DNA from: an uncultured Clostridia bacterium
GTDB taxonomy: Bacteria; Bacillota; Clostridia; Oscillospirales; Ruminococcaceae
DNA length: 64,000 nt
Direction: 5' to 3'
NCBI GenBank assembly: GCA_947626165.1
Contig: CANQRG010000008.1
Location: 62,001-126,000 of the forward strand
Below the pieces are notes generated by a model that saw only the letters and a list, made by a program, of their open reading frames with translations, had not been told where the DNA came from and did not search any database. A program made the position numbers and the translations under genes. Shown here piece by piece: positions 1-64,000 of this stretch. The first letter of the stretch is position 1. Each line of letters starts with the position of its first letter.

Positions 1-532
1 AAGCTTCAGTTGTACTATCTTTATACACATGCCAAACAGTATCTGACTTAGACCAGCTGTTATATAAAGTATTGTTAATTGTTGAAGCATCGGATATATC
101 CTTAGAATAAATATATATATCTTTTAAATTGACATATTGATTTGCATCTGGACTTATACATCCATTTAATTTTGTTAAACTAGGCGGTAATATAATCTTT
201 GAAACATATTTACATAAATTTTGTTGAAAAGCCATTGAACCGACAACGGTAATATCATTTTCAACAACAATCTCATTAATGTTGTAGCCATATTTTCTCC
301 AGCCCCAATCTGTTGATTGATTATCCGCGTAACGACTTATCTCACCTGTTCCGCTGATAACTAAAACACTGTCTGAGTTAATAAGCCAAGTTGCGTTTTC
401 ACCACATTTACCTGAAGTTGGATATGCTTCATTTGCTGCTGAAACATTTGCTAAAGAATTAATAGAAAAGTTTGTTATTAACATAGCCGTCGCTAAAGAG
501 CCGGCTATTACTTTTTTGAAATTAAAATGCAT
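1..532 (-). CDS. BspA-like leucine-rich-repeat secreted protein, C-terminus cut by window edge
   Basis: The reading frame opens with ATG at 532 and runs off the left edge without a stop, giving 177 codons. An AAGGAG ribosome site lies about 10 bases upstream. Residues 1 to about 32 form a lysine-led signal peptide with a hydrophobic core. The following text (CGENATW, then VLVISGTGEIS, then a MAFQ turn) is the usual opening of BspA-type (LRR_5) surface proteins, with the first repeat near residues 75-130. Such proteins are secreted or wall-bound and often mediate adhesion, but the target here is unknown. It has its own promoter and is separated from the next minus-strand gene by a terminator. 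Confidence 0.75.
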   Translation of the reverse strand, partial: MHFNFKKVIAGSLATAMLITNFSINSLANVSAANEAYPTSGKCGENATWLINSDSVLVISGTGEISRYADNQSTDWGWRKYGYNINEIVVENDITVVGSMAFQQNLCKYVSKIILPPSLTKLNGCISPDANQYVNLKDIYIYSKDISDASTINNTLYNSWSKSDTVWHVYKDSTTEA

Positions 533-572
533 TGTTATATTCGCTCCTTGTGATTAGTTTTTTATTGAGCTA

Positions 573-601
573 ATTATAACTAAATTTTGGCAATTTGTCA
601 A
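573..601 (-). promoter_or_regulatory. Promoter of the BspA-like gene
   Basis: On the minus strand TTGACA (601-596) and TATAAT (578-573) are exact matches separated by 17 bases. The expected start lies about 40 bases upstream of the ATG at 532. Confidence 0.8.
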
Positions 602-683
602 CACCTTGAAACAATTCATTATTTTTTAACAAAATGCTATAAAATGTTATAATGCTCGATATTAATCCCCCGTACAACTGGGG

Positions 684-733
684 ATTTTCTTTTGATTAAA
701 ACAATGCCTGAACCATCCCCGATTCAGGCATTG
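684..733 (-). terminator. Rho-independent terminator of the FIVAR surface protein gene
   Basis: An 11-bp inverted repeat, CAATGCCTGAA (702-712) and TTCAGGCATTG (723-733), is followed on the minus strand by TTTTAATC. It lies just downstream of the stop at 774. Confidence 0.7.
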
Positions 734-773
734 CTCGCCCTTTAGGGCTTATATATAGGAATATTTTGAAGGC

Positions 774-3700
774 TTATTTAACCTTAACGGTTCTGAGCTT
801 TTTGTTCCACTTGCTATATACTTTCTGAGGTTTTCCATTAATATCATTGTACGTTGTGTACGCTCTCACTCTGACATAGTAAGTCTTCTTGCTCTTGATC
901 TTCTTGCTTGAGATCTTTAAAGTCTTCTTCTTTGTAAACTTCCTGAAGATGATCTTGCTCTTCTTGAATTTCTTGGATGTCGAAACCTGAACTTGATAGC
1001 CCTTTGCTTTCTTCACCTTTTTCCAAGTTACTGTGATCTTCTTCTTTGTTTTGCTCTTTACTGTGAGCTTTTTAATTTTTGCCGTCTTCATTTTATTCAC
1101 TGCTGCCTGCTTATCCTTCTGTACGTCAGCATTACTGCGTTTGTTAGGCGCTGGCTTAACAGTGCTTGAATTCGACGGGTTTTGCGATGTTGGTTGCTGT
1201 TTTTCACGCAAGCCTCTTATCGCTTCTTCTAATGCTGCTGCCGCAGCATCTACTTCGTTCTTTGTTACGTTTTCGTTTGCTATTACTTCTTCTGCTTTTG
1301 CTATTGCTTCTTCTAATTTGCTATAACTTTCTGCTGTGTATTCATCTTCTGCCAGTTTCTTAGCTGCTTCTACTGATTGCTTTAGATTCTCTTTTGCTGC
1401 TGTGATGTCATTGAATGCCTTCAAGATATTTCCCTCGTCGTCTAGGAACTCTATCTTTGTTACTGCATATGCATATTCCTTGCCTTGCCATGAATATGTG
1501 TATGCGTTCAATAAATAGTTATTTCCTACTTCGAGTGGAGTACCAAGCTTCAATACTGCTTTAGCATTCTTTGCTCCATTCTCTGATGTAGCATTCTTTC
1601 CAGTTAGCTTTGCATAACCTATCTGCTTTCCGTCTACTTGTGCTTCTAACTCTAGTGACGCATACGGTCCGAAGTTCACATCCGGTGCGCAGTCAAATGT
1701 CAATCTTACCTGCGTTGCTGCTGATTTTCCATCATATACTCCGCTTATGAGAGGATCCGCATTATATCCATACTTGATATACTTTATCGGATCTCCTGCC
1801 GGTAAGTAACCTTCTACATGCTTAAGACCATCAATAGCTTTCTGCAATGCTTCTGCTGCTGATTTTATGTCTTCTACATCGTCGGTTTCTTTGACATTGT
1901 TTGCTGCGGTTAATGCTTCTGTTAATGCTGCATAGCTACTTGTTGTAAATAAGTCTGGGTCTGAATAATTTTCTGCTACATCTGAAACTTTCTCCTGAAG
2001 ATCAAGATATGCTGCACGCTGTTCTTTGGTTACCAGACTAGATACACATCTATTTACTGCACTTGCAGCGGTGTTTACATCAGACTGTTTAACTTTCGGA
2101 ACATCAAAAGTAAATCCGCCTTCTACATCTTCAAGATCTGTTTCCACAACTTTGTCAGTTTCAAGTGCTCCCTTATCAGCATAATCTAACATACTCTTTC
2201 CACTGGTTATTGCATTATCTAATGCTTGCAGTGTATCTTCTGTATATTTTTCTACCTCTTCCAAATACGGCTCAGCCTTTTCTATGGCTGCTTTCAAATC
2301 ATCAAAAGTAGGTGGATTCTTATACTTAAGATTTTTGTATGCCTCATCAATTTTCTCAATGACTGCAAGAGCATTTTCATTTGTTAATGTACCGCTACCC
2401 ATTTTTCCGTAGCTTTCATTAAACTCATCTCGAGTTGTCTTAAATGCTTCAAATGAATCAGATGTATAATTTGTTTCAGTGACATTAACATACTTATTGT
2501 ACCTAGCCTGCATCTTTGCCTTAACACTGTCATCAAAGTCGGCCTTTTTGACTAGTCCTTCTAATGCTGTATTAATAACTTTTGTTACATAGTCAACTTC
2601 GGCCTGACAAGCCTTAGGATCAGCAAGTGTAGACTGCTTCGAATTACTATTCTCCGCATCATAACCTGAAACATCTGGATCTGTGTTTCTGAAATTATAC
2701 ATAGTAGCACTCTGTACAGCGTTTTTCAGATTCTGGACTGCTTTTGGTACATATTCACTTAAATCTGCTTCTACTTGATGATCATCATCAGTATAGAGCG
2801 TTTTATATGCACTCTCTAAAGCTTTGTTAAGATTACTCTTATCTGCCCACTCTGTTACTTTAACCGGAATAACTTTGCTTCCGCCTTGATAATCAGCAGT
2901 TCCTTCTAAGGTTGCTTTCAGATAATATGTACCTGGCAATATCTCTGATGCATTCACAATAGGATCACTTCCTGATGCTGACTGAGTACAATCTTCATCA
3001 GTGAAAAGACCATATGTAACTGTAGGCTCCTCAACTGTAATTGTCTTTTCCTCAGCGTCAACATATGTTACTTCTACAGAAGGATTGAATTTGGCGTCTC
3101 CGTACTTAATATCATCGCAGGTTACTTTGATGGTGGGCTTTGGTAAGTTGCTTTCCACTACCTCTATTTTATCTCCCGTTACAGGTGCAGAACCATTAGC
3201 CGTTCCGCTGATTATCTGCTGTTTTACCTCATCGCTTACTACATAGATTTTTGATTCAGCATTATTAATAAAATTAATAAACGCTGAACCTCCTGTTTTT
3301 GCCACATTAAAAGTAACAGAAGTTGCATTTATTCTTATTGTTTTTAAAGTACTTGAACAACTTTGAAACGTCCTAGCTGTAAAAGGTAAAACACCATCAT
3401 TGGTATAATTTACCTCTTCTAATGCAGACAAGCCACTAAATGCACTTGCATTACCAGGTGTAGCAGTAGGAATTGTTATAGATGTAATAGTATTATTAGA
3501 AATACCTGCGCTAGTAAAAGTAACTTCAGCAACACTATTCCCATCATTATACGTAGACGGGAATTCTACTTTTGATGTATTAGCAAAATCTGCCTCAGAA
3601 TTAAGCGAAACATTATATCCATTAGAATTTCTGTCAAACTTAAAATAACTATTGTCTAATGACGAGCCTATTAAAGAAGCAGAATATGAAATTACAACTG

Positions 3701-3776
3701 TAGCGGCTATGAATGAACTTATGACTTTTTCTAACATCCCACGACCCCCATTCTTAATAATTTCATTAGATTTCAT
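774..3776 (-). CDS. Secreted multi-domain surface protein: BspA-like LRR start, FIVAR-type helical repeats, basic FnIII end
   Basis: A large exported protein of 1000 residues. The ATG at 3776 is chosen because AAAGG lies about 10 bases upstream and because the frame further upstream (to 3902) overlaps a leader hairpin. Residues 14-36 are a hydrophobic signal segment. Then come a short BspA-like part (about 40-200), an Ig-like segment (about 215-315), a long alanine- and glutamate-rich helical part made of repeated FIVAR-like units (about 320-880), and a lysine-rich FnIII-like domain at the C-terminus (about 905-1000). FIVAR units occur in Gram-positive adhesins and glycan-binding proteins. 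The basic C-terminal domain may hold the protein to the wall by charge, since no LPxTG motif is present. Ligand unknown. Confidence 0.75.
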   Translation of the reverse strand: MKSNEIIKNGGRGMLEKVISSFIAATVVISYSASLIGSSLDNSYFKFDRNSNGYNVSLNSEADFANTSKVEFPSTYNDGNSVAEVTFTSAGISNNTITSITIPTATPGNASAFSGLSALEEVNYTNDGVLPFTARTFQSCSSTLKTIRINATSVTFNVAKTGGSAFINFINNAESKIYVVSDEVKQQIISGTANGSAPVTGDKIEVVESNLPKPTIKVTCDDIKYGDAKFNPSVEVTYVDAEEKTITVEEPTVTYGLFTDEDCTQSASGSDPIVNASEILPGTYYLKATLEGTADYQGGSKVIPVKVTEWADKSNLNKALESAYKTLYTDDDHQVEADLSEYVPKAVQNLKNAVQSATMYNFRNTDPDVSGYDAENSNSKQSTLADPKACQAEVDYVTKVINTALEGLVKKADFDDSVKAKMQARYNKYVNVTETNYTSDSFEAFKTTRDEFNESYGKMGSGTLTNENALAVIEKIDEAYKNLKYKNPPTFDDLKAAIEKAEPYLEEVEKYTEDTLQALDNAITSGKSMLDYADKGALETDKVVETDLEDVEGGFTFDVPKVKQSDVNTAASAVNRCVSSLVTKEQRAAYLDLQEKVSDVAENYSDPDLFTTSSYAALTEALTAANNVKETDDVEDIKSAAEALQKAIDGLKHVEGYLPAGDPIKYIKYGYNADPLISGVYDGKSAATQVRLTFDCAPDVNFGPYASLELEAQVDGKQIGYAKLTGKNATSENGAKNAKAVLKLGTPLEVGNNYLLNAYTYSWQGKEYAYAVTKIEFLDDEGNILKAFNDITAAKENLKQSVEAAKKLAEDEYTAESYSKLEEAIAKAEEVIANENVTKNEVDAAAAALEEAIRGLREKQQPTSQNPSNSSTVKPAPNKRSNADVQKDKQAAVNKMKTAKIKKLTVKSKTKKKITVTWKKVKKAKGYQVQVSTSKKFKKSKIIFRKFTKKKTLKISSKKIKSKKTYYVRVRAYTTYNDINGKPQKVYSKWNKKLRTVKVK

Positions 3777-3792
3777 AAAAATCAATCCTTTC

Positions 3793-3955
3793 GATAAAAA
3801 TAAAGTATGCAGGCAATTCCTATAAACAATTTTTTTGATACAAGCAATAATCTCCAACCAAAGCGCCTGCATACCTTGATTTTCAATCAACTGCCGATCC
3901 ACACACCACCTCTTTACTTAAATTTGTAAACAACATTGAGGTTAAATTCTGTCAA
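3793..3955 (-). promoter_or_regulatory. Leader of the FIVAR protein gene: weak promoter and long-range hairpin
   Basis: TTGACA at 3955-3950 has only a poor -10 (TGTTTA, 3932-3927) at 17 bases. Between it and the ATG lies a perfect 10-bp inverted repeat, GCCTGCATAC (3865-3874) and GTATGCAGGC (3805-3814). In the minus-strand transcript its second arm is followed by TTTATTTTTATC (3804-3793), so the structure resembles an attenuator with a 50-base apical region. I do not recognise a known riboswitch class in it. Confidence 0.4.
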
Positions 3956-3973
3956 ATCATAAAAGTAATTGTT

Positions 3974-4177
3974 CTAAAATGCTGATTTGTTTCTGAAAAT
4001 GTTGGGATCAATATTTAGTGCAACGCATATCAGCAAAAACTCATCAGCGAGCATACGCCGATTACCGTTAAGCATATCAGAAACGGTATCCTCATCCAAA
4101 CCGGTTTTCTGCGCAATATAAATTTGAGTTATTCCGTTTTGATTTACATACTCATTAAGTTTCTCGACAATACTCAT
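3974..4177 (-). CDS. Small XRE-family DNA-binding protein
   Basis: This 67-residue protein is essentially one helix-turn-helix domain. The recognition region reads ITQIYIAQKTGLDEDTVSDML, followed by a short helix. AAGGAG lies 8 bases before the ATG. It is divergent from a second XRE gene at 4349, and a palindrome covers the -10 box of its own promoter, so autorepression is likely. By position it resembles a Cro- or Xis-type partner in a phage or ICE switch. Function is inferred from fold and context only. Confidence 0.75.
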   Translation of the reverse strand: MSIVEKLNEYVNQNGITQIYIAQKTGLDEDTVSDMLNGNRRMLADEFLLICVALNIDPNIFRNKSAF

Positions 4178-4204
4178 GACAAGTCTCCTTGCTTCTATAT
4201 TATT

Positions 4205-4247
4205 TAGATTGTAATGCTATTATAATCTATATTTTTTAGTTTGTCAA
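4205..4247 (-). promoter_or_regulatory. Promoter of the small XRE gene with overlapping operator palindrome
   Basis: On the minus strand TTGACA (4247-4242) and TATAAT (4224-4219) are exact with a 17-base spacer. The -10 lies inside an inverted repeat, TAGATTGTAAT (4205-4215) and ATTATAATCTA (4219-4229), with one mismatch and a 3-base centre. That is the size and place expected of an XRE repressor site. Confidence 0.75.
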
Positions 4248-4288
4248 GAGTTTTTTAAAAATTTTTTCGAAAAATGCGAAATTTTCTA

Positions 4289-4317
4289 TTGACAATTAAT
4301 AACAATAAATATATAAT
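4289..4317 (+). promoter_or_regulatory. Promoter of the XRE-ImmA genes
   Basis: TTGACA (4289-4294) and TATAAT (4312-4317) are exact with a 17-base spacer. The start of transcription near 4324 rules out the in-frame ATG at 4274 and supports translation from 4349. Confidence 0.85.
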
Positions 4318-4348
4318 TAAGAAAAAACATGAATTGGTGGTGTTAAAT

Positions 4349-4798
4349 ATGTCTCGTGAAGCTATAGCGAAGACACTAAGAAGATTAAGATTACAAAGCG
4401 GATTAACAGCAAGTGAAGTAGGTGCTCTTATTGGAAAGAGCGGTAAAACTGTAAACGCTTGGGAGAACAACAGAGGACAACCTGATGCAGATATGCTTAT
4501 GAATCTTTGTGATTTATATAATGTAAAAGATATCTTGTCAGAGTTTAGAGAAGTTGAGAGAGATGTCTTTACTGTATCTCATCATGAAAAGGAGGTCGTA
4601 ACGGCATATCGTGAAAATTCAGATATGCAGCCGGCTGTCGACAGACTGCTTGGAGTTAAGAACAATAAGAACAAGAAGAGGATAACCGTATACAAAGCAG
4701 CCCGCAGTGATGACGGTGAAGGTGACGGTTATGTTCAAGTTTCTCAAGAGCAGATAGACAAGTTATTAAATGCTCCTGAAACCGACGATGATTTTTAA
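4349..4798 (+). CDS. XRE-family transcriptional regulator, ImmR-like
   Basis: A protein of 149 residues with an N-terminal helix-turn-helix (residues about 5-62, including TASEVGALIGKSGKTVNAWEN) and a C-terminal part of the type seen in prophage repressors (HEKEVVTAYRENSDMQ, then a VDRLLGV segment near residue 100). The start is the ATG at 4349, with GGTGG 8 bases upstream, downstream of the promoter at 4289-4317. The next gene is an ImmA/IrrE metallopeptidase. In ICEBs1 and many prophages such a peptidase cleaves the neighbouring repressor, so this is the likely substrate. No integrase or other mobile gene is adjacent. Confidence 0.8.
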   Translation: MSREAIAKTLRRLRLQSGLTASEVGALIGKSGKTVNAWENNRGQPDADMLMNLCDLYNVKDILSEFREVERDVFTVSHHEKEVVTAYRENSDMQPAVDRLLGVKNNKNKKRITVYKAARSDDGEGDGYVQVSQEQIDKLLNAPETDDDF

Positions 4799-4822
4799 GG
4801 TAAACAAACGATAATAAAAAAA

Positions 4823-4849
4823 CCCATTAAGGGGATAATCCTTAATGGG
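4823..4849. terminator. Hairpin between XRE and ImmA genes, terminator-like on the minus strand
   Basis: CCCATTAAGG (4823-4832) and CCTTAATGGG (4840-4849) pair perfectly. On the minus strand the hairpin is followed by TTTTTTTATTATC, a textbook terminator, yet no minus-strand gene precedes it. On the plus strand there is no T-run. Instead the right arm reaches into the GGGG that serves as ribosome site for the ImmA gene (ATG at 4859), so it may dampen translation of that gene. Confidence 0.55.
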
Positions 4850-4858
4850 GCGACAAAA

Positions 4859-5452
4859 ATGATTTACGGTAAATATAAAAATGCAAGAAATGCCGCATGG
4901 CAGTGTCTTATTGATTATAATTTGACCTCGCTTCCTGTTTCGGTTATAGGTATTGCAAAATCGGCAGGAATAAAGGTTGTAAAAAACAGCAAGGTAAACT
5001 GGCTTTTACCTAATGAAAGCGGTATAAGTATTATTTTCAATAAACGGTGGTACATTGTTTATAATGACAACTGTTCCAGACAAAGATGCCGATTTACTGT
5101 TGCGCATGAATTAGGGCATATCTTTCTCGGTCATGAGCTGGAGAAACGAAATCAAATCACAAAAACCATTAAACAGTCCGAATCTTATGCCGAACAAGAG
5201 GCAAACATATTCGCGTCAAGACTGTTAGCTCCTGCTTGTGTTATATGGGCGCTTGGCTTAAAAACACCGAACGAAATATCGTCTGTTTGCGATATTTCAC
5301 ACACAGCGTCTGAATTTCGAGCCGAGAGAATGAAAACACTGTATAAGCGTAATAAATTTCTTACAGCGCCTCTTGAAAGAGAGGTATATAACAATTTCAA
5401 AGTATTTATTCAAAAATCAAAAGGAAATCAAAATAAAAACACTTTTATATAA
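4859..5452 (+). CDS. ImmA/IrrE family zinc metallopeptidase
   Basis: A protein of 197 residues carrying HELGH at residues 83-87 in the context VAHELGHIFLGHE, followed by YAEQEANIFASRLLAP. Together these form the gluzincin-like motif (two zinc-binding His, catalytic Glu and a downstream Glu) of the ImmA/IrrE family. Known members cleave and inactivate an XRE repressor after DNA damage or a quorum signal. The gene lies 60 bases after the XRE regulator and is co-oriented with it. A hairpin overlaps its weak ribosome site. The C-terminal 60 residues are basic and not recognised. Confidence 0.85.
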   Translation: MIYGKYKNARNAAWQCLIDYNLTSLPVSVIGIAKSAGIKVVKNSKVNWLLPNESGISIIFNKRWYIVYNDNCSRQRCRFTVAHELGHIFLGHELEKRNQITKTIKQSESYAEQEANIFASRLLAPACVIWALGLKTPNEISSVCDISHTASEFRAERMKTLYKRNKFLTAPLEREVYNNFKVFIQKSKGNQNKNTFI

Positions 5453-5454
5453 AT

Positions 5455-5486
5455 AAAAGGAGAGTCCAGTAAAGGCTCTCCTTTTT
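5455..5486. terminator. Bidirectional terminator between ImmA and rpsU
   Basis: AAAAGGAGAG (5455-5464) and CTCTCCTTTT (5476-5485) form a perfect stem, with a T-run on each side depending on strand. It serves the plus-strand ImmA gene and probably the minus-strand rpsU transcript. Confidence 0.85.
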
Positions 5487-5499
5487 ATAATGCAAAAAT

Positions 5500-5547
5500 C
5501 AAGACCGCCAAGCAGGCGGAGGCTTGCATATGCAACGTCACCGTTGC
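5500..5547. repeat. GC-rich palindromic intergenic repeat
   Basis: The stretch begins CAAGACCGCCAAGCAGGCGG and ends GCAACGTCACCGTTGC, two small palindromes in otherwise AT-rich intergenic DNA. A similar design (CAAGACCGGCGAGCCGGCAG, ending CGCCGGTTGC) occurs at 33650-33693, suggesting a dispersed family. Confidence 0.5.
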
Positions 5548-5721
5548 TTAATATTTTCTTTTACGAGCAGCTTCTGACTTCTTTTTTCTTCTTACAGAAG
5601 GCTTTTCATAGTGTTCTCTTTTGCGAACCTCAGCGATAACGCCGTCCTTAGCGCAGCTTCTTTTAAAACGCTTAAGAGCAGTATCCAGAGATTCGTTTTT
5701 ACCAACACGGATTTCTGCCAT
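5548..5721 (-). CDS. rpsU: 30S ribosomal protein S21
   Basis: A 57-residue very basic protein beginning [20 protein letters not shown] and ending [10 protein letters not shown], matching bS21 over its whole usual length. S21 sits on the platform of the small subunit near the anti-Shine-Dalgarno end of 16S rRNA. The start has a strong GGGAGGG ribosome site. It lies downstream of leuS but has its own promoter and a long structured leader, so its expression is probably set separately. Confidence 0.97.
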
Positions 5722-5878
5722 ATTTAATTCCCTCCCTTTGTTACCTATAACAGAGGTATCAAAGTTAATGCAAAGAATTTAACAGATAGTAATAATGAAG
5801 GAATTCTTCCCTTAGAGCTTTCCTACAAGCTCATACCTCTGTTTTATCTGTCAAATTCACCAATTCATCAACTTAACA
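5722..5878 (-). ncRNA. Structured 5' leader of rpsU
   Basis: Two long inverted repeats cross each other: ACAGAGGTAT (5750-5759) with ATACCTCTGT (5833-5842), and AATTTAACAGATA (5776-5788) with TATCTGTCAAATT (5845-5857, one mismatch). A smaller GAGCTT/AAGCTC hairpin lies at 5815-5832. The two long pairings can exist together only as a pseudoknot; otherwise they are alternatives, the layout of an autoregulatory or switching leader. No known Rfam class is recognised by eye. Confidence 0.5.
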
Positions 5879-5884
5879 AAGTAG

Positions 5885-5913
5885 ATTATACTATAACTTT
5901 TCATAAAAGTCAA
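5885..5913 (-). promoter_or_regulatory. Promoter of rpsU
   Basis: TTGACT (5913-5908) and TATAAT (5890-5885) with a 17-base spacer on the minus strand, just downstream of the leuS stop codon. Confidence 0.8.
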
Positions 5914-5922
5914 GGGTTTATC

Positions 5923-8328
5923 TTATTTAACCACAATATTTACAAGTTTTCCAGGAACATATATTTCTTTTATAATATTTTTTCCGCTTATTGCATCCTG
6001 AATTTTAGGCTCTGATTTCACTTTTGAAATAACATCGTCTTTGTTCTCATCAACGCTTACAACAAGCTTAGCTTTAACCTTGCCGTTTATCTGAGCAACT
6101 ATTTCAATAGTATCGTCAACGCAAAGCGACTCGTCATACTCAGGCCATTTCTGCTCATTTAACATTCCGCCAAAGCCGACGTTCTCATATATTTCCTCAG
6201 TGATGTGAGGTGCGAATGGATTGAGCAGAGTAATAAAGGTTTTAAGTTCAGCCTTATTTATCTGCTTTGTTGCGTATATCTCATTGATAAGAGACATAAG
6301 AGCAGCGATAGCCGTATTAAATTTCAGATTTTCAATATCCTCCGAAACCTTCTTAACCGTCTTGTGGAACGAAGCCTTTAGCTCATCACGGTAATCGTCG
6401 CCATCAATTAACATATCCTGAAGCGCCCAAACTCTGTCGAGAAACCTCTTGCAGCCCTTAATTGATTTGGTACTCCACGGAGCGGTCTTTTCAAAGTCGC
6501 CCACAAACATCTCATATAAACGCAGAGAATCCGCACCATACTCGTTTACAACATCATCAGGATTGATAACATTTCCTCTCGACTTAGACATCTTCTGCCC
6601 GTCCTCGCCTAAGATCATACCGTGAGAAGTCCTTCTCATATAAGGCTCTTTGGTAGTAACAGCGCCTAAATCGTATAAGAACTTGTGCCAGAACCGCGAA
6701 TACAAAAGGTGTAGAGTAGTATGCTCCATTCCGCCGTTATACCAATCTACAGGCATCCAGTAATTGAGTGCTTCTTTTGACGCTAGCTCCTTGTCGTTAT
6801 GAGGATCGCAGTATCTTAAGAAGTACCACGACGAGCCTGCCCACTGAGGCATAGTATCTGTTTCTCTCTTAGCGGGTCCCCCACATTTAGGACAGGTTGT
6901 ATTTATAAAGCTGTCAAGGGTTGAAAGCGGTGATTCTCCGTTATCAGTCGGCATATAGCTTTCAACCTCAGGAAGCGTTAAAGGCAGCTCGCTTTCAGGA
7001 ATAGGTACATAACCGCACTTATCACAGTGAACTATAGGAATCGGCTCACCCCAATATCTCTGACGTGAAAATACCCAGTCACGCAGCTTGTAATTTACCT
7101 TTTTCTTTCCCTTACCAGTTTCTTCAAGCCAGTCTTTGATTTTAACCTTTGCATCTTCAACCGACAGCCCGTCCAAAAATCCGGAGTTTGTCATTATTCC
7201 GGTCGCACAATCGGTAAATGCCTCTTTTGTCACGTCTCCGCCCTTAACGACCTCGATTATAGGAAGATCAAAAACCTTAGCAAAGTCATAGTCACGGGTA
7301 TCGTGTGCTGGAACAGCCATAATAGCTCCAGTACCGTAGCCCATCAAAACATAATCGGAAATAAATATAGGTATTTCTCTGTTGTTTACAGGATTTATTG
7401 CATAAACTCCGTCAAGCTTAACGCCTGTCTTTTCCTTTGCCATTTCTGTTCTTTCAAAATCAGATTTTCTTGCCGATTTCTCCTGATACTCAAAAATAGC
7501 GTCGTTGTTTTTGAGCTTCGGCTCCCACTTTTTCAAAATGGGGTGCTCAGGCGAAATAACCATATACGTTGCACCGAAAAGCGTATCCGGACGTGTTGTA
7601 TAAACAGTGAGAATATCTCCCTCTGACGTTGTGAAGTCGACTTCCGCACCCTCAGAGCGTCCTATCCAGTTTTTCTGGGTAGTCTTTATTTTGTCAAGGT
7701 AGTTTACCTCTGATAAATCGTCGATAAGCCTTTGAGCATACTCGGTTATCTTCAGCATCCACTGACTCTTTACTTTGTGTACTACTTCTCCACCGCAGCG
7801 CTCGCAAACGCCTCCGACAACCTCTTCATTAGCTAAAACGACCTTACAGGAAGTACACCAGTTTACCGCCATTTCACTCTTATACGCAAGACCTTTCTTG
7901 AACATCTGAATAAAAATCCACTGAGTCCATTTAAAGTAGTCAGGGTCGGTCGTGTTGACCTCTCTGTCCCAGTCAAATGAAAGACCGAGCATTTTAAGCT
8001 GACCCTTAAATCTCTCTATATTTTTCTCTGTTACTAATGCCGGGTGTACCTTATTCTTGATTGCAAAATTTTCAGTAGGCAGTCCAAAAGCGTCCCAACC
8101 CATTGGGAACAGTACGTTATATCCTTGCAGTCTTTTCTTTCTTGAAACAATATCCATTGCTGTATACGGACGGGGATGACCTATATGTAATCCCTGCCCT
8201 GACGGATACGGAAACTCAACAAGCGCATAATATTTCGGTTTAGAATAATCATCTGACGCCGCAAACGTCTTGTTTTTGTCCCAGATGTCCTGCCACTTCT
8301 TTTCAATGTCTTTAAAATTGTAATCCAT
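5923..8328 (-). CDS. leuS: Leucyl-tRNA synthetase
   Basis: Charges tRNA-Leu with leucine in the cytosol. The 801-residue length is normal for bacterial LeuRS. The class I signature HIGH is at residues 48-51 and KMSKS starts at about residue 579. Between them lie the zinc-binding Cys pairs (CTSCK and CERCG near 155-180) and the CP1 editing domain (about 220-410, with the [12 protein letters not shown] motif). The anticodon-binding and C-terminal domains follow. No T-box precedes it; only 58 bases separate it from rsfS, so it is probably read from the rsfS-yqeK-nadD operon upstream. Confidence 0.97.
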
Positions 8329-8386
8329 TCTTACTTCAATCCTTTATATAATTTATCTGTCTAAAATCAAATTTGTCATCTTAAGT

Positions 8387-8740
8387 TTAAGTCAAAAATT
8401 TAGAAACGTCAATACGCTCTCCATCAGCCCAAAGGCGCTCAAGATTATAATGCTCTCTTGTTTCTTTATAAAACACATGAGCAACAACGTCGCCGTAATC
8501 TATAATTATCCAGCTGGCGTTTCGCTCTCCCTCGATTCTCAGAGGTTCTGCACCCTGCTGTTTCATTTTGAATTCAACCTCGTCCGCCAATGCTCTTGTC
8601 TGCGTTGTTGACGTACCGTTTGCTATAACAAAATAATCGGCAATTATAGTCAAATCGCTGATTTTGATTGCCTGTATATCCTCAGCCTTTTTAGAATCCA
8701 ATGTTTTTATAATAAGCTCTAACTTCTCATCAAGAGTCAT
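8387..8740 (-). CDS. rsfS: Ribosomal silencing factor RsfS
   Basis: A 117-residue member of the RsfS/YbeB/Iojap family, which binds uL14 and blocks subunit joining under starvation. Visible family features are ADYFVIANGTSTTQTRALAD (about residues 34-53) and the ASWIIIDYGDVVAHVF stretch (about 80-95). It follows yqeK by 16 bases and precedes leuS, the usual Firmicutes order nadD-yqeK-rsfS-leuS. Confidence 0.95.
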   Translation of the reverse strand: MTLDEKLELIIKTLDSKKAEDIQAIKISDLTIIADYFVIANGTSTTQTRALADEVEFKMKQQGAEPLRIEGERNASWIIIDYGDVVAHVFYKETREHYNLERLWADGERIDVSKFLT

Positions 8741-8756
8741 TTACATTTCTCCTTTT

Positions 8757-9371
8757 TTACTTCTTGCTTTTTAACTTAGCTATATATTCATTATACGCCG
8801 AAAGCGTTGATTTTACTATTTCGCACTCTTTATTTACTGTACTTTTTATAGAATATTTTAACGCTTCCAACATTCCTATATCCAAATTCTTGTGCGCGAG
8901 CTTTCTGTACTTCTTAACGTCGCTGTATGTTCGGTCGACTGATACCAGATCTGCAAGATATACTATCTTTTCAAGCGTTGACATACCCTCTCTTGCAACA
9001 GTATGATATCTAACAGCATTCTGAATATCATTATCGGTTATTTTAAAATTCTCCTCGATATACACAGAGCCTGCAATAGCATGATACAAAGCCTTTGACG
9101 TTCTTTCAACATCGTCGATATAAGTTTTGCATCTCGACATAAGCTCTAGCTGTTTTTTTGTACCGTCCTCTTTGCAAACGTCGTGTACAAGACCTGCAAG
9201 GTATGCCTTTTTCTCATCAAAATCATTCTCTTTGGCAAGAGCCTTTGCCTCGCTTGCCACACAAATTGAATGATGATAACGCTCCTTGCTTAGACGTTTC
9301 TTTAAACAGCTTTTATAATATTTTATTTTATCCTCATAATTTAAAGAGGTTAAATCTTCAAAATCTGTCAA
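8757..9371 (-). CDS. yqeK: HD-domain phosphohydrolase YqeK
   Basis: A 204-residue HD-superfamily protein. The metal ligands appear as RYHHSICVA (about residue 31) and GLVHDVCKE (about 66-74), with a further His at AIAGSV and YHTVARE. In Firmicutes YqeK hydrolyses diadenosine tetraphosphate symmetrically to two ADP. The gene overlaps the 3' end of nadD by 14 bases, indicating tight translational coupling. Confidence 0.9.
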   Translation of the reverse strand: MTDFEDLTSLNYEDKIKYYKSCLKKRLSKERYHHSICVASEAKALAKENDFDEKKAYLAGLVHDVCKEDGTKKQLELMSRCKTYIDDVERTSKALYHAIAGSVYIEENFKITDNDIQNAVRYHTVAREGMSTLEKIVYLADLVSVDRTYSDVKKYRKLAHKNLDIGMLEALKYSIKSTVNKECEIVKSTLSAYNEYIAKLKSKK

Positions 9372-9990
9372 TATATAAATTCCTCTCCAAAATGTATTTT
9401 ACAACCTTTTCGTCCAAATAGCAAGTAAGTTTTTCAAAATCCTTACTTCTAACCGCATTTCTTAAATCGGTGGAAGATACATCAAGCGGTTTTACCGGCA
9501 CAATTATAACTTCTCCGCCCATATTAGTAATTTTGTCTGCGAATTTCTCAAGACGGCTTGTGTCCTCATCGCGACGGCTTAAACAAACCAATGTACACAG
9601 CTTTAGTATTTCCTCATACTTATACCACTCGTTAAAATGTATAAGCATATCACTGCCCATTACAAAATAAAACTCGTACTCGCTGTCGGAATAAACCTTT
9701 TTAAGCTCTATAAGCGTATTATAAGAGTAGCTTTTGCCATCTCTTTTTAGTTCAATATCGCTTACACTTATATCATCACAGCTAATATCATTATCGTGTA
9801 TTGAAAGCTCTATCATTGTTATTCTGTCTTTCTCACTTGCTAAACATTCAGCTTTTTTATGCGGAGGTACCTTTGATGGAATTATTATAATTTTATCAAA
9901 ATCAACAGCATAAGACGCTTCAGTTATAAGCCTTTTATGCCCTTTATGAAACGGATTGAATGTTCCTCCGAATACAGCAATATTTTTCAT
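9358..9990 (-). CDS. nadD: Nicotinate-nucleotide adenylyltransferase
   Basis: Transfers AMP from ATP to nicotinate mononucleotide in NAD synthesis. The nucleotidyltransferase motif GGTFNPFHKGH is at residues 8-18 and the second ATP-binding motif, SSTDLRNAV, is near residue 180. The 210-residue length is typical. It lies 16 bases after yhbY and overlaps yqeK. Confidence 0.95.
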   Translation of the reverse strand: MKNIAVFGGTFNPFHKGHKRLITEASYAVDFDKIIIIPSKVPPHKKAECLASEKDRITMIELSIHDNDISCDDISVSDIELKRDGKSYSYNTLIELKKVYSDSEYEFYFVMGSDMLIHFNEWYKYEEILKLCTLVCLSRRDEDTSRLEKFADKITNMGGEVIIVPVKPLDVSSTDLRNAVRSKDFEKLTCYLDEKVVKYILERNLYIDRF

Positions 9991-10006
9991 ATAATTTCAT
10001 TCCTCA

Positions 10007-10297
10007 TTACGGAAGCTTAATCACAGGCTCTTTTTTGTTTTTCTTATACAAAATCCCTATCGAACCTATGACTTGAACAACATCTGCCTCAATTGCCTGT
10101 GCGATTTCAGCGGCAGCCTCCTTAGCAGTGTAAAGCGAATTATCAAGCACCCGTATTTTCATAATCTCATGCACTCTTAGGTAATCGTCAACCTGACTTA
10201 TCAGTGATGCTGAAAGTCCGCTTTTGCCGATCTGAAACACAGGATCAAGTTTATTAGATATACTTTTTAAATATGCCCTTTGCTTTGAAGTAAGCAT
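10007..10297 (-). CDS. yhbY: CRM-domain RNA-binding protein YhbY
   Basis: A 96-residue single-domain protein. It opens MLTSKQRAYLKSISNKLDPV and carries the GKSGLS loop that typifies CRM domains (in place of the usual GxxG turn). YhbY associates with the 50S precursor and is thought to act in ribosome assembly. It sits between rdgB and nadD, a conserved neighbourhood. Confidence 0.93.
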   Translation of the reverse strand: MLTSKQRAYLKSISNKLDPVFQIGKSGLSASLISQVDDYLRVHEIMKIRVLDNSLYTAKEAAAEIAQAIEADVVQVIGSIGILYKKNKKEPVIKLP

Positions 10298-10330
10298 TTA
10301 TATAAACATCCGCCTTTCTTATAATCAACT

Positions 10331-10900
10331 TTATATAATCTTTAACAACTCTTTTATTGCATTCCCTCTGTGAGAAATACTGTTCTTTTCACTCTCGCTC
10401 ATCTGCGCAAGAGTTCTGTCTCCATAGACAAATATAGGGTCATAACCGAAGCCGTTTGTTCCCCTTTCTTCATAACCTATCATGCCCTCACAGGTACCTC
10501 TTACAGTTTCTATCTCGCCGTTATCTCTGATAAGACAAATCGTGCAGACAAACCTTGCCGTACGCTTTTCGTCATCAACACCTTCAAGCTGCTCAAGTAT
10601 TCTCATATTTCGCTCGTGAGGAGTTTTAAGCCCCTCATAACGAGCAGAATATATTCCCGGCTTTTTATCAAGAGCATCTACCTCAAGTCCGCTGTCGTCT
10701 GCTATGACATAGGTTTTTGAAATCTCATAAACAGCCTTAGCTTTTAAGATAGCATTCTCCTTAAAGCTGGTACCTGTTTCTTCAACCTCTATATCAATTC
10801 CTGCTTCCGACTGAGAAACGACCTCAAAGCCCAATGGAGCTAAAATCTCTTTAAACTCTTTGACCTTTCCCTTATTATTTGTCGCTAGAATAAGTTTCAT
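10331..10900 (-). CDS. rdgB: dITP/XTP pyrophosphatase (RdgB/HAM1)
   Basis: Removes non-canonical purine nucleoside triphosphates. The 189-residue sequence has the family start ILATNNKGKVKEFKEI, the catalytic VIADDSGLEVDAL and the C-terminal SHRGNAIKEL motif. Its start codon overlaps the stop of the ArsC/Spx-like gene by one base, so the two are translationally coupled. Confidence 0.95.
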   Translation of the reverse strand: MKLILATNNKGKVKEFKEILAPLGFEVVSQSEAGIDIEVEETGTSFKENAILKAKAVYEISKTYVIADDSGLEVDALDKKPGIYSARYEGLKTPHERNMRILEQLEGVDDEKRTARFVCTICLIRDNGEIETVRGTCEGMIGYEERGTNGFGYDPIFVYGDRTLAQMSESEKNSISHRGNAIKELLKII

Positions 10901-11256
10901 TACTTAACCTTTCCTTCCCACTGGCTCTCTTTAAATCCTAAAAGAACAAAATCGTCTCCTATAAGTAACGGTCGTTTAACAAGCATACCGTTGCTGGAAA
11001 GAAGTTTAAGCCTTTCATCATCTGACATATCATCAAGTTCATCCTTTAGACCCAACTCACGGTAGACAATTCCGCTTGTATTGAAAAACCTTTTTGTATC
11101 AAGACCTGATTTTTCAACCCATTCTTTTAGCTCATCAAAGGTTGGGTTTTCTTCTTTGATATTACGGTCTTTATATTCTACACCCTTAGCATCTAAAAAA
11201 GCCTTTGCTCTCTTACAGGTAGTGCATTTAGGATATTCTATAAATAATAAACTCAT
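10900..11256 (-). CDS. ArsC/Spx-family thioredoxin-fold protein
   Basis: A 118-residue protein with a CTTC motif at residues 11-14 and the conserved RPLLIGDD segment near residue 95, placing it in the ArsC/Spx/YffB family. Members are either glutaredoxin-like arsenate reductases or regulators that bind RNA polymerase. The RPLL motif and redox CxxC fit both. No ars genes are nearby, so an arsenic role is not supported; a redox or regulatory role is as likely. Confidence 0.85.
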   Translation of the reverse strand: MSLLFIEYPKCTTCKRAKAFLDAKGVEYKDRNIKEENPTFDELKEWVEKSGLDTKRFFNTSGIVYRELGLKDELDDMSDDERLKLLSSNGMLVKRPLLIGDDFVLLGFKESQWEGKVK

Positions 11257-11268
11257 ATTAATTCTCCT

Positions 11269-12174
11269 TTACTCAAACAAAGCGTCTACAAAATCACGGG
11301 TATTAAACGGCTCTATATCGTCAATCCCCTCGCCGACAGTTACCAGCTTAACGGGGATTTTCAAATCCTCGGTTATGGAAATGATTATTCCGCCCTTTGC
11401 CGTACCGTCGAGCTTTGTAAGAATAATTCCCGTAATATCAGCGACCTCGTTAAACTGCTTTGCCTGATTAACTGCATTTTGTCCGGTAGTAGCGTCGAGC
11501 GCTAATAGAATTTCAAGTGAACACCCCTGCGCCTGCTCGTGAACTATTTTTGATATCTTTTTAAGCTCATCCATAAGATTTTTCTTATTGTGAAGCCTTC
11601 CGGCGGTATCGCATATAACCACGTCAACCGAACGTGCCTTTGCGGCAGTCAAAGCGTCGAAAACCACAGCGGCAGGGTCAGAACCCTCCTTTTGTTTGAT
11701 AATAGGAACACCTGCTCTCTGCGTCCATACCTCAAGCTGTTCAATAGCGGCGGCACGAAATGTATCGGCAGCGGCAACAAGAACCTTTTTGCCGTCGTTT
11801 TTAAGCTGATTCGCAAGTTTTCCTATAGTAGTTGTCTTACCAACTCCGTTTACTCCGATAACCAGAATTACAGACGGCTTTGTAGAAAGGTCAAGTCCCT
11901 TTTCCTCGCCCAGCATATCAGAGATAACATCTTTAAGCAGATCCTTTATCATAGCTGGATCGGTTATACCCTGAATTTTAACGCGTTCTCTAAGCTCGTC
12001 ACATATACGCATTGAAGTATTTACACCTATATCGCACATAATAAGAGTTTCCTCAAGCTCCTCAAAAAGCTCCTCGTCAATTTTCGTAAACACTCCGAGC
12101 ATTGCGTTTATTTTACCTAAAAACGCATTGTTAGTTTTTGATAATCCTGATTTCAATTTTTTAAATAAGCCCAT
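11269..12174 (-). CDS. ftsY: Signal recognition particle receptor FtsY
   Basis: The SRP receptor GTPase that delivers nascent membrane proteins to the Sec translocon. At 301 residues it has only the NG core, without the acidic A domain of enterobacteria, as is usual in Firmicutes. The N domain spans residues 1-95. The G1 loop GVNGVGKTT begins at 107, DTAGRLHNKKNLMDEL follows near 195, and TKLDGTAKGG near 255. It follows smc by 21 bases in the conserved smc-ftsY pair. Confidence 0.97.
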   Translation of the reverse strand: MGLFKKLKSGLSKTNNAFLGKINAMLGVFTKIDEELFEELEETLIMCDIGVNTSMRICDELRERVKIQGITDPAMIKDLLKDVISDMLGEEKGLDLSTKPSVILVIGVNGVGKTTTIGKLANQLKNDGKKVLVAAADTFRAAAIEQLEVWTQRAGVPIIKQKEGSDPAAVVFDALTAAKARSVDVVICDTAGRLHNKKNLMDELKKISKIVHEQAQGCSLEILLALDATTGQNAVNQAKQFNEVADITGIILTKLDGTAKGGIIISITEDLKIPVKLVTVGEGIDDIEPFNTRDFVDALFE

Positions 12175-12195
12175 AGTAAATTCACCTGTAATATA

Positions 12196-15100
12196 TTATT
12201 CTATTTCTATCTGCTGTCCGACTTCCATTTTAAGAAGCTTTGATACGCCTTTCTCCTGCATTGTAACACCGTAAAGAATATCACATTCCTCCATTGTTCC
12301 ACGCCTGTGAGTAATAAGTATAAACTGAGTTTTATCAGTAAAGTTTCTAAGGTACTGCGCGTATTTCGTAACATTAACATCATCAAGAGCCGCTTCTATC
12401 TCATCGAGAATACAAAACGGCGACGGCTTTATTTTCAAAATAGAGAAGTAAATTGCAATCGCAACAAATGCCTGCTCTCCTCCCGACAAGCTCATAAGGT
12501 TTTTAATGACCTTTCCCGGAGGGGCTACCTTTATCTCAATGCCCGATTCAAGTATATTCTCAGGGTTGGACAGCACAAGCTCTGCCTTACCTCCTTCGAA
12601 AAGCTCAACAAAAATTTTCTTGAAATTATCATTTATTTTATTAAAGCTATCAGAGAATATAACCTTCATATTTTCGGTCAGCTCGTCGATAAGCTTTTCA
12701 AGCTCGTTTTTAGATTTCACAACGTCTCCAAGCTGAGCCTTCATAAACTCATACCGCTTTGAAACCTCTGCATATTCATCAATAGCTTCAAGATTTACCG
12801 AGCCTAAAGCCTTCATCTTATTCTTAATGGAATTAAGCTCCTTATTGGCTTCAGTATTGTTCTCAATAGGTTTAGCCTCAGCTATCGCCTCGCTTCTAGT
12901 AAGCTCGTATACCTCGTAAAGCTCTGAAATGATTTTATCAAACTCGGCTTGAAAAGTATTTTTCTTCTCCGAATCTCTCTCGAGCTCACGGGATATATTT
13001 TCACGCTCATCTATCTTGATTTTCTGATAAACTCTTTGTTTTGCTATTTTAGCTTCATAATCCCGATAAGCTGTCTGCTCTTTTCTTATATCTTCATTGT
13101 ATTTTTCTATTATACCCTTAGAGCTTGTAATACCGTTTCTGATACTGTTGATCGTCTTGTGCTTTTCCTCGATAAGCGCTCTGTTTTCAAGTATCCGTAA
13201 ATCAAGACGCGTCTTTGCATCGCTTGCATTTCTTGCCGCTTCTTTTAACTGCTCAATAGAAAGCATAACCGCCTGCTCGTCGCGTTCAAGCTCGATAACC
13301 TTTATCTTCTGCTCAGACAGCTTTTCTGAAAGAGTTTGCCTGCCCTCCTTAAAACTTTGGATCTTCGACTGAGTCTCGTCTAAGTTCTTTTCCTTTTCAG
13401 CTATCTGAATATTAATATCCTCAAGCTCTTTTTGCGCATTTTTATAGCTCTCCTGCGCAGACGTTATTTTAGAGGTAAGTATCTCAATCTGATTCTCAGC
13501 ATCATTCAGCTTATCTTCATAGCCTGCGCCTAAATCTTTTAAGCGATTTAGCTCACCCTCAAAACGTACCTTATCTGTCGTATACTCTGATAAAAGCTCC
13601 CTTTCGCCCTCTATGTCCAGACGCAGCTTGTTTACCTCCTGCTTTAGGCTTTCAAATGTCTGAGAAAGCTCAACAGTTTCAGATTCAAGTTCCGCTATTT
13701 CAACCTTGATTTCCTCAATCTCATTTTTCCTTGTTAGAATACCTGTCGAGCGTGAGACGCTTCCTCCTGTAAACGAACCGCCTGCATTGATAACCTGTCC
13801 GTCTAAGGTGCAAATCTTAAATCTATAGCCGTACTTTTTAGCTATCAAAGTAGCAAGGTCAATATCCTCTGCGATTACTATCCTGCCAAGTAATGATTTA
13901 ATAATGCCCGAAAATCTGTCGTCAGCGGAAACAAGCTCGCTTGCAATGGCTACAAAACCCTCGCAGCTTTCAAATCCGCTTTCTTTAAACTCCCTCGGCT
14001 TAACTGACGTTATCGGCAAAAAAGTCGCTCTGCCTGAACGGGTTTCTTTCAAGTGTCTTATAGAACGCTTTGCCGTATCCTCATTATCAACGATTATATA
14101 CTGCATCGCTCCGCCGAGAGCAGTTTCAATAGCGGTCGAGTATCTGCCCTCAACCGTTATAAGCTGTGCTACAGACCCGAAAACCCCCTTGATCTGACCG
14201 TGCTTCTTAGCCTTCATAATCTGCTTGACCGAGTTTGCAAATCCCTCCATAGAGTTCTCAAGGTCATTTAAAAGATTTACCTTGCCTCTAAGTTCCCTGA
14301 GCCTTATTTCCTTTTTTGTATAGCTTTCTCTGGCTTCATTCAGCGCCTTTGTTTTTGACTCATTAAGTTTAGTAATGCCTGCTATTCTGTTGTTAAATTC
14401 CGAGATTTTCTCCTCAGCCTCACTGATTGCCTTTTGAATTTCCCGCTTTTCTTCGTTATTCTCAGCGATTAATTTCTCTGCATTTTCTATATAGGCTTTA
14501 CCCTCTTCAATAAGCCCTTTATTGTCGTCAATATTCGATAAACTGCTCTCGACAGTAAACGTAAGCTCTGATTTCTTTATATAAAGGCTATTTATCTCAC
14601 TTCCCTTATCGCTGATGCTTTTATCAAATTCATCTGATTTGACAGTAAGCCCCGAAAGCTCAGCCTCTGTTGCTTCTATATCCCTCTGTGCAGATGATTT
14701 TAATTCCGCAAGCGTTGTGAGTTCAGCCTCCTTTTGATTAATCTGCTCTTTAAACTCACTGTCACTGCTCTGCGTTTTTAAAATCTGCTCCTCTATTCCT
14801 TTTATGGCTTCATTTATATGCTCAATGTCGTTTTCCAATACGGCAATTTTAGAATTAGCCTCGCTGCTTTCAAGCTCGGTATTATGAATAAGCTCTCTCA
14901 GCTCATCTATTCTATCATTACATTTTGCCCTGCCCAGATTGCTCTTATCAATAGTTTCGTCTATTTCGTCAAGCTCACGGGTAAGTGCCTCATATTCAGC
15001 GGTACATGAAAGCACTTTTTCCTCTAAACCTGACAAGGTAGTTTTTATCTCATCTAGCTTTGCGACCCAGAGCGAAACCTCAAGTGCCTTTCGTTCGTCT

Positions 15101-15756
15101 CTCAGAACAAGATATTTCTTCGCCTTTTCTGACTGAGTTTTTAACGGTCCAACACGTCCTTCAAGCTCTCCTAAAATATCGGTAAGCCTGAGTATGTTAT
15201 CCTCAGACGCCGCTAATTTTCTCTCAGCCTCTGCCTTTTTATATCTGAATTTTGATATCCCTGCCGCTTCTTCAAATATCTCACGGCGTTCTGTTGATTT
15301 ACCCGAAACTATATCGGCTATTCTTCCCTGACCGATAATTGAATATCCGTCTTTTCCAAGACCTGTATCCATAAAAAGCTCTACAATATCTTTAAGCCTT
15401 ACCTGATTGCCGTTTATTATGTATTCGCTGTCGCCGTTGCGGTAAAGTTTTCTTGTAACAGAAACAAGGTCGTTTTCCATATCAAGCGATCTGTCAGAGT
15501 TATCTATATTTAAAGTAACCGACGCAAACCCTACCGACTTTCTAAGCTGTGTTCCGGCAAATATAACGTCCTCCATCTTGCCGCCTCTAAGGCTCTTTGA
15601 TGACTGCTCTCCAAGAACCCAGCGAACAGCGTCGCCGATATTTGACTTTCCGCTGCCGTTAGGACCTACTACTCCTGTTAAACCCTTATTGAAGTCAAGC
15701 ACGATCTTATCCGGAAAAGACTTAAATCCGTGCATTTCAAGTGATTTCAAATACAT
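12196..15756 (-). CDS. smc: Chromosome segregation ATPase SMC
   Basis: The condensin-like ATPase that compacts and segregates chromosomes with ScpA and ScpB, neither of which is in the window. The 1186-residue length is typical. Walker A (GPNGSGKS) is at residues 31-38. Two long coiled coils (about 165-500 and 680-1010) flank the hinge (about 510-660, with the GGSFTGGS turn). The C-terminal head carries the signature LSGGEQAFVAIA and Walker B LDEIEAALDD. Confidence 0.98.
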   Translation of the reverse strand: MYLKSLEMHGFKSFPDKIVLDFNKGLTGVVGPNGSGKSNIGDAVRWVLGEQSSKSLRGGKMEDVIFAGTQLRKSVGFASVTLNIDNSDRSLDMENDLVSVTRKLYRNGDSEYIINGNQVRLKDIVELFMDTGLGKDGYSIIGQGRIADIVSGKSTERREIFEEAAGISKFRYKKAEAERKLAASEDNILRLTDILGELEGRVGPLKTQSEKAKKYLVLRDERKALEVSLWVAKLDEIKTTLSGLEEKVLSCTAEYEALTRELDEIDETIDKSNLGRAKCNDRIDELRELIHNTELESSEANSKIAVLENDIEHINEAIKGIEEQILKTQSSDSEFKEQINQKEAELTTLAELKSSAQRDIEATEAELSGLTVKSDEFDKSISDKGSEINSLYIKKSELTFTVESSLSNIDDNKGLIEEGKAYIENAEKLIAENNEEKREIQKAISEAEEKISEFNNRIAGITKLNESKTKALNEARESYTKKEIRLRELRGKVNLLNDLENSMEGFANSVKQIMKAKKHGQIKGVFGSVAQLITVEGRYSTAIETALGGAMQYIIVDNEDTAKRSIRHLKETRSGRATFLPITSVKPREFKESGFESCEGFVAIASELVSADDRFSGIIKSLLGRIVIAEDIDLATLIAKKYGYRFKICTLDGQVINAGGSFTGGSVSRSTGILTRKNEIEEIKVEIAELESETVELSQTFESLKQEVNKLRLDIEGERELLSEYTTDKVRFEGELNRLKDLGAGYEDKLNDAENQIEILTSKITSAQESYKNAQKELEDINIQIAEKEKNLDETQSKIQSFKEGRQTLSEKLSEQKIKVIELERDEQAVMLSIEQLKEAARNASDAKTRLDLRILENRALIEEKHKTINSIRNGITSSKGIIEKYNEDIRKEQTAYRDYEAKIAKQRVYQKIKIDERENISRELERDSEKKNTFQAEFDKIISELYEVYELTRSEAIAEAKPIENNTEANKELNSIKNKMKALGSVNLEAIDEYAEVSKRYEFMKAQLGDVVKSKNELEKLIDELTENMKVIFSDSFNKINDNFKKIFVELFEGGKAELVLSNPENILESGIEIKVAPPGKVIKNLMSLSGGEQAFVAIAIYFSILKIKPSPFCILDEIEAALDDVNVTKYAQYLRNFTDKTQFILITHRRGTMEECDILYGVTMQEKGVSKLLKMEVGQQIEIE

Positions 15757-15788
15757 ATATAATACGCCTTTCTGATTCTTTTAAATTC

Positions 15789-16796
15789 TTACTCAGTCTC
15801 TATTATTCTGACGTTCTCTTTTTGTCTATTATTCTGAACAACTCTAATTTCTGTACCTATACTTTTAAAATACTCTATATTAGACCTTTTTTGACCTATA
15901 ACTCTGCTCAAAAGCTCCGGCTTTACGCTTATCACCGCTTTATTAACCTTCCTGCCGCAGCCTTCTAGCATCTGGCAAATCTCTTTTTTATAAATTTCGC
16001 TTTCACATAATTCTCTGAAAGCAGGGTGATAAAAACCGCCTATACATTCCTTTTCTACGACCTCGCTTGCGTGAAGTCCAAGTTTTATAACAGATATGCC
16101 GTTTTCTTCAAACAAAGACAAAATTCGCGCCGAAAGCTCTACTGCGCAGTCAAAGCTAAAGGGAACATACTCACCGCTTTTAAACAAATCGCCGAGACGG
16201 GTGTTTTCCATAATCACTACAGGATAAATTCTTGCTTCATCAGGTAAAAGTTTTACGATCTCATTTGCCGTATACATATCAATTTCAGGGGTTGATTTAT
16301 AAAGCCCCACCATCATCTGTAAACCAAGCCTGAAGCCAAATTCTTTTATCAGTCTCGACGCATTTATAACGTCCTGCCTTGTGTGTCCACGCTCGTTGGC
16401 AGACAGCACCGTATCGTTCATAGACTGACAGCCAAGCTCAATAGTCGTAACGTGATTGTCTTTTAAAAGTGTGAGAATATCTTTGTCAATATAATCAGGT
16501 CTTGTAGAAACCCTTATACCTGCAAATTTCCCTTCTCCGATAAAAGGCTGAGCCGATGATAAAAGCTCTTGCATATATTCACGGTTTATTGCTGTAAAGC
16601 TGCCCCCGAAGAAAGCAATTTCAGTATTTTCTCTGTCCGTCTTGTCGATCTCTCTCAATGCTTTTGTGAGAGTGCTTTTAATATCCTCCGAATGAGGTAT
16701 CTTCGACTGCCCTGTTATTGAGTTTTGATTGCAAAAGCTACATTTGTGAGGACAACCAACATGGGGAATAAAAAATGATATATTAATTTTTGCCAT
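15789..16796 (-). CDS. Radical SAM protein, Elp3-like fold
   Basis: A 335-residue radical SAM enzyme. The cluster ligands form CX3CX2C (Cys 15, 19 and 22, in VGCPHKCSFCNQ), and FFGGSFTAI follows at about residue 63. The overall pattern (GCQSMNDTVL, then GHTRQD) is that of the Elp3/TIGR01211-like clade of unknown substrate. It overlaps the 3' end of rnc by 14 bases, and in Clostridia such a gene commonly stands between rnc and smc. It lacks an acetyltransferase domain, so it is not a full Elp3. Substrate unknown. Confidence 0.85.
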   Translation of the reverse strand: MAKINISFFIPHVGCPHKCSFCNQNSITGQSKIPHSEDIKSTLTKALREIDKTDRENTEIAFFGGSFTAINREYMQELLSSAQPFIGEGKFAGIRVSTRPDYIDKDILTLLKDNHVTTIELGCQSMNDTVLSANERGHTRQDVINASRLIKEFGFRLGLQMMVGLYKSTPEIDMYTANEIVKLLPDEARIYPVVIMENTRLGDLFKSGEYVPFSFDCAVELSARILSLFEENGISVIKLGLHASEVVEKECIGGFYHPAFRELCESEIYKKEICQMLEGCGRKVNKAVISVKPELLSRVIGQKRSNIEYFKSIGTEIRVVQNNRQKENVRIIETE

Positions 16797-17502
16797 ATCC
16801 CATAAGCTCCAAAGCCTCTTTCGCCGCTATTTGTTCGGCAATTTTCTTGCTTTTTCCCGTTCCCTCGCCTATTACATTGGAGTTGAGCATAACTCTTACA
16901 GTGAATTTCTTATCATGAGCAGGACCACTTTCACCCACAAGACGATACTCCACCTTTTCTTCAGGATTGCGCTGTATAACCTCTTGTAATACGGTTTTAT
17001 AATTATCATTGCTGTCTTTTTTCTTTGAGATAGTTTTATAAGGCATAAATCTCATAATATGCTTTTTAGCAGCCTCTAATCCGCCGTCTAAATATATCGC
17101 CGCGATCAAGGCTTCAAATGCATCGGAAAGAATAGAGGGGCGTTTATTGCCATGACTGACCTTTTCACCTTTTCCAAGCAAGATAAATTCACTTAGTTTT
17201 ATCTGGTTTGCAAACTCAAACAGTGTTTTTTCGCAAACAAGCGAGGCTCGAACTCTGGTAAGCTCGCCTTCGGGAAGATGCTTAAAGTGTCTGTATAGAT
17301 AATCAGAAACAACAATAGACAAAACAGAATCGCCTAAAAACTCCAGACGCTCATTGCTTTTGTTATGCCCCATATTCTGCTCATTAGCATAAGATGAATG
17401 CGTAAGCGCTTTATACAGCAGCTTTTGTTTTTTGAACTTATATCCTATTATCTCTTCAAATTCACAAAGTCTGCTTTTCATATTTTCAAAATCACTTTTC
17501 AT
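16783..17502 (-). CDS. rnc: Ribonuclease III
   Basis: Cleaves double-stranded RNA, including rRNA precursors. Of 239 residues, the catalytic domain (about 1-160) carries the signature NERLEFLGDSVLSIVVSDYL and the second acidic motif DAFEALIAAIYLDGG. The double-stranded RNA-binding domain (about 165-235) ends KKIAEQIAAKEAL. It lies downstream of plsX without an intervening acpP, which many Firmicutes have there. Confidence 0.97.
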   Translation of the reverse strand: MKSDFENMKSRLCEFEEIIGYKFKKQKLLYKALTHSSYANEQNMGHNKSNERLEFLGDSVLSIVVSDYLYRHFKHLPEGELTRVRASLVCEKTLFEFANQIKLSEFILLGKGEKVSHGNKRPSILSDAFEALIAAIYLDGGLEAAKKHIMRFMPYKTISKKKDSNDNYKTVLQEVIQRNPEEKVEYRLVGESGPAHDKKFTVRVMLNSNVIGEGTGKSKKIAEQIAAKEALELMGYGKN

Positions 17503-17540
17503 AATTTTCCCTCTCGTTTTATATCCATTTTTCGCTTCTG

Positions 17541-18551
17541 TTAAACCGTATTTTTATTATCTTTCATCTTCAAAAGACTTTCGCTTACTTCTCCTATGAC
17601 ATTCGTCTCGGTAAATCTGCAAGCTTGTCTTATAGCATTGTAAAACGCCTTTGCATTGGAGCTTCCGTGAGCCTTGATTACAGGCTTTGACGTACCTAAA
17701 AGCGGAGCTCCGCCGTACTCTGTATAATCCATTTTCTTTCTGAAATGTTTAACCTTTTTAAGAAGCAAAAGTGCGGCAATTTTTGATTTAAAATTATCTA
17801 AAAGCATTTCCTTAAGCTCTGATGAAAAGAACTTTCCCAAGCCCTCATACAGCTTTAACATTATATTGCCTGTATAGCCGTCTGTAACAACAACGTCGCA
17901 CACGCCGTTCGGAAGTTCTCTAGCCTCAACATTTCCGCAGAAATTCAAAGGCGCCGTTTCAAGAAGATTATAGGTCTCAATCTCAAGCTCTCTGCCCTTT
18001 GAAGCTTCTTCACCAATGTTTGCAAGCATTACCTTAGGCTTATCAACAGACATTATTTTGTTCATATAAATACTGCCCATAACCGCAAACTGAACAAGCA
18101 TCTCAGGACGGCAATCGGAATTGGCGCCAGCGTCTAAAAGCATAAGAGGATTTGTCCTTGTAGGCAAGACTGTAGCAAGCGCCGCCCTTTTTATTCCCTT
18201 TATTCTCTTGACTATAAATGTTGCTCCTACAACAAGAGCCCCCGTTGAACCGGCGGAAACAAAAGCGTCGCCCTCACCGTTTGCAAGCATTTTCATTCCA
18301 ACCGCCATAGAACAATCGGACCTTGATTTTATAATTTCTGTCGGCTCCTCACATATATCTATAACGCTTGGCGCGTGTCTGATTTCAAGAGACGAAATAT
18401 CAATCGAGTTATCCTTTGCACACTTTTTAATTTTCTCCTCATCGCCAACCAAGCATATATCGGCATTAAAATCAGATCTGGCCTTTATACTTCCCTTTAT
18501 GACCTCCAGAGGAGCATTATCCCCCCCGAAAGCGTCGATTATTATTTTCAT
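17541..18551 (-). CDS. plsX: Phosphate acyltransferase PlsX
   Basis: Makes acyl-phosphate from acyl-ACP for phosphatidic acid synthesis with PlsY. The 336-residue sequence begins MKIIIDAFGGDNAP and contains SAGSTGALVVGA, DAGANSDCRPEMLVQFA and VTDGYTGNIMLKLYEG, all typical of PlsX. It lies 57 bases downstream of trmFO and is followed by rnc. Confidence 0.96.
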   Translation of the reverse strand: MKIIIDAFGGDNAPLEVIKGSIKARSDFNADICLVGDEEKIKKCAKDNSIDISSLEIRHAPSVIDICEEPTEIIKSRSDCSMAVGMKMLANGEGDAFVSAGSTGALVVGATFIVKRIKGIKRAALATVLPTRTNPLMLLDAGANSDCRPEMLVQFAVMGSIYMNKIMSVDKPKVMLANIGEEASKGRELEIETYNLLETAPLNFCGNVEARELPNGVCDVVVTDGYTGNIMLKLYEGLGKFFSSELKEMLLDNFKSKIAALLLLKKVKHFRKKMDYTEYGGAPLLGTSKPVIKAHGSSNAKAFYNAIRQACRFTETNVIGEVSESLLKMKDNKNTV

Positions 18552-18607
18552 ATATCATATCACTCCGTTGGAGCGTTTCCTCCTCTCGATGTTAAAAACT
18601 GCGAATG

Positions 18608-19942
18608 TCAAATCATTTCTCTCAATTTTTCCAGTCCTCTTACTGCAATCTGCTTATATCTTTCCTTTTTATCTTTAATTCTCACATTTAGCGGCGGAAG
18701 TATACCCATATTTGCTCCCATAGGCTGAAAATCAACAACCGATTCGTCGCTTATGTATTTGGATAAAGCTCCGAGCATACTCTCTCTTGGCAAGGACAAC
18801 ATATCCTTTCCCTCAATAAATCTCAGCATATTTTTCCCTGCTAATATCCCGCTTGCCGCAGATTCGATATACCCCTCCACTCCGGTTATCTGACCGGCAA
18901 AGAATATATTACTGTGTTCACACATATTAAAATGCTCTGTAAGCAGCTTTGGCGAATTTATAAAAGTGTTTCTGTGCATAACCCCGTATCTCATAAATTC
19001 AGCGTTTTCAAGTCCGGGAACAAGTGAGAATACCCTTTTTTGCTCGCCGAATCTCAAGTTTGTCTGAAAACCTACCATATTGTATAGAGTGCCGTTTCGG
19101 TTTTCAGCTCTTAACTGAACAACAGCATACGGACGCTTTCCTGTGTGAGGATCAACAAGCCCAACAGGCTTCAAAGGACCAAAACGCATTGTATCCTCAC
19201 CTCTGCCTGCCAAAACCTCAATAGGCATACAGCCTTCATAAACCTTGAATCTATCCTTTGAATTTGGCTTTTCGGGGTCATTGATTTCCTTTTCAAAGTC
19301 CTTTAGTTCTACAGACTCAGCGTGAATAAGCTCAGTGTAAAACTTCATATACTCGTCCCTATCCATAGGGCAATTTATATAATCTGCCTTGCCCTTTCCG
19401 TAACGCGAAGCAAAAAACACCTTATCCTTATCAAGACTTTCATAGGTGACGATAGGCGCTGCCGCATCGTGAAAATACAAGCTGTCTCCGCAGAGCTTTT
19501 TTATTGCCTCCGCCAGACCGTCTGATGTCAGCGGACCTGTTGCTATTATAACATTTTTATCAAGCAGTATTTCGCAGACCTCTTCGTTTATTACATAAAT
19601 ATTAGGGTGCGACTTTATCCTTTGAGTTATAAAGTCTGAAAAACCCTCTCTGTCAACGGCTAACGCTCCCCCTGCTGAAACTCTGTTCTCATTCGCAGAC
19701 TCCATAGTGAGCGAGCCAAGTATTCTCATTTCCTCTTTTAACATTCCTGCGGCGGATTCTAACCTGTCCGCTTTTAATGAGTTTGAGCATACCAGCTCGG
19801 CAAAGCCGTTATACTTATGCGCAGGCGAGAATTTTTTAGGCTTCATTTCATACAGCTTAACCAAAGCTCCGCCCTTTGCTAGAGTAAACGCCGCTTCGAC
19901 ACCTGCAAGTCCTGCTCCTATAACGATTACCTCATTATTCAT
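18608..19942 (-). CDS. trmFO: Folate-dependent tRNA (uracil-54) methyltransferase TrmFO
   Basis: Methylates U54 in the T-loop of tRNA using methylenetetrahydrofolate and FAD. The ATG at 19942 is chosen because AAAGGA sits 8 bases before it; a longer frame from 19960 would begin inside that site. The 444-residue protein opens with the FAD-binding [14 protein letters not shown], and continues with ICSNSLKAD-like [13 protein letters not shown] and the C-terminal [12 protein letters not shown] typical of the family. The start overlaps the topA stop by 8 bases. Confidence 0.95.
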
Positions 19943-22016
19943 TTGACAAGTCCTTTTCATAACCGCAATCGGGCTTATGACAGATAAGTTTTCCTTTCTT
20001 TCCGCCCTTTTGGAACAGCGTTGAACCGCAGTCAGGGCATTTCTCAGCTGTCGGAACGTCCCACGTCATAAACTCGCAGTTAGGGTTATCCTCACAACCG
20101 TAATACTTTTTACCCCTCTTTGACTTTTTCTCCAAAACCTTTTTACCGCAATAAGGACATATCCCGTCTGTTTCTATAACTATCTTCTTTGTATTGGTAC
20201 ACTCAGGAAAGCCTGAGCAAGCTAAGAACTTTCCGAACTTTCCGATTTTTATTACCATAGGCTTTCCGCAAACTTCGCACACCTGGTCAGTCTGCTCGTC
20301 GGGTATCTTAACCCTTTTTCCCTCCATTGTCACTTCTGCATCTGTTAAAAGCTTGTCAAAATCCTTGTAAAATGAACCAAGAGTTTTTGTCCATTCCTTT
20401 TTACCCTCTTCAACGTCGTCAAGGTCATTTTCCATTCTCGCTGTAAACTTTAAATCTACTATTCTGTTAAAATGCTCAAGCATAAGAGTTGTTATGACCT
20501 CGCCTAAAACAGTCGGCTTGATTTGTTTACCCTCACGCTCAACATAGTTTCGGTCAAAAATGGTTTTTATCGTAGATGCATACGTTGAAGGACGTCCTAT
20601 TCCGTTTTCTTCAAATGCTTTAACAAGCGTACCCTCTGTATACCTAGCAGGAGGCTGGGTAAAATGCTGATTGCCCTCTAATGACTTTACCTTCAGCTTA
20701 TCTCCGTTTTTAAGCTCCGGAAGAATCTTTTTCGCATCTTCCTTTGACGTATCATCATAAATAACCGTAAAACCGTCAAACCTTACAGTATGTCCCGAAG
20801 CCTTGAAAATACATCCGTCAGCTTCAATATCAACAGCGACGGTATTCAAAAGACAGTTTTCCATCTGACTTGCAATAAAACGCTCCCAGATGAGCTTATA
20901 AAGCTTATACTGGTCATTTGTAACACCGCTTTGCTTTACTTCTTCAGGGGTAAGCGACGGAATGGTAGGTCTAATAGCCTCGTGAGCGTCCTGCGCATTA
21001 CTCTTTGTTTTAAATTTCTTAGGCTGTTTAGGAATATAATCCTTGCCGAATTTTTCTTCTATAAACTTATGCGCGTTTGCTCTAGCTTCATCAGATATCC
21101 TCAAGCTGTCTGTTCTCATATATGTTATTAGACCGACAAGTCCCTGTCCTTTTATATCAACTCCCTCATAAAGCTCCTGAGCAGTTCTCATTGTCCTTGT
21201 TGTCTGAAAGCCCAGTCTCCTTGAAGCGTCCTGCTGGAGCGTTGAGGTTGTAAACGGCGCCTGAGGAGTTTTCTTCCTAACGCTCTTTTTTATGTTTGCA
21301 ACAACGAACTCAGCGGAGTTAAGTCTTTCTACAAGCTCGTCGACCGGTATATGATTATCCGCCTCGAATTTCTTGCCGTCAACTGTTGAAAGTGTTGCGT
21401 CAAACGCCTTTCTTGAACCCTCTGGGCAGAGCTTAGCGTCAATAGACCAATATTCCTGTGACACAAAGTTCTTTATTTCGTTCTCGCGGTCAACGATCAT
21501 TCTTACAGCCGCCGATTGCACACGCCCTGCCGAAAGACCACGCCTTACCTTTTTCCACAAAAACGGCGACAACTTGTATCCCACTATTCTGTCAAGTATT
21601 CTTCTGGCCTGCTGTGCGTTTACCTTGTTTATGTCAATAGTTCGCGGAGCTTTTATTCCTGCCTCTATGCCCGACTTGGTTATTTCATTAAAAGTAACTC
21701 GGTTGTTATCATTCAAATCAAGATTAAGAATGTTAGCTAAATGCCATGATATTGCTTCGCCCTCCCTATCAGGGTCGGCGGCAAGATAAACATTATCGGC
21801 TTTTTTTGCCTTTTTCTTTATTTCAGAAATAGTTTTTTCTTTTCCCTTTATGTCGCAATACTCAGGCTTAAAATCGTGTTCAATATCAACGCCGATTTTA
21901 GACTTTGGCAAATCTCTGAGATGCCCCATAGATGCGATAACCTCATAATCGCCCTTTAAGTATCTCTTTATTGTTTCGACCTTTTTAGGCGACTCAACTA
22001 TTATAAGATTAGACAT
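19935..22016 (-). CDS. topA: DNA topoisomerase I
   Basis: Relaxes negative supercoils. The TOPRIM domain (residues 1-115) starts [14 protein letters not shown] and contains [15 protein letters not shown]. The active-site Tyr is in [14 protein letters not shown] (about residue 300). The C-terminus has three four-Cys zinc motifs (CEVCG...C...C, CPYCG...C...C, CPDCG...C...C). The start at 22016 (MSNLIIVE) is preferred; an alternative ATG lies at 22028. Length 693-697 residues is typical for Firmicutes. It precedes trmFO and follows dprA, a conserved order. Confidence 0.97.
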
Positions 22017-22058
22017 ACTAATCACCATACCCTTTAAAATTTCTTTGCTCTTTCTATA

Positions 22059-23342
22059 TTATGAAAGCATATATCTCTTACCCGAAAGTGATTTCACAAT
22101 TCCCAAAAGCTCAAGCTCGGTAAGCTCAACTAACAACACTGATATATCCAGCGACAGCTTTTCGCAAAGCTTATCAATATGCATAACTCCGCTAGAAAGC
22201 TCGTCATAAATACGCTTTTGTATTTCGCTTAAATCGGAAGTATCAACATAAGTTGCGGTTATGCTCAGGGTCTTTCCATCATCATCGGCTGATAGCTGAT
22301 TAAGCTCGCTGTCCATTTCCCTTAATGGCTTTGAGACCCTATGCTGTTTTGCCGATTTGTTTGAGTTCGCTCTGCTGATAGCGTTATCAAACTTGCGCTC
22401 TATTGAAACCAGCTCTGAATTGTTCGGAATAAAGTTTAATTTGTGCGAAAAATTGTTTATATATTCATTGGCAATATCCTCAGCAGAAAAAACGGGGATA
22501 GCGCCGTCTTTAAGCAGATTTCTCTGACCGAAATAACGCTTGTCAAAAATATCGTGAGGAACTATCGTAAAAATGTCTTTTCCCTGATTAAGCGCTATTG
22601 AAGCCGAGCTTAACGCTCCGCTTCTCTCGCTTGCCTCTATTACAAACACGCCCATACTCAACCCCGCAAGCAGCCTGTTTCTAGCAACAAAATCCTTAGA
22701 CCTTGGCTTGTGATTAGGGAAGTATTCAGAAATTACCGCACCGCATTTCGCTATTGACTTTTTTAGCGACGTTGTACCCGCAGGATAATCATACTCCAGT
22801 CCGCAGGCTAACACCGCAGCCGATTTTTCATTTGCGTCTATCGAAACCTCGTTAGCCAGCGAATCTGCTCCTACCGCAAAACCGCTTACAAAGCGTATTC
22901 CTTTTCTTAACATTGATGACAATAAAGTCTTTTCAGCATTAAGGCTGTATGCTGAAGAGTCTCTTGCACCTACAACTGCTATTATAACCCTTTCATTGAT
23001 AAAACTCAAATCACCATAAGTAAATAATACTGACGGCGGATTTGAGATCTCTCTGAGCATTTGAGGAAAATCATCATCCTCATAGCAATATATATTTATG
23101 CCCTTTTGCTCACAATATGCTATAGTCTGCTCTGCCGTAAACATCGACGCCGACCGAATGGAGCTTATCTCCTTAGACAAAAGACCTCGTGGGAACTTAT
23201 CCTTCACCGCATCATCATAAAAATCTACAATACTGTCATACCTTTCTAAAACCTCCCATTTTCTCGGATTAGCAGGTCCGAAAGCAATGGTAAGCCATAC
23301 CCAGTATTTTAAATTTTCACTTCTGTTTTCTGTCAAAGTCAT
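22059..23342 (-). CDS. dprA: DNA-processing protein DprA
   Basis: Loads RecA on incoming single-stranded DNA during transformation. The 427-residue protein has the DprA Rossmann core (VVGARDSSAYSLNAEK near residue 122, then VSGFAVGADSLANEVS and the nucleotide-fold text RSGALSSASIALNQGKDIF) and a C-terminal winged-helix domain (about 365-427, LSEIQKRIYDEL). A middle linker of about 60 residues is less conserved. The dprA-topA-trmFO order is typical of Firmicutes and by itself does not prove natural competence. Confidence 0.95.
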   Translation of the reverse strand: MTLTENRSENLKYWVWLTIAFGPANPRKWEVLERYDSIVDFYDDAVKDKFPRGLLSKEISSIRSASMFTAEQTIAYCEQKGINIYCYEDDDFPQMLREISNPPSVLFTYGDLSFINERVIIAVVGARDSSAYSLNAEKTLLSSMLRKGIRFVSGFAVGADSLANEVSIDANEKSAAVLACGLEYDYPAGTTSLKKSIAKCGAVISEYFPNHKPRSKDFVARNRLLAGLSMGVFVIEASERSGALSSASIALNQGKDIFTIVPHDIFDKRYFGQRNLLKDGAIPVFSAEDIANEYINNFSHKLNFIPNNSELVSIERKFDNAISRANSNKSAKQHRVSKPLREMDSELNQLSADDDGKTLSITATYVDTSDLSEIQKRIYDELSSGVMHIDKLCEKLSLDISVLLVELTELELLGIVKSLSGKRYMLS

Positions 23343-23367
23343 CGCCTCTTTATTTACGTCAAAACTA

Positions 23368-24144
23368 TTATGTCTTTGTCATTTCCCACATCAAAATCGC
23401 CGCCGCTACGCTTGCGTTAAGCGAATCAATATTTCCGTTCATTTCAATTGTGACCTGCTCGTCGCAAAGAGCCGAATGTTCACTCTTTAAGCCGTTGCCC
23501 TCGTTTCCGATAACTATAGCGGAATTTAAGGGAAACTTCACAGAACGTATTTCTCCAGCCTGCTTTGAAATAACAGCCGCATAGGTTTTCACGCCCTCAA
23601 GCCTCAATCTACTTAAAACACCGTCAAAATCGTCTTCAATATATATTTTAAGCCTGAAAAGACTGCCCATAGTTGAACGCACGACCTTTGGATTATATAG
23701 ATCACAGCAGTTTTCACAAAGTATAACGCCAGATACTCCCATAGCGTCAGCGGTTCTGAGAATTGTGCCCAGATTTCCCGGATCCTGAATATTATTCAAA
23801 ACCACAAACTTTCCGCTAAGCGTGCAATTACTTAACAGTTTGTTCTTTAGCTTATTCACTATTGCAAATATCCCCTGATCTGACTTTGTATTGCTTAGCC
23901 TTTTAGCAACACCTTCACTGACAAGTGTTATCTTATCAGAATACTCACTCAAGAACTCCCTGTCTCTTTCAAACGCCGTTTCTGTTGCAAAAATCGTTTG
24001 AATATCCGATTTCTCCGAAACTGCGTCTTTTAAAAGTCTGCTCCCCTCAAGGGTGAACTGATTATGCTCATCACGGGCTTTTTTGCTTGTAGAAAGCCTG
24101 ACATACTGCTTTACATTTATATTTTCATTACTCGTAATAAGCAT
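23368..24144 (-). CDS. SpoU/TrmH-family RNA 2'-O-methyltransferase
   Basis: A 258-residue SPOUT-class enzyme. The N-terminal substrate-binding part (about 1-100) precedes the knotted domain with motif 1 NNIQDPGNLGTILRTADA, motif 2 VIGNEGNGLKSE and motif 3 DSLNASVAAAILMWE. The family methylates rRNA (as RlmB does at G2251) or tRNA with S-adenosylmethionine; the target cannot be told here. It follows rplT after a terminator and lies 25 bases before dprA. Confidence 0.9.
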   Translation of the reverse strand: MLITSNENINVKQYVRLSTSKKARDEHNQFTLEGSRLLKDAVSEKSDIQTIFATETAFERDREFLSEYSDKITLVSEGVAKRLSNTKSDQGIFAIVNKLKNKLLSNCTLSGKFVVLNNIQDPGNLGTILRTADAMGVSGVILCENCCDLYNPKVVRSTMGSLFRLKIYIEDDFDGVLSRLRLEGVKTYAAVISKQAGEIRSVKFPLNSAIVIGNEGNGLKSEHSALCDEQVTIEMNGNIDSLNASVAAAILMWEMTKT

Positions 24145-24185
24145 AAAATCCCCTTATCTAAATACAACATTTAACATTTTCTATA

Positions 24186-24226
24186 AACAACAAAACACGC
24201 CAGAGCATTTCACTCAGCGTGTTGGT
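24186..24226 (-). terminator. Terminator of the infC-rpmI-rplT operon
   Basis: On the minus strand AACACGC (24223-24217) pairs with GCGTGTT (24200-24194) across a partly paired interior, and TTGTTG follows. It begins a few bases past the rplT stop at 24231. Confidence 0.75.
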
Positions 24227-24230
24227 TTGT

Positions 24231-24587
24231 TTAGTTAAGAGCAGTCTTTGCCTGCTCAACTATTGATTTAAAGCCCTCCGGATCGCTGATTGCGATTTCT
24301 GAAAGCATCTTTCTGTTTAATGTGATTCCGGCTTTCTTAACACCGTTCATAAACTGTGAGTAGTTAATGCCGTTCATCTTGCAGGCAGCAGAAATTCTTG
24401 TGATCCACAGTTTTCTGAATTCTCTTTTCTTCTGCTTTCTGCCGATATAAGCATATTGTCCCGACTTCATTACGGCTTCCTTAGCCATCTTGAAGTGCTT
24501 GCTCTTTGCTCCCCAGTAACCTTTTGCAAGTTTGAGGGTCTTATTTCTTCTCTTTCGAGTCATCATTGCTCCCTTTACACGAGCCAT
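24231..24587 (-). CDS. rplT: 50S ribosomal protein L20
   Basis: A 118-residue basic protein with [20 protein letters not shown] at the N-terminus and the conserved [16 protein letters not shown] and [16 protein letters not shown] segments of bL20. L20 binds 23S rRNA early in 50S assembly and in Firmicutes represses its own operon by binding the infC leader. It is the last gene of infC-rpmI-rplT. Confidence 0.98.
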
Positions 24588-24635
24588 AGTAAATTCCTCC
24601 TAATTTAATTAATTTCTTCGGTTCCCTATACTCGT

Positions 24636-24833
24636 TTATTTGTAAGGGATAAGCTCTCTCAAGTTCTTCTGGTCTGCTGCTGAAGCATATGCAGAATTAC
24701 GAGTTTGTCTGGCTTTTTTGTGACCTTTTTGAATTAGTCTGTGGCTCTTGTTTGTACGCATATACTTAACTTTTCCCGAGCCTGTTACCTTAAAACGCTT
24801 TTTAGCACCTGAGTGTGTTTTCATCTTAGGCAT
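24636..24833 (-). CDS. rpmI: 50S ribosomal protein L35
   Basis: A 65-residue basic protein starting MPKMKTHSGAKKRFKVTGSG, the full bL35 signature, with a GGAGG ribosome site. It sits 38 bases after infC and 48 before rplT, in the universal operon order. Confidence 0.98.
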   Translation of the reverse strand: MPKMKTHSGAKKRFKVTGSGKVKYMRTNKSHRLIQKGHKKARQTRNSAYASAADQKNLRELIPYK

Positions 24834-24871
24834 AATTTTTCCTCCTTAATAAAAATACTTTAGTAAATCTG

Positions 24872-25393
24872 TTACTTATTCGTTTTCGGATTGACGAACA
24901 TAACAAGACTCCGTCCTTCCATTTTAGGCTTCTTGTCAACTGTTCCGCACTCGGATACAGCTTCTTTAAATCTCTCTAGCAACTCTACGCCAAGCTGCGG
25001 ATGAGCAACAGCACGTTTTCTGAAACGAACCGAAACCTTCAGCTTATCGCCCGATTTTAAAAACTTTCTTGCCTGATTAGCCTTAGTTTCAAAATCATGT
25101 GTGTCGATAGTGGAAGACATTCTTACTTCCTTGACCTCAACGACCTTCTGGTTCTTTCTTGCTTCTTTTTCCTTCTTAGCCTGTTCAAAGCAATACTTTC
25201 CGTAATCCATTATCTTACATACAGGCGGCTTTGCCATAGGCGCAATTTTAACAAGGTCCAAGTCCTTTTCATATGCAACCCTCTGGGCTTCCTTGCCTGA
25301 CACTATACCAAGCTGGCTTCCGTCCTCGCCGATAAGTCTGACTTCCTTATCGTTGATTGCTTCGTTGATTTGAGTATCAATTTTGTTGCTAAT
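24872..25393 (-). CDS. infC: Translation initiation factor IF-3, ATT start codon
   Basis: IF-3 keeps 30S subunits apart and checks the start codon. The start is placed at ATT (25393-25391): GGAGGTG lies 7 bases upstream, and the encoded text ISNKIDTQINEAINDKEVRLI is the proper IF-3 N-terminus. A longer frame from 25612 would run through the leader and promoter and is rejected. The 173-residue protein has the N domain (to about 85), a linker (EQAKKEKEARKNQ) and the C domain (VEVKEVRMSSTID). A non-AUG start is a known IF-3 hallmark that lets it sense and limit its own synthesis. Confidence 0.95.
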   Translation of the reverse strand: MSNKIDTQINEAINDKEVRLIGEDGSQLGIVSGKEAQRVAYEKDLDLVKIAPMAKPPVCKIMDYGKYCFEQAKKEKEARKNQKVVEVKEVRMSSTIDTHDFETKANQARKFLKSGDKLKVSVRFRKRAVAHPQLGVELLERFKEAVSECGTVDKKPKMEGRSLVMFVNPKTNK

Positions 25394-25552
25394 GATCAAA
25401 CACCTCCGCAAATTTACTAAAAGTATTTCCGAATAAAATATGAGTGCAGATAAAACATCCGCACTCATACAATAAACAGCATAGCTATACTTAACTGTAT
25501 TGACCTTTTCACTTGATCGCTTAAGGTGAGAACGGAGTTCTGCTTTACTTAC
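25394..25552 (-). ncRNA. L20-type leader of the infC operon
   Basis: The untranslated stretch between promoter and infC contains a strong hairpin (ATGAGTGCGGAT pairing with ATCTGCACTCAT, about 25441-25469) followed by TTTTATT, i.e. an attenuator, and an upstream alternative pairing region (AACTCCGTTCTCACC). Position and design match the L20-binding leader of Firmicutes. I could not verify the Rfam match. Confidence 0.65.
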
Positions 25553-25558
25553 CACGTT

Positions 25559-25587
25559 ATTATACACTTCAATTTTCACTTTGTCAA
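25559..25587 (-). promoter_or_regulatory. Promoter of infC-rpmI-rplT
   Basis: TTGACA (25587-25582) and TATAAT (25564-25559) are exact with 17 bases between them. It lies next to the 3' end of the AraC gene. Confidence 0.88.
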
Positions 25588-25612
25588 GCATTTTTAGAAA
25601 AATTTTTTGCAA

Positions 25613-26470
25613 TTAATTCCCGATGCTTCTTTTATACCTCGACGGCGTGGTATTATACACGCTTTTAAAAGTCTCGATAAACGATTTTACATTTGCAAAA
25701 CCGTTGCTATAAGCAATCTCAGTAACTGAACGGTCGCTGTTCAAAAGCTCTCTGTACGCATGGTAAAGTCTTATCTTATTCAAATAAGAATAAAACGTCT
25801 CTCCGGTATTCTTCTTAAAAAACTTTGAAAAATATGTCGGCGACATACCGATCTCTGACGCAATATCAGAAAGCGAAAAGCCGGTTGAAAAATTCTTTTC
25901 CATAAAGCCGATTGCTTTTTTAATATTTATCATACTCTTTTGCTCGTATCTGTCATATCCTTTTTCCTGCTTTTCCTTTTTACATTCTTTTAAAAGCACG
26001 CTGCAAATTTTCCTCAAAACAATTGATATTTCAAGCTCGTAAAATTCCTCTTTCTGCTCAAACAGATAAGCGCACTCAATAATTAATCTTTTGACCTTTT
26101 GCTTTGCCTTTTCTTTGCCTGTAAAATCAAAGTAGTAAGAATCAATATCACTGCAATACTCTCTAAGTAAATCATATGACAATAAAATAGTCACAGTATT
26201 CAGCGAATTGATATCGTCAGAGCGTGTTTCGTGAAGCTCGCCGCTGTTTACAAAGAAAAAATCTCCCGAACAGACCTCAACAGGTTTTCCATTTATAACG
26301 CCGTTTATCTTTCCCTCTATTACTAAATCAAATTCAAGATTGCTGTGCCAATGAAGCGGATAATGCGATGTATCATCGCTTCCGTACCCGAAATATATTT
26401 TAGCCGGTATCAAAGAGTTTGTTTCGATTTTTTCCTGATAATAATTCATATTCAACACCAACCTTTTCAA
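25613..26470 (-). CDS. AraC-family transcriptional regulator with N-terminal cupin
   Basis: A 285-residue regulator. Residues about 25-120 form a cupin-like ligand domain (HYPLHWHSNLEFDLVIEG, then GDFFFVNSGELHETR). The C-terminal 100 residues have two helix-turn-helix units: FSLSDIASEIGMSPTYFSKF and SVTEIAYSNGFANVKSFIETF. Such proteins usually control sugar or glycoside use genes, but no transporter or glycosidase is adjacent: addA lies upstream and infC downstream. Target unknown. Confidence 0.88.
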   Translation of the reverse strand: MKRLVLNMNYYQEKIETNSLIPAKIYFGYGSDDTSHYPLHWHSNLEFDLVIEGKINGVINGKPVEVCSGDFFFVNSGELHETRSDDINSLNTVTILLSYDLLREYCSDIDSYYFDFTGKEKAKQKVKRLIIECAYLFEQKEEFYELEISIVLRKICSVLLKECKKEKQEKGYDRYEQKSMINIKKAIGFMEKNFSTGFSLSDIASEIGMSPTYFSKFFKKNTGETFYSYLNKIRLYHAYRELLNSDRSVTEIAYSNGFANVKSFIETFKSVYNTTPSRYKRSIGN

Positions 26471-26493
26471 ACTTGTAGTGTTTACAAAACCGT

Positions 26494-29400
26494 TTAGAAG
26501 CTTACCTCTATTCCCTCTTTCAAACTGAAAGAATATATATAACCCGTCTTAACAGGCTTATCTAAAAGCAAGTCAAACGCCGCTTTATAAAGCCTAAGCT
26601 GAACTGTATAGTTGTCTCTTAATTGCTCGGCGGTCGTATTCCTATCGGTTTTGTAATCCAAAAGCACATATCCGTCGCTCTCTTCAAAAATGCAGTCGGC
26701 AATACCCTGTAACATTCCGTTTGAGCCTTTATACTCCCCTATTTCTTCGCTTATATCCAAATCTGAGAATTTAACTAGAAACTGCTTTTCCCTCATAACT
26801 GATCTGCTCTTTTGAATACGCTTATAAACATCGCTTTCAAAAAATGCTTTTACCGTTTCTCTGTCTATTCCCTCCGCTTGATATGCTGTAAGTTTACCAA
26901 TGGAAACAAGACGCGTGATTTCCTCGTCCAAATTTTCCTTTGCCTTTTCAAAGCTGCAAAGCTCCATAAATCTGTGAGTTATAGTACCCTTTTCCGATGC
27001 TGTCAGCTTTCCTATCTCCTCAGAGAATTTAGGGATCTGAGGATAATAATACGCTTTCTTTTCGTCCTTTGCAATATCTGATACAGACAGTTTTGACGGA
27101 GTTTTAGATTCCTTTATATCATACTTAAATTCAAATCTATCTAAAAGCTCTTTTACTAGCTTCGGGTCGGAAACTGATTTTTTCTGTTTCAGAACACGTT
27201 TCTCACTTTTCTCTGTTTCAGCACACTTTGAAACAACGAGAGTTGAATCAGTTTTTGCGGTAACCAATTCCTTGTCAAATTCCAAATCAAGAAATTCAAA
27301 TATATGACGTCTTAACAAATCTGCGTCGGGGTGCAAAAGAAAACATCCAGCAAGCCATTCTCCAAAAGAGCCTGCATCTGATACCATATCGTCAGAAACA
27401 TGACCCAAAACAGCAAGGTTTGAATAAATACCTTTCATAAGTTTAGCTGTCTTTTCATTAAAAACAACAGGAATAAAAAGTTTATCCTTTGCACGGGTAA
27501 GGGCAACATACAGAAGTCTCAGCTCCTCGTTTTTCATTTCGCTGTCGGCGATGCTCTTTAAAACATTATACGAAAACGGCGTGACCGACATATTTTCCTC
27601 TGCAATGTTAAACTTCATTGAAACGCCAAGTTCCTGATTTATTATCATTTTCTTTTTATTATCCTGGTCGTTGAACCGCTTAAAAATATTGCAGATAAAC
27701 ACAAAAGGGAACTCAAGACCCTTTGAGCCGTGCATTGTCATAATGTTGACAGCTTCTCCTTCGTCAAAGCTGACAACAGCCTGAGAGAAATCTTTTTTAT
27801 TTTCTATAATATTATCAATATAGCGGATAAATCCCGTAAGTCCTCCGCCGTTTGATTTATCATATTCATTTGCATACTCTAAAAGCAAATTCAAATTTGC
27901 ACGCTTTTGGTGACCGTCCTCATAAACGGAGGAAATGCCGTAATAATCGCAGGTATCGTAAATCTTTCTTATCAAATCAACAAGATTTAGGCTTGCCGCA
28001 TAAAAGCGAAGCTCCTTGATTTTCTCAACTGCTTTTTTACACAACAATACCAGTTCAGTATTTTCCTTTGACGCATTATCCTCAAAATGCAAAAGCTGCT
28101 GATACAGCTTAGGCTTTGCGCTGTTTACTTTGGTCAGTCTCACCATTGCAGCGTCATCAGGAGAAAACATAAATACAGGCGACATTAGCACCGACAAAAG
28201 CGGGATATCCTGCATAGGATTATCAAGCACCCTCAGGAGATTGATAATGACCGATATCTCCCTTGAACGCAGATAACCGCTTGTCATTTCAGCGTTTGTC
28301 TTTATTCCAAAGCTCTCAAGCGCCTTTGAAACACATCGCCCGTCATCATTGTTTCGTGATATAACGCAAATGTCAGACGGTCTGCAAGGACGAAAACCGC
28401 CGTTTTCGCCGACGCTTAAATCATAAACTTCCGTTTTGTTTTTTAACAGCTCGCTTATTCTCTTTGCAATCTCATAATGCTCAACATTATACGGAAGGTA
28501 CTTTGAAAAATCGCCCCTGTCGTCTATCAGCATAAGCTCTGTTGAATAATCTCCGTTATCGGGAATATCAAGCCCCAGCACAAGCCTTTCATCATCTGTA
28601 TAATCTATCTCCCCTGTAGCCTTACTCATAAGCTGAGAAAACAGAAAGTTTACTATATTTATAACTTCCCTGCGGCTTCTGAAATTCTTTTTTAAAGTAA
28701 TTTCTTTTGTACCTTTGTATGCTTTGTCATTGGCTTTTTTTCTTGCGTCAATAAACAGCTTTGGATTAGCCTGACGGAATCTATAAATAGACTGCTTTAC
28801 ATCGCCAACTACAAAAACATTCCTGCCTATTACGTTTATATCATCAGTGTCCGACAGGCACTTAAAAATCAAATCCTGGAGATTATTGACGTCCTGAAAT
28901 TCATCAAGCAGAATGATTTTGTAATCTTTGTTTTTTACTATCTCCTCACAAAGAGGAGTTCTTGAAACGACCCCGTTTTTGCACACTGCTAAAAGCTCTG
29001 TCGTCATATGCTCAACGCTTGAAAAATCAACTGCGTTTTTTGAAACCATTAAATCGTGCAAAACGTCCTCAGCATACACAGTCATTTCACAGACTATCTC
29101 AAACAAACCCTTTATAACGGCTAAATCGCTTTTAATTTCTTCAACAGGAGAGGATACAATGGACATTATCTTGGTAAGCTCTGACTTCAACCTGTCTCTG
29201 TCGTTTTTTATTTCACCTATAAGTTTCTTCTCTGCTTCTACATCCTTATCGCTGTAACCCTCTCTTGCTTTTTTTGTAATGGTCGAATTGAACCTGTCAA
29301 AACTAAATTGACGGCACTCTTTATAGAGATCGTCCCAACAGTCTGCATTTATACCTTGCAACCTCAAAGCAATAGCGCAGTCATTCTCCAAAAGCTGAGT

Positions 29401-30123
29401 TATAGAAGTTAAAATTCTCAGACCATTGCTTTTTTCAATAAGGTCCTTATACAAAAGCTCTGCCGACCGAGCCTTATTTTTTATTTTTTCACAGCTAGAC
29501 AAAAGCAGTTGACTTATATAATCTTGGCTGTCAAATAGTTTTAGCACGCTTTTTATCCATTCGTCACGAAACGGAATACTTTCAAAAAACTTATGCATAT
29601 CGGTAATGACATTGACAAGACCGTTGTCGTTTTCACCGCCGAGAGCCTCAAGTATTACTGAAATTCTTTCAGGCTTTTGCTCATAATAATACTCTAGCGT
29701 ATCGTCGATAGCCTGATTTAGTAATACCGTTTTTTCATTGTCCTCTAAAATCCTTAAGTTACTTTCAAAATCAAAGCTCTGTATATTTTCCTTTACAAAT
29801 TCGAGACAAAACGCATTGATAGTAGTTATCTTTGCCATCTGTAGCCTTTTTTGCTGATTTATAAGCCACGCGCTTTGCGGATTATTGTCAAGCGCTTTAA
29901 TTATCGCCTGAGACAGCTTTTCACGAATCTGTTCAGCAGCAGCCCTTGTGAAAGTTACAGCTAAAAGTCTGTCTGCCTCTATTTTTCTTTCTTCATCTGA
30001 AAGAAGCCTTATTGTGCGCTCAATTAAAACGGCAGTTTTTCCGCTTCCTGCCGCAGCGGAAACAACAACGCCCTTTTCTGTTTCTTTTATTGCGCTTAAC
30101 TGATCCTCTGTCCAAACAGGCAT
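26494..30123 (-). CDS. addA: ATP-dependent helicase/nuclease subunit A
   Basis: The motor subunit of AddAB, which resects double-strand breaks for recombination. In 1209 residues the UvrD-type helicase motifs appear in order: Walker A AAAGSGKT (about 23-30), ILLDEFQDVNNLQ (about 400), GDVKQSIYRFRQ, and ALTRAKDKLF (about 795). The C-terminal RecB-like nuclease has GIADCIFEESDGYVLLDYKTDR. It follows addB by 5 bases and shares its promoter. Confidence 0.96.
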   Translation of the reverse strand: MPVWTEDQLSAIKETEKGVVVSAAAGSGKTAVLIERTIRLLSDEERKIEADRLLAVTFTRAAAEQIREKLSQAIIKALDNNPQSAWLINQQKRLQMAKITTINAFCLEFVKENIQSFDFESNLRILEDNEKTVLLNQAIDDTLEYYYEQKPERISVILEALGGENDNGLVNVITDMHKFFESIPFRDEWIKSVLKLFDSQDYISQLLLSSCEKIKNKARSAELLYKDLIEKSNGLRILTSITQLLENDCAIALRLQGINADCWDDLYKECRQFSFDRFNSTITKKAREGYSDKDVEAEKKLIGEIKNDRDRLKSELTKIMSIVSSPVEEIKSDLAVIKGLFEIVCEMTVYAEDVLHDLMVSKNAVDFSSVEHMTTELLAVCKNGVVSRTPLCEEIVKNKDYKIILLDEFQDVNNLQDLIFKCLSDTDDINVIGRNVFVVGDVKQSIYRFRQANPKLFIDARKKANDKAYKGTKEITLKKNFRSRREVINIVNFLFSQLMSKATGEIDYTDDERLVLGLDIPDNGDYSTELMLIDDRGDFSKYLPYNVEHYEIAKRISELLKNKTEVYDLSVGENGGFRPCRPSDICVISRNNDDGRCVSKALESFGIKTNAEMTSGYLRSREISVIINLLRVLDNPMQDIPLLSVLMSPVFMFSPDDAAMVRLTKVNSAKPKLYQQLLHFEDNASKENTELVLLCKKAVEKIKELRFYAASLNLVDLIRKIYDTCDYYGISSVYEDGHQKRANLNLLLEYANEYDKSNGGGLTGFIRYIDNIIENKKDFSQAVVSFDEGEAVNIMTMHGSKGLEFPFVFICNIFKRFNDQDNKKKMIINQELGVSMKFNIAEENMSVTPFSYNVLKSIADSEMKNEELRLLYVALTRAKDKLFIPVVFNEKTAKLMKGIYSNLAVLGHVSDDMVSDAGSFGEWLAGCFLLHPDADLLRRHIFEFLDLEFDKELVTAKTDSTLVVSKCAETEKSEKRVLKQKKSVSDPKLVKELLDRFEFKYDIKESKTPSKLSVSDIAKDEKKAYYYPQIPKFSEEIGKLTASEKGTITHRFMELCSFEKAKENLDEEITRLVSIGKLTAYQAEGIDRETVKAFFESDVYKRIQKSRSVMREKQFLVKFSDLDISEEIGEYKGSNGMLQGIADCIFEESDGYVLLDYKTDRNTTAEQLRDNYTVQLRLYKAAFDLLLDKPVKTGYIYSFSLKEGIEVSF

Positions 30124-30128
30124 TACAA

Positions 30129-33100
30129 CTACTTCCTTTCTTGCTCTTTTATTTCCTCAAGCAGTTTTTCTTTATCTTCGCTTAATATCTGCTCTGCGTC
30201 ACGGCGGTTGTATTTTCCGCAAACCGACCAGTAATTGCAGTATCTACAGCTTATCGTGTCTATATTACCCGACTTCATCACAGGCATTGCGGCTATCTCG
30301 CCGTCCGCAAGAGATTTTCCCATTTCTATTATTTTGTCCTTAGAAAATCTTTCAATCGCCTCGAAAATATCGGCGTCTACCACCTGATTTTCGTCTATAT
30401 TTTCTCCTTTGGAGGTTTTCTTTAAGGGCGCAAATAATCCCGACGCACGCTCATCCATTGCTTCAAGGGTCAAATCGTTGTATACAAATAAACCGTTGCG
30501 TTTGAATTTCTTATTGCGTTCGTTCTTTAATTTTTCCTCACGTTCTTCATCAGAACTTTCTCTAAGCCTCTCTCTTGGTAAGTAATTCTCCACATACTTT
30601 GCAGGCATATACATAACTCCGGCAGGAGAAAGCTCTCCGTCACGGTTGAACTCGTTATCGGTATCAACAAGAGCAAGAAGATAAATAAGCATCTGCATAT
30701 TGAGACCATGATACAGCGACGCTAAATCAAAATCCTTACCGCCCGTTTTATAGTCAACAATACGAACATAACGCTTACCGTTCTCGTCCTTATATATATC
30801 GACCCTATCTATACTTCCCCGCATACAGATGTTGACGTCCTTATCAACCTTTATCTTTAAAATGCTTTCGCCGTTTTCATCTGTCAAATCATACTCAAAC
30901 GCAACCGGCTTGAAAAAACAGCCCTCAAGCTCCTGAATAAGATTTTTAACAACATAAAACGCTGTCTGTTCAAGGTTTTTTAAATTGTAAGAAAACCTGC
31001 TCGTCTTACCAAAATTTCCTCCCAGCTCATTATTCACATACTCATTGCAATAGTCGCTAATAAGCCTTTTAATTTCATCATCGCTAAGACTTGCGTAATC
31101 ATCGTTAAAGCATATGTTTCCGTTTTCGTCAACCGAGCTTAAAATGTTCTGCAAAATAAAATGTATAAGGCTTCCCTTAGTCATAGGTGAAATATCAACT
31201 CTCTCAACAGGGTAAACCTTCAATCCGTTTTTGCAGAAATAGTTAAACGGACATTTATAAAAGTCGTCCGCCCTTGTTGCAGACATATTAATATCGTGCG
31301 GGAAGAATACAGCTTTTGCAATACTCTTTGAAAGCTTGTATTCAGAGTGCTTTTCATTGTCTGATAAATCATCGAGAAATTTTATTTTTCTTTTGTATTC
31401 AACATCAGAATACAAAGCCTCTCTTAAACTTTCCTGCTCTTTGGAATCATTTTGATAATTTGAAACAAAGCAATAATAAGCGCTGTTTTCGTTTTCGCAG
31501 AAATAATCCAAAGAAAGATCAGATACATTCACCTTAACACTTTTTCCGAATATCTTTTCTATATCACGAGCCAATAAAGACGGTCTTAAAGCATCGTTTT
31601 TCACCGATGATTCAGGATATGACGCAATGAGCCACTCGCTTGCCGACCCAAGAGCAATATAAGAAATCAGACGTTCATTATCTAAAAATGTCTGAGTGTT
31701 ACTGCTTATACTGATTCCCAAATCGCTTAGCTTTGACTTTTCACGTTCGGTCAGCAGTCCTGAGTTTTGAATATTTCTCGGAAACAGACCGTCGTTTAAC
31801 CCTATTACAAAAACCGCTTTCATACTGCCCAGTCTTGAATGTTCCGCCTTTGCGACAGTTACAGCGTCCAGCTTCTGCGGAGGAGACGAAATCGTCATCT
31901 CGGAAAGCATAAGTTTTAACAAATTATAAAACTGACGCAGAGAAATTTTCTCATCGCCCATATTTTTGTATATTGAATTAATTGCCCCCAGAAATAGCGA
32001 CCAAAGCTGTTTAAAATCCCTTGCAATTTCAACTACAGACGCGTCATCTGACTCAACAGACCTGCTTATGAGCGAAAAGGTTTTTTCAGAAAGTTCTATT
32101 CTTCCCATAAGCTCGTTTAATGCCAGACAAATCTCTCCGGCGGTTGTGTTCTTTGTTTTTTCCTTAAAATCCTCAAGAGGGCAAATAATTCTCTTTCTTA
32201 TATCGTTTATAAGTGTAAGAAACTCATTAGAGTTTCCTTCCTTTCTGCTATCAAACGGAGTAAAATCAGAAAGCCACATATCTCCCTCTACGCCCCATTT
32301 GTAACAATATTCCTCAATCGCCGCCGCTTTAAAATCCTCAATGCTTGAAAGCGGAGATTTTATGTATCTTAGTATATTTTCAGTTTTATACTTCTTTGTC
32401 AAAACGCAGTCAAACAGCGACAAAACATATATGACAAGCGAAGAACGCAAAACGCTCTTTCTCCTATCCATAAAAAACGGTATCTCATACCTATTAAACG
32501 CACCGTCTATCAGGCTTGAATAATCGTCAAGCGAGCGTGAGACAACGGCAATATCTTTATACGAATACCCCTGCTCTCTTATCAGCTTTTTTATGCTAGC
32601 AGCTACATAATCTATCTCGTCATACAAATTTCTTGCACATACGAGTTTTATTCCTTCATTGTCTGCACACGGATTATTTACAAGACAGAATATATTTGAT
32701 TCAAGATGCTTTAGAGCGTTCGTCTTATAACCCGTATGCTCATCAGCACTTATGTTCTCTACCTTACCCAAACCGCCAGCTAAATCAACAAGCCTAGATC
32801 GAGTTTTAATGCACATTGAAAACGGCGACATATTTGAAGTCAGGTTGTTTCCTCCGCCAATAATAAGCGACACCGTTAGGCTTTTCGCATCGCTCAAAAT
32901 TACCTTTATGACCTCATACTCATCTGCCGTAAAACTTGAAAACTCGTGTATAAAAACAACCGCATTATCAAAATAACCGTTATCATGTGCGACTTTAGCA
33001 GCCTCTGATATTGCTGTTGCTTCATCTGTAAGACCTGATGCGGAAAGCTCATCCAGATATAGCTTATACAGCTTGGAGATAGATTCCAGCTTTTCAGAAA

Positions 33101-33551
33101 GGCTGCCGTCAGTTTGAGCCAAAGCGCTTTCAAGAGTATTGCAGTCAATATCAGATTTCTTTAAGTCGTCAATAAGCGAAATAGTGTCAGAAATGAACTG
33201 AGGCTTGTCAAGTGAACGTGAATAATAGCTTTTACTTCCAAGACCAGACCCCTTAAAAGCTTTTACAGCCTTAAACATAGATATAAGCTTTGCGTTTTTG
33301 TCTGCCAGAACGCCCGACTTTGTACCGTATTCTTTTAAAATTACTTCCGCAAATCGGTTAAAGCCAAGAGTTTTGAGCCTATTAAAGCTCTTTGCTCCGA
33401 GCTCGTTATAAAGCTGTTTATCATATTCAAATGAATACTGATCAGGAACAATTACTATTACATTTTCATCGGCAAGCACAGATTTTTTTATTTCATCTGT
33501 CATTATATCTGTTTTACTGCTTCCCATTCCTCCGGTTACAATTCTTAACAT
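30129..33551 (-). CDS. addB: ATP-dependent nuclease subunit B
   Basis: The second nuclease subunit of AddAB. The 1140-residue sequence starts with a Walker A-like GGMGSSKT (residues 7-14), as in Firmicutes AddB. The C-terminal part has the four-Cys iron-sulfur set (CPFNYFC near 785 and CRYCNYWSVC near 1110) around the nuclease motif VRIVDYKTGGK (about 960). It is the first gene of the addB-addA pair and has its own promoter. Confidence 0.96.
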   Translation of the reverse strand: MLRIVTGGMGSSKTDIMTDEIKKSVLADENVIVIVPDQYSFEYDKQLYNELGAKSFNRLKTLGFNRFAEVILKEYGTKSGVLADKNAKLISMFKAVKAFKGSGLGSKSYYSRSLDKPQFISDTISLIDDLKKSDIDCNTLESALAQTDGSLSEKLESISKLYKLYLDELSASGLTDEATAISEAAKVAHDNGYFDNAVVFIHEFSSFTADEYEVIKVILSDAKSLTVSLIIGGGNNLTSNMSPFSMCIKTRSRLVDLAGGLGKVENISADEHTGYKTNALKHLESNIFCLVNNPCADNEGIKLVCARNLYDEIDYVAASIKKLIREQGYSYKDIAVVSRSLDDYSSLIDGAFNRYEIPFFMDRRKSVLRSSLVIYVLSLFDCVLTKKYKTENILRYIKSPLSSIEDFKAAAIEEYCYKWGVEGDMWLSDFTPFDSRKEGNSNEFLTLINDIRKRIICPLEDFKEKTKNTTAGEICLALNELMGRIELSEKTFSLISRSVESDDASVVEIARDFKQLWSLFLGAINSIYKNMGDEKISLRQFYNLLKLMLSEMTISSPPQKLDAVTVAKAEHSRLGSMKAVFVIGLNDGLFPRNIQNSGLLTEREKSKLSDLGISISSNTQTFLDNERLISYIALGSASEWLIASYPESSVKNDALRPSLLARDIEKIFGKSVKVNVSDLSLDYFCENENSAYYCFVSNYQNDSKEQESLREALYSDVEYKRKIKFLDDLSDNEKHSEYKLSKSIAKAVFFPHDINMSATRADDFYKCPFNYFCKNGLKVYPVERVDISPMTKGSLIHFILQNILSSVDENGNICFNDDYASLSDDEIKRLISDYCNEYVNNELGGNFGKTSRFSYNLKNLEQTAFYVVKNLIQELEGCFFKPVAFEYDLTDENGESILKIKVDKDVNICMRGSIDRVDIYKDENGKRYVRIVDYKTGGKDFDLASLYHGLNMQMLIYLLALVDTDNEFNRDGELSPAGVMYMPAKYVENYLPRERLRESSDEEREEKLKNERNKKFKRNGLFVYNDLTLEAMDERASGLFAPLKKTSKGENIDENQVVDADIFEAIERFSKDKIIEMGKSLADGEIAAMPVMKSGNIDTISCRYCNYWSVCGKYNRRDAEQILSEDKEKLLEEIKEQERK

Positions 33552-33599
33552 TTATCTCACCCATTTTGCAGCATCTAATATTATTTCAATTATAAAAAT

Positions 33600-33628
33600 A
33601 TTATATCACAAATGAGCAGGAAGGTCAA
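33600..33628 (-). promoter_or_regulatory. Promoter of addB-addA
   Basis: TTGACC (33628-33623) and TATAAT (33605-33600) with 17 bases between on the minus strand. Confidence 0.75.
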
Positions 33629-33784
33629 TTTACTAGAAGCAAGACCGGCGAGCCGGCAGGGGTGCCGGCGTGACGCCGGTTGCTCTGCTGCCTATTATAA
33701 ATTTGAAAAATGTTAAAGTTAGTGCAACGGCAGGCTTATCAATTGATAATGGACAATGGACAATGGACAATTGACAGAAGCAAG
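33629..33784. repeat. Intergenic repeats between addB and the envelope genes
   Basis: This is the main part of a 310-base gap without a gene (33552-33861). It holds a GC-rich palindromic element (about 33650-33693, with CCGGCGAGCCGGC and CCGGCGTGACGCCGG) like the one at 5500-5547. It also holds a short tandem array at about 33743-33776 in which TGGACAA recurs three times. I see no open reading frame with a ribosome site here. Confidence 0.5.
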
Positions 33785-33819
33785 ATAAAAGCGTTCGGAA
33801 AAATTCCGAACGCTTTTAT
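33785..33819. terminator. Strong bidirectional terminator
   Basis: ATAAAAGCGTTCGGAA (33785-33800) and TTCCGAACGCTTTTAT (33804-33819) form a perfect 16-bp stem with a 3-base loop and flanking A/T runs. It ends the minus-strand gene at 33862. Confidence 0.88.
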
Positions 33820-33861
33820 GATAATCTCTTATTTATAATCTACAGCCTCTAACTTACCATC

Positions 33862-34152
33862 TTATAGCAGAGATTTAATAAAATCCACTATAAAAAATCT
33901 TACCTTTGGCTTATCATTTTCATCTACCTCAACTACCAAATCGTCAGAGTCTTTTGCTTTACTTTCACTTTCCTCGTCCAATTTCACCGAAGGAGATATG
34001 CTAAACTCTGGAAACAAAAACGAAAGCTCTCTTATTTCTTCTTCTGCCGTGAACGATATAAGCGCTGCCAGCATAAAGCCGATTAGCAAAGCGATTTTAA
34101 GTCTTTCTCTATTAAAGATTAATCGATTTTTTTTAGATGATTTATTCTGCAT
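33862..34152 (-). CDS. Small single-pass membrane protein, unknown function
   Basis: A 96-residue protein not recognised as any family. Residues 1-18 are basic (SKKNRLIFNRERLK), residues 18-37 form one membrane helix (IALLIGFMLAALISFT), and the remainder is acidic and probably outside the cell, ending FFIVDFIKSLL. GTGAGG precedes the ATG. It lies downstream of, and co-oriented with, the transglutaminase-like gene but past a terminator. The C-terminal hydrophobic tail is unusual. Confidence 0.65.
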   Translation of the reverse strand: MQNKSSKKNRLIFNRERLKIALLIGFMLAALISFTAEEEIRELSFLFPEFSISPSVKLDEESESKAKDSDDLVVEVDENDKPKVRFFIVDFIKSLL

Positions 34153-34213
34153 ATGTATGCCTCACTTTCTAATTCTAAATAGATTATTGGCATACTCTTC
34201 AAATTTATTCAAT

Positions 34214-34257
34214 AAAAACCAAAAGGCGGACAAATCATTAATATAAAGTGTCCGCCG
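34214..34257 (-). terminator. Terminator of the transglutaminase-like gene
   Basis: GGCGGACA (34256-34249 on the minus strand) pairs with TGTCCGCC (34232-34225), followed by TTTTGGTTTTTATT. Confidence 0.8.
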
Positions 34258-34269
34258 ATTATTATTTTT

Positions 34270-35094
34270 TTATTTTATATACGATCCAGAAACCTCTGAA
34301 TAGGTCTTGCAAAACCTATAATAATTAATTTTCCCATTTGTCATATCATCTTCGACCTGAGGATCGAAAACATATGTATTTCCATTCAGCTTAACCTCTG
34401 TCCACATATGATAGCCGTATCCGCCAGCCGCCATAGCAGTGCTGCCGTCAACCGTTTTAGCGTTAAACCCAAGATACTTCATCATAGCCATATATACATA
34501 AGAATACTCTGTACAGGTGCCAAATCCCTTTTCAAGAACAGACTCAATCGCATTACCCCAACCGCCGTACGCATAATAGGTATTGTTTATGAGGTAATCA
34601 TAGCAAGTCTTAGCCTTTTTATAGTTTGACATATCATCGTCAATTATTTTATTTAAATGCTTTTTAAGGATTTTTTCATCTTTACCGTTAAGAAACTCTT
34701 TAGGCTTTAACTCAGCAGAGTTTAATCTGTTTTTTTCTTTATTATTTTTTGTTTTGTCAGTGTTGGTTTTCTTTTTTGTCTTTGATTTTTTAGATTTTTT
34801 TGATTTTGACTTCTTTTTAGATTTGAGATTCTTTTTAGTTTTTTGCTTTGATTTCTTTTTATTAGATTTTTTACCTTTCACTATCTTTTTTCCGCTTGAT
34901 GTCGATACCGATCTTACACAAACCGCAGAATCTGTTATACTATCAGAACCAGATTCAGAACCAGATTTCCCATCAAAGCTCATAGTGCTTATTCCCTGAA
35001 ACATAGTTACGGATATAAGCATAACCGAGACACACGCAACGACCTTTTCAAAATGTTTAAAGAAAAACATCTTGACATAATATAGAATTTTCAT
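34270..35094 (-). CDS. Membrane-anchored transglutaminase-like cysteine protein with lysine-rich stalk
   Basis: The ATG at 35094 is chosen because GGAGG lies 5 bases upstream; a TTG frame from 35106 would begin within that site. The 274-residue protein has a membrane anchor (residues about 17-38), a stalk (about 68-122) that is about half lysine with serine, and a transglutaminase-fold domain (about 130-274). The catalytic triad is visible as Cys194 (FGTCTEYS), His229 (YGYHMWTE) and Asp244 (VFDPQ). Such domains in Firmicutes are usually proteases or peptide cyclases/crosslinkers of the envelope. The polycationic stalk suggests binding to anionic wall polymers. Substrate unknown. Confidence 0.8.
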   Translation of the reverse strand: MKILYYVKMFFFKHFEKVVACVSVMLISVTMFQGISTMSFDGKSGSESGSDSITDSAVCVRSVSTSSGKKIVKGKKSNKKKSKQKTKKNLKSKKKSKSKKSKKSKTKKKTNTDKTKNNKEKNRLNSAELKPKEFLNGKDEKILKKHLNKIIDDDMSNYKKAKTCYDYLINNTYYAYGGWGNAIESVLEKGFGTCTEYSYVYMAMMKYLGFNAKTVDGSTAMAAGGYGYHMWTEVKLNGNTYVFDPQVEDDMTNGKINYYRFCKTYSEVSGSYIK

Positions 35095-35108
35095 TTCATC
35101 CTCCAATC

Positions 35109-35128
35109 ACAAGTGAATTTTCACTTGT
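35109..35128 (-). promoter_or_regulatory. Palindrome next to the ribosome site of the transglutaminase-like gene
   Basis: ACAAGTGAA (35109-35117) and TTCACTTGT (35120-35128) form a perfect inverted repeat with a 2-base centre, ending 5 bases before GGAGG on the minus strand. It could act as an operator or as an mRNA hairpin. Confidence 0.5.
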
Positions 35129-35211
35129 CTCCAAAATAATTACACGTTTTATATGTTTTCAAATCTGCACAAAAAACAGTAACCGGCTGTTTTTCTTAAA
35201 GTGCTTTCGAT

Positions 35212-35256
35212 ATTCTAAAGTAAAAGGTTACAAAAGTCAAATCTTTTGTAACCTTT
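35212..35256 (-). promoter_or_regulatory. Promoter of the transglutaminase-like gene overlapped by a 14-bp-arm palindrome
   Basis: On the minus strand TTGACT (35240-35235) and TAGAAT (35217-35212) are spaced by 17 bases. A perfect inverted repeat, AAAGGTTACAAAAG (35223-35236) and CTTTTGTAACCTTT (35243-35256), with a 6-base centre, spans the -35 box. There is no T-run suited to a terminator of a known gene, so a repressor operator is the simpler reading. Confidence 0.6.
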
Positions 35257-35548
35257 ATAAAATGTATTTTTTATCTGTTTTATATAATTTCTTGTATAAT
35301 TATACCTGATAATTGTGCAAATCATTGTCGATGCATAGTTATTTATTACAAATTGATTACATAGCTAGAATAATTCATAGTCAAATATTACAAACTTTGT
35401 TACAATTTTTAAATGCTTCTTACACAATTTTTAAAGATTAATATACCCGTTGTTTCTGGGGATATTTCATATGCAGGAAGAGCCTGAAAACAACTATATT
35501 ATACTGTTTGTGTAAAATAATGTTTTATCCGTTCATCAATATCACCTC
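35257..35548. other. AT-rich divergent intergenic region
   Basis: Part of the 577-base gap between the divergent envelope genes. It contains several TTACAA/TTGTAA words and one GC-richer island (about 35451-35502). In that island GTTGTTT pairs with GAAAACAAC around a CAGG-AAGAG-CCTG hairpin, preceded by a possible promoter (TTACAC, then TATACC after about 16 bases). No coding frame is credible. The island may be a small structured RNA, but I cannot name it. Confidence 0.3.
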
Positions 35549-35577
35549 TTTACAAATTATTCTTTTTATGTTATACT
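35549..35577 (+). promoter_or_regulatory. Promoter of the O-acylation cassette, followed by a leader stem
   Basis: TTTACA (35549-35554) and TATACT (35572-35577) with a 17-base spacer. The transcript would begin near 35584 and at once form a stem from GCCGA (35589-35593) with TCGGC (35624-35628), and GTGTT with AACAC inside it. The ATG follows at 35672. Confidence 0.75.
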
Positions 35578-35671
35578 AATACGCGACTGCCGATGTGTGT
35601 TTATTCAAATGCGTTAACACGTTTCGGCATTTTGCAAATAAATTTATTTTAGTTTACAGAAGGGTTAAAAA

Positions 35672-36718
35672 ATGAAAATCAGAATAACAACACAAAAAAA
35701 ATTTAACAGTTCCAGCATAGCAATAACAATATGCTTTATGATAATCTACAGTTTGTTTATTGTCGGCTTTAACCAAACGAGTATACAAGCAGACGATGTT
35801 CAGACAACAAATGTAGCAATCGAAGAAAGCTCTGTAAAAACAACAACTAAAGTAAGTTTAACAAAGCCAAAGATCGAGGTAAAGAAAAGATACGAAAAGC
35901 ACGTAAAGATATCGTGGAAAAAGGTAGAAAACGCAAAGTATTACATAGTATATCGTGCAAAAAAGAATAAATACATAAAGATAAAAGAAACAAAAAAGAC
36001 AAGCTTTGTAGATAAAAAAGCCAAGAAAAGGAAAACCTATAAATACAAAGTAGCTGCCGCAGCAAAGGTTTCGGGTGTAGAATACAAAAGCAAAGATTCA
36101 AATGTTGAAAAGGTCTATGTAAGACCGAAAAAGCCATTGACAGTGATATGCGGCGAGTGTTTTGTAGAAGGAATGGGATTGTACGCCAAATCGCATGTGC
36201 CGAATAACTACCGATTGGTTTATAAAGTTGGGATAAGCACCTATGGTCTTTTAAATACCAATTATATCAACTACAAGGGTATGACGCTTACAGCTGTTGA
36301 GCGAATCGCTTATTATCGCCCTGACAGGGTCATTTTTCTTGATGGAATGAACGAGGCAGGAAATTGGAATACTAACAGTACAATAAATAATTATAAGAAA
36401 ATGATCCAGCTTTTGAAAAAGGCAAATCCTAATGTAGAGATTGTTCTGCTTGCGTTACCTCCGGTAGCTGCAAATCATGTTTCGGGATTCGCTGGCAACA
36501 AGAATATCAATCATTATAACAAGGCTTATAAATATTTAGCTGATCATACAGAAAACGTATATTATTATTCCGGATACCGAAAGTTGATAACTGATAAAAA
36601 CGGATATTTAAAGTCATATGCCAATGGCGGCGACGGCGGACACTGGAGTTATCAGGCAACTGTTGATGTTGTAAATGATATTAAAAAGTATTCAAATAAA
36701 TTAACAAAAGGAAAGTAG
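35672..36718 (+). CDS. Exported SGNH-like hydrolase with FnIII domain and a Cys in the nucleophile position
   Basis: A 348-residue protein with an N-terminal membrane or signal segment (about 17-33), a basic FnIII-like domain (about 64-152) and an SGNH-fold domain (about 155-345). Block I reads GECF (Gly161-Glu162-Cys163) where the family has GDS. The block III Asn is in DGMNEAGN (Asn227). Block V is DGGH (Asp321, His324). If active it would use Cys-Asp-His rather than Ser-Asp-His. GAAGGG precedes the ATG. It leads a cassette with a DUF4358-like protein, an MBOAT acyltransferase and a DHHW protein, so a role in adding or removing acyl groups on exported glycan is inferred. Confidence 0.75.
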   Translation: MKIRITTQKKFNSSSIAITICFMIIYSLFIVGFNQTSIQADDVQTTNVAIEESSVKTTTKVSLTKPKIEVKKRYEKHVKISWKKVENAKYYIVYRAKKNKYIKIKETKKTSFVDKKAKKRKTYKYKVAAAAKVSGVEYKSKDSNVEKVYVRPKKPLTVICGECFVEGMGLYAKSHVPNNYRLVYKVGISTYGLLNTNYINYKGMTLTAVERIAYYRPDRVIFLDGMNEAGNWNTNSTINNYKKMIQLLKKANPNVEIVLLALPPVAANHVSGFAGNKNINHYNKAYKYLADHTENVYYYSGYRKLITDKNGYLKSYANGGDGGHWSYQATVDVVNDIKKYSNKLTKGK

Positions 36719-36729
36719 AGGAAAATAAA

Positions 36730-37236
36730 ATGAAAAAAGTAAAAAGAATTTTATCAATTGCAATAGTATTCACATTTGTTATGCAAATGCTTATTCAGGT
36801 GGGTATGAATGTATACGCATCTGAGGCATCGGCTTTTTCAGCGGTACAAAGGGCGTATGGAAGCTCATACCCGTTGAGCTCCAACAATGAAATAAATACT
36901 GCAAGAAAAAATATCTTCGGAAAGTATTCAAAGGTTTTGGGCGTATCGGCAAAGAATTTTAAATACTACAAGGCAGCAAGAAAATCCGACAGCAGTCAGG
37001 AATATGTAATCGCAATATTTAAGGCAACCAGTAAAAACAAAGTTACAAAAATCAAAAAGGCTTTAAAGAAATTCGTTAAAAAAGAAAAATCAAGCAACGC
37101 AAATTATTTTTCTTCTTATGGAAAGCAGCTTTTGAATAATGCAAAAGTAGGTTCAAAAGGAAAATATGTTTATCTTTTCATTTTAGACACTTCAAAAAAC
37201 AGTAAGGCGGTCAAGGCATTTAAAAAGAATGTGTAA
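36730..37236 (+). CDS. DUF4358-like secreted protein
   Basis: A 168-residue protein with a signal peptide (residues 1-31, cleavage near VYASEA). The mature part has a FSAVQRAYGSSYPLS start, a YVIAIFKATSKNKV strand-helix unit and a C-terminal VYLFILDTSKN strand. This pattern resembles DUF4358, a small secreted domain of unknown function in Clostridia. It lies 11 bases after the SGNH-like gene and 53 before the MBOAT gene, so it probably acts with them at the outer membrane face. Confidence 0.6.
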   Translation: MKKVKRILSIAIVFTFVMQMLIQVGMNVYASEASAFSAVQRAYGSSYPLSSNNEINTARKNIFGKYSKVLGVSAKNFKYYKAARKSDSSQEYVIAIFKATSKNKVTKIKKALKKFVKKEKSSNANYFSSYGKQLLNNAKVGSKGKYVYLFILDTSKNSKAVKAFKKNV

Positions 37237-37289
37237 GATTACTTGTTGAGCTATATTAAATTTAATTTATTTGACAAAGGACATAAATT

Positions 37290-38699
37290 ATGGTTTTTAG
37301 CAGTTTGATTTTTTTAGTAGTATTCTTACCTGCTACCCTACTGATATACTATATTCTGCCTGACAGGTTTAGAAATCTGTGTCTGTTGGCAGTCAGCCTA
37401 ATTTTCTATAGCTGGGGAGAACCAATATATATTCTGCTAATGCTGTTCTCTATTCTCCTTAACTATATTTCGGGCATACTTATTACCCGAACAGATCCGC
37501 AGTCAACGGCAAAAAGAAGAGCCCTGTTAATTTCAGCAATAGTTATCAACGTAGGGTTGTTATTTGTTTTCAAGTATGCAGATTTCACTATTGGAACATA
37601 CAATCTATTATTTGGAAAGCATATAGAGCTTTTAAATATCGCATTACCTATTGGTATCAGCTTTTATACCTTTCAGGCGATGTCATATGTAATTGACGTC
37701 TATCGCAAAGAGGTAAAAGGAAACAAAAACATCATTAATTTTGCGGCATATATTACTATGTTTCCGCAATTGATCGCAGGACCTATAGTTCGTTATAAAA
37801 CTGTAGAAAGCGAACTGCGGGAAAGAAAATGTACACTTGATGACTTTTATCAGGGCATTATAAGGTTTACCGTAGGTTTAGGCAAAAAGGTTTTGATCGC
37901 AAATAATATAGCTGTGATCTTCAAGGAAATTGCAGGGACATCACCGGACAAGCTGTCAACTTCAATGGCATGGCTGGCAGTATTGGCTTTTACTCTGCAA
38001 ATTTATTTCGACTTTTCAGGATACTCCGATATGGCTATCGGTATGGGAAGAATGCTAGGATTTCATTTTCTTGAAAACTTCGACTATCCTTATGAATCTA
38101 AATCCATAACTGAGTTTTGGAGAAGATGGCATATCAGTCTCAGCACATGGTTCAGAGAATATGTATATTACCCGCTGGGCGGAAACAGAAAGGGTATTAA
38201 AAGACAGCTTATCAACATACTTATCGTCTGGACGCTGACAGGACTATGGCACGGCGCGTCTTGGAACTTTGTTCTGTGGGGCTTTTATTACGCGGTAATT
38301 TTAATTCTTGAAAAGCTGTTTTTGAAAAAAGTGTTAGATAAAATTCCGAATATTTTCGGTCGTTTATATACAATTATCGCTTTTGTGATTGGCTGGGCAA
38401 TTTTTGCTCTTGATGATATAAGCTACAGAACAGGTTTTGTTAAAGCCCTGCTGTTTCAGGCAAAGCAAGGGATTTTGGACAAACACACTGCATACTTATT
38501 GATAAGCTTCGGCGTACTCATAGTTATTGCAATAATCGGCTCTACATCTATACCGAAAAGATTAAGCGAGCTTTTATTAAGCAAAAAACCAACTTTAAGA
38601 AGAGTTTTTGAGCTTTTGTTTGTAGCCGTAGTTATGACTGTTTCTATTGCATTTATTGTTTCTGATTCTTATAATCCGTTCTTATATTTTAGATTTTAA
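37290..38699 (+). CDS. MBOAT-family O-acyltransferase (AlgI/DltB/PatA-like)
   Basis: A 469-residue multi-pass membrane protein with about eleven hydrophobic helices. Family landmarks are AGPIVRYK (about residue 165), FWRRWHISLSTWFREY near 280-295 and the catalytic His in TGLWHGASWNFVLWG near 320. Such enzymes pass an acyl group, usually acetyl, through the membrane to a partner that puts it on a polysaccharide, as AlgI does with AlgJ/AlgX. The DHHW gene immediately downstream is the expected partner. Confidence 0.92.
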   Translation: MVFSSLIFLVVFLPATLLIYYILPDRFRNLCLLAVSLIFYSWGEPIYILLMLFSILLNYISGILITRTDPQSTAKRRALLISAIVINVGLLFVFKYADFTIGTYNLLFGKHIELLNIALPIGISFYTFQAMSYVIDVYRKEVKGNKNIINFAAYITMFPQLIAGPIVRYKTVESELRERKCTLDDFYQGIIRFTVGLGKKVLIANNIAVIFKEIAGTSPDKLSTSMAWLAVLAFTLQIYFDFSGYSDMAIGMGRMLGFHFLENFDYPYESKSITEFWRRWHISLSTWFREYVYYPLGGNRKGIKRQLINILIVWTLTGLWHGASWNFVLWGFYYAVILILEKLFLKKVLDKIPNIFGRLYTIIAFVIGWAIFALDDISYRTGFVKALLFQAKQGILDKHTAYLLISFGVLIVIAIIGSTSIPKRLSELLLSKKPTLRRVFELLFVAVVMTVSIAFIVSDSYNPFLYFRF

Positions 38700-38776
38700 A
38701 ACAACGATACTTGACGCAAATTTAATGTGCTTTATAAATGCAATTGCTTGCGGTTAAGGTCTAATGAGGTTTACAT

Positions 38777-39925
38777 ATGGAGAAAAAGGTAAAGGTATTA
38801 ACAATTATAATATTTCTTGTTATTCTTTTTGCTGCCGGTATTTTTACGATACTGGGAGGAAGAAAAACATATTCTGAATTTGAAAAAAGAAAACTTGCTG
38901 CATTTCCAAAGGTTACAAAGGATACCGTTTTAAAAGGAGAATTTCAAAAAGGTCTTGACGACTTTTTGAACGACCATGTTGTTTTTAGAGATCAGTGTGT
39001 TACAGTAAGCTCACTGGCAAATAAAATGATAGGAAAAAAAGAACAAAACGGCGTCTATATGTGTAACGACGGGTATCTTATTGAAAAATATGAGGATAAG
39101 GATTTTGACAAAAAAGAAATCAAAGAAAATGTACGTTGTCTAACCAGATTTATAAATTCGGCGGTAAACAGTATAGGCAGTAATAATGTGAAAATAGCAT
39201 TAATTCCTAGCAAAGTGAATGCGTTGCAAAGTAAGCTGCCGTTATACGCTTCCACTTCTAAAATGAATGAATATATGAAAGATATGCTGAAAAGCAAACT
39301 AAAGACTCAAGAGATACTCATTGATTTAGGCGATACTTTAAAAGAACATAGCGACGAATACATTTATTATAAAACAGACCACCACTGGACAGGTCTTGGC
39401 GCTTTGTATGGATATCATACGCTTATGAAATCTATGGATTTGGATATGTGCACAGTTTCTTCTAAAACTAATGTGAGCACAAACTTTAGGGGAACAACAT
39501 TTAATAAAATACATTACGCTCCGCAAAAAGATATCATTACAAAGTATGATGTCGACACAGCAAAAAACTGCGAATTAGAATATGATATTTCAGGAGACAA
39601 AGAGCTTAGGGATAACATTTATGATGAATCTGCCCTTGACACTGAGGACAAATACAATTATTTTTTAGGCGGAAATTACGGCGTTATAAAAATACACACC
39701 GGCTGCACTAATGGAAAGAGTCTCGTTCTAATAAAAGATTCTTTTGCAAATTGTATGATACCATACCTGACTTATAATTTTGAGAATATTGTTATGGTGG
39801 ATCTAAGATATTTAAATTCCAGTATATTTGATACGTTGAACGAAATGGAGCAGATCGATTCTGTAGTGGTATTATTTAACGAAGAAAAGTTTATGCAGGA
39901 CAGCCATTTATGGCTATTAGAGTAA
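38777..39925 (+). CDS. DHHW-family AlgX/AlgJ-like O-acyltransferase partner
   Basis: A 382-residue protein with an N-terminal membrane anchor (residues about 6-27) and an extracellular SGNH-like fold. The name-giving DHHW is at residues 201-204 (YKTDHHWTG), and the likely Ser nucleophile is in VLIKDSFANC near residue 323. In alginate synthesis the equivalent AlgJ/AlgX proteins carry out O-acetylation. Here it is paired with the MBOAT gene, and a terminator follows, so the cassette ends here. Confidence 0.85.
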   Translation: MEKKVKVLTIIIFLVILFAAGIFTILGGRKTYSEFEKRKLAAFPKVTKDTVLKGEFQKGLDDFLNDHVVFRDQCVTVSSLANKMIGKKEQNGVYMCNDGYLIEKYEDKDFDKKEIKENVRCLTRFINSAVNSIGSNNVKIALIPSKVNALQSKLPLYASTSKMNEYMKDMLKSKLKTQEILIDLGDTLKEHSDEYIYYKTDHHWTGLGALYGYHTLMKSMDLDMCTVSSKTNVSTNFRGTTFNKIHYAPQKDIITKYDVDTAKNCELEYDISGDKELRDNIYDESALDTEDKYNYFLGGNYGVIKIHTGCTNGKSLVLIKDSFANCMIPYLTYNFENIVMVDLRYLNSSIFDTLNEMEQIDSVVVLFNEEKFMQDSHLWLLE

Positions 39926-39978
39926 TATTAGACTTTGAACACAGTTAATTGAACAATAAAACATACTGATACAAATTT

Positions 39979-40017
39979 AGCCGTACATTTTCTATCACGA
40001 AAGTGTACGGCTTTTTA
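39979..40017 (+). terminator. Terminator of the O-acylation cassette
   Basis: AGCCGTACA (39979-39987) pairs with TGTACGGCT (40004-40012), followed by TTTTTATAG. Confidence 0.85.
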
Positions 40018-40098
40018 TAGTATTGGTAAACAAGCCAATATCTATTACTTGTTATCACAAATATAAAATGTTATACTATATATAAAACAATATAATAA

Positions 40099-40746
40099 TT
40101 AAAACATAGTCTGATCATATAGTATTGTTACCTTTTTTGCGTGAGAGTCAATAAGACCCTCCTCTCGCATTTTCTTCATCTCTCTAAGCATTGCGCTTCT
40201 GTCAACGCAAAGATAATCTGAAAGGTTGCTTAACGAAAACGGAACAACTATGTTTTTCTTTCCCGTTTCTTTTGAAATCATATTAAAGTATGTAATTAGC
40301 TTTTTTCTGAGTGTTCTTTGACTTAGTATCTCTACTCTGTTGCTAAGCTTTATAGATTTCTCAGATACTATTGAAAGCATATTCCTGATAAGCGTGCTGT
40401 GATGACTGCAGGCATTATGACACTGCTTTGTCAAATGGTCGTAATCTATAAACATAATCTCACAATCAGTCAAGCAGATTATTTCAACGTCTCCTTCGTC
40501 AATTTGAGAGAAAAACAGTCTACCGAATATTCCGTTCTCATTTATGCGTTCTAAAATAGTTCTGTTGCCGTCAAAATCAAATCTTATTATTTCAACAACT
40601 CCTGATACAACTATTCCCAGACTTCCGTTTTCAATGTTATTAATTGTCTCTCCCTCAATATATTTTCTGTTGACAGCCTTAAAACAATTTTTCATCTTGT
40701 CTATTTCGCCGTCGGTTATATTGTCAAATATTCTTGTATCAAGCAT
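40099..40746 (-). CDS. Crp/Fnr-family transcriptional regulator
   Basis: A 215-residue regulator. The ATG at 40746 fits AAAGG at a 9-base distance; an ATG at 40755 would overlap that site. Residues about 15-115 form a cyclic-nucleotide-type beta barrel (GSLGIVVSGVVEIIRFD), followed by a long dimer helix and a winged helix (about 140-205, with LSNLSDYLCVDRSAMLREMKKM). There is no N-terminal Cys cluster as in Fnr, so it is not an iron-sulfur oxygen sensor of that type. It is divergent from nrdD, and matching palindromes lie at both promoters. Confidence 0.88.
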   Translation of the reverse strand: MLDTRIFDNITDGEIDKMKNCFKAVNRKYIEGETINNIENGSLGIVVSGVVEIIRFDFDGNRTILERINENGIFGRLFFSQIDEGDVEIICLTDCEIMFIDYDHLTKQCHNACSHHSTLIRNMLSIVSEKSIKLSNRVEILSQRTLRKKLITYFNMISKETGKKNIVVPFSLSNLSDYLCVDRSAMLREMKKMREEGLIDSHAKKVTILYDQTMF

Positions 40747-40787
40747 TTCAGACATCCTTTCTGCTATTCACTTTGAATTCTATTTTT

Positions 40788-40821
40788 ATATTATCATATA
40801 ATAGTTGCAAATGCAACTATT
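40788..40821 (-). promoter_or_regulatory. Promoter of the Crp/Fnr gene with palindrome over the -35 box
   Basis: On the minus strand TTGCAT (40816-40811) and TAATAT (40793-40788) are 17 bases apart. The -35 lies inside AATAGTTGCA-AA-TGCAACTATT (40800-40821), an inverted repeat with 10-bp arms. A protein bound here would block RNA polymerase, consistent with autorepression. Confidence 0.65.
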
Positions 40822-40984
40822 GTTGTTTGCTTTCGTTAGTGTTAACTTGACCAAACTTTGCCTGATTTTTTTGTTTATAATCTACAATTTAAGAACAAAA
40901 AGTTAATTTGTATAAAGCACAAAACACTAGTTATATGTATTCTTTCCATAAAAAATCACTATATATTGTATTTATTATAAAAAT

Positions 40985-41027
40985 AGTTGCATTTGCAACT
41001 GACATGACCTGATAATAGTAATATACT
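40985..41027 (+). promoter_or_regulatory. nrdD promoter with upstream Crp/Fnr-type palindrome
   Basis: CTGACA (40999-41004) and TATACT (41022-41027) are 17 bases apart. AGTTGCA-TT-TGCAACT (40985-41000) repeats the palindrome found at the Crp/Fnr gene and is centred at 40992.5, about 41.5 bases before the expected start near 41034. That is the class II activator position. The 336-base gap 40756-41091 otherwise shows only AT-rich DNA. Confidence 0.65.
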
Positions 41028-41091
41028 AATACCAGTCTCGTTAAAATAATGTTTAAAGAAAAATAAGGATATGTATAAGGAGATGGCAGCT

Positions 41092-43218
41092 ATGAAGGTT
41101 GTAAAGAGAGACGGACGTGCGGTAGACTATGACCGCAGTAAGATTGTTATTGCTATAAAAAAGGCAAATGCGGAAGTTGAAGAAAAAGAGAGAGCCACAG
41201 ACACTCAGATAGAGTCTATTCTTACCTACATTGAAGGCAAGAACAGAAAAAGAATGCTTGTAGAGGATATTCAGGATATCATTGAAGAAAAACTTATGGA
41301 GTTTGAGCTTTTTGTTCTTGCTAAGACTTATATTATTTACCGCTATCAAAGAGCGTTAGTTCGTAAAGCAAATACTACAGACGATTCAATATTAAGTCTT
41401 ATAAGAAACGAAAACAAAGAGCTTGCTGAGGAGAACTCAAATAAGAATACTATTCTTGCGTCAACTCAGAGAGACTATATAGCAGGAGAGGTTTCAAGGG
41501 ATTTAACTAAGAGAGTTCTTTTACCTGAAAAGCTTTCAAAGGCTCACGAGGAGGGCGTATTTCATTTCCATGACGCTGATTATTTTCTCCAGCCTATTTT
41601 CAACTGCTGTCTTATAAATATCGGCGATATGCTTGACAACGGCACCGTTATGAACGGTAAGCTCATTGAAAGCCCCAAGAGCTTTCAGGTAGCCTGCACT
41701 ATTACAACTCAGATAATTGCCGCAGTGGCTTCAAGCCAATACGGCGGACAGTCTGTTGATTTAAAGCATTTAGGAAAGTATCTCAGAAAATCAAAGGTTA
41801 AGTTTGAAAAGGCTATTAAAAAATCCTGCGGAAAGAACACCCCTCAGGAAACTATAGACAAGCTCGTTGACGAACGTCTTAAAAGCGAGCTTAAATCCGG
41901 TGTTCAGACCATTCAGTATCAAATCAATACACTTATGACCACAAACGGTCAGTCTCCATTTGTTACGTTATTCCTGCACCTTGATGAAAATGACGAGTAC
42001 ATTGAAGAAAACGCAATTATCATTGAGGAAATCCTACAGCAGAGACTTCAGGGCATTAAGAACGAACAAGGCGTTTATGTTACGCCCGCATTCCCTAAAC
42101 TTGTATATGTTCTTGACGAGAACAACTGCTTAAAGGGCGGAAGGTATGACTATTTAACTCAGCTTGCTGTTAAGTGTTCGGCTAAGAGAATGTACCCCGA
42201 TTACATTTCTGCTAAAAAGATGCGTGAAAACTACGAAGGCAACGTATTTTCACCTATGGGATGCCGTTCTTTCCTTGCTCCTTGGAAGGACGAAAACGGC
42301 AACTACAAATTTGAGGGCAGATTCAATCAGGGCGTTGTATCTATCAATCTTCCTCAAATCGGTATTATCGCTAAGGGTAACGAAGATAAATTCTGGAAGC
42401 TTTTAGATGAGCGTCTTGAGCTTTGCTATGAGGCTTTGATGTGCAGACACAACGCATTAATGGGAACAAAGAGCGATGTTTCTCCTATCCACTGGCAGTA
42501 CGGAGCTATAGCGCGTCTTAAAAAGGGTGAAAAGATAGACAAGTATCTTATGAACGGCTACTCTTCAATTTCTCTCGGATACATCGGTCTTTACGAGGTT
42601 ACAAAGCTGATGAAGGGCGTTCCTCAGACCGAGCCGGAGGGTCTTGATTTTGCACTTAGACTTATGAATAAATTAAGATCAGCTTGTGACAAGTGGAAAG
42701 CTGATACAGGCATAGGATTCGCTCTTTACGGCACTCCTGCCGAATCGCTTTGCTACCGATTTGCAAGAATAGATAAAGAAAAATTCGGAACGATCGAGGA
42801 CGTTACAGATAAGGGATATTATACTAACTCATATCACGTTGACGTTCGTGAGAACATAGACGCTTTCGACAAATTTAAGTTTGAAAGTCAATTCCAGAAA
42901 ATCTCCTCTGGCGGAGCTATCTCATACGTTGAAATTCCTAATATGAGAAACAACCTGAAGGCTCTTTCAAACGCCGTTAAGTTCATCTATGACAACATTC
43001 AGTACGCTGAATTTAACACAAAGAGCGATTACTGTCAGGCTTGCGGCTACGACGGCGAGATAATCATCAACGACGACAACGAGTGGGAATGCCCTCAATG
43101 TCACAACAAGGATCACGCTAAGATGAACGTCACCAGAAGAACCTGCGGTTATTTAGGCGAAAACTTCTGGAATGTCGGTAAGACTAAGGAAATCAAGTCA
43201 AGAGTTCTACATCTGTAA
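41092..43218 (+). CDS. nrdD: Anaerobic (class III) ribonucleoside-triphosphate reductase
   Basis: Makes deoxyribonucleotides without oxygen through a glycyl radical. The ATG at 41092 is preferred: AAGGAG lies 9 bases upstream and MKVVKRDGR is the family N-terminus; a frame from 41071 adds 7 residues. The 708-residue enzyme has an ATP-cone (about 1-90), the reductase barrel, a four-Cys zinc site (CQACG and CPQCH near 650-675) and the radical loop RRTCGYLG near 690 with Gly as radical carrier. NrdG, its activase, follows 24 bases later. Confidence 0.97.
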   Translation: MKVVKRDGRAVDYDRSKIVIAIKKANAEVEEKERATDTQIESILTYIEGKNRKRMLVEDIQDIIEEKLMEFELFVLAKTYIIYRYQRALVRKANTTDDSILSLIRNENKELAEENSNKNTILASTQRDYIAGEVSRDLTKRVLLPEKLSKAHEEGVFHFHDADYFLQPIFNCCLINIGDMLDNGTVMNGKLIESPKSFQVACTITTQIIAAVASSQYGGQSVDLKHLGKYLRKSKVKFEKAIKKSCGKNTPQETIDKLVDERLKSELKSGVQTIQYQINTLMTTNGQSPFVTLFLHLDENDEYIEENAIIIEEILQQRLQGIKNEQGVYVTPAFPKLVYVLDENNCLKGGRYDYLTQLAVKCSAKRMYPDYISAKKMRENYEGNVFSPMGCRSFLAPWKDENGNYKFEGRFNQGVVSINLPQIGIIAKGNEDKFWKLLDERLELCYEALMCRHNALMGTKSDVSPIHWQYGAIARLKKGEKIDKYLMNGYSSISLGYIGLYEVTKLMKGVPQTEPEGLDFALRLMNKLRSACDKWKADTGIGFALYGTPAESLCYRFARIDKEKFGTIEDVTDKGYYTNSYHVDVRENIDAFDKFKFESQFQKISSGGAISYVEIPNMRNNLKALSNAVKFIYDNIQYAEFNTKSDYCQACGYDGEIIINDDNEWECPQCHNKDHAKMNVTRRTCGYLGENFWNVGKTKEIKSRVLHL

Positions 43219-43242
43219 TATTGTAAGCAAAGGATAACACAG

Positions 43243-43788
43243 ATGAATTATGCAACAATAAAAAAATACGATATTGCAAACGGTCCTGGGGTAAGGGTTT
43301 CGCTGTTTGTAAGCGGCTGTTCGCATCACTGCAAGGGCTGCTTTAATCAAGAAACATGGGAATTTAACTACGGTAAGCCTTTCACTTTTGATACAGAAAA
43401 TGAAATTCTTGAAGCATTAAAGCCCGACTACATTGATGGTTTTTCGCTTCTCGGCGGAGAACCTTTCGAGGTTGAAAACCAACGCTCGCTTGTATCTTTT
43501 GTCAACAGAGTAAAAGCTGAGTTCCCTCAGAAGAGCATCTGGTGCTATTCGGGGTATCTATTCGACAAGGATTTAACAGACAAAAGCAAGGTCAACTGCG
43601 AATGTACAAAGGAGCTTTTATCCTGCATCGACATACTGGTTGACGGCGAGTTTATTGAGGAGAAAAAGAATCTGAATATCAAGTTCAGAGGCTCGGAAAA
43701 CCAAAGAATTATCGATGTTCAGAAATCGCTAAAAGAGGGCAAGGTTTGCATTATCAAGGACGATGACCCTAGACTTAATATGATATAA
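43243..43788 (+). CDS. nrdG: Anaerobic ribonucleotide reductase activating protein
   Basis: A radical SAM enzyme that installs the glycyl radical on NrdD. The 181-residue protein has CX3CX2C at Cys26, Cys30 and Cys33 (SGCSHHCKGCFN) and GGEPFEVENQ near residue 68. AAAGGA precedes its ATG. Co-transcribed with nrdD and dut. Confidence 0.96.
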   Translation: MNYATIKKYDIANGPGVRVSLFVSGCSHHCKGCFNQETWEFNYGKPFTFDTENEILEALKPDYIDGFSLLGGEPFEVENQRSLVSFVNRVKAEFPQKSIWCYSGYLFDKDLTDKSKVNCECTKELLSCIDILVDGEFIEEKKNLNIKFRGSENQRIIDVQKSLKEGKVCIIKDDDPRLNMI

Positions 43789-43810
43789 AATAAAACAAAC
43801 AGGAGAAATT

Positions 43811-44257
43811 ATGATAAATCAGGAAGTGAAAATCAAAAAGCTAAACAACCGTGCGGTTATACCGACCTATGGGTCTGACTTCTCGGCAGGCTGTGATTTA
43901 TACGCCGTTACCGATGGGGACATAGAAATTGCTTCGGGAGAAACGGTTATGGTACACACATATCTTTCTATGGAGATACCTGTTGGATATGCCGGTCTCA
44001 TCTATGCACGTTCTGGACTTGCCTCAAAAAAAGGTCTTGCTCCTGCGAACAAGGTAGGAGTTGTTGATGCCGACTACAGAGGAGAGATAATGGTGGCGTT
44101 ACATAATCACTCAAACAAGGTGCAGACTATTTCAGACGGCGAGAGAATTGCACAGCTTGTTATAGCTCCATTCTTGAAAGCTTCATTTGTTGAAACAGAC
44201 GAGCTTTCGGACACTGCAAGGGGCGCAGGAGGCTTTGGCTCTACTGGACAACGGTGA
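43811..44257 (+). CDS. dut: dUTP diphosphatase
   Basis: Hydrolyses dUTP to dUMP and keeps uracil out of DNA. The 148-residue trimeric-type sequence shows all five motifs: AGCDLYAV, ARSGLASK, GVVDADYRGEI, GERIAQLVI and the C-terminal RGAGGFGSTG. It completes a nucleotide-supply operon, nrdD-nrdG-dut, and is followed by a terminator. Confidence 0.97.
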   Translation: MINQEVKIKKLNNRAVIPTYGSDFSAGCDLYAVTDGDIEIASGETVMVHTYLSMEIPVGYAGLIYARSGLASKKGLAPANKVGVVDADYRGEIMVALHNHSNKVQTISDGERIAQLVIAPFLKASFVETDELSDTARGAGGFGSTGQR

Positions 44258-44333
44258 GCGGCGAACTGTCGCCTTTGTAAATATTGACAAAGTTGATAGT
44301 TTGATAAATGGCGGATTAAAAAGTAAAAAATTA

Positions 44334-44378
44334 GGCGAGCATATTTTGTAAGTTACAAATTTATGCTCGCCTTTTATT
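44334..44378 (+). terminator. Terminator of nrdD-nrdG-dut
   Basis: GGCGAGCAT (44334-44342) pairs with ATGCTCGCC (44363-44371) with further pairing inside (TTTGTAA with TTACAAA), followed by TTTTATTTAT. Confidence 0.88.
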
Positions 44379-44387
44379 TATACTTAA

Positions 44388-44427
44388 TTGAACATCGTCC
44401 ATTATCCATTCTCAATTATCAATTAAT
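44388..44427. repeat. Copy of a short intergenic repeat (TCCATTATCCATT type)
   Basis: The stretch has TCCATTATCCATT and then AATTATCAATTAAT. It resembles, in reverse complement, the TGGACAATGGACAA array near 33745-33775. Probably a dispersed intergenic element. Confidence 0.35.
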
Positions 44428-44433
44428 ATCTGT

Positions 44434-44462
44434 TTGACACTCTATAGCTTTGGTGCTAATAT
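44434..44462 (+). promoter_or_regulatory. Promoter of the EamA transporter gene
   Basis: TTGACA (44434-44439) and TAATAT (44457-44462) with 17 bases between. Confidence 0.75.
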
Positions 44463-44499
44463 ATTATTACTATATTAAACTAAACGAGGAGAAAACATT

Positions 44500-45387
44500 T
44501 TGAAATTAAGCATTGATCCAAAGTACAAAGGCATTATATATATAATTCTGTCAGCGTTTATGTTTGGTCTGATGGGGGTTTTTGTAAAACTTGCAGGTGA
44601 TATTCCGTCTGTTCAAAAGAGCTTTTTCAGAAACTTTGTAGCACTTATATTCGCTCTTATCATACTGCTTCGTGATAAGAGCGCATTTAAGATTCATAAA
44701 GGAGATATGAAGTATTTAATACTTCGTGCGGCATTCGGTACGGCAGGTATACTATGCAATTTCTATGCTGTAGACCACCTCGTATTGTCGGACGCATCAA
44801 TACTCAACAAGATGTCCCCGTTCTTTGCAATACTCTGCTCATACTTTATATTAAAAGAAAAGTTCACACCTTTTCAAGGGCTTGTGGTGCTTATTGCATT
44901 TATCGGAAGCCTTTTTGTAATCAAACCGTCGCTAATCAATGCCGATTTGCTCCCCTCTCTAATTGGATTATTCAGCGGATTTTCCGCAGGAGTGGCATAT
45001 ACATTTGTAAGAGTTCTGGGCAACAGGGGCGTTAAAGGTCCGTTTATAGTATTTTTCTTTTCGACGTTCTCCTGCCTTGTAACACTACCCTACCTTATAT
45101 TTAATTTCACACCTATGACTCTAAAACAAGCTATTTTTCTGCTCCTGTGTGGTTTATCTGCCGCAGGCGGACAGTTCACAATAACCGCCGCGTATGTATA
45201 CGCACCTGCGAGGGAAATCTCAATCTACGACTACACGCAGATTATTTTCACTACCCTTTTCTCGTTCTTTATTTTCAATCAAATCCCAGACGCTTTGAGC
45301 TTTTTGGGGTATGCTTTAATCGTCGCTATGGCGATCATTAATTTTCTTTATAATAACAGAAAACATAACAAACTCACTCAGCAGTAA
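44500..45387 (+). CDS. EamA/DMT-family transporter, TTG start
   Basis: A 295-residue membrane protein with ten predicted helices made of two repeated EamA halves (about 10-140 and 155-290). The start is TTG at 44500 with GAGGAG about 8 bases upstream; no ATG of this frame fits as well. Drug/metabolite superfamily members export amino acids, nucleosides or drugs. Nothing nearby indicates the substrate. Confidence 0.9.
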   Translation: MKLSIDPKYKGIIYIILSAFMFGLMGVFVKLAGDIPSVQKSFFRNFVALIFALIILLRDKSAFKIHKGDMKYLILRAAFGTAGILCNFYAVDHLVLSDASILNKMSPFFAILCSYFILKEKFTPFQGLVVLIAFIGSLFVIKPSLINADLLPSLIGLFSGFSAGVAYTFVRVLGNRGVKGPFIVFFFSTFSCLVTLPYLIFNFTPMTLKQAIFLLLCGLSAAGGQFTITAAYVYAPAREISIYDYTQIIFTTLFSFFIFNQIPDALSFLGYALIVAMAIINFLYNNRKHNKLTQQ

Positions 45388-45407
45388 TTATACTTTGGAG
45401 GAGACTA

Positions 45408-45508
45408 AGATATGCAATTTTCAGTTTTGTAAAGTTACTGCAATACTATTACAGTAATAACAAAAGAAAAGCACGATAAATAGGCTTACATCGTGCTTTT
45501 AAATCTGG
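45408..45508 (-). repeat. tRNA-downstream repeat, copy A (inverted relative to copy B)
   Basis: Read on the minus strand from the CCA end of tRNA-Ser, about 100 bases match the sequence that follows tRNA-Tyr (50068-50170) at roughly nine of ten positions. Shared parts are the hairpin AAAGCACGAT/ATCGTGCTTT, the TACTGTAATAGTATTGCAGTA palindrome (one mismatch here) and ACAAAACTGAAAATTG. The match stops at about 45408. Confidence 0.85.
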
Positions 45509-45594
45509 CGGAGAGAGTGGGATTCGAACCCACGGTACCTGACGGTACGACGGTTTTCAAGACCGTTCCGTTATGACCACTTCGGTATCTCTCC
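45506..45594 (-). tRNA. tRNA-Ser (anticodon TGA)
   Basis: The cloverleaf runs from GGAGAGA (45594 downward) to TCTCTCC plus G and an encoded CCA. The anticodon loop CTTGAAA gives TGA. The long variable arm (about 17 bases, GTACCGTCAGGTACC) is typical of serine tRNAs, and the T-arm GGGTTCGAATCCC is intact. The anticodon reads UCN codons. Confidence 0.96.
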
Positions 45595-45646
45595 ATAATT
45601 ATTCAATTGGCTTTCTAATAACGCTTCATCTAAAGACAGCTTTATT

Positions 45647-45675
45647 ATTTTATCATATGAAAATATTCTTGTCAA
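45647..45675 (-). promoter_or_regulatory. Promoter of tRNA-Ser
   Basis: TTGACA (45675-45670) and TAAAAT (45652-45647) on the minus strand with a 17-base spacer. Confidence 0.8.
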
Positions 45676-45784
45676 GCGTTTTTAAGAAATTTTTCATACG
45701 CTATTTTAACGCAATAAGAATCGCAATTGATTTTCTAAAAAAACTATGATAAAATAAACATACAATAATATCGAGGTGAACCCA

Positions 45785-46324
45785 TTGTCGTTTAACGCAT
45801 TAAAGCATTTTATAACAATAACAAAGCACCGCCACAAGGTCATAAGAAACTGCGCAAAAGCAGGTATCTTACGGCAGGGGCTTTTTCACGATCTATCAAA
45901 GTATTCCCCGACTGAGTTTTTATCAGGCGCCAAGTTTTATCAGGGAGACAAAAGCCCTAACGAAGGGGAGCGTGAGGCATACGGTTACTCAAAGGCTTGG
46001 ATGCATCACAAGGGTAGAAACAAGCATCATTTTGAATACTGGACCGATTACAGCAAGACAGAAAAACGTCTTGCTCCCGTTAAAATGCCAATGAAGTATG
46101 TTATAGAGATGTTCTGCGACAGGGTTGCGGCAAGCAAGGTCTACAGAGGTAAGAGTTACACTGACAGCCACCCGCTTGAATACTTTGTAAACGGAAAACC
46201 TCGAAGAATGATCCACCCTGAAACTTCGGAGCTTTTGGAGTCGCTTTTGGTTATGCTGTCTCAAAAGGGAGAGAAGGCGACCTTTAAGTATATTAAAAGT
46301 TTGGATAAGAAAGCAGACTATTGA
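45785..46324 (+). CDS. DUF5662-family protein, TTG start
   Basis: A 179-residue soluble protein of the DUF5662 type, function unknown. It is rich in His and aromatic residues, with a conserved-looking core: FHDLSKYSPTEF near residue 36, WMHHKGRNKHHFEYWTDY near 75, and SHPLEYF near 125. The HDLSK and HHxxRNxHH-like words suggest a metal site. The TTG at 45785 fits GAGGTG 6 bases upstream; a GTG at 45776 would lie within that site. It stands alone between tRNA-Ser and the VanY-like gene. Confidence 0.7.
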   Translation: MSFNALKHFITITKHRHKVIRNCAKAGILRQGLFHDLSKYSPTEFLSGAKFYQGDKSPNEGEREAYGYSKAWMHHKGRNKHHFEYWTDYSKTEKRLAPVKMPMKYVIEMFCDRVAASKVYRGKSYTDSHPLEYFVNGKPRRMIHPETSELLESLLVMLSQKGEKATFKYIKSLDKKADY

Positions 46325-46357
46325 CATTAGGTTAAGTCTTTAATTTAAAACTGAAAG

Positions 46358-46409
46358 CCAGAGGCAATAGATATCTTTTTAAAAGTAATATCTTGTTTCT
46401 TGCCTCTGG
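46358..46409. terminator. Shared hairpin between convergent genes
   Basis: CCAGAGGCAA (46358-46367) pairs with TTGCCTCTGG (46400-46409), with an inner GATAT/ATATC pair. It lies between the convergent DUF5662 and VanY-like genes. The T-runs are modest, so it may terminate weakly in both directions. Confidence 0.6.
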
Positions 46410-46421
46410 TCTCTTGCTTCT

Positions 46422-47369
46422 TTATGAGTACTCTGATTTAACACCCAGATACTCTTCAAGACATTTGCCCGATTTTTTTACCTTTTTTGCTAAATCTTTG
46501 CCTAAATATCTGATGTGCCACGGCTCGTATTTATATCCGGTCATCTTTTCTTTTGACTTTTCATATCTGATTATAAAGCCGTATTTTGTGCAGTTGCTTG
46601 CAAGCCACTTTGCCTCTTTTGTGTTTTCAAACGAACTGCTTGGGTCGTTTATATCAAATGCCAGACCCGTCTGGTGCTCTGAATGACCTGCCCTTGCGGA
46701 ATATGTATCTGCTTTTTCTTTGCCGTCTCTCGCCTTATAGCTGTTATAAAGGCTTTTTTGATATGAGTATGACCTGTATCCCGACGCTATAAAAAGATTT
46801 ATTCCGTCCTTGCGTGCGTCTGACTGCATTTTTTTGAAGGCTTTATATGCATTTTTATTTGTTCCCGGATCGTAGTTCTTGGGAAGTTTGTACGTTTTAT
46901 TTGCTATTAAAATACCGTCTATGTAGGCAACTCCGTGTACTTTTGATTTGCGTTTGTACACGGTCTTTTTTATTGTGTTTGAATATATGTACTCGATACT
47001 TTCTCCCGAACGTGAAACCGCCTTTACTCTGTAGAAGTATTTTTTTCTTTCACCTTTAAAGTCTCTGTCTGAGAAGGAAAGAGCGTCTGACGTTAGTTCG
47101 GCAAGCTTTTTGTACTTTCCGCTTTTCTTCTTTGAACGGTATATTTTATATTCGTCTGCACCTTCGGCTTTTGTCCAATTGAGTTTCAGACCGCTTTTTT
47201 TAAGTTTAGCTGTCAGTACAGGCTTTGTTAAGGTTTCTTTTGAAACTTCTGCGGATACTGAATCGTATTTTAATTTATAATCATCGCTGTATGAAGTAGC
47301 TGTCATTAGAATTATTGCTCCCAGAGTTAAAATTGTGACAACAAGAGTCTTTATTCTGCTTTGTCTCAT
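46422..47369 (-). CDS. Secreted D-Ala-D-Ala carboxypeptidase (VanY/DacB family) with basic FnIII domain
   Basis: A 315-residue exported protein: signal segment (residues 7-27), FnIII-like domain (about 48-135) and a peptidase M15B domain (about 145-310). The zinc ligands are visible as His232 and Asp239 (SEHQTGLAFDIND) and His285 (YEPWHIRYLG), with FIASGYRS near 194. It would trim the terminal D-Ala of peptidoglycan stem peptides. No van resistance genes are nearby, so a housekeeping wall role is likely. The FnIII part resembles those in the SGNH-like and FIVAR proteins of this window. Confidence 0.9.
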   Translation of the reverse strand: MRQSRIKTLVVTILTLGAIILMTATSYSDDYKLKYDSVSAEVSKETLTKPVLTAKLKKSGLKLNWTKAEGADEYKIYRSKKKSGKYKKLAELTSDALSFSDRDFKGERKKYFYRVKAVSRSGESIEYIYSNTIKKTVYKRKSKVHGVAYIDGILIANKTYKLPKNYDPGTNKNAYKAFKKMQSDARKDGINLFIASGYRSYSYQKSLYNSYKARDGKEKADTYSARAGHSEHQTGLAFDINDPSSSFENTKEAKWLASNCTKYGFIIRYEKSKEKMTGYKYEPWHIRYLGKDLAKKVKKSGKCLEEYLGVKSEYS

Positions 47370-47420
47370 TTTATCACTTCCAATGTATATTCAAAATTCT
47401 TATTTTTATACGTTATAAAG

Positions 47421-47459
47421 TTTTAAGGGCAGCCCTTTATTTAGGGCATACCCTTAAAA
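47421..47459 (-). terminator. Terminator of leuA
   Basis: On the minus strand TTTTAAGGG pairs with CCCTTAAAA around an inner GCCCT/AGGGC stem, directly after the leuA stop. The following T content is moderate. Confidence 0.65.
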
Positions 47460-49127
47460 TCAAGCTATAATTTTATTAATAGCTGAAACCAAAGCAAGTA
47501 TAGATGAATTGATAATATCCGTGTCTCGTCCTGCACCCCAGAATGTCTCTCCGTTGTGTTCAATTCCCACATAAGAGACCGCCTGCGATTTTGATGTCTT
47601 TTCAAGCGAATGTTCATTGTAGTCAACAATCGTAAAGTCAACGTCCAGAGCCTCTTTTAGTGCGTTTGAAACAGCGTCAAGACGCCCGTTTCCGTCGGCT
47701 TTGTATGTTCCCACCTTGTCTCTGCCCTTGATATCCGCAGTTACAAAAGCGGTGATCTTTCCGTCAGGCTGCTGAATATAATGAGACTCGATAACCTTTA
47801 CAGGAGCATCTATATTCATATACCTCTCGCAGAAAATATCGTAAACCTCGTTCGGCATAAGTTCTTTGTGCTTATGGTCTGAAACAGCTTTGACTGTGTA
47901 GCCGAAGTCCTCTCTCATCTTTTTAGGAAGATCATATCCGTATTGCTGCTGAAGAAGATATCCTATTCCGCCCTTTCCCGACTGGGAATTGATCCTTATA
48001 ACGTCTCCCTCATATTCTCTGCCTATATCCTTAGGGTCGATAGGCAGATACGGTACGGTCCACTGGTTTAAGTTCTTTGTTTCACGCCAAGTCATACCCT
48101 TTGCAATAGCGTCCTGATGCGAGCCTGAAAATGCCGCGAATACCAGCGCTCCTGAATAAGGCATACGCTCGTAAACCTTCATTCTTGTTACACGCTCGTA
48201 AACCTCGATAATTTCAGGCAGGTTTTCAAAGTTGAGCTTAGGGTCAACGCCGTGCGTATACATATTCATAGCAAGAGTCACTATATCAACATTGCCTGTT
48301 CTCTCGCCGTTTCCGAACAATGTACCCTCTATTCTGTCTGCTCCTGCAAGCAGTCCCAGTTCTGAATCGGCAACTCCGCAGCCTCTGTCGTTATGCGGGT
48401 GAAGTGAAATAATAACATTTTCACGGTAATTTATATTATTGCACATATACTCTATCTGAGACGCGTAAACGTGAGGCATAGACATCTCTACCGTAACAGG
48501 CAGATTGATGATGACCTTTCTCTCAGGGGTTGGCTTCCATACGTCAAGAACAGCGTTGCAAACTTCCAGTGCATACTCAGGCTCTGTACCTGTAAAGCTT
48601 TCAGGGGAATACTCGAAAATGAAATTGCCGTCGGTTTTTTGACGGTATTCCTCGCAGATTTTCGCTCCGCTTACCGCAATTTCCTTGATCTCGTCCTTGT
48701 TCTTGCGGAAAACCTGTTCTCTTTGAGCAACAGAGGTCGAATTATAAAGATGTACTACTGCGTTTTTGCAGCCCTCAAGAGCCTCGAAGGTTTTCTTTAT
48801 AATATGCTCTCTTGACTGCGTTAGAACTTGAATGGTAACGTCGTCGGGGATCAAGTCTTTTTCTATCAGAGTACGGCAGAACTCATATTCGGTCTCAGAC
48901 GCGGCAGGAAAGCCTATTTCAATTTCCTTAAAGCCCACCTTGACCAGAACGTCCCAGAACTCGAGTTTTTCCTCTAAGCTCATCGGAATGATAAGTGCCT
49001 GATTTCCGTCTCTCAAATCTACAGAGCACCACATAGGAGCGTGGTCTATGTATTCTTTCTTAGTCCAGTTAAGACACTCACTTGGCGGCATATAATAGCC
49101 TCTTTGGTATTTTTGTACGTTTTTCAT
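47460..49127 (-). CDS. leuA: 2-isopropylmalate synthase
   Basis: Condenses acetyl-CoA with 2-oxoisovalerate, the first step of leucine synthesis. At 555 residues it is the longer LeuA form. The HMGL-like catalytic barrel (about 28-305) has SVDLRDGNQAL near residue 36 and the metal site HPHNDRGCG near 245. The C-terminal regulatory domain (about 425-555) provides leucine feedback. GGGAGG lies 7 bases before the ATG. It is controlled by the T-box leader upstream. No other leu genes are in the window. Confidence 0.95.
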   Translation of the reverse strand: MKNVQKYQRGYYMPPSECLNWTKKEYIDHAPMWCSVDLRDGNQALIIPMSLEEKLEFWDVLVKVGFKEIEIGFPAASETEYEFCRTLIEKDLIPDDVTIQVLTQSREHIIKKTFEALEGCKNAVVHLYNSTSVAQREQVFRKNKDEIKEIAVSGAKICEEYRQKTDGNFIFEYSPESFTGTEPEYALEVCNAVLDVWKPTPERKVIINLPVTVEMSMPHVYASQIEYMCNNINYRENVIISLHPHNDRGCGVADSELGLLAGADRIEGTLFGNGERTGNVDIVTLAMNMYTHGVDPKLNFENLPEIIEVYERVTRMKVYERMPYSGALVFAAFSGSHQDAIAKGMTWRETKNLNQWTVPYLPIDPKDIGREYEGDVIRINSQSGKGGIGYLLQQQYGYDLPKKMREDFGYTVKAVSDHKHKELMPNEVYDIFCERYMNIDAPVKVIESHYIQQPDGKITAFVTADIKGRDKVGTYKADGNGRLDAVSNALKEALDVDFTIVDYNEHSLEKTSKSQAVSYVGIEHNGETFWGAGRDTDIINSSILALVSAINKIIA

Positions 49128-49200
49128 AATGATCCTCCCTTTACTTATAAATCATATTCGCGGATTTTTCCTGCCTGTGAAATTTCATCGGTTAATCAAA

Positions 49201-49466
49201 AACGCCCGTCTCCGAAAAACCAGAGACGAGCGAAATACCCGTGTTACCACTCTCATTTATGTACAGCTCACACTATACACCTCAGCCACATCTATCAATG
49301 TGTTACTCTATAACGGGAGTTCCCGTGTGAAGCTATTTAAATTCACCGCACCTGCTCAAGGACGAGTTATAACCTTTCCCCAACGCCGACTTACACCAAC
49401 CGTCAGCTCTCTGCGCTTAGAAGTAAAAGTCTTTTTTCCTGTCAAAGCATTTAAAATATTGAAAGT
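49201..49466 (-). ncRNA. T-box leader (leucine) of leuA
   Basis: On the minus strand, stem I shows AGAGAG and GGTTGGTG. The specifier is CTC (49366-49364) in the typical context AACTC then GTCCTTGAG, matching leucine. The T-box bulge GAGTGGTAACACGGG lies at 49252-49238 and the terminator CGTCTC/GAGACG with TTTTTGATT at about 49232-49193. Uncharged tRNA-Leu should stabilise the antiterminator and allow leuA expression. It fills most of the 500-base gap 49128-49627. Confidence 0.93.
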
Positions 49467-49472
49467 ATTTAT

Positions 49473-49501
49473 AGTATATTACATATTATATGATTTGTCA
49501 A
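49473..49501 (-). promoter_or_regulatory. Promoter of the leuA T-box transcript
   Basis: TTGACA (49501-49496) and TATACT (49478-49473) on the minus strand with a 17-base spacer, about 340 bases before the leuA ATG. Confidence 0.85.
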
Positions 49502-49545
49502 GCATTTGGTGAAAAAATTTTTATAATTTTTTTCTTAAAAAGGTA

Positions 49546-49574
49546 TTGACAAAGTTGTTTTTATACTTTATAAT
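49546..49574 (+). promoter_or_regulatory. Promoter of tRNA-Pro
   Basis: TTGACA (49546-49551) and TATAAT (49569-49574) are exact with a 17-base spacer. Confidence 0.88.
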
Positions 49575-49627
49575 TATATAGCTGTCAAACGGTTTGTAAT
49601 ATTTACGCTGTTTGACTTTACATAGAT

Positions 49628-49704
49628 CGGGATGTAACTCAGTTTGGTAGAGTGCTTGGTTTGGGACCAAGATGCCGCAGGTTCAAGTCCTGTCATCCCG
49701 ACCA
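49628..49704 (+). tRNA. tRNA-Pro (anticodon TGG)
   Basis: The acceptor stem CGGGATG pairs with CATCCCG, the anticodon loop TTTGGGA gives TGG, and CCA is encoded after discriminator A. The T-arm is CAGGTTCAAGTCCTG. Confidence 0.97.
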
Positions 49705-49836
49705 GCGGCGAGCCGCCGCAGGCTGTTCGCGTTTTAAATTTGTTGAACGTGAATCTTTTATTTCTCGCGTTTTTACTTTTATTAAATTTATTAACTGCTA
49801 TTATAAAAAAAATTAGGTATTTTTTGTATTTTTATC

Positions 49837-49865
49837 TTGACAACTTCATCAGACTATGATATAAT
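49837..49865 (+). promoter_or_regulatory. Promoter of tRNA-Thr and tRNA-Tyr
   Basis: TTGACA (49837-49842) and TATAAT (49860-49865) are exact with a 17-base spacer, so this pair can be transcribed apart from tRNA-Pro. Confidence 0.85.
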
Positions 49866-49883
49866 TTAACTTGCGTTATTTAA

Positions 49884-49959
49884 GCTGGTGTAGCTCAGTT
49901 GGTAGAGCAGCTGATTTGTAATCAGCAGGTCGGGGGTTCAAGTCCGTCCACCAGCTCCA
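49884..49959 (+). tRNA. tRNA-Thr (anticodon TGT)
   Basis: The acceptor stem GCTGGTG pairs with CACCAGC, the anticodon loop TTTGTAA gives TGT, and CCA is encoded after discriminator T. Confidence 0.97.
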
Positions 49960-49985
49960 TTTTAAGTTTATATGTAATTTAATAT

Positions 49986-50070
49986 GGAAGAGTTCCCGAG
50001 TGGCCAAAGGGGGCAGACTGTAAATCTGTTGCTTTACGCTTCGGTGGTTCGAATCCACCCTCTTCCACCA
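49986..50070 (+). tRNA. tRNA-Tyr (anticodon GTA)
   Basis: The acceptor stem GGAAGAG pairs with CTCTTCC, the anticodon loop CTGTAAA gives GTA, the variable arm is long (TTGCTTTACGCTTC) and CCA is encoded. Its 3' end starts the repeat that borders the prophage. Confidence 0.97.
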
Positions 50071-50170
50071 GATTAAAAAGCACGATGTAAGCCTATTTAT
50101 CGTGCTTTTTTTGTTGCTATTACTGCAATAGTATTGCAGTAGCTTTTACAAAACTGAAAATTGTATATCT
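50068..50170 (+). repeat. tRNA-downstream repeat, copy B, at the prophage boundary
   Basis: From the CCA of tRNA-Tyr, about 100 bases repeat the sequence after tRNA-Ser in inverted orientation. It has the hairpin AAAGCACGAT/ATCGTGCTTT with a T-run (tRNA terminator) and a perfect palindrome TACTGCAATA-G-TATTGCAGTA (50121-50141). Prophage DNA begins directly after it, so this may hold the attachment site. Confidence 0.7.
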
Positions 50171-50173
50171 AAA

Positions 50174-50214
50174 CAAAAAACCGCCCGACAGCTTAGTTAC
50201 TGCCGAGCGGTTTT
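50174..50214 (-). terminator. Terminator ending the prophage late operon
   Basis: On the minus strand AACCGC (50212-50207) pairs with GCGGTT (50184-50179), with imperfect inner pairing (CTGCCG with CGACAG across it), followed by TTTTGTTT. Confidence 0.75.
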
Positions 50215-50215
50215 A

Positions 50216-50800
50216 TTATGTCGTCTCTTTATATCCCATAATTTCATATACATAATATCCAACACTCCCTTTAGGTTGCCAGTAATAGGTTTTACCCTTA
50301 CTTATTTGTGCTATAGAACCGTTTACAACTTCACTACCTTTCCAAGTAGTAGTAACATCCTTATAACTAGTATTAGTATATGAGGATGGCGGTGTAAGAA
50401 CTGTACATAATTGAGCATCTCCAGTAGATGAACTATTACCTATAAAATAAACCTTTATTATACTTGGTATAAAGTTAATAACTTTATATGTACTAGTAGC
50501 ATCATAGCCTCCTGCCGTTGTAAAATGCAATGTACCATAAGCATATTGCGGAATAATAGATTTATCCGCTGCCGCTTTAACCGCCGCCGGTGTAGCAGCA
50601 ACTCCACTCGATACTCCGCTTGTACTGGTCGTGCTGTCAGATAATTTCACATGTCCATAATTAGAACTGCTGCCTAAACCATAAATAGTGTTTGGCGACG
50701 CATGACTTGGTAAGTTGTTTTTTGATACTAAGTATTCGTCTATATATGTCTTTAAAAGAGACCATAATTCTTCTATGTTTTCATTACTTACAACTGACAT
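50216..50800 (-). CDS. Phage tail fibre tip protein, paralogue of the 53380-54156 product
   Basis: A 194-residue protein. Residues 1-90 contain NTIYGLGSSSNYGHVKLSDS, a segment often found in tail-fibre shafts, and VAATPAAVKAAAD. Residues about 85-194 are strikingly like the C-terminus of the 258-residue protein at 53380-54156: both have AQLCTVLTPPSSYT, TTTWKG and end YEIMGYKETT. This shared tip is presumably the receptor-contacting end. It is the last gene of the late operon. Confidence 0.75.
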   Translation of the reverse strand: MSVVSNENIEELWSLLKTYIDEYLVSKNNLPSHASPNTIYGLGSSSNYGHVKLSDSTTSTSGVSSGVAATPAAVKAAADKSIIPQYAYGTLHFTTAGGYDATSTYKVINFIPSIIKVYFIGNSSSTGDAQLCTVLTPPSSYTNTSYKDVTTTWKGSEVVNGSIAQISKGKTYYWQPKGSVGYYVYEIMGYKETT

Positions 50801-50802
50801 AA

Positions 50803-51513
50803 TTAATCACCATTAAAAACCCTTTCAAACATCTGACTTACTTCTTCAGGCGTCATCGGCTGTAGGCTCAAAGACAAGTTTTCTACATCTTCTTTCAATG
50901 TCTTGATAGTTTCTTCTTGTTCCTTGACTTTCGCAGCAATAATTTTGTTTTGCACAGGATTTTCAGACGTTTCATCAAGCTCTGTGTCTACTGTGGTCTT
51001 ATTAGCGCCTTCATCTATTCCTGATAGCTTGGTTTGTTCCTCTACCGTATAGCCGGCTGTGATTTTGTCTAATACCAGCTTATTGGAGTGGTTATGCTCC
51101 TTTTCTTTTAAGCCTGTAATATCTTTCTTTATTCCGCTGTCATCATAGTTTGATAAACCGTTTAATTTAGTAAGTAATTCAGAAGTGAAACTTGCTGTAG
51201 TCTCGTCTAATATAGTCTTATTGCTGTGACTGTGAGATGATGTGCTTAATTGCTTCTGCAGGCTCGCTACAGTGGTCTGCAATTCCGTTAGGTCTGTTTT
51301 ACTTGCCTTGTCTCCCACAAGCGCAATAAGTGCGTTATATTCGTCTGTGTGTGAAGATATGTATTCAGATATTTCTTTCAGCGTGTTTAATGCTTCAGGC
51401 GCACCGTCAACCAACTGATCTATCGCCGTTTTGACCTTTTCTATAATCCAGCTTTTTAATTCTGTTTCAACTGCTTCTAAATTTTCAGGACTTACATACT
51501 TTGTTTCTGCCAT
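50803..51513 (-). CDS. Phage tail fibre or baseplate protein with helical repeats
   Basis: A 236-residue protein starting at the ATG at 51513 (AAGGGAG upstream); a TTG frame from 51522 adds three residues. It has long helical stretches and two copies of a HSHSNKTILDE / HNHSNKLVLDK unit with LTKLNGLSNYDD / QTKLSGIDEGAN, repeats common in tail-fibre shafts. The C-terminus (MTPEEVSQMFERVFNGD) resembles the end of the preceding gene (MTDEEVKNMVDKIKGVD), suggesting a shared attachment peptide. Confidence 0.7.
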   Translation of the reverse strand: MAETKYVSPENLEAVETELKSWIIEKVKTAIDQLVDGAPEALNTLKEISEYISSHTDEYNALIALVGDKASKTDLTELQTTVASLQKQLSTSSHSHSNKTILDETTASFTSELLTKLNGLSNYDDSGIKKDITGLKEKEHNHSNKLVLDKITAGYTVEEQTKLSGIDEGANKTTVDTELDETSENPVQNKIIAAKVKEQEETIKTLKEDVENLSLSLQPMTPEEVSQMFERVFNGD

Positions 51514-51514
51514 T

Positions 51515-51835
51515 TTAATCAACTCCCTTTATTTTATCAACCATATTTTTAACTTCTTCATCTGTCATTGGCGTTAGGTTTTGCACAATAGCCTGATACT
51601 GCATTGTTTCAATATCATATATGTAAATTTGCTTGTTAGACTTGTCTACATATAAAACATTGTCCTGACCCTGAATAGGGAACAGCAAATAGCTTGACTT
51701 TATGACTACGCTTTGAGCAGAAATGAATTGAGGAAGATCTGTTCTTATCTCAACTCCTGTTTTCTGCTTTATCTCTAAAGCCATTTGTTCCTTTGCTCTT
51801 ATTTCAATAGGTAAATCTATTGTTTTATAAACCAT
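51515..51835 (-). CDS. Phage structural protein, unknown
   Basis: A 106-residue protein not assigned to a family. It is mostly beta-strand in appearance (VVIKSSYLLFPIQG, VLYVDKSNKQIYIYD) and ends in a helical tail MTDEEVKNMVDKIK similar to the end of the neighbouring fibre protein. It overlaps the preceding gene by 11 bases and the next gene begins 1 base after it in practice, so it is part of the tail-fibre cluster. Confidence 0.6.
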   Translation of the reverse strand: MVYKTIDLPIEIRAKEQMALEIKQKTGVEIRTDLPQFISAQSVVIKSSYLLFPIQGQDNVLYVDKSNKQIYIYDIETMQYQAIVQNLTPMTDEEVKNMVDKIKGVD

Positions 51836-52205
51836 TCTCGCCTACCTCCAATGAATCAGGCGTATGCGGTTTAATGATAAATTTACGCTCTGCAACGGCT
51901 GTAAATTTGTAATAAGTATCATCTGCTGATTGATAGTACCGTACACCGTAAAAATATTCGCCTGGTTCTAATCTAGCCGTATCGCTTTCGCCAATGAAAA
52001 ATGTAGCGGTCAAACCATTAAAATCTGAAGCATATACTTCTTTAACTATTAACGCGTTTTTAGCAGTCATACAGTTAGCTACCGAAAAAATCAATTTGTC
52101 TTTAGGGTTTAACTCAAACGGCATTTTGCAAATGGTAATATCTAAACAAACCGTATCGCCTTGATGTATCTCTAAATCGTAAATGCCGACCTTTTTTAAA
52201 CTCAC
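51825..52205 (-). CDS. Phage structural protein, baseplate-associated, unknown
   Basis: A 126-residue beta-rich protein. It opens VGIYDLEIHQGDTVCLDITI and continues with a pattern (LIFSVANCMTAKNALIVKEV, then LEPGEYFYGVRYY) resembling small baseplate or fibre-support domains found beside phage lysis genes. It lies between holin and fibre genes. Function is inferred from position only. Confidence 0.55.
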   Translation of the reverse strand: MSLKKVGIYDLEIHQGDTVCLDITICKMPFELNPKDKLIFSVANCMTAKNALIVKEVYASDFNGLTATFFIGESDTARLEPGEYFYGVRYYQSADDTYYKFTAVAERKFIIKPHTPDSLEVGENGL

Positions 52206-52243
52206 ATAATCACCCTCTGCTATGTATTACTTTTTATTATGTA

Positions 52244-52471
52244 TTACAACATCTTATCCGCTTTAATAGCCTTATCGGTAAAGCTGTTGTTTTTCCACCA
52301 AGCGATAAGCGACGCTATAACCGTCCATATTGTTGATATAAGGTTTGTTACAGTGTCATCGTCTATCGGTATTGGTGATTTTCCGAATACTGCAAGTATC
52401 TGATTAATAAGTGCAAGAACAAGTAATATTGTCCTTATAAGTGTTCCTTTAGTTATGTTAATTTTTTTCAT
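52244..52471 (-). CDS. SPP1-type phage holin
   Basis: A 75-residue membrane protein with two hydrophobic segments (about 11-28 and 41-59). The text IRTILLVLALINQILAVFGKSPIPID and then SLIAWWKNNSFT is characteristic of the SPP1/phiLC3 holin family. Holins form the lesion that lets the endolysin reach the wall. It overlaps the upstream small gene by 4 bases and lies close to the CHAP lysin. Confidence 0.88.
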   Translation of the reverse strand: MKKINITKGTLIRTILLVLALINQILAVFGKSPIPIDDDTVTNLISTIWTVIASLIAWWKNNSFTDKAIKADKML

Positions 52472-52680
52472 TTCTTTATTTCCTCCTCTAAATCTGATAT
52501 TCTGTGATCTGCTACCTTAAGTTTTTCCTCAACTACAGGCATTCTTTGAGCAAAGTTGTTATGCTTCTCAACCTTTATCTCTAGCTGTTTAACTCGGTAA
52601 CTCATCACACGAAATCCGCTGTAACTTCCTAAAGCAGTTCCGAGCAACGATACTATGGCAACTATTATTTCACTTGTCAT
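52468..52680 (-). CDS. XhlA-like small membrane protein of the lysis module
   Basis: A 70-residue protein with an N-terminal hydrophobic segment (IIVAIVSLLGTALGSYSGF) and a C-terminal coiled coil (VKQLEIKVEKHNNF, then VVEEKLKVADHRISDLEEEI). This layout matches XhlA/hemolysin-like accessory holins. It lies directly between endolysin and holin and overlaps both (1 and 4 bases). Confidence 0.7.
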   Translation of the reverse strand: MTSEIIVAIVSLLGTALGSYSGFRVMSYRVKQLEIKVEKHNNFAQRMPVVEEKLKVADHRISDLEEEIKK

Positions 52681-53345
52681 TATCCTTTCCTCCTCAACTG
52701 CTGTTTTTTAGTTCTGGTTTTTCTTATCGCCCAGTAGTAGCGGTTATCATACAGAACCTTTACAAGCTCTCGACCGCCTTTTTTCTCTCCGCTTCCGGCT
52801 ACGACCTTTACCGTTTTTGCCTTTATACTCTTGACCTTGTTTTTCTTTTTGATACTAGTTGATTTGTAAAGACCCAGTTTGCCTTTCTTTGTTACAACAT
52901 TAAAGGTTATAAGCTCCTCTTTCTTTACTACAACGTGACCTTGCAAATTAAATTGTTTCATCCAATTATCAAGCGACATCTTTTTTAGTACGCCGTCATC
53001 ATAAGATACAGCATTATCAGCGTTCCCATTCGCCTCTGTGAAATACACTGTATTACCGATTACATATTCAATGTATCTAACGTGACCGTATGTACCGCCG
53101 TTAAAACAAGCTATAGAATTTGGCTTAGGGTATTTTGAAACCTGAAAGCCGTCATTCTTACAGCTTTGATAAACGTCTTTAGCGTTACCTCTTGCGCCAA
53201 TATAAACGCCTTTCCTTTCATAAGCTCGTCCTTGTGTATACCATACACACTGACCTCTTGAGGCAGTGTTTATCGGTGGTTTATAATACTTGCTGTTAAA
53301 ATCAGCTAACCGCTTGCCAAGTGATTTTTCATAGTTTATTGACAT
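52680..53345 (-). CDS. CHAP-domain endolysin with SH3-like wall-binding end
   Basis: A 221-residue lysin. The CHAP amidase/peptidase domain spans about residues 20-140, with catalytic Cys33 (RGQCVWYTQGR) and His88 (TYGHVRYIEYV), followed by YFTEANGNAD. Residues about 150-221 form a basic SH3-like segment (KKGKLGLYKSTSIK, then LVKVLYDNRYYWA) that probably binds the wall. No signal peptide, as expected with a holin next to it. Confidence 0.88.
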   Translation of the reverse strand: MSINYEKSLGKRLADFNSKYYKPPINTASRGQCVWYTQGRAYERKGVYIGARGNAKDVYQSCKNDGFQVSKYPKPNSIACFNGGTYGHVRYIEYVIGNTVYFTEANGNADNAVSYDDGVLKKMSLDNWMKQFNLQGHVVVKKEELITFNVVTKKGKLGLYKSTSIKKKNKVKSIKAKTVKVVAGSGEKKGGRELVKVLYDNRYYWAIRKTRTKKQQLRRKG

Positions 53346-53379
53346 TGTTTCATCTCCTTATAAATTTTGAAAGTATTTA

Positions 53380-54156
53380 TTATGTCGTCTCCTTATATCC
53401 CATAATTTCATATATGTAATATCCAACATTCCCTGTAGGGTGCCAGTAATAGGTTGTACCCTTACTTATTTGAGCTATAGTACCGTTTACAACCTTATTA
53501 CCTTTCCAAGTAGTAGTAACCGACGTATAGCTACTGCTAGTATATGAGGATGGCGGTGTAAGAACTGTGCATAATTGAGCATTTGCACTAGAACTTGTGC
53601 CTATATAGTAAATTTTTATTATGCTAGGGACAAAGTTAATAACTTTATAGTAACTATCTGCATTGTCGCCTCCATCCGAAGTGAAATGCAATGTACCGCA
53701 AGCATATTGAGGAACAGAAGAACTAGTAATCTTGTCCTCTAAACTAGATATATCATTAGATAAACTAGATATATCTGTAGATGTCGCTAAAGATGTCCAG
53801 CCTGTAGTAGTATATGAATATGAACCAGAAGATGAACTTCTAGTACGCCTTACTCCTCTAACAAACAATGCAGAGGGATATGTGCTTGAAGCTGTTGACG
53901 TATATCCAGTTGTGATAAATAACTGTCCTACTCTTTCTCCCGTACTGCTACCGTCTGCTGATGGAAATACACAAAGTACAAAATTCCTGCTTACAATTGG
54001 AATATTTGAATATGAAACTGTTCCAAGTCCGTAATACCATCCGGGTGTAAACACAGTATTCAAATCTGCTCCACTTTCTAACTCAATGCCGTTTTTCATT
54101 AACGAAATAGTATCGTCTATCTCTGTTCCTGTAAATATACTGTTGTAATCGCTCAT
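53380..54156 (-). CDS. Phage tail fibre protein with tip domain shared with the 50216-50800 product
   Basis: A 258-residue fibre protein. The N-terminal half has a beta-rich receptor-type segment (FTPGWYYGLGTVSYSNIP). A short helical coil (DISSLSNDISSLEDKI, about 130-146) leads to a 110-residue tip whose sequence, ending YEIMGYKETT, is nearly duplicated in the last gene of the operon. It lies between the tail hub gene and the lysin. Confidence 0.75.
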   Translation of the reverse strand: MSDYNSIFTGTEIDDTISLMKNGIELESGADLNTVFTPGWYYGLGTVSYSNIPIVSRNFVLCVFPSADGSSTGERVGQLFITTGYTSTASSTYPSALFVRGVRRTRSSSSGSYSYTTTGWTSLATSTDISSLSNDISSLEDKITSSSVPQYACGTLHFTSDGGDNADSYYKVINFVPSIIKIYYIGTSSSANAQLCTVLTPPSSYTSSSYTSVTTTWKGNKVVNGTIAQISKGTTYYWHPTGNVGYYIYEIMGYKETT

Positions 54157-54174
54157 ATATTTTCCTCCTTTTAA

Positions 54175-55692
54175 TTATGGCTTTACCTTAAAATAACTAC
54201 TTTCATTTGTCTGCAACCGATGTCCGTCAGCCGTAATAAAATAATCGCCATCTTGATAATTGCTGTACTCTTTGGAACAGATTGCAATTGCCGTTGCTAA
54301 AAAGCCTCCAGTACAGTCGATTGACAGGCTTGTTATAGTACCAATATAGTATCTGTTTCGCACCCAAATAATATATGTTTTACCTACCTGTTCGTCGTTA
54401 AGCACAAGTTTGAATGTTATCTTTTTACGCTTTTGATAATATTCTAAGCACCTATTTCCTATTTCTTCGGCATTTTCTGATGTTATCAACGTACAATCTT
54501 TAATCTCTGCCTGAGTATCTTGTTCTTGCTCTCCGACAGTAAACACTGTTTGATTATCAACTAACCTTAAAGCATTGATAGCCCCGTCGTAACTAGACGC
54601 TTTCATACTATTTGGCGTATCATCAGCAAAATACATAAAACGTGAGAAAAATGTCGTTGCAAAATAATCTCTTGGGTAATTCAAATTAAGAATTGTAGCA
54701 TTAACTAAATAATTATTCTTTTTTGCATCTTTAATATATCTATCAGATCTATCAATAGGTCCCGTTGTACTAAAGCTTCCTGTCTCCGAGTTAAACCCCC
54801 ACCTAATATTAGCATTATAGTAACCGTCTGAACCTGCTTGTACCTCCTTTATAGGCTGCATACATATAAGCTCACCGAATATCCACAGCTTATTACCTGT
54901 ATAACAAGTTGCTGTATTATTTCCGTTAGCTTTCGTCCAAATCAACTGATTGCTTCCATCCGTTGAAGCAGACTGTGTTGATGTTTTTAAATCGTGTGCT
55001 GTAACAGCAATTGAACCAATATAATCTGTAAGCTCTGCTGTGCTTTCAAATTTCTGACCTTTAGTAATCGTATATCGAGTATTCTCTTTGTTTTTGATAA
55101 TATTTATCTTATCACTTCTGGCACAGCTTACTTCCGCACCTATAGCAAAGGCAAGATATTGAAGCGCCACTCTGTGAGTTACAACCGGCAAATGCCCGTA
55201 TACCGGCAAATCTTTTAATGAATCTTCTATGTAATATTCAAATCCGGCGTCGTTTAAAATGTCTGCCGCAAGTTCTCCTGCAGTTTTTCGCGATTTTGAA
55301 TATACATTCTGGTCTACTATTGTGTTATAATACTCTCCCCAGTAAAATGTGGTTTTGCCTAATAGATTTATTGCGTCCAAGCATTCAATCGTTATCTGAG
55401 TGCTGTCAGCAGATGTAGCGATGTCATAGTAGAACAATCCCATAAATCGTTCTACTCCGTCTATTTTTTCGTAAATCTCTATTTTGTCATTTTCAGCTAG
55501 TCCAAATATGTTTTCCTCAAGCAATAAATCAAGGTCGCCGTCAGGACGATATAACGATATTGTCGCCTTATTACTGCTCAGATTAATTGATAAAGGATCT
55601 ACCTCTTCCAAAATAGTAACGCTTCTAATCTGAGCCTCTGAGAACACCAATCCTTTTTCAGGTACTTTTACTATACAGCTTGTTTTTCTCAT
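54175..55692 (-). CDS. Phage tail hub / baseplate protein (Tal-like)
   Basis: A 505-residue protein in the place of the tail-associated hub that follows the distal tail protein. The N-terminus (VPEKGLVFSEAQIRSVTIL, then LSSNKATISLYRP) and the later GLFYYDIATSADSTQITIECLD fit the gp27-like hub fold. The middle part (IVDQNVYSKSRKTAGELAADIL) is typical of Siphoviridae Tal proteins. No lytic domain is visible at the C-terminus. Confidence 0.7.
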   Translation of the reverse strand: MRKTSCIVKVPEKGLVFSEAQIRSVTILEEVDPLSINLSSNKATISLYRPDGDLDLLLEENIFGLAENDKIEIYEKIDGVERFMGLFYYDIATSADSTQITIECLDAINLLGKTTFYWGEYYNTIVDQNVYSKSRKTAGELAADILNDAGFEYYIEDSLKDLPVYGHLPVVTHRVALQYLAFAIGAEVSCARSDKINIIKNKENTRYTITKGQKFESTAELTDYIGSIAVTAHDLKTSTQSASTDGSNQLIWTKANGNNTATCYTGNKLWIFGELICMQPIKEVQAGSDGYYNANIRWGFNSETGSFSTTGPIDRSDRYIKDAKKNNYLVNATILNLNYPRDYFATTFFSRFMYFADDTPNSMKASSYDGAINALRLVDNQTVFTVGEQEQDTQAEIKDCTLITSENAEEIGNRCLEYYQKRKKITFKLVLNDEQVGKTYIIWVRNRYYIGTITSLSIDCTGGFLATAIAICSKEYSNYQDGDYFITADGHRLQTNESSYFKVKP

Positions 55693-55704
55693 AAAATCCT
55701 CCGC

Positions 55705-56133
55705 TTATATTTCGTCAACACTATGCGGACCGACCGCAATAAAATTGACAGTCATAGATTCCCACCATGTACCCTGTTTATCTCGGTCGCGTTTTAACGC
55801 TACTGTTACCTTGTCAGGATACATAAGAAATGTGACCCTGCCTAATGGTGTCCACACCTTTACGTTATGCCCCGTTCCGTTATCAATAGTGCTTTCAGAG
55901 CTTAACAGCTTCCATAGCTTTGAAAAATCGGTTGATTGCTTTTCTGCTCCGTATCCGTAGCCTATTGTTATGGATTGATTAAAAAACACACCGCCCAGCT
56001 CATAATTTAATTTATAATCCTCTGTACGTTCAGCGTATTTATATATAAATTCTGTATCAAGGCTGACGGATAGAACATCTACATCATACAGTTTTCCGTC
56101 AACGGTAATACCTCTTTCTGCTTTATATGCCAT
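55705..56133 (-). CDS. Phage distal tail-like protein
   Basis: A 142-residue beta-rich protein (GITVDGKLYDVDVLSVSLDTEF, then WTPLGRVTFLMYPDKVTVALK) immediately after the tape measure gene, with 1-base overlap. Position and size suggest a distal tail or DUF6711-like baseplate component. No enzymatic motif is seen. Confidence 0.6.
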   Translation of the reverse strand: MAYKAERGITVDGKLYDVDVLSVSLDTEFIYKYAERTEDYKLNYELGGVFFNQSITIGYGYGAEKQSTDFSKLWKLLSSESTIDNGTGHNVKVWTPLGRVTFLMYPDKVTVALKRDRDKQGTWWESMTVNFIAVGPHSVDEI

Positions 56134-59100
56134 TACACTCTCACCAGATTTCCGTTATTTGTTCCCTGACGCTTTTCCTCACGTTTGATTTTAAATGTCA
56201 GGTACTTTATAAATTCAGATTCATTTCCGCTTACCTCTATCACAACGTTTGTACTGCCATTGCCTATTCCCGATTCTTTCAAAGCATCAAGAAATGCCTG
56301 CTTCATAGTGCTTACAGGGGAAACGACCTCCGGCTCACGCTTGTTATCACCAAGCACAGCAGTAAACTCACCGAAGTTAGCCGGTACTACTGTTCCTGTT
56401 GCAAGACGCGGTAATTCAACTTCTCCAAGTGTTTTCAAATCAAAGCCGAACTTCTTTCCTCCAATTGCAGGAACCCAGTCAGGAACATCAAAGGAAACCT
56501 TATTAAGTCCTTTTATAAGCAGATTAATTCCGCTGATAAAGAAATTAATAAAACTCTCTACTCCTCCAAGAATTGCATTTATTATGTCCTTAATACCACT
56601 CCACATTTTACTGAAAGCCGATTTAATAGGTTTTGTTACATGGTCGCTGAACCAATTGGCAACCTTACTCCAAATTTCTTTTATGCCATTCCAAGCACCC
56701 GAAAATATATTCTTAAACCACGTTCCAATGCCACTGAAAACATTCTTGATATCAGACCATCTATTTGAAAACCATTCGCCAATTGCCCCAAAAACATTTT
56801 TTATACCGTTAATGGCTGCTGTGAACTTCTCCTTAAACCAAGTACCCACATTTGAAAATACGGTTTTTATTCCAGACCAAATATTACTGAAAAACTCTTT
56901 TACCTTAGAAAAAACATTTTTTATGGCATTAAAAGCGTTTGTGAATATATTTTTAAACCAAGCAACTACTCCAGAAAATACGTTTTTAATACCTTGCCAA
57001 ACCTTGCTGAAAAATTCTTTTACTTTGCTCCAAACGCCTTTTATAACATCCCAAGCGCCAATGAAAAATCCTTTAACAGCTTCCCATACAACGCCAGCTA
57101 TTTCTTTTACCTTATCCCAGAGATTTTTCCAAAATTCTCTGAATCCTTCGCATTTGTTCCAAAGTAAAACGAAAACTCCTATTAAAGCAGTTATAGCAAT
57201 AATGATTAATGAGATTGGATTCATACTCATAACAAGGTTTAACGCACCTTGAGCAGCGGACGTTGCTACAGTTGCAACCTTTTGAGCTATTAATGCTGCT
57301 TTCTGTAATGCTAGTTGAATTATATTCTTCATAATAGCTGCAGTGTTTTTTATGATATTAGCTGTTGCAGTAGCTATATTTTGTGCGAAACTTGCAAGCT
57401 TTGCTGCACCGTCTTTTACTTTACTTGCAAATTCACCTATCTTGTTTTTGATAATAGCTGCCGTATTTTTAATAATATTGGTTGTTGCCGTAGCAATGTT
57501 CTGTGCAAATTCTGCGAGTTTCGTTGCGCCGTCCTTTATTTTACTTGCAAACTCACCTATTTTGGATATTCCATTCTTCACTTCACCTACAAATTTATTT
57601 ATTTTATTCGGTATATCCTTTATCTTTTCAGCAAAATCTTTAATACTGTTTATTCCTTTTTTTACTTCTGAAACAAAAGTACTTCCAATCTTAACAGTAC
57701 CAATCGTTCCTGCAAGACCTATAAATGCACCTTCTAATGGAGATACGCCGTCACTTGCCAAACCTTGTACTATTCCTTTTACTGTTCCGAAACTTCCTGA
57801 AATAGCATTTCCTATTGCAGTCATAACTCTATCAAAAATTCCAGACCAATCTATATTAGAAAGAAAAGTTCCAATATCCTGCCCTATTTTATTCCAATCT
57901 ACCTCGCCTAAATATGTTCCTATTTCAGTAAAAAGCCCCTTAATGGCTTCACCTACTGTCTTTCCGGCTTTCGACCAGTCTATGGAACTAAAAAACTCAT
58001 TAATAGAAGTAGATATACCGCTTGCAAAGCTACCCCAATCATAAGTAATGACAAAACCATAGGCAGTATCTATTAAACCTTGAACAGAATCTCCAAGTGC
58101 TTGACCAATCAAAGCCCAGTCTATCCCTGAAATCACTTGATTAAGACGATTAGCCATACCTGTGCCTAATTTAGTCCAGTCAATATTATTAACAAAATTA
58201 TAAAGTGTTGTTGCAACACCATTTAATCCGTTAACAATTATGTTTACAACACCCTGCCAATCAATTGTGTTAAATAAACTTGTTACATATGTAGCTAAGG
58301 ATGTTCCCAAAGTTGCCCAATCGAAGTTACTTATAAAACCGTCAAACAAACCGATTGTTACATTCATCTTGTTACCTACAGTTTGTCCTAATAAGTCCCA
58401 ATCAACTGCGCTTATTATTCCGTTCAACCCTTGTGCTAAAGATGCACCAATAAGTTTCCAGTCTACAGATGTTAAAGCCGTGTTTATAACTGACAATACA
58501 TCATTGATTTTACTGCCAAGATTACTTCCAATGCCTTTCCAGTCTACATTTCTGAAAAAATCATTTATCTTAGCTCCAAAGTCCTTTAAAATGTCTTGTA
58601 TTCCCTTAATATCAAGATTTTTTAATGCCTTTTCCGCTTTACCTGTATCAACTGTAGGTGAAGTTGCCGCAGACAACGCAGAGCTTCCTGTCTTTGAATC
58701 ATCACTTTTCTTTGATAAAGTATTTAATTTATCAAAGCTGGCAAGGCTTCCCTTGTTTGCCTTCTCCGCCTTTTTTGCATTGCTAGCCATTTCAGAATAG
58801 TTGTCAGCCGCCTCACTTGATGAATCGGCTACCTCTGCCGTACTGGAGGCTACTGCCCCTGCACCGCTTGAGCTTTGCATTTCTATACCGAATACACTTG
58901 CAAGAGCGTCAGCCGCATTTTGTGCTACCTTGATAAGCTGTGACATTGCACCGTTTAAAGTCCTTACAGCAGGAAGCAACACATTCATTAGTACGCCGCC
59001 TATAACAGTGGAAAACTCCTTCCACTTCTCAGAAAGCATTCTTGTTTGGTTAGCCCAGCCGTTTGAAGTTCTTGCAAAGTCACCCTGTGCAAGAGATGTC

Positions 59101-59795
59101 TGCTGCATAACGTAATTGTATCTTAGCTGTACCTTTTCAGCCTGTGACATCTCTCTGTATGATGTTTGTATACCCTGAGATAATGCGTAAGCCTCAAGAT
59201 TAGCCTCAGTCATTACAACACCAAACTGCTTTAAGGTTTCAGTTTCACCTGTATAAATTGATTTAAGCGCAATGCTCGCTATATCCTGCTTGACATTGTA
59301 AAACGACGCCATATCTGCCGAAAGACCCGTCAACGCTACAGCCATATCGGTGGCAGCGTCCTCACTTAGTCCCATACCTGAACCCATAGCGGCAAATATA
59401 GAACCTGTCTGCTTTGCAGTCAGCTTTGATATACCGTAGGTCTCAACACAGGTTTCAGCGAATTTCTCCATTTTTTCAGAAGATTTACCGAAAGAAACAT
59501 CAACTACGTTTTGAGCCTCAGCAAGGTCAGACGCAGATTCGATAGCTTCTTTGCCGAAGTTAAATATCTTTACTCCTGCAAATGCTCCGGCAGCGACCTT
59601 TGCAAAGCTCATAAACGAGCTTCTCAATCCTGATATCGAATTTTGAGCGCTTACTGCACCTTTGCTGAATGGATTGAAAATGCCTGACATCTTGCCTTTA
59701 AGCAAATTCAGAGATTTTCCTAAATTGCTTGTTCCTTTGTTAAAGCCTTTGCTGTCTATTTTAGTATCAAAATTTAAGCTGCCGTCAACAGCCAT
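56133..59795 (-). CDS. Phage tail tape measure protein
   Basis: A 1220-residue protein that sets tail length. Residues 1-330 form the TMP core with ASDLAEAQNVVDVSFGKSSEKM and the KWKEFSTVIGGVL region. Residues about 400-720 carry eight or more units ending in DW (for example SVDWKLIGASLAQGLN and NIDWTKLGTGMANRLN). Residues about 860-890 are hydrophobic. Residues about 900-1080 hold Trp- and Phe-rich units of the form WFKNIFSGAWNGIKEIW. TAGGTGATACT precedes the ATG. Confidence 0.95.
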   Translation of the reverse strand: MAVDGSLNFDTKIDSKGFNKGTSNLGKSLNLLKGKMSGIFNPFSKGAVSAQNSISGLRSSFMSFAKVAAGAFAGVKIFNFGKEAIESASDLAEAQNVVDVSFGKSSEKMEKFAETCVETYGISKLTAKQTGSIFAAMGSGMGLSEDAATDMAVALTGLSADMASFYNVKQDIASIALKSIYTGETETLKQFGVVMTEANLEAYALSQGIQTSYREMSQAEKVQLRYNYVMQQTSLAQGDFARTSNGWANQTRMLSEKWKEFSTVIGGVLMNVLLPAVRTLNGAMSQLIKVAQNAADALASVFGIEMQSSSGAGAVASSTAEVADSSSEAADNYSEMASNAKKAEKANKGSLASFDKLNTLSKKSDDSKTGSSALSAATSPTVDTGKAEKALKNLDIKGIQDILKDFGAKINDFFRNVDWKGIGSNLGSKINDVLSVINTALTSVDWKLIGASLAQGLNGIISAVDWDLLGQTVGNKMNVTIGLFDGFISNFDWATLGTSLATYVTSLFNTIDWQGVVNIIVNGLNGVATTLYNFVNNIDWTKLGTGMANRLNQVISGIDWALIGQALGDSVQGLIDTAYGFVITYDWGSFASGISTSINEFFSSIDWSKAGKTVGEAIKGLFTEIGTYLGEVDWNKIGQDIGTFLSNIDWSGIFDRVMTAIGNAISGSFGTVKGIVQGLASDGVSPLEGAFIGLAGTIGTVKIGSTFVSEVKKGINSIKDFAEKIKDIPNKINKFVGEVKNGISKIGEFASKIKDGATKLAEFAQNIATATTNIIKNTAAIIKNKIGEFASKVKDGAAKLASFAQNIATATANIIKNTAAIMKNIIQLALQKAALIAQKVATVATSAAQGALNLVMSMNPISLIIIAITALIGVFVLLWNKCEGFREFWKNLWDKVKEIAGVVWEAVKGFFIGAWDVIKGVWSKVKEFFSKVWQGIKNVFSGVVAWFKNIFTNAFNAIKNVFSKVKEFFSNIWSGIKTVFSNVGTWFKEKFTAAINGIKNVFGAIGEWFSNRWSDIKNVFSGIGTWFKNIFSGAWNGIKEIWSKVANWFSDHVTKPIKSAFSKMWSGIKDIINAILGGVESFINFFISGINLLIKGLNKVSFDVPDWVPAIGGKKFGFDLKTLGEVELPRLATGTVVPANFGEFTAVLGDNKREPEVVSPVSTMKQAFLDALKESGIGNGSTNVVIEVSGNESEFIKYLTFKIKREEKRQGTNNGNLVRV

Positions 59796-59846
59796 AGTAT
59801 CACCTAACTTTCATATTGCCACTGGCTCGCTAGGTGCGCTCGGCTG

Positions 59847-59972
59847 TTATTTAAATCTGAATATATTTTCTTTCTTGCATTTAGGACAAATTTTTCTTAT
59901 TATCCCTTTGCAGTTAGCTTCAAAAAGCACTTTTCCGCACTTTTTACATTTAACCTTTACTAACTTCTCAAT
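59847..59972 (-). CDS. Com-like four-Cys zinc-ribbon protein, probable ATT start
   Basis: A 41-residue frame with GAGGAG 6 bases before ATT (59972-59970) and no ATG, GTG or TTG in frame. It contains KCKKCGKVLFEANCKG and then ICPKCKKENIFRFK, i.e. two CxxC pairs as in the Com protein of phage Mu, a zinc-finger activator of mom translation. It lies between Gp15 and the tape measure gene. Both the reading frame and the Cys pattern support it; the start codon is inferred. Confidence 0.65.
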   Translation of the reverse strand: MEKLVKVKCKKCGKVLFEANCKGIIRKICPKCKKENIFRFK

Positions 59973-59991
59973 TCCTATCTCCTCTTTTCAC

Positions 59992-60546
59992 TCAAACTTC
60001 ACCGACTAAATTGTTTATGAAGTCGATTTCCGCCTTTTCCTCCTCAGTGTAAACGGGGTGAATATCAATAATGTCCTTGTTGTCTCTGTAAAATTCCTGC
60101 TCATATTTCTCGAGCTTTTTGCCTTTTGCCTTTTTTCTGCGAATATTAACTACCTGAGAATATAAGCCCTCGCCCATCTCAGAAAACAGTCCAAGAAACG
60201 TCCACCAGTGCATATATCCAAGCTCTCTTACTTCCTTTCCGGCTGCTTTATTGATTGCAGAGAATATATAATGCTCATCTTGTTTCCAATCAATTAGCTT
60301 GGAAGGTGCTTTCTTTGACTTAGGCATATCGCCGCCGTCTAAAAACCAAGAGGCTTTTTCGTATGCCTTTTCTATATCGTCAGGTACTTTCTCAAAGAGA
60401 CACTCTACACATACCTGTACCTTTTCAGCAATATTAAGACTTCTATCGTCAAACGCCTCAAAAATAAGCAAAGCAACACGGTAATCGCTTCTTATCGGAT
60501 AGTCTTTACCGTCTATATCCAGGCTTTTGGGAAGAATACCTATCAT
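59992..60546 (-). CDS. Bacteriophage Gp15-family protein
   Basis: A 184-residue protein of the Gp15 family (IDGKDYPIRSDYRVALLIFEA at the start; GYMHWWTFLGLFSEMGEGLYSQVVNIR in the middle; KLEKYEQEFYRDNKDII near the end). In A118-like phages this protein lies just before the tape measure and acts as a tail assembly chaperone part. Its ATG overlaps the stop of the preceding gene by one base. Confidence 0.9.
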   Translation of the reverse strand: MIGILPKSLDIDGKDYPIRSDYRVALLIFEAFDDRSLNIAEKVQVCVECLFEKVPDDIEKAYEKASWFLDGGDMPKSKKAPSKLIDWKQDEHYIFSAINKAAGKEVRELGYMHWWTFLGLFSEMGEGLYSQVVNIRRKKAKGKKLEKYEQEFYRDNKDIIDIHPVYTEEEKAEIDFINNLVGEV

Positions 60547-60965
60547 TATTTCACCGCATTTGTATATTTAGCAATTCTTTTCTTAGATTGCTTCGTTTCC
60601 TTATCTAATGAGCTTTCAACGATAGGAAGTAAAGCGTCAATTAAATTTGCATATAAAGGTTGCCCTCCGGCAAGAGACAGACAGTTAACTGTTCCAAAAG
60701 CAGGAGTACAAACATCATTACCAAAAACAGTGTTTATCTCTTCTCTTATCTCTCTGTCACATTCAGCGGCGATTTTTCCTAATTCATCAGTATCGCTTGC
60801 CTCAGCGTCTTTATACTTTTTTTCCAACTCCTCAAGCCTTTTCTGTGAAGCTGTTATTCTTTTTAAAATTCCAAAATCACAAGGATTGAACCTTACAATA
60901 CGGCTTTCATCTCCGTTTACTGCAAACTCCTTAAATCCGTCATTAAACTTAAGTATTTCTGCCAT
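60546..60965 (-). CDS. Phage tail assembly chaperone-like protein
   Basis: A 139-residue acidic and helical protein (ILKRITASQKRLEELEKKYKDA near residue 33) in the chaperone position between the tail tube and Gp15, as expected in siphoviruses. It is coupled to Gp15 by a TAATG overlap. I looked for a slippery sequence at its 3' end, as in the G/GT system, and saw none. Confidence 0.7.
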   Translation of the reverse strand: MAEILKFNDGFKEFAVNGDESRIVRFNPCDFGILKRITASQKRLEELEKKYKDAEASDTDELGKIAAECDREIREEINTVFGNDVCTPAFGTVNCLSLAGGQPLYANLIDALLPIVESSLDKETKQSKKRIAKYTNAVK

Positions 60966-60994
60966 AATAGTCCTCCGTTCTGCGCTTATACGCT

Positions 60995-61024
60995 AAAAAT
61001 AAAAGAGCGGAATATCCGCTCTTT
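60995..61024 (-). terminator. Internal terminator after the tail tube gene
   Basis: On the minus strand AAAGAGCGGA pairs with TCCGCTCTTT (61024-61015 with 61011-61002), followed by TATTTTTAG. It lies right after the major tail tube gene and before the chaperone genes, which would lower downstream dosage. Confidence 0.8.
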
Positions 61025-61025
61025 A

Positions 61026-61577
61026 TTATTTAGTTTTTACCGGTGCTACTGCTACACCCTGTTTAGCCATAATTACTGCCGCACCCTTTGTAAATTTAGG
61101 TACTTGATCAGTGATAGTTACAGTACCTTCCTCACGATTGCCGTTAAAGGTAACATCAAAAGGAATATTAATTCCGCCTGGTGCTCCGCCGTATGATTGT
61201 GGTTTAACAATAGCGTCCTCTGTCCAAGCGTCATAAGGTCCTTCAGTTTTGTCAACTAAAACCTCAAGCACCTTTGTCTTGCAATCGTCACCTGTTTTCC
61301 TGTTCATAGCAATATCTTTGAGCTTTGGATAAATCTCATCGTCAGGATTTGCATAGTAAGGATCTGCTGACATACTCGGCTCATATCCGTTGTCGTTTAC
61401 AGATGTTTCGTCAAGGATATTCTTTGTAGTTTCAACGTCAGGATTTAGCTCGACCGACATATCCTCGATATCCTTGCCTATTAAAAACCACTTTGGTGTT
61501 TCTCCTCCAAAAGAAGCGTCAATATAATGAAGCAGATAGCTTCTTTTTAACTTACCTTTTATATTTGCTGCTGCCAT
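61026..61577 (-). CDS. Major tail tube protein
   Basis: A 183-residue protein, located where the tail tube subunit is expected. The sequence (LIGKDIEDMSVELNPDVETTKNILDETSVNDNGYEPSMSA, given here in two joined stretches of family-typical text) and the later GGINIPFDVTFNG fit the tail tube fold. Directly upstream of a terminator that suits a highly made protein. Confidence 0.85.
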   Translation of the reverse strand: MAAANIKGKLKRSYLLHYIDASFGGETPKWFLIGKDIEDMSVELNPDVETTKNILDETSVNDNGYEPSMSADPYYANPDDEIYPKLKDIAMNRKTGDDCKTKVLEVLVDKTEGPYDAWTEDAIVKPQSYGGAPGGINIPFDVTFNGNREEGTVTITDQVPKFTKGAAVIMAKQGVAVAPVKTK

Positions 61578-62027
61578 TTAAAAAACCTCACTTTCAATTT
61601 CATATTGTGCAATAATCTGTAACTGATATTGCACTCCATCATTTAAATTTCCATTCGGAATATTATACAGCATTCCGTTTGCTGTAGACAGCTTTTTCAA
61701 ACTGCCTTTTAGAGTTGTATCTCCTATTGTTATCTCTATCTCCTGCTCATTTGCCTGTCTTTCAAGCCACATAGCAAGCTCCAGCAAAACTCCCGAATTG
61801 CTCATACGGTCAAAATCATTGATTGACGGATATACGGCATACAAGACAAAATTATGCTGTCTTGTCTGATTTCCAAGCAAATCCTCTGATAAAAGGCTGT
61901 CACCTGTTGAAGATAAACCGTAATTGGTCGGAACATCATCAGTAAAGTCTATATGTATATCATTGCACACCTCGTTTATTTTGGGAAACTGCAATAATAT
62001 ATCCTTTACAAGCTCAATTATATTCAT
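61578..62027 (-). CDS. Minor capsid protein / tail terminator-like (Minor_capsid_3)
   Basis: A 149-residue protein (MNIIELVKDILLQFPKINEV at the start, QHNFVLYAVYPSINDFDRM in the middle) matching the third minor capsid protein of A118-like phages, which may act as the tail terminator. It ends one base before the tail tube start. Confidence 0.75.
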   Translation of the reverse strand: MNIIELVKDILLQFPKINEVCNDIHIDFTDDVPTNYGLSSTGDSLLSEDLLGNQTRQHNFVLYAVYPSINDFDRMSNSGVLLELAMWLERQANEQEIEITIGDTTLKGSLKKLSTANGMLYNIPNGNLNDGVQYQLQIIAQYEIESEVF

Positions 62028-62053
62028 TTTTAATCACCATACCTTTGAAAAAT

Positions 62054-62605
62054 TTATTTTTTCGCATTTCCTCCTGCATATTTTGCTGCTCTTTTTAAAA
62101 TAGCGTCTTTATGGTCTGCTTTCATACGCTCAAACCACATCTTGCCTGCTCGTTGGTGCTTTGAGGTACTATATTTTATATCTGCACCAGTGGGATATTT
62201 CTTCATACCTTTTGGACTGAAAAACCCTACTAGCTGACCATTTTCAGGAGATATTCCGAATATAGTTTCCCCATCTTTCTCAAATATAGGTATGTTAGGA
62301 CCATAAACTTTCCCATAGTACAGATATCGTGCATAAGGAGCAACCTGATGTATTTCTCCGCTGCCTATTTTTGTTCCTAATGATGCAGACCTTACTAAAA
62401 TACCATTTTGCATTGGTGTATAAGGTCCCATAAGGCGTATACATTCACTGTCAACAAAACCCTGTGCATTATTAAACTGCTTGTTCATTCGAGTTGAAAA
62501 TCCCTCATTCCACTTTAATTCCATTGTTATTGTTCCATCTTTATGATGCACATCAACAATTTTTCCTCTCGGAGTTTCAACATACACTTTTCTCTTTTCA
62601 GCCAT
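62054..62605 (-). CDS. Minor capsid protein (Minor_capsid_2)
   Basis: A 183-residue basic protein with LKWNEGFSTRMNKQFNNAQ, IRLMGPYTPMQNGIL and YARYLYYGKVYGP, features of the second minor capsid family of these phages. It lies between the first and third minor capsid genes in conserved order. Confidence 0.8.
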   Translation of the reverse strand: MAEKRKVYVETPRGKIVDVHHKDGTITMELKWNEGFSTRMNKQFNNAQGFVDSECIRLMGPYTPMQNGILVRSASLGTKIGSGEIHQVAPYARYLYYGKVYGPNIPIFEKDGETIFGISPENGQLVGFFSPKGMKKYPTGADIKYSTSKHQRAGKMWFERMKADHKDAILKRAAKYAGGNAKK

Positions 62606-62613
62606 AGCAACAC

Positions 62614-62988
62614 CTACTTTGCAGATACCTCTATGTGAGGCAATCCGCCGTACAGCATACTGTCAACAGAACTAACCGTTACAAACTGCGGATACTGCTC
62701 ACGGAACATCTTCATACTGCTTGAAACAGCCTGCGGAGAAGTATTGTCAAATTCAAACTCGGCAATACCCTTTACAAGCATATCCTTTTGAGGTGTTTCG
62801 GGTATGTTGTCTCCATATATTGAGCTTTTGTAAATATATACGGTTGTACCGTCACAGGAGGTCAGACCGCTTTTTAAAATATTAGCCTGTTGGCTTGACC
62901 GCCAATAAACTCCCCTTATCTCGTGTCTGATGAAACCCTGCGTGTCTGTATCGTATTTATACAGTGTACAATCTGCATTAATCATCAT
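62614..62988 (-). CDS. Minor capsid protein (Minor_capsid_1-like)
   Basis: A 124-residue protein. The ATG at 62988 overlaps the stop of the connector gene (ATGA) and is preferred to a GTG at 62997. It contains GVYWRSSQQANILKSGL and DMLVKGIAEFEFD, typical of the small adaptor family before Minor_capsid_2. Likely part of the head-tail joint. Confidence 0.75.
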   Translation of the reverse strand: MMINADCTLYKYDTDTQGFIRHEIRGVYWRSSQQANILKSGLTSCDGTTVYIYKSSIYGDNIPETPQKDMLVKGIAEFEFDNTSPQAVSSSMKMFREQYPQFVTVSSVDSMLYGGLPHIEVSAK

Positions 62989-63380
62989 AATGCACACCGC
63001 CTTTTACGCTTAACGCCACGATACAGCAGTCCTGTTCCCGAAAGCCACTTATATACAATACCCTTTATCTTTTTCTGCTGGTTTTGCATAGCCGTATCTG
63101 TACTTTCATAGCTTTGTGACCAGCCTCCAACACTCTCTGATGATATTCCTCCGTGCTTTCTTTCTGCTTCATCATTTTTGCAAATTATCTCTGCAATTTC
63201 ACAAGCACAAAGCATAGCGCACTCCGGCAACTCGGAGATATCTGATAATGACGGAGCATACCTCATTAGAGTTTTTAAAGCCTGTCTTATGTAAAATGCA
63301 AATGAAGCCTCGTCAATAACAGCCTTTTTGCCTATAAGATATTCAGTTTTATAAAATTCATATTTGATATGCTCGGTCAT
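62985..63380 (-). CDS. Phage head-tail connector protein
   Basis: A 131-residue helical protein (FAFYIRQALKTLMRYAPSLSDI, then CAMLCACEIAEIICKNDEAE) of the size and place of the gp6/gp15-like adaptor that joins portal to tail. It overlaps the next gene by 4 bases. Confidence 0.7.
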   Translation of the reverse strand: MTEHIKYEFYKTEYLIGKKAVIDEASFAFYIRQALKTLMRYAPSLSDISELPECAMLCACEIAEIICKNDEAERKHGGISSESVGGWSQSYESTDTAMQNQQKKIKGIVYKWLSGTGLLYRGVKRKRRCAL

Positions 63381-63395
63381 TTTAAATACTCCTTA

Positions 63396-63785
63396 TCAGT
63401 CTTTTGTTTCAAGAGTTGCCTTTGTAAAATTAAGTGAAAGTACTGATGTACCGTCAACCTCAATCTCAAAAGCGGTCTTATTGCTCGGAACTCTCAGAAT
63501 AATTTCAGGATCATAATCCATATCCGTTTTTCCCTCTGCCGCTTTACCATTCTTCTTGATTGTCATTTTACTTCCGGCTTTTCCTGTTAGCTTAATAGGC
63601 ATATAGTTTCCTGTCTGTTCAGTTGCCTTGTCGCTAAACTGTTCAAAATCACCGACATATTTTAACGTGCCGATAACCGAACCATCATCAAGAATTTCAA
63701 CATCTTCGCCGATTAAATCCCCAACATTTTTCCCAAGGACAGTTTCATTTTTGTCAATGAGTGTTACAATGTCGGGGCTTATTAG
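63396..63785 (-). CDS. C-terminal extension of the upstream phage structural protein, reached by -1 frameshift
   Basis: The frame is open from the frameshift site to 63396 (129 residues) but has no ATG, GTG or TTG until the ATG at 63602, although the family-like text LGKNVGDLIGEDVEIL lies before that ATG. Residues after the site begin LISPDIVTLIDKNE; the second half (MPIKLTGKAGSKMTIKKNGK onward) looks beta-rich and Ig-like. AGGAA at 5 bases before the ATG at 63602 means a short 68-residue form may also be made. The extension would be added to a minority of capsid-type subunits. Confidence 0.65.
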   Translation of the reverse strand, partial: LISPDIVTLIDKNETVLGKNVGDLIGEDVEILDDGSVIGTLKYVGDFEQFSDKATEQTGNYMPIKLTGKAGSKMTIKKNGKAAEGKTDMDYDPEIILRVPSNKTAFEIEVDGTSVLSLNFTKATLETKD

Positions 63786-63791
63786 TTTTTT
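63719..63791 (-). promoter_or_regulatory. Programmed -1 ribosomal frameshift signal
   Basis: On the minus strand the zero frame reads GTA AAA AAC TAA TAA. The heptamer A AAA AAC (63791-63785) is a canonical slippery site. After a 7-base spacer (TAATAAG) a 10-bp stem follows: CCCCGACATT (63777-63768) with AATGTTGGGG (63728-63719, one G-U). The 39-base loop could form a pseudoknot. Confidence 0.75.
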
Positions 63792-64000
63792 ACCGTACCG
63801 CTGAACTTTGCAATTACTACCTTTGATTGATTTGTAAGTGCTACAGTATAGATTTTATCGGCTGAAATATCGGTTGTTCTTGGTAGCGTATTACGCTCTG
63901 TTTCAACATTGGTATCACGCTTCAGGTATACTGTAAGTGCCGAAGTCTCATCTTCTGTTTCATTGTCCTGCGTAAGTTTTACAATAGGACATTTATAGCA
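63782..64000 (-). CDS. Phage structural protein, probably major capsid, C-terminal part only
   Basis: The frame enters from the right edge and runs 72 residues to TAA TAA at 63784. It ends IYTVALTNQSKVVIAKFSGTVKN and looks beta-rich. Being immediately upstream of the connector gene it occupies the place of the major capsid protein in A118-like phages. The N-terminal majority is outside the window, so the identification is by position and size class only. Confidence 0.5.
   Translation of the reverse strand, partial: CYKCPIVKLTQDNETEDETSALTVYLKRDTNVETERNTLPRTTDISADKIYTVALTNQSKVVIAKFSGTVKN

Follow-up and report, generated by a model that had tools for sequence, protein, structure and literature searches.

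Features at the 3' end of the capsid gene

The window, by which we mean the whole stretch of 64,000 nucleotides that was analysed, comprises bases 62001-126000 of contig C8 in a 1.84-Mb draft genome of 16 contigs. It contains the 3' part of a gene that extends past the edge of the stretch to the equivalent of position 64645 (L002:3783-4646). The 287-aa product matched the N4-gp56 major capsid model TIGR04387 over residues 5-281 (167.5 bits, cut-off 60) and PHROG_544 (E 6e-81). The initial annotation had guessed that this protein was probably a capsid, and the match above the curated cut-off, together with the PHROG match, bears out the guess. On the minus strand, the order is terminase-, portal- and morphogenesis-like ORFs, a 200-aa scaffold-like ORF, the capsid gene, an extension in the -1 frame, and more head and tail genes; all of these roles except that of the capsid are predicted from sequence and position. 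The features at the end of the capsid gene are:

63782..64000, minus strand: major capsid gene, 3' part, zero frame (N4-gp56 family)
63785..63791, minus strand: slippery heptamer A AAA AAC, in X XXY YYZ register with the capsid frame
63779..63784, minus strand: tandem zero-frame stops TAA TAA (63784-63782, then 63781-63779), abutting the heptamer
63768..63777, minus strand: 5' arm of the candidate stimulator stem, CCCCGACATT (folding and shuffles)
63719..63728, minus strand: 3' arm of the candidate stimulator stem, AATGTTGGGG, with a 39-nt loop between the arms (folding and shuffles)
63396..63788, minus strand: C-terminal extension domain in the -1 frame, (K)LISPDIVTL...ETKD plus stop (homology, all-beta model)
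62985..63380, minus strand: next gene, context outside the unit, its ATG 15 bases past the extension's stop codon

Two other observations were made in the surroundings. An Rfam search of L002, L047 and L102 gave nothing but a tRNA and a skipping-rope RNA, the latter (62.7 bits, L002:5482-5561, minus) lying outside the window and upstream of the scaffold-like ORF. By eye, the window ORFs at 50216-50800 and 53380-54156 (minus) resemble each other over their last 110 or so residues, which end in YEIMGYKETT; these shared ends are perhaps duplicated tail-fibre ends.

Slip site, -1 frame and hairpin in the window

The last codons of the zero frame are GGT ACG GTA AAA AAC TAA TAA. The heptamer A AAA AAC, which has the strict X XXY YYZ form taken as the criterion for programmed -1 frameshifting, lies directly before the stop. 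The -1 frame has 129 open codons after the slip, and its first ATG, GTG or TTG comes only at 63602, which is residue 61 and falls within the conserved domain. Both points had been made in the initial annotation and hold in the minus-strand sequence. The junction peptide K-K-L-I-S that it proposed would require the P-site tRNA to slip before AAC has been decoded; it would not be produced by tandem slippage, in which both tRNAs slip together and the junction becomes V-K-N-L-I-S.

The heptamer is separated by a 7-nt spacer (TAATAAG) from a 10-bp stem. The spacer and the pairing across 39 bases had also been described earlier, and the coordinates agree. The 3' arm sits further 3' than in relatives, which have loops of 9-22 nt. 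When the 73 nt from the stop were folded, the z-score was -4.5 and none of 200 shuffles was equally stable; a fold that included the heptamer and more flank gave a z-score of -3.5, with one of 200 shuffles as stable. An equally strong stem starting 3-8 nt into the region was present in 36 of 20000 dinucleotide shuffles. A candidate pseudoknot joining the G run to a C run of the loop was set aside on reading the sequences; the window and L066 seem to be without it. Every statement of the initial annotation about the sequence checked out on the minus strand, and its interpretation of this layout as a frameshift site is supported.

Homologues and predicted fold of the extension domain

The -1 frame product (P0001, 130 aa) had one clear PHROG match, to PHROG_31690 (unknown function; E 1.9e-7). 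Using tblastn against phage records, we found the domain in Flavonifractor phage Chenonceau, MT835625 (43-44% identity) and MT835616 (29%). The alignments to Chenonceau and MT835625 begin at the first residue after the slip: the pairing of LISPDIVTL with LIGSDTLTL crosses the region past the stop, and translated similarity thus reaches back to the slip site. The two phages share the junction G GGG GGT TAA, which has the -1 register of the window, and their domains follow capsids that have no blastp link to the window's capsid.

An AlphaFold2 model built with 21 relatives predicts that the domain is all beta (pLDDT 92.3, pTM 0.85). A structure search of BFVD with the model gave three matches at E <= 0.001, two to uncharacterised phage proteins and one to a nameless entry. 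Matches to PDB structures were weak, with many rows of Ig or Fn3 type, and by sequence there was no PDB match below E 0.34. No Pfam family matched the window's domain above cut-off. Pfam searches with 21 members of the domain family gave weak matches to five families (best E 0.001), none of Ig type by name.

Relatives of the domain also occur in frame inside long proteins (L059, L062 and L117, with open frames of 1163, 1336 and 857 aa), which are perhaps bacterial surface proteins. Because homologues sit inside long repetitive proteins, a binding role is suggested, and the domain may function in binding or adhesion.

Geometry of the junction at related loci

We searched for the domain in 297 genomes of the family with the single protein, and in 394 genomes of the order and 391 of the class with profiles. 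There were matches in 4, 13 and 7 genomes, respectively, counting the window's own; the sets may overlap. Homology identified 20 distinct loci at which the domain overlaps an upstream ORF (the anchor) out of frame: the window, L045, L047, L048, L049, L051, L052, L053, L054, L055, L057, L058, L064, L066, L069, L078, L079, L114, L116 and L118. The overlap was -1 at all 20 and +1 at none. A slip motif ending at the stop was present in 19 of them (GGGGGAA in 11, GGGGGGT in 3, AAACCCT in 3, AAAAAAC in 1 and TTTAAAA in 1). The exception, L045, has the -1 arrangement without a recognisable slip motif, yet its stem was equalled in only 4 of 1000 shuffles. GGGGGAA, the majority motif of the relatives, does not have the strict X XXY YYZ form.

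Other arrangements were found at a few loci. The domain is fused in frame to an anchor at L043 and L063, and L046 is a stand-alone domain gene with an ATG start and the sequence GGAGGG upstream. At L112 and L115, both from genus g294, a small ORF is followed in the same frame, past a TGA stop, by the domain, and there is no ATG, GTG or TTG for about 30 residues after the TGA; the small ORF of L115 is a Pfam phage cement protein. These two loci perhaps append the domain by stop readthrough. At L058, L069 and L094 the -1 tail after a single junction is about double length, and those of L058 and L069 have two tandem domain matches. L056, L060 and L061 are outside the analysis, and L077 ends at a contig end. 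Two further searches for related loci, one started from P0001 (10 stretches) and one from a second domain (8 stretches), gave no relative.

Prediction of the domain from the slip site

We scanned for a 21-base pattern, GGGGGAATRANNGGGNCTGAC, that consists of the slip site and the 5' arm of the stem and leaves the domain and the 3' arm unspecified. It matched 6 stretches in IMG/VR, and at all 6 a virion-like ORF ends with the domain. In 84,980 genomes there were 26 matches in 25 stretches, and the domain was found at 21 of the 26. A profile that contains no pattern-found sequence (A1) gave the identical counts of 6 and 21. The 20 genome contigs that have both the pattern and the domain all belong to one assembly series with 'Lapin' isolate names (rabbit by name only), and the genome sample is therefore narrow; IMG/VR and the phage records are separate from this series. 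Four matches without the domain were L086, L087, L095 and L096. At L084 (minus, match 207-227), slip site and stop are retained at the end of a homologous capsid whose -1 tail is a different sequence of 59 aa, so signal and domain can come apart. When the homology and pattern loci were pooled, there were 38 distinct -1 loci, 37 of them with a slip motif (18 were selected for the motif). GGGGGAA is used by 29 of the 38, a count that is uninformative on the frequency of this motif since 18 were found through it.

An RNA model of the cassette gave nine matches in the 394 genomes at E <= 3.2e-9, all at known domain loci; eight of these are its own building sequences, matched by construction, and G640:C4 alone was new. 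Among the weaker matches (L128-L136, E 3e-4 to 0.008), none was a virion ORF ending at a slip site with the domain, L129 being too short to judge. Two further matches, L139 and L140, were discarded as the reverse strand of known cassettes. The model did not detect the window or L066. In a search for the A AAA AAC variant with a shifted 3' arm elsewhere, none of five pattern matches ends a capsid with the domain. Because the RNA model misses the window and its variant was not found elsewhere, the assignment of the window to the cassette rests on its domain and layout.

Stems and covariation in relatives

We tested stems anchored at the expected spacing, because whole-segment folding energies separated junctions from controls poorly (mean z-score -1.98 for 17 junctions and -1.00 for 27 controls, with six of the controls below -2). 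At 14 of the 17 junctions tested, two of which (L054 and L064) carry the identical cassette, the anchored stem of 9-12 bp was equalled in at most 8 of 1000 shuffles. Stems were weak at L049 (797 of 1000 shuffles), L051 (144) and L052 (55). L066 has an unrelated 12-bp stem in the same place. Among the 27 control capsid ends, chosen from 38 capsid relatives by dropping near-duplicates and one short contig and tested with 200 shuffles each, the best stem was equalled in 2 of 200. L114, L116 and L118, which were found afterwards, are outside this test.

Compensatory change in the stem was seen in the cassettes of relatives. In an alignment of 36 rows (27 distinct), 95.1% of cells were paired, four of nine pairs varied on both sides, and none of 500 shuffles reached any of five measures; the rows had been selected for a 22-nt loop, a choice biased towards paired rows. 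With the partner shifted by one base, pairing fell to about half. In the rows found by pattern, the pattern fixed eight of the nine 5'-arm positions, leaving pair 16:49 free. This pair is UA in 11 cassettes, GC in 10, GU in 2, AU, CG and UG in one each, and unpaired in one. Both of its bases fall on the first position of a codon in the -1 frame, so substitutions that preserve the pairing alter the encoded amino acids. The alignment leaves out loci with another loop or no such cassette (the window, L045, L049, L066, L069, L085 and both copies in L102) and those without the domain (L084, L086, L087, L095 and L096).

Anchor genes and the limits of the shared DNA

The anchors of the domain-bearing loci fall into 14 blastp clusters, some of which have a PHROG in common. 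A PHROGs scan of 18 anchors at -1 loci besides the window's gave nine families, among them both head and tail proteins; the anchor of L101 had no PHROG match. The families are:

PHROG 544, 10, 212 and 3270: head
PHROG 909: small head protein
PHROG 88 and 2645: major tail
PHROG 3099 and 5707: unknown

We compared the DNA of 17 pairs of loci that we chose ourselves. In 13 pairs with anchors from different blastp clusters, similarity begins 0-19 nt before the heptamer. It stops 352-419 nt after the stop codon in seven of these pairs and at 7-322 nt in the other six, which have less similar domains; one pair, L066/L057, is a 14-nt match and carries little weight. The similarity runs on upstream in the four pairs whose anchors are related. 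One contig (L102) has two cassettes (pattern matches at 2314-2334 and 4997-5017, minus), one after a PHROG_10 capsid and the other after a PHROG_88 major tail protein, and cassette and domain are 81% identical between them over 402 aligned columns. Two copies (L116 and L118) are also present on G887:C1, after ORFs that cluster with those of L049 (major tail) and L066 (protease-capsid).

Relatives without the domain, L003 and L007 among them, share 64-73% identity with the window's capsid, and no domain was found in six frames at 39 IMG/VR loci with capsid relatives (37-73% identity), of which L033 and L036 break off no later than the end of the capsid. Among capsids that do carry the domain, the closest to that of the window has 23% identity. 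The window's domain is 53% identical to that of L079, the capsid of which was not matched at E <= 10. On many unrelated shell and tail proteins of phages of gut bacteria, the combination of slip site, hairpin and domain has the appearance of a single portable unit.

Domains of this kind could also recombine onto 3' ends in any frame by chance, with frameshifting selected later each time and no travelling signal. Such chance landing would fit the five kinds of slip motif, which differ between lineages, and the existence of in-frame, stand-alone and same-frame-after-TGA versions. It is hard to reconcile with the absence of the +1 arrangement from the 20 homology-found overlaps, with slip-site and stem DNA that different-cluster anchors have in common and that is similar from the slip site onward, and with the two copies on head and tail genes of L102. 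We consider chance landing unlikely.

Separate translation and other accounts of the overlap

Ribosomes might instead terminate and reinitiate, or start separately, in the -1 frame, at the overlapping codon or a little beyond it, making the domain a separate protein. The junction codon is ATG at 8 of the 38 distinct -1 loci and TTG at one (L055), and an ATG, GTG or TTG comes within the first 12 codons at 17 loci and within 30 at 31. In the Chenonceau record the domain is a gene of its own, annotated to start 45 bases downstream of the end of the capsid, and the stand-alone gene at L046, with its ATG and upstream GGAGGG, points the same way. Against a separate start, the junction codon is ATA at 22 loci, TTA at 5, CTA at 1 and CTG at 1, and in the window 60 residues precede any start codon, although only 7 of the 38 loci, the window included, are without ATG, GTG or TTG in the first 30 codons. 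At the GGGGGAATGA junctions the Gly-rich motif abuts the ATG, so the normal spacing is absent. Translated-frame similarity back to the slip site and the in-frame fusions at L043 and L063 also disfavour this account. A start codon is not a conserved part of the unit, though it is present in some loci, and we regard separate translation as quite improbable.

Transcriptional slippage, which would yield a shifted mRNA, could be considered given the run of six A in the window. A run of six is short for transcriptional slippage, and both the covarying hairpin and the motifs seen in relatives (five or six G, AAACCCT) fit ribosomes better; this explanation is very improbable. A one-base assembly error or mutation that broke a single capsid-domain gene, which the in-frame relatives (L043, L063) and the 16-contig draft might suggest, is the least credible of all, given an out-of-frame split at the anchor stop that is always -1 at 38 distinct loci with 14 anchor clusters, a slip motif in 37 of the 38 (18 selected for it), a covarying stem and the window's two tandem stops.

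Proposed mechanism

We conclude that, very probably, -1 slippage extends a minority of capsids, with slip site, hairpin and domain forming a portable cassette of about 410 bp. We infer the slippage itself, its efficiency and the display of the domain on the virion. Most ribosomes would stop at the TAA and release the 287-aa capsid. Some would pause at the hairpin with AAA in the P site and AAC in the A site, and tandem slippage back one base at A AAA AAC, stimulated by the stem 7 nt downstream, would carry them past both stops to add about 129 residues, the predicted all-beta domain, leaving a minority of subunits extended. At GGGGGAA, the A-site codon GAA would re-pair imperfectly with GGA.

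The cassette's 5' edge would be the slip site. Because of this edge, a cassette recombined onto the 3' end of another virion gene would bring its own dose control. It is likely that the recoding signal and the surface domain move as one unit of about 410 bp with the slippery site as left boundary, the frameshifting being inherited and not a later repair.

Relation to known systems and implications

Virion proteins extended by frameshifting are described for T3/T7 gene 10, Lactobacillus phage A2 and Listeria phages A118, A500 and PSA (PMC5009743). As in those phages, a major virion protein would be extended at its C terminus by a shift near its end. Unlike those described there, the window's domain family has its own -1 signal and many unrelated anchors; the PSA shift is +1. 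Phages often gain surface domains by frameshift, and the explanation that this review reports is chance landing. It describes Ig-like domains (Fraser et al. 2006) as promiscuous and able to land by chance in any frame. The present domain is likewise small and occurs on varied virion proteins, in frame or frameshifted. It differs in that all 20 homology-found overlaps are -1, signal and domain are conserved together, and no Pfam family matched above cut-off.

A_AAA_AAC_1 is called a proven case in PMC4066793. In its nucleotides, GGGGGAA is described as corresponding to a class of slip motifs with about a thousand SEA-PHAGES sites, for which the PRFect authors suggest G:U pairing; as described there, nearly all of the SEA-PHAGES frameshift genes are annotated as tail assembly chaperones (PMC10885494). 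The GGGGGAA motif is a likeness to the -1 frameshift of tail assembly chaperones such as lambda G/GT. Neither lambda product is in the mature virion according to PMC5009743, whereas here a structural subunit is predicted to be extended. In Orsay virus and picorna-like viruses, the capsid is extended by -1 frameshifting in a minority of ribosomes; these are unrelated animal RNA viruses, and the description in PMC5009743 includes no portable cassette. Among the literature titles and abstracts searched, from which subscription journals are mostly missing, none concerned a frameshift signal that travels together with a virion domain. What is new is the portable cassette with its own signal; frameshift-extended virion proteins are already known.

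Flavonifractor phage Chenonceau is one of the 13 prophages of the OMM12 consortium that are listed as induced (PMC10197239), and because this carrier is inducible the portable-cassette idea is testable. Annotation can cut such genes: the capsid in the Chenonceau record stops at the stop codon, and the domain is a separate 'hypothetical protein'.

The joint conservation of signal and domain on many unrelated virion proteins argues that partial dosing is itself selected. If the unit moves as proposed, its landing on an abundant virion gene (capsid, major tail or small head) would install sub-stoichiometric display with a built-in ratio, and it could be copied between genes of one prophage.
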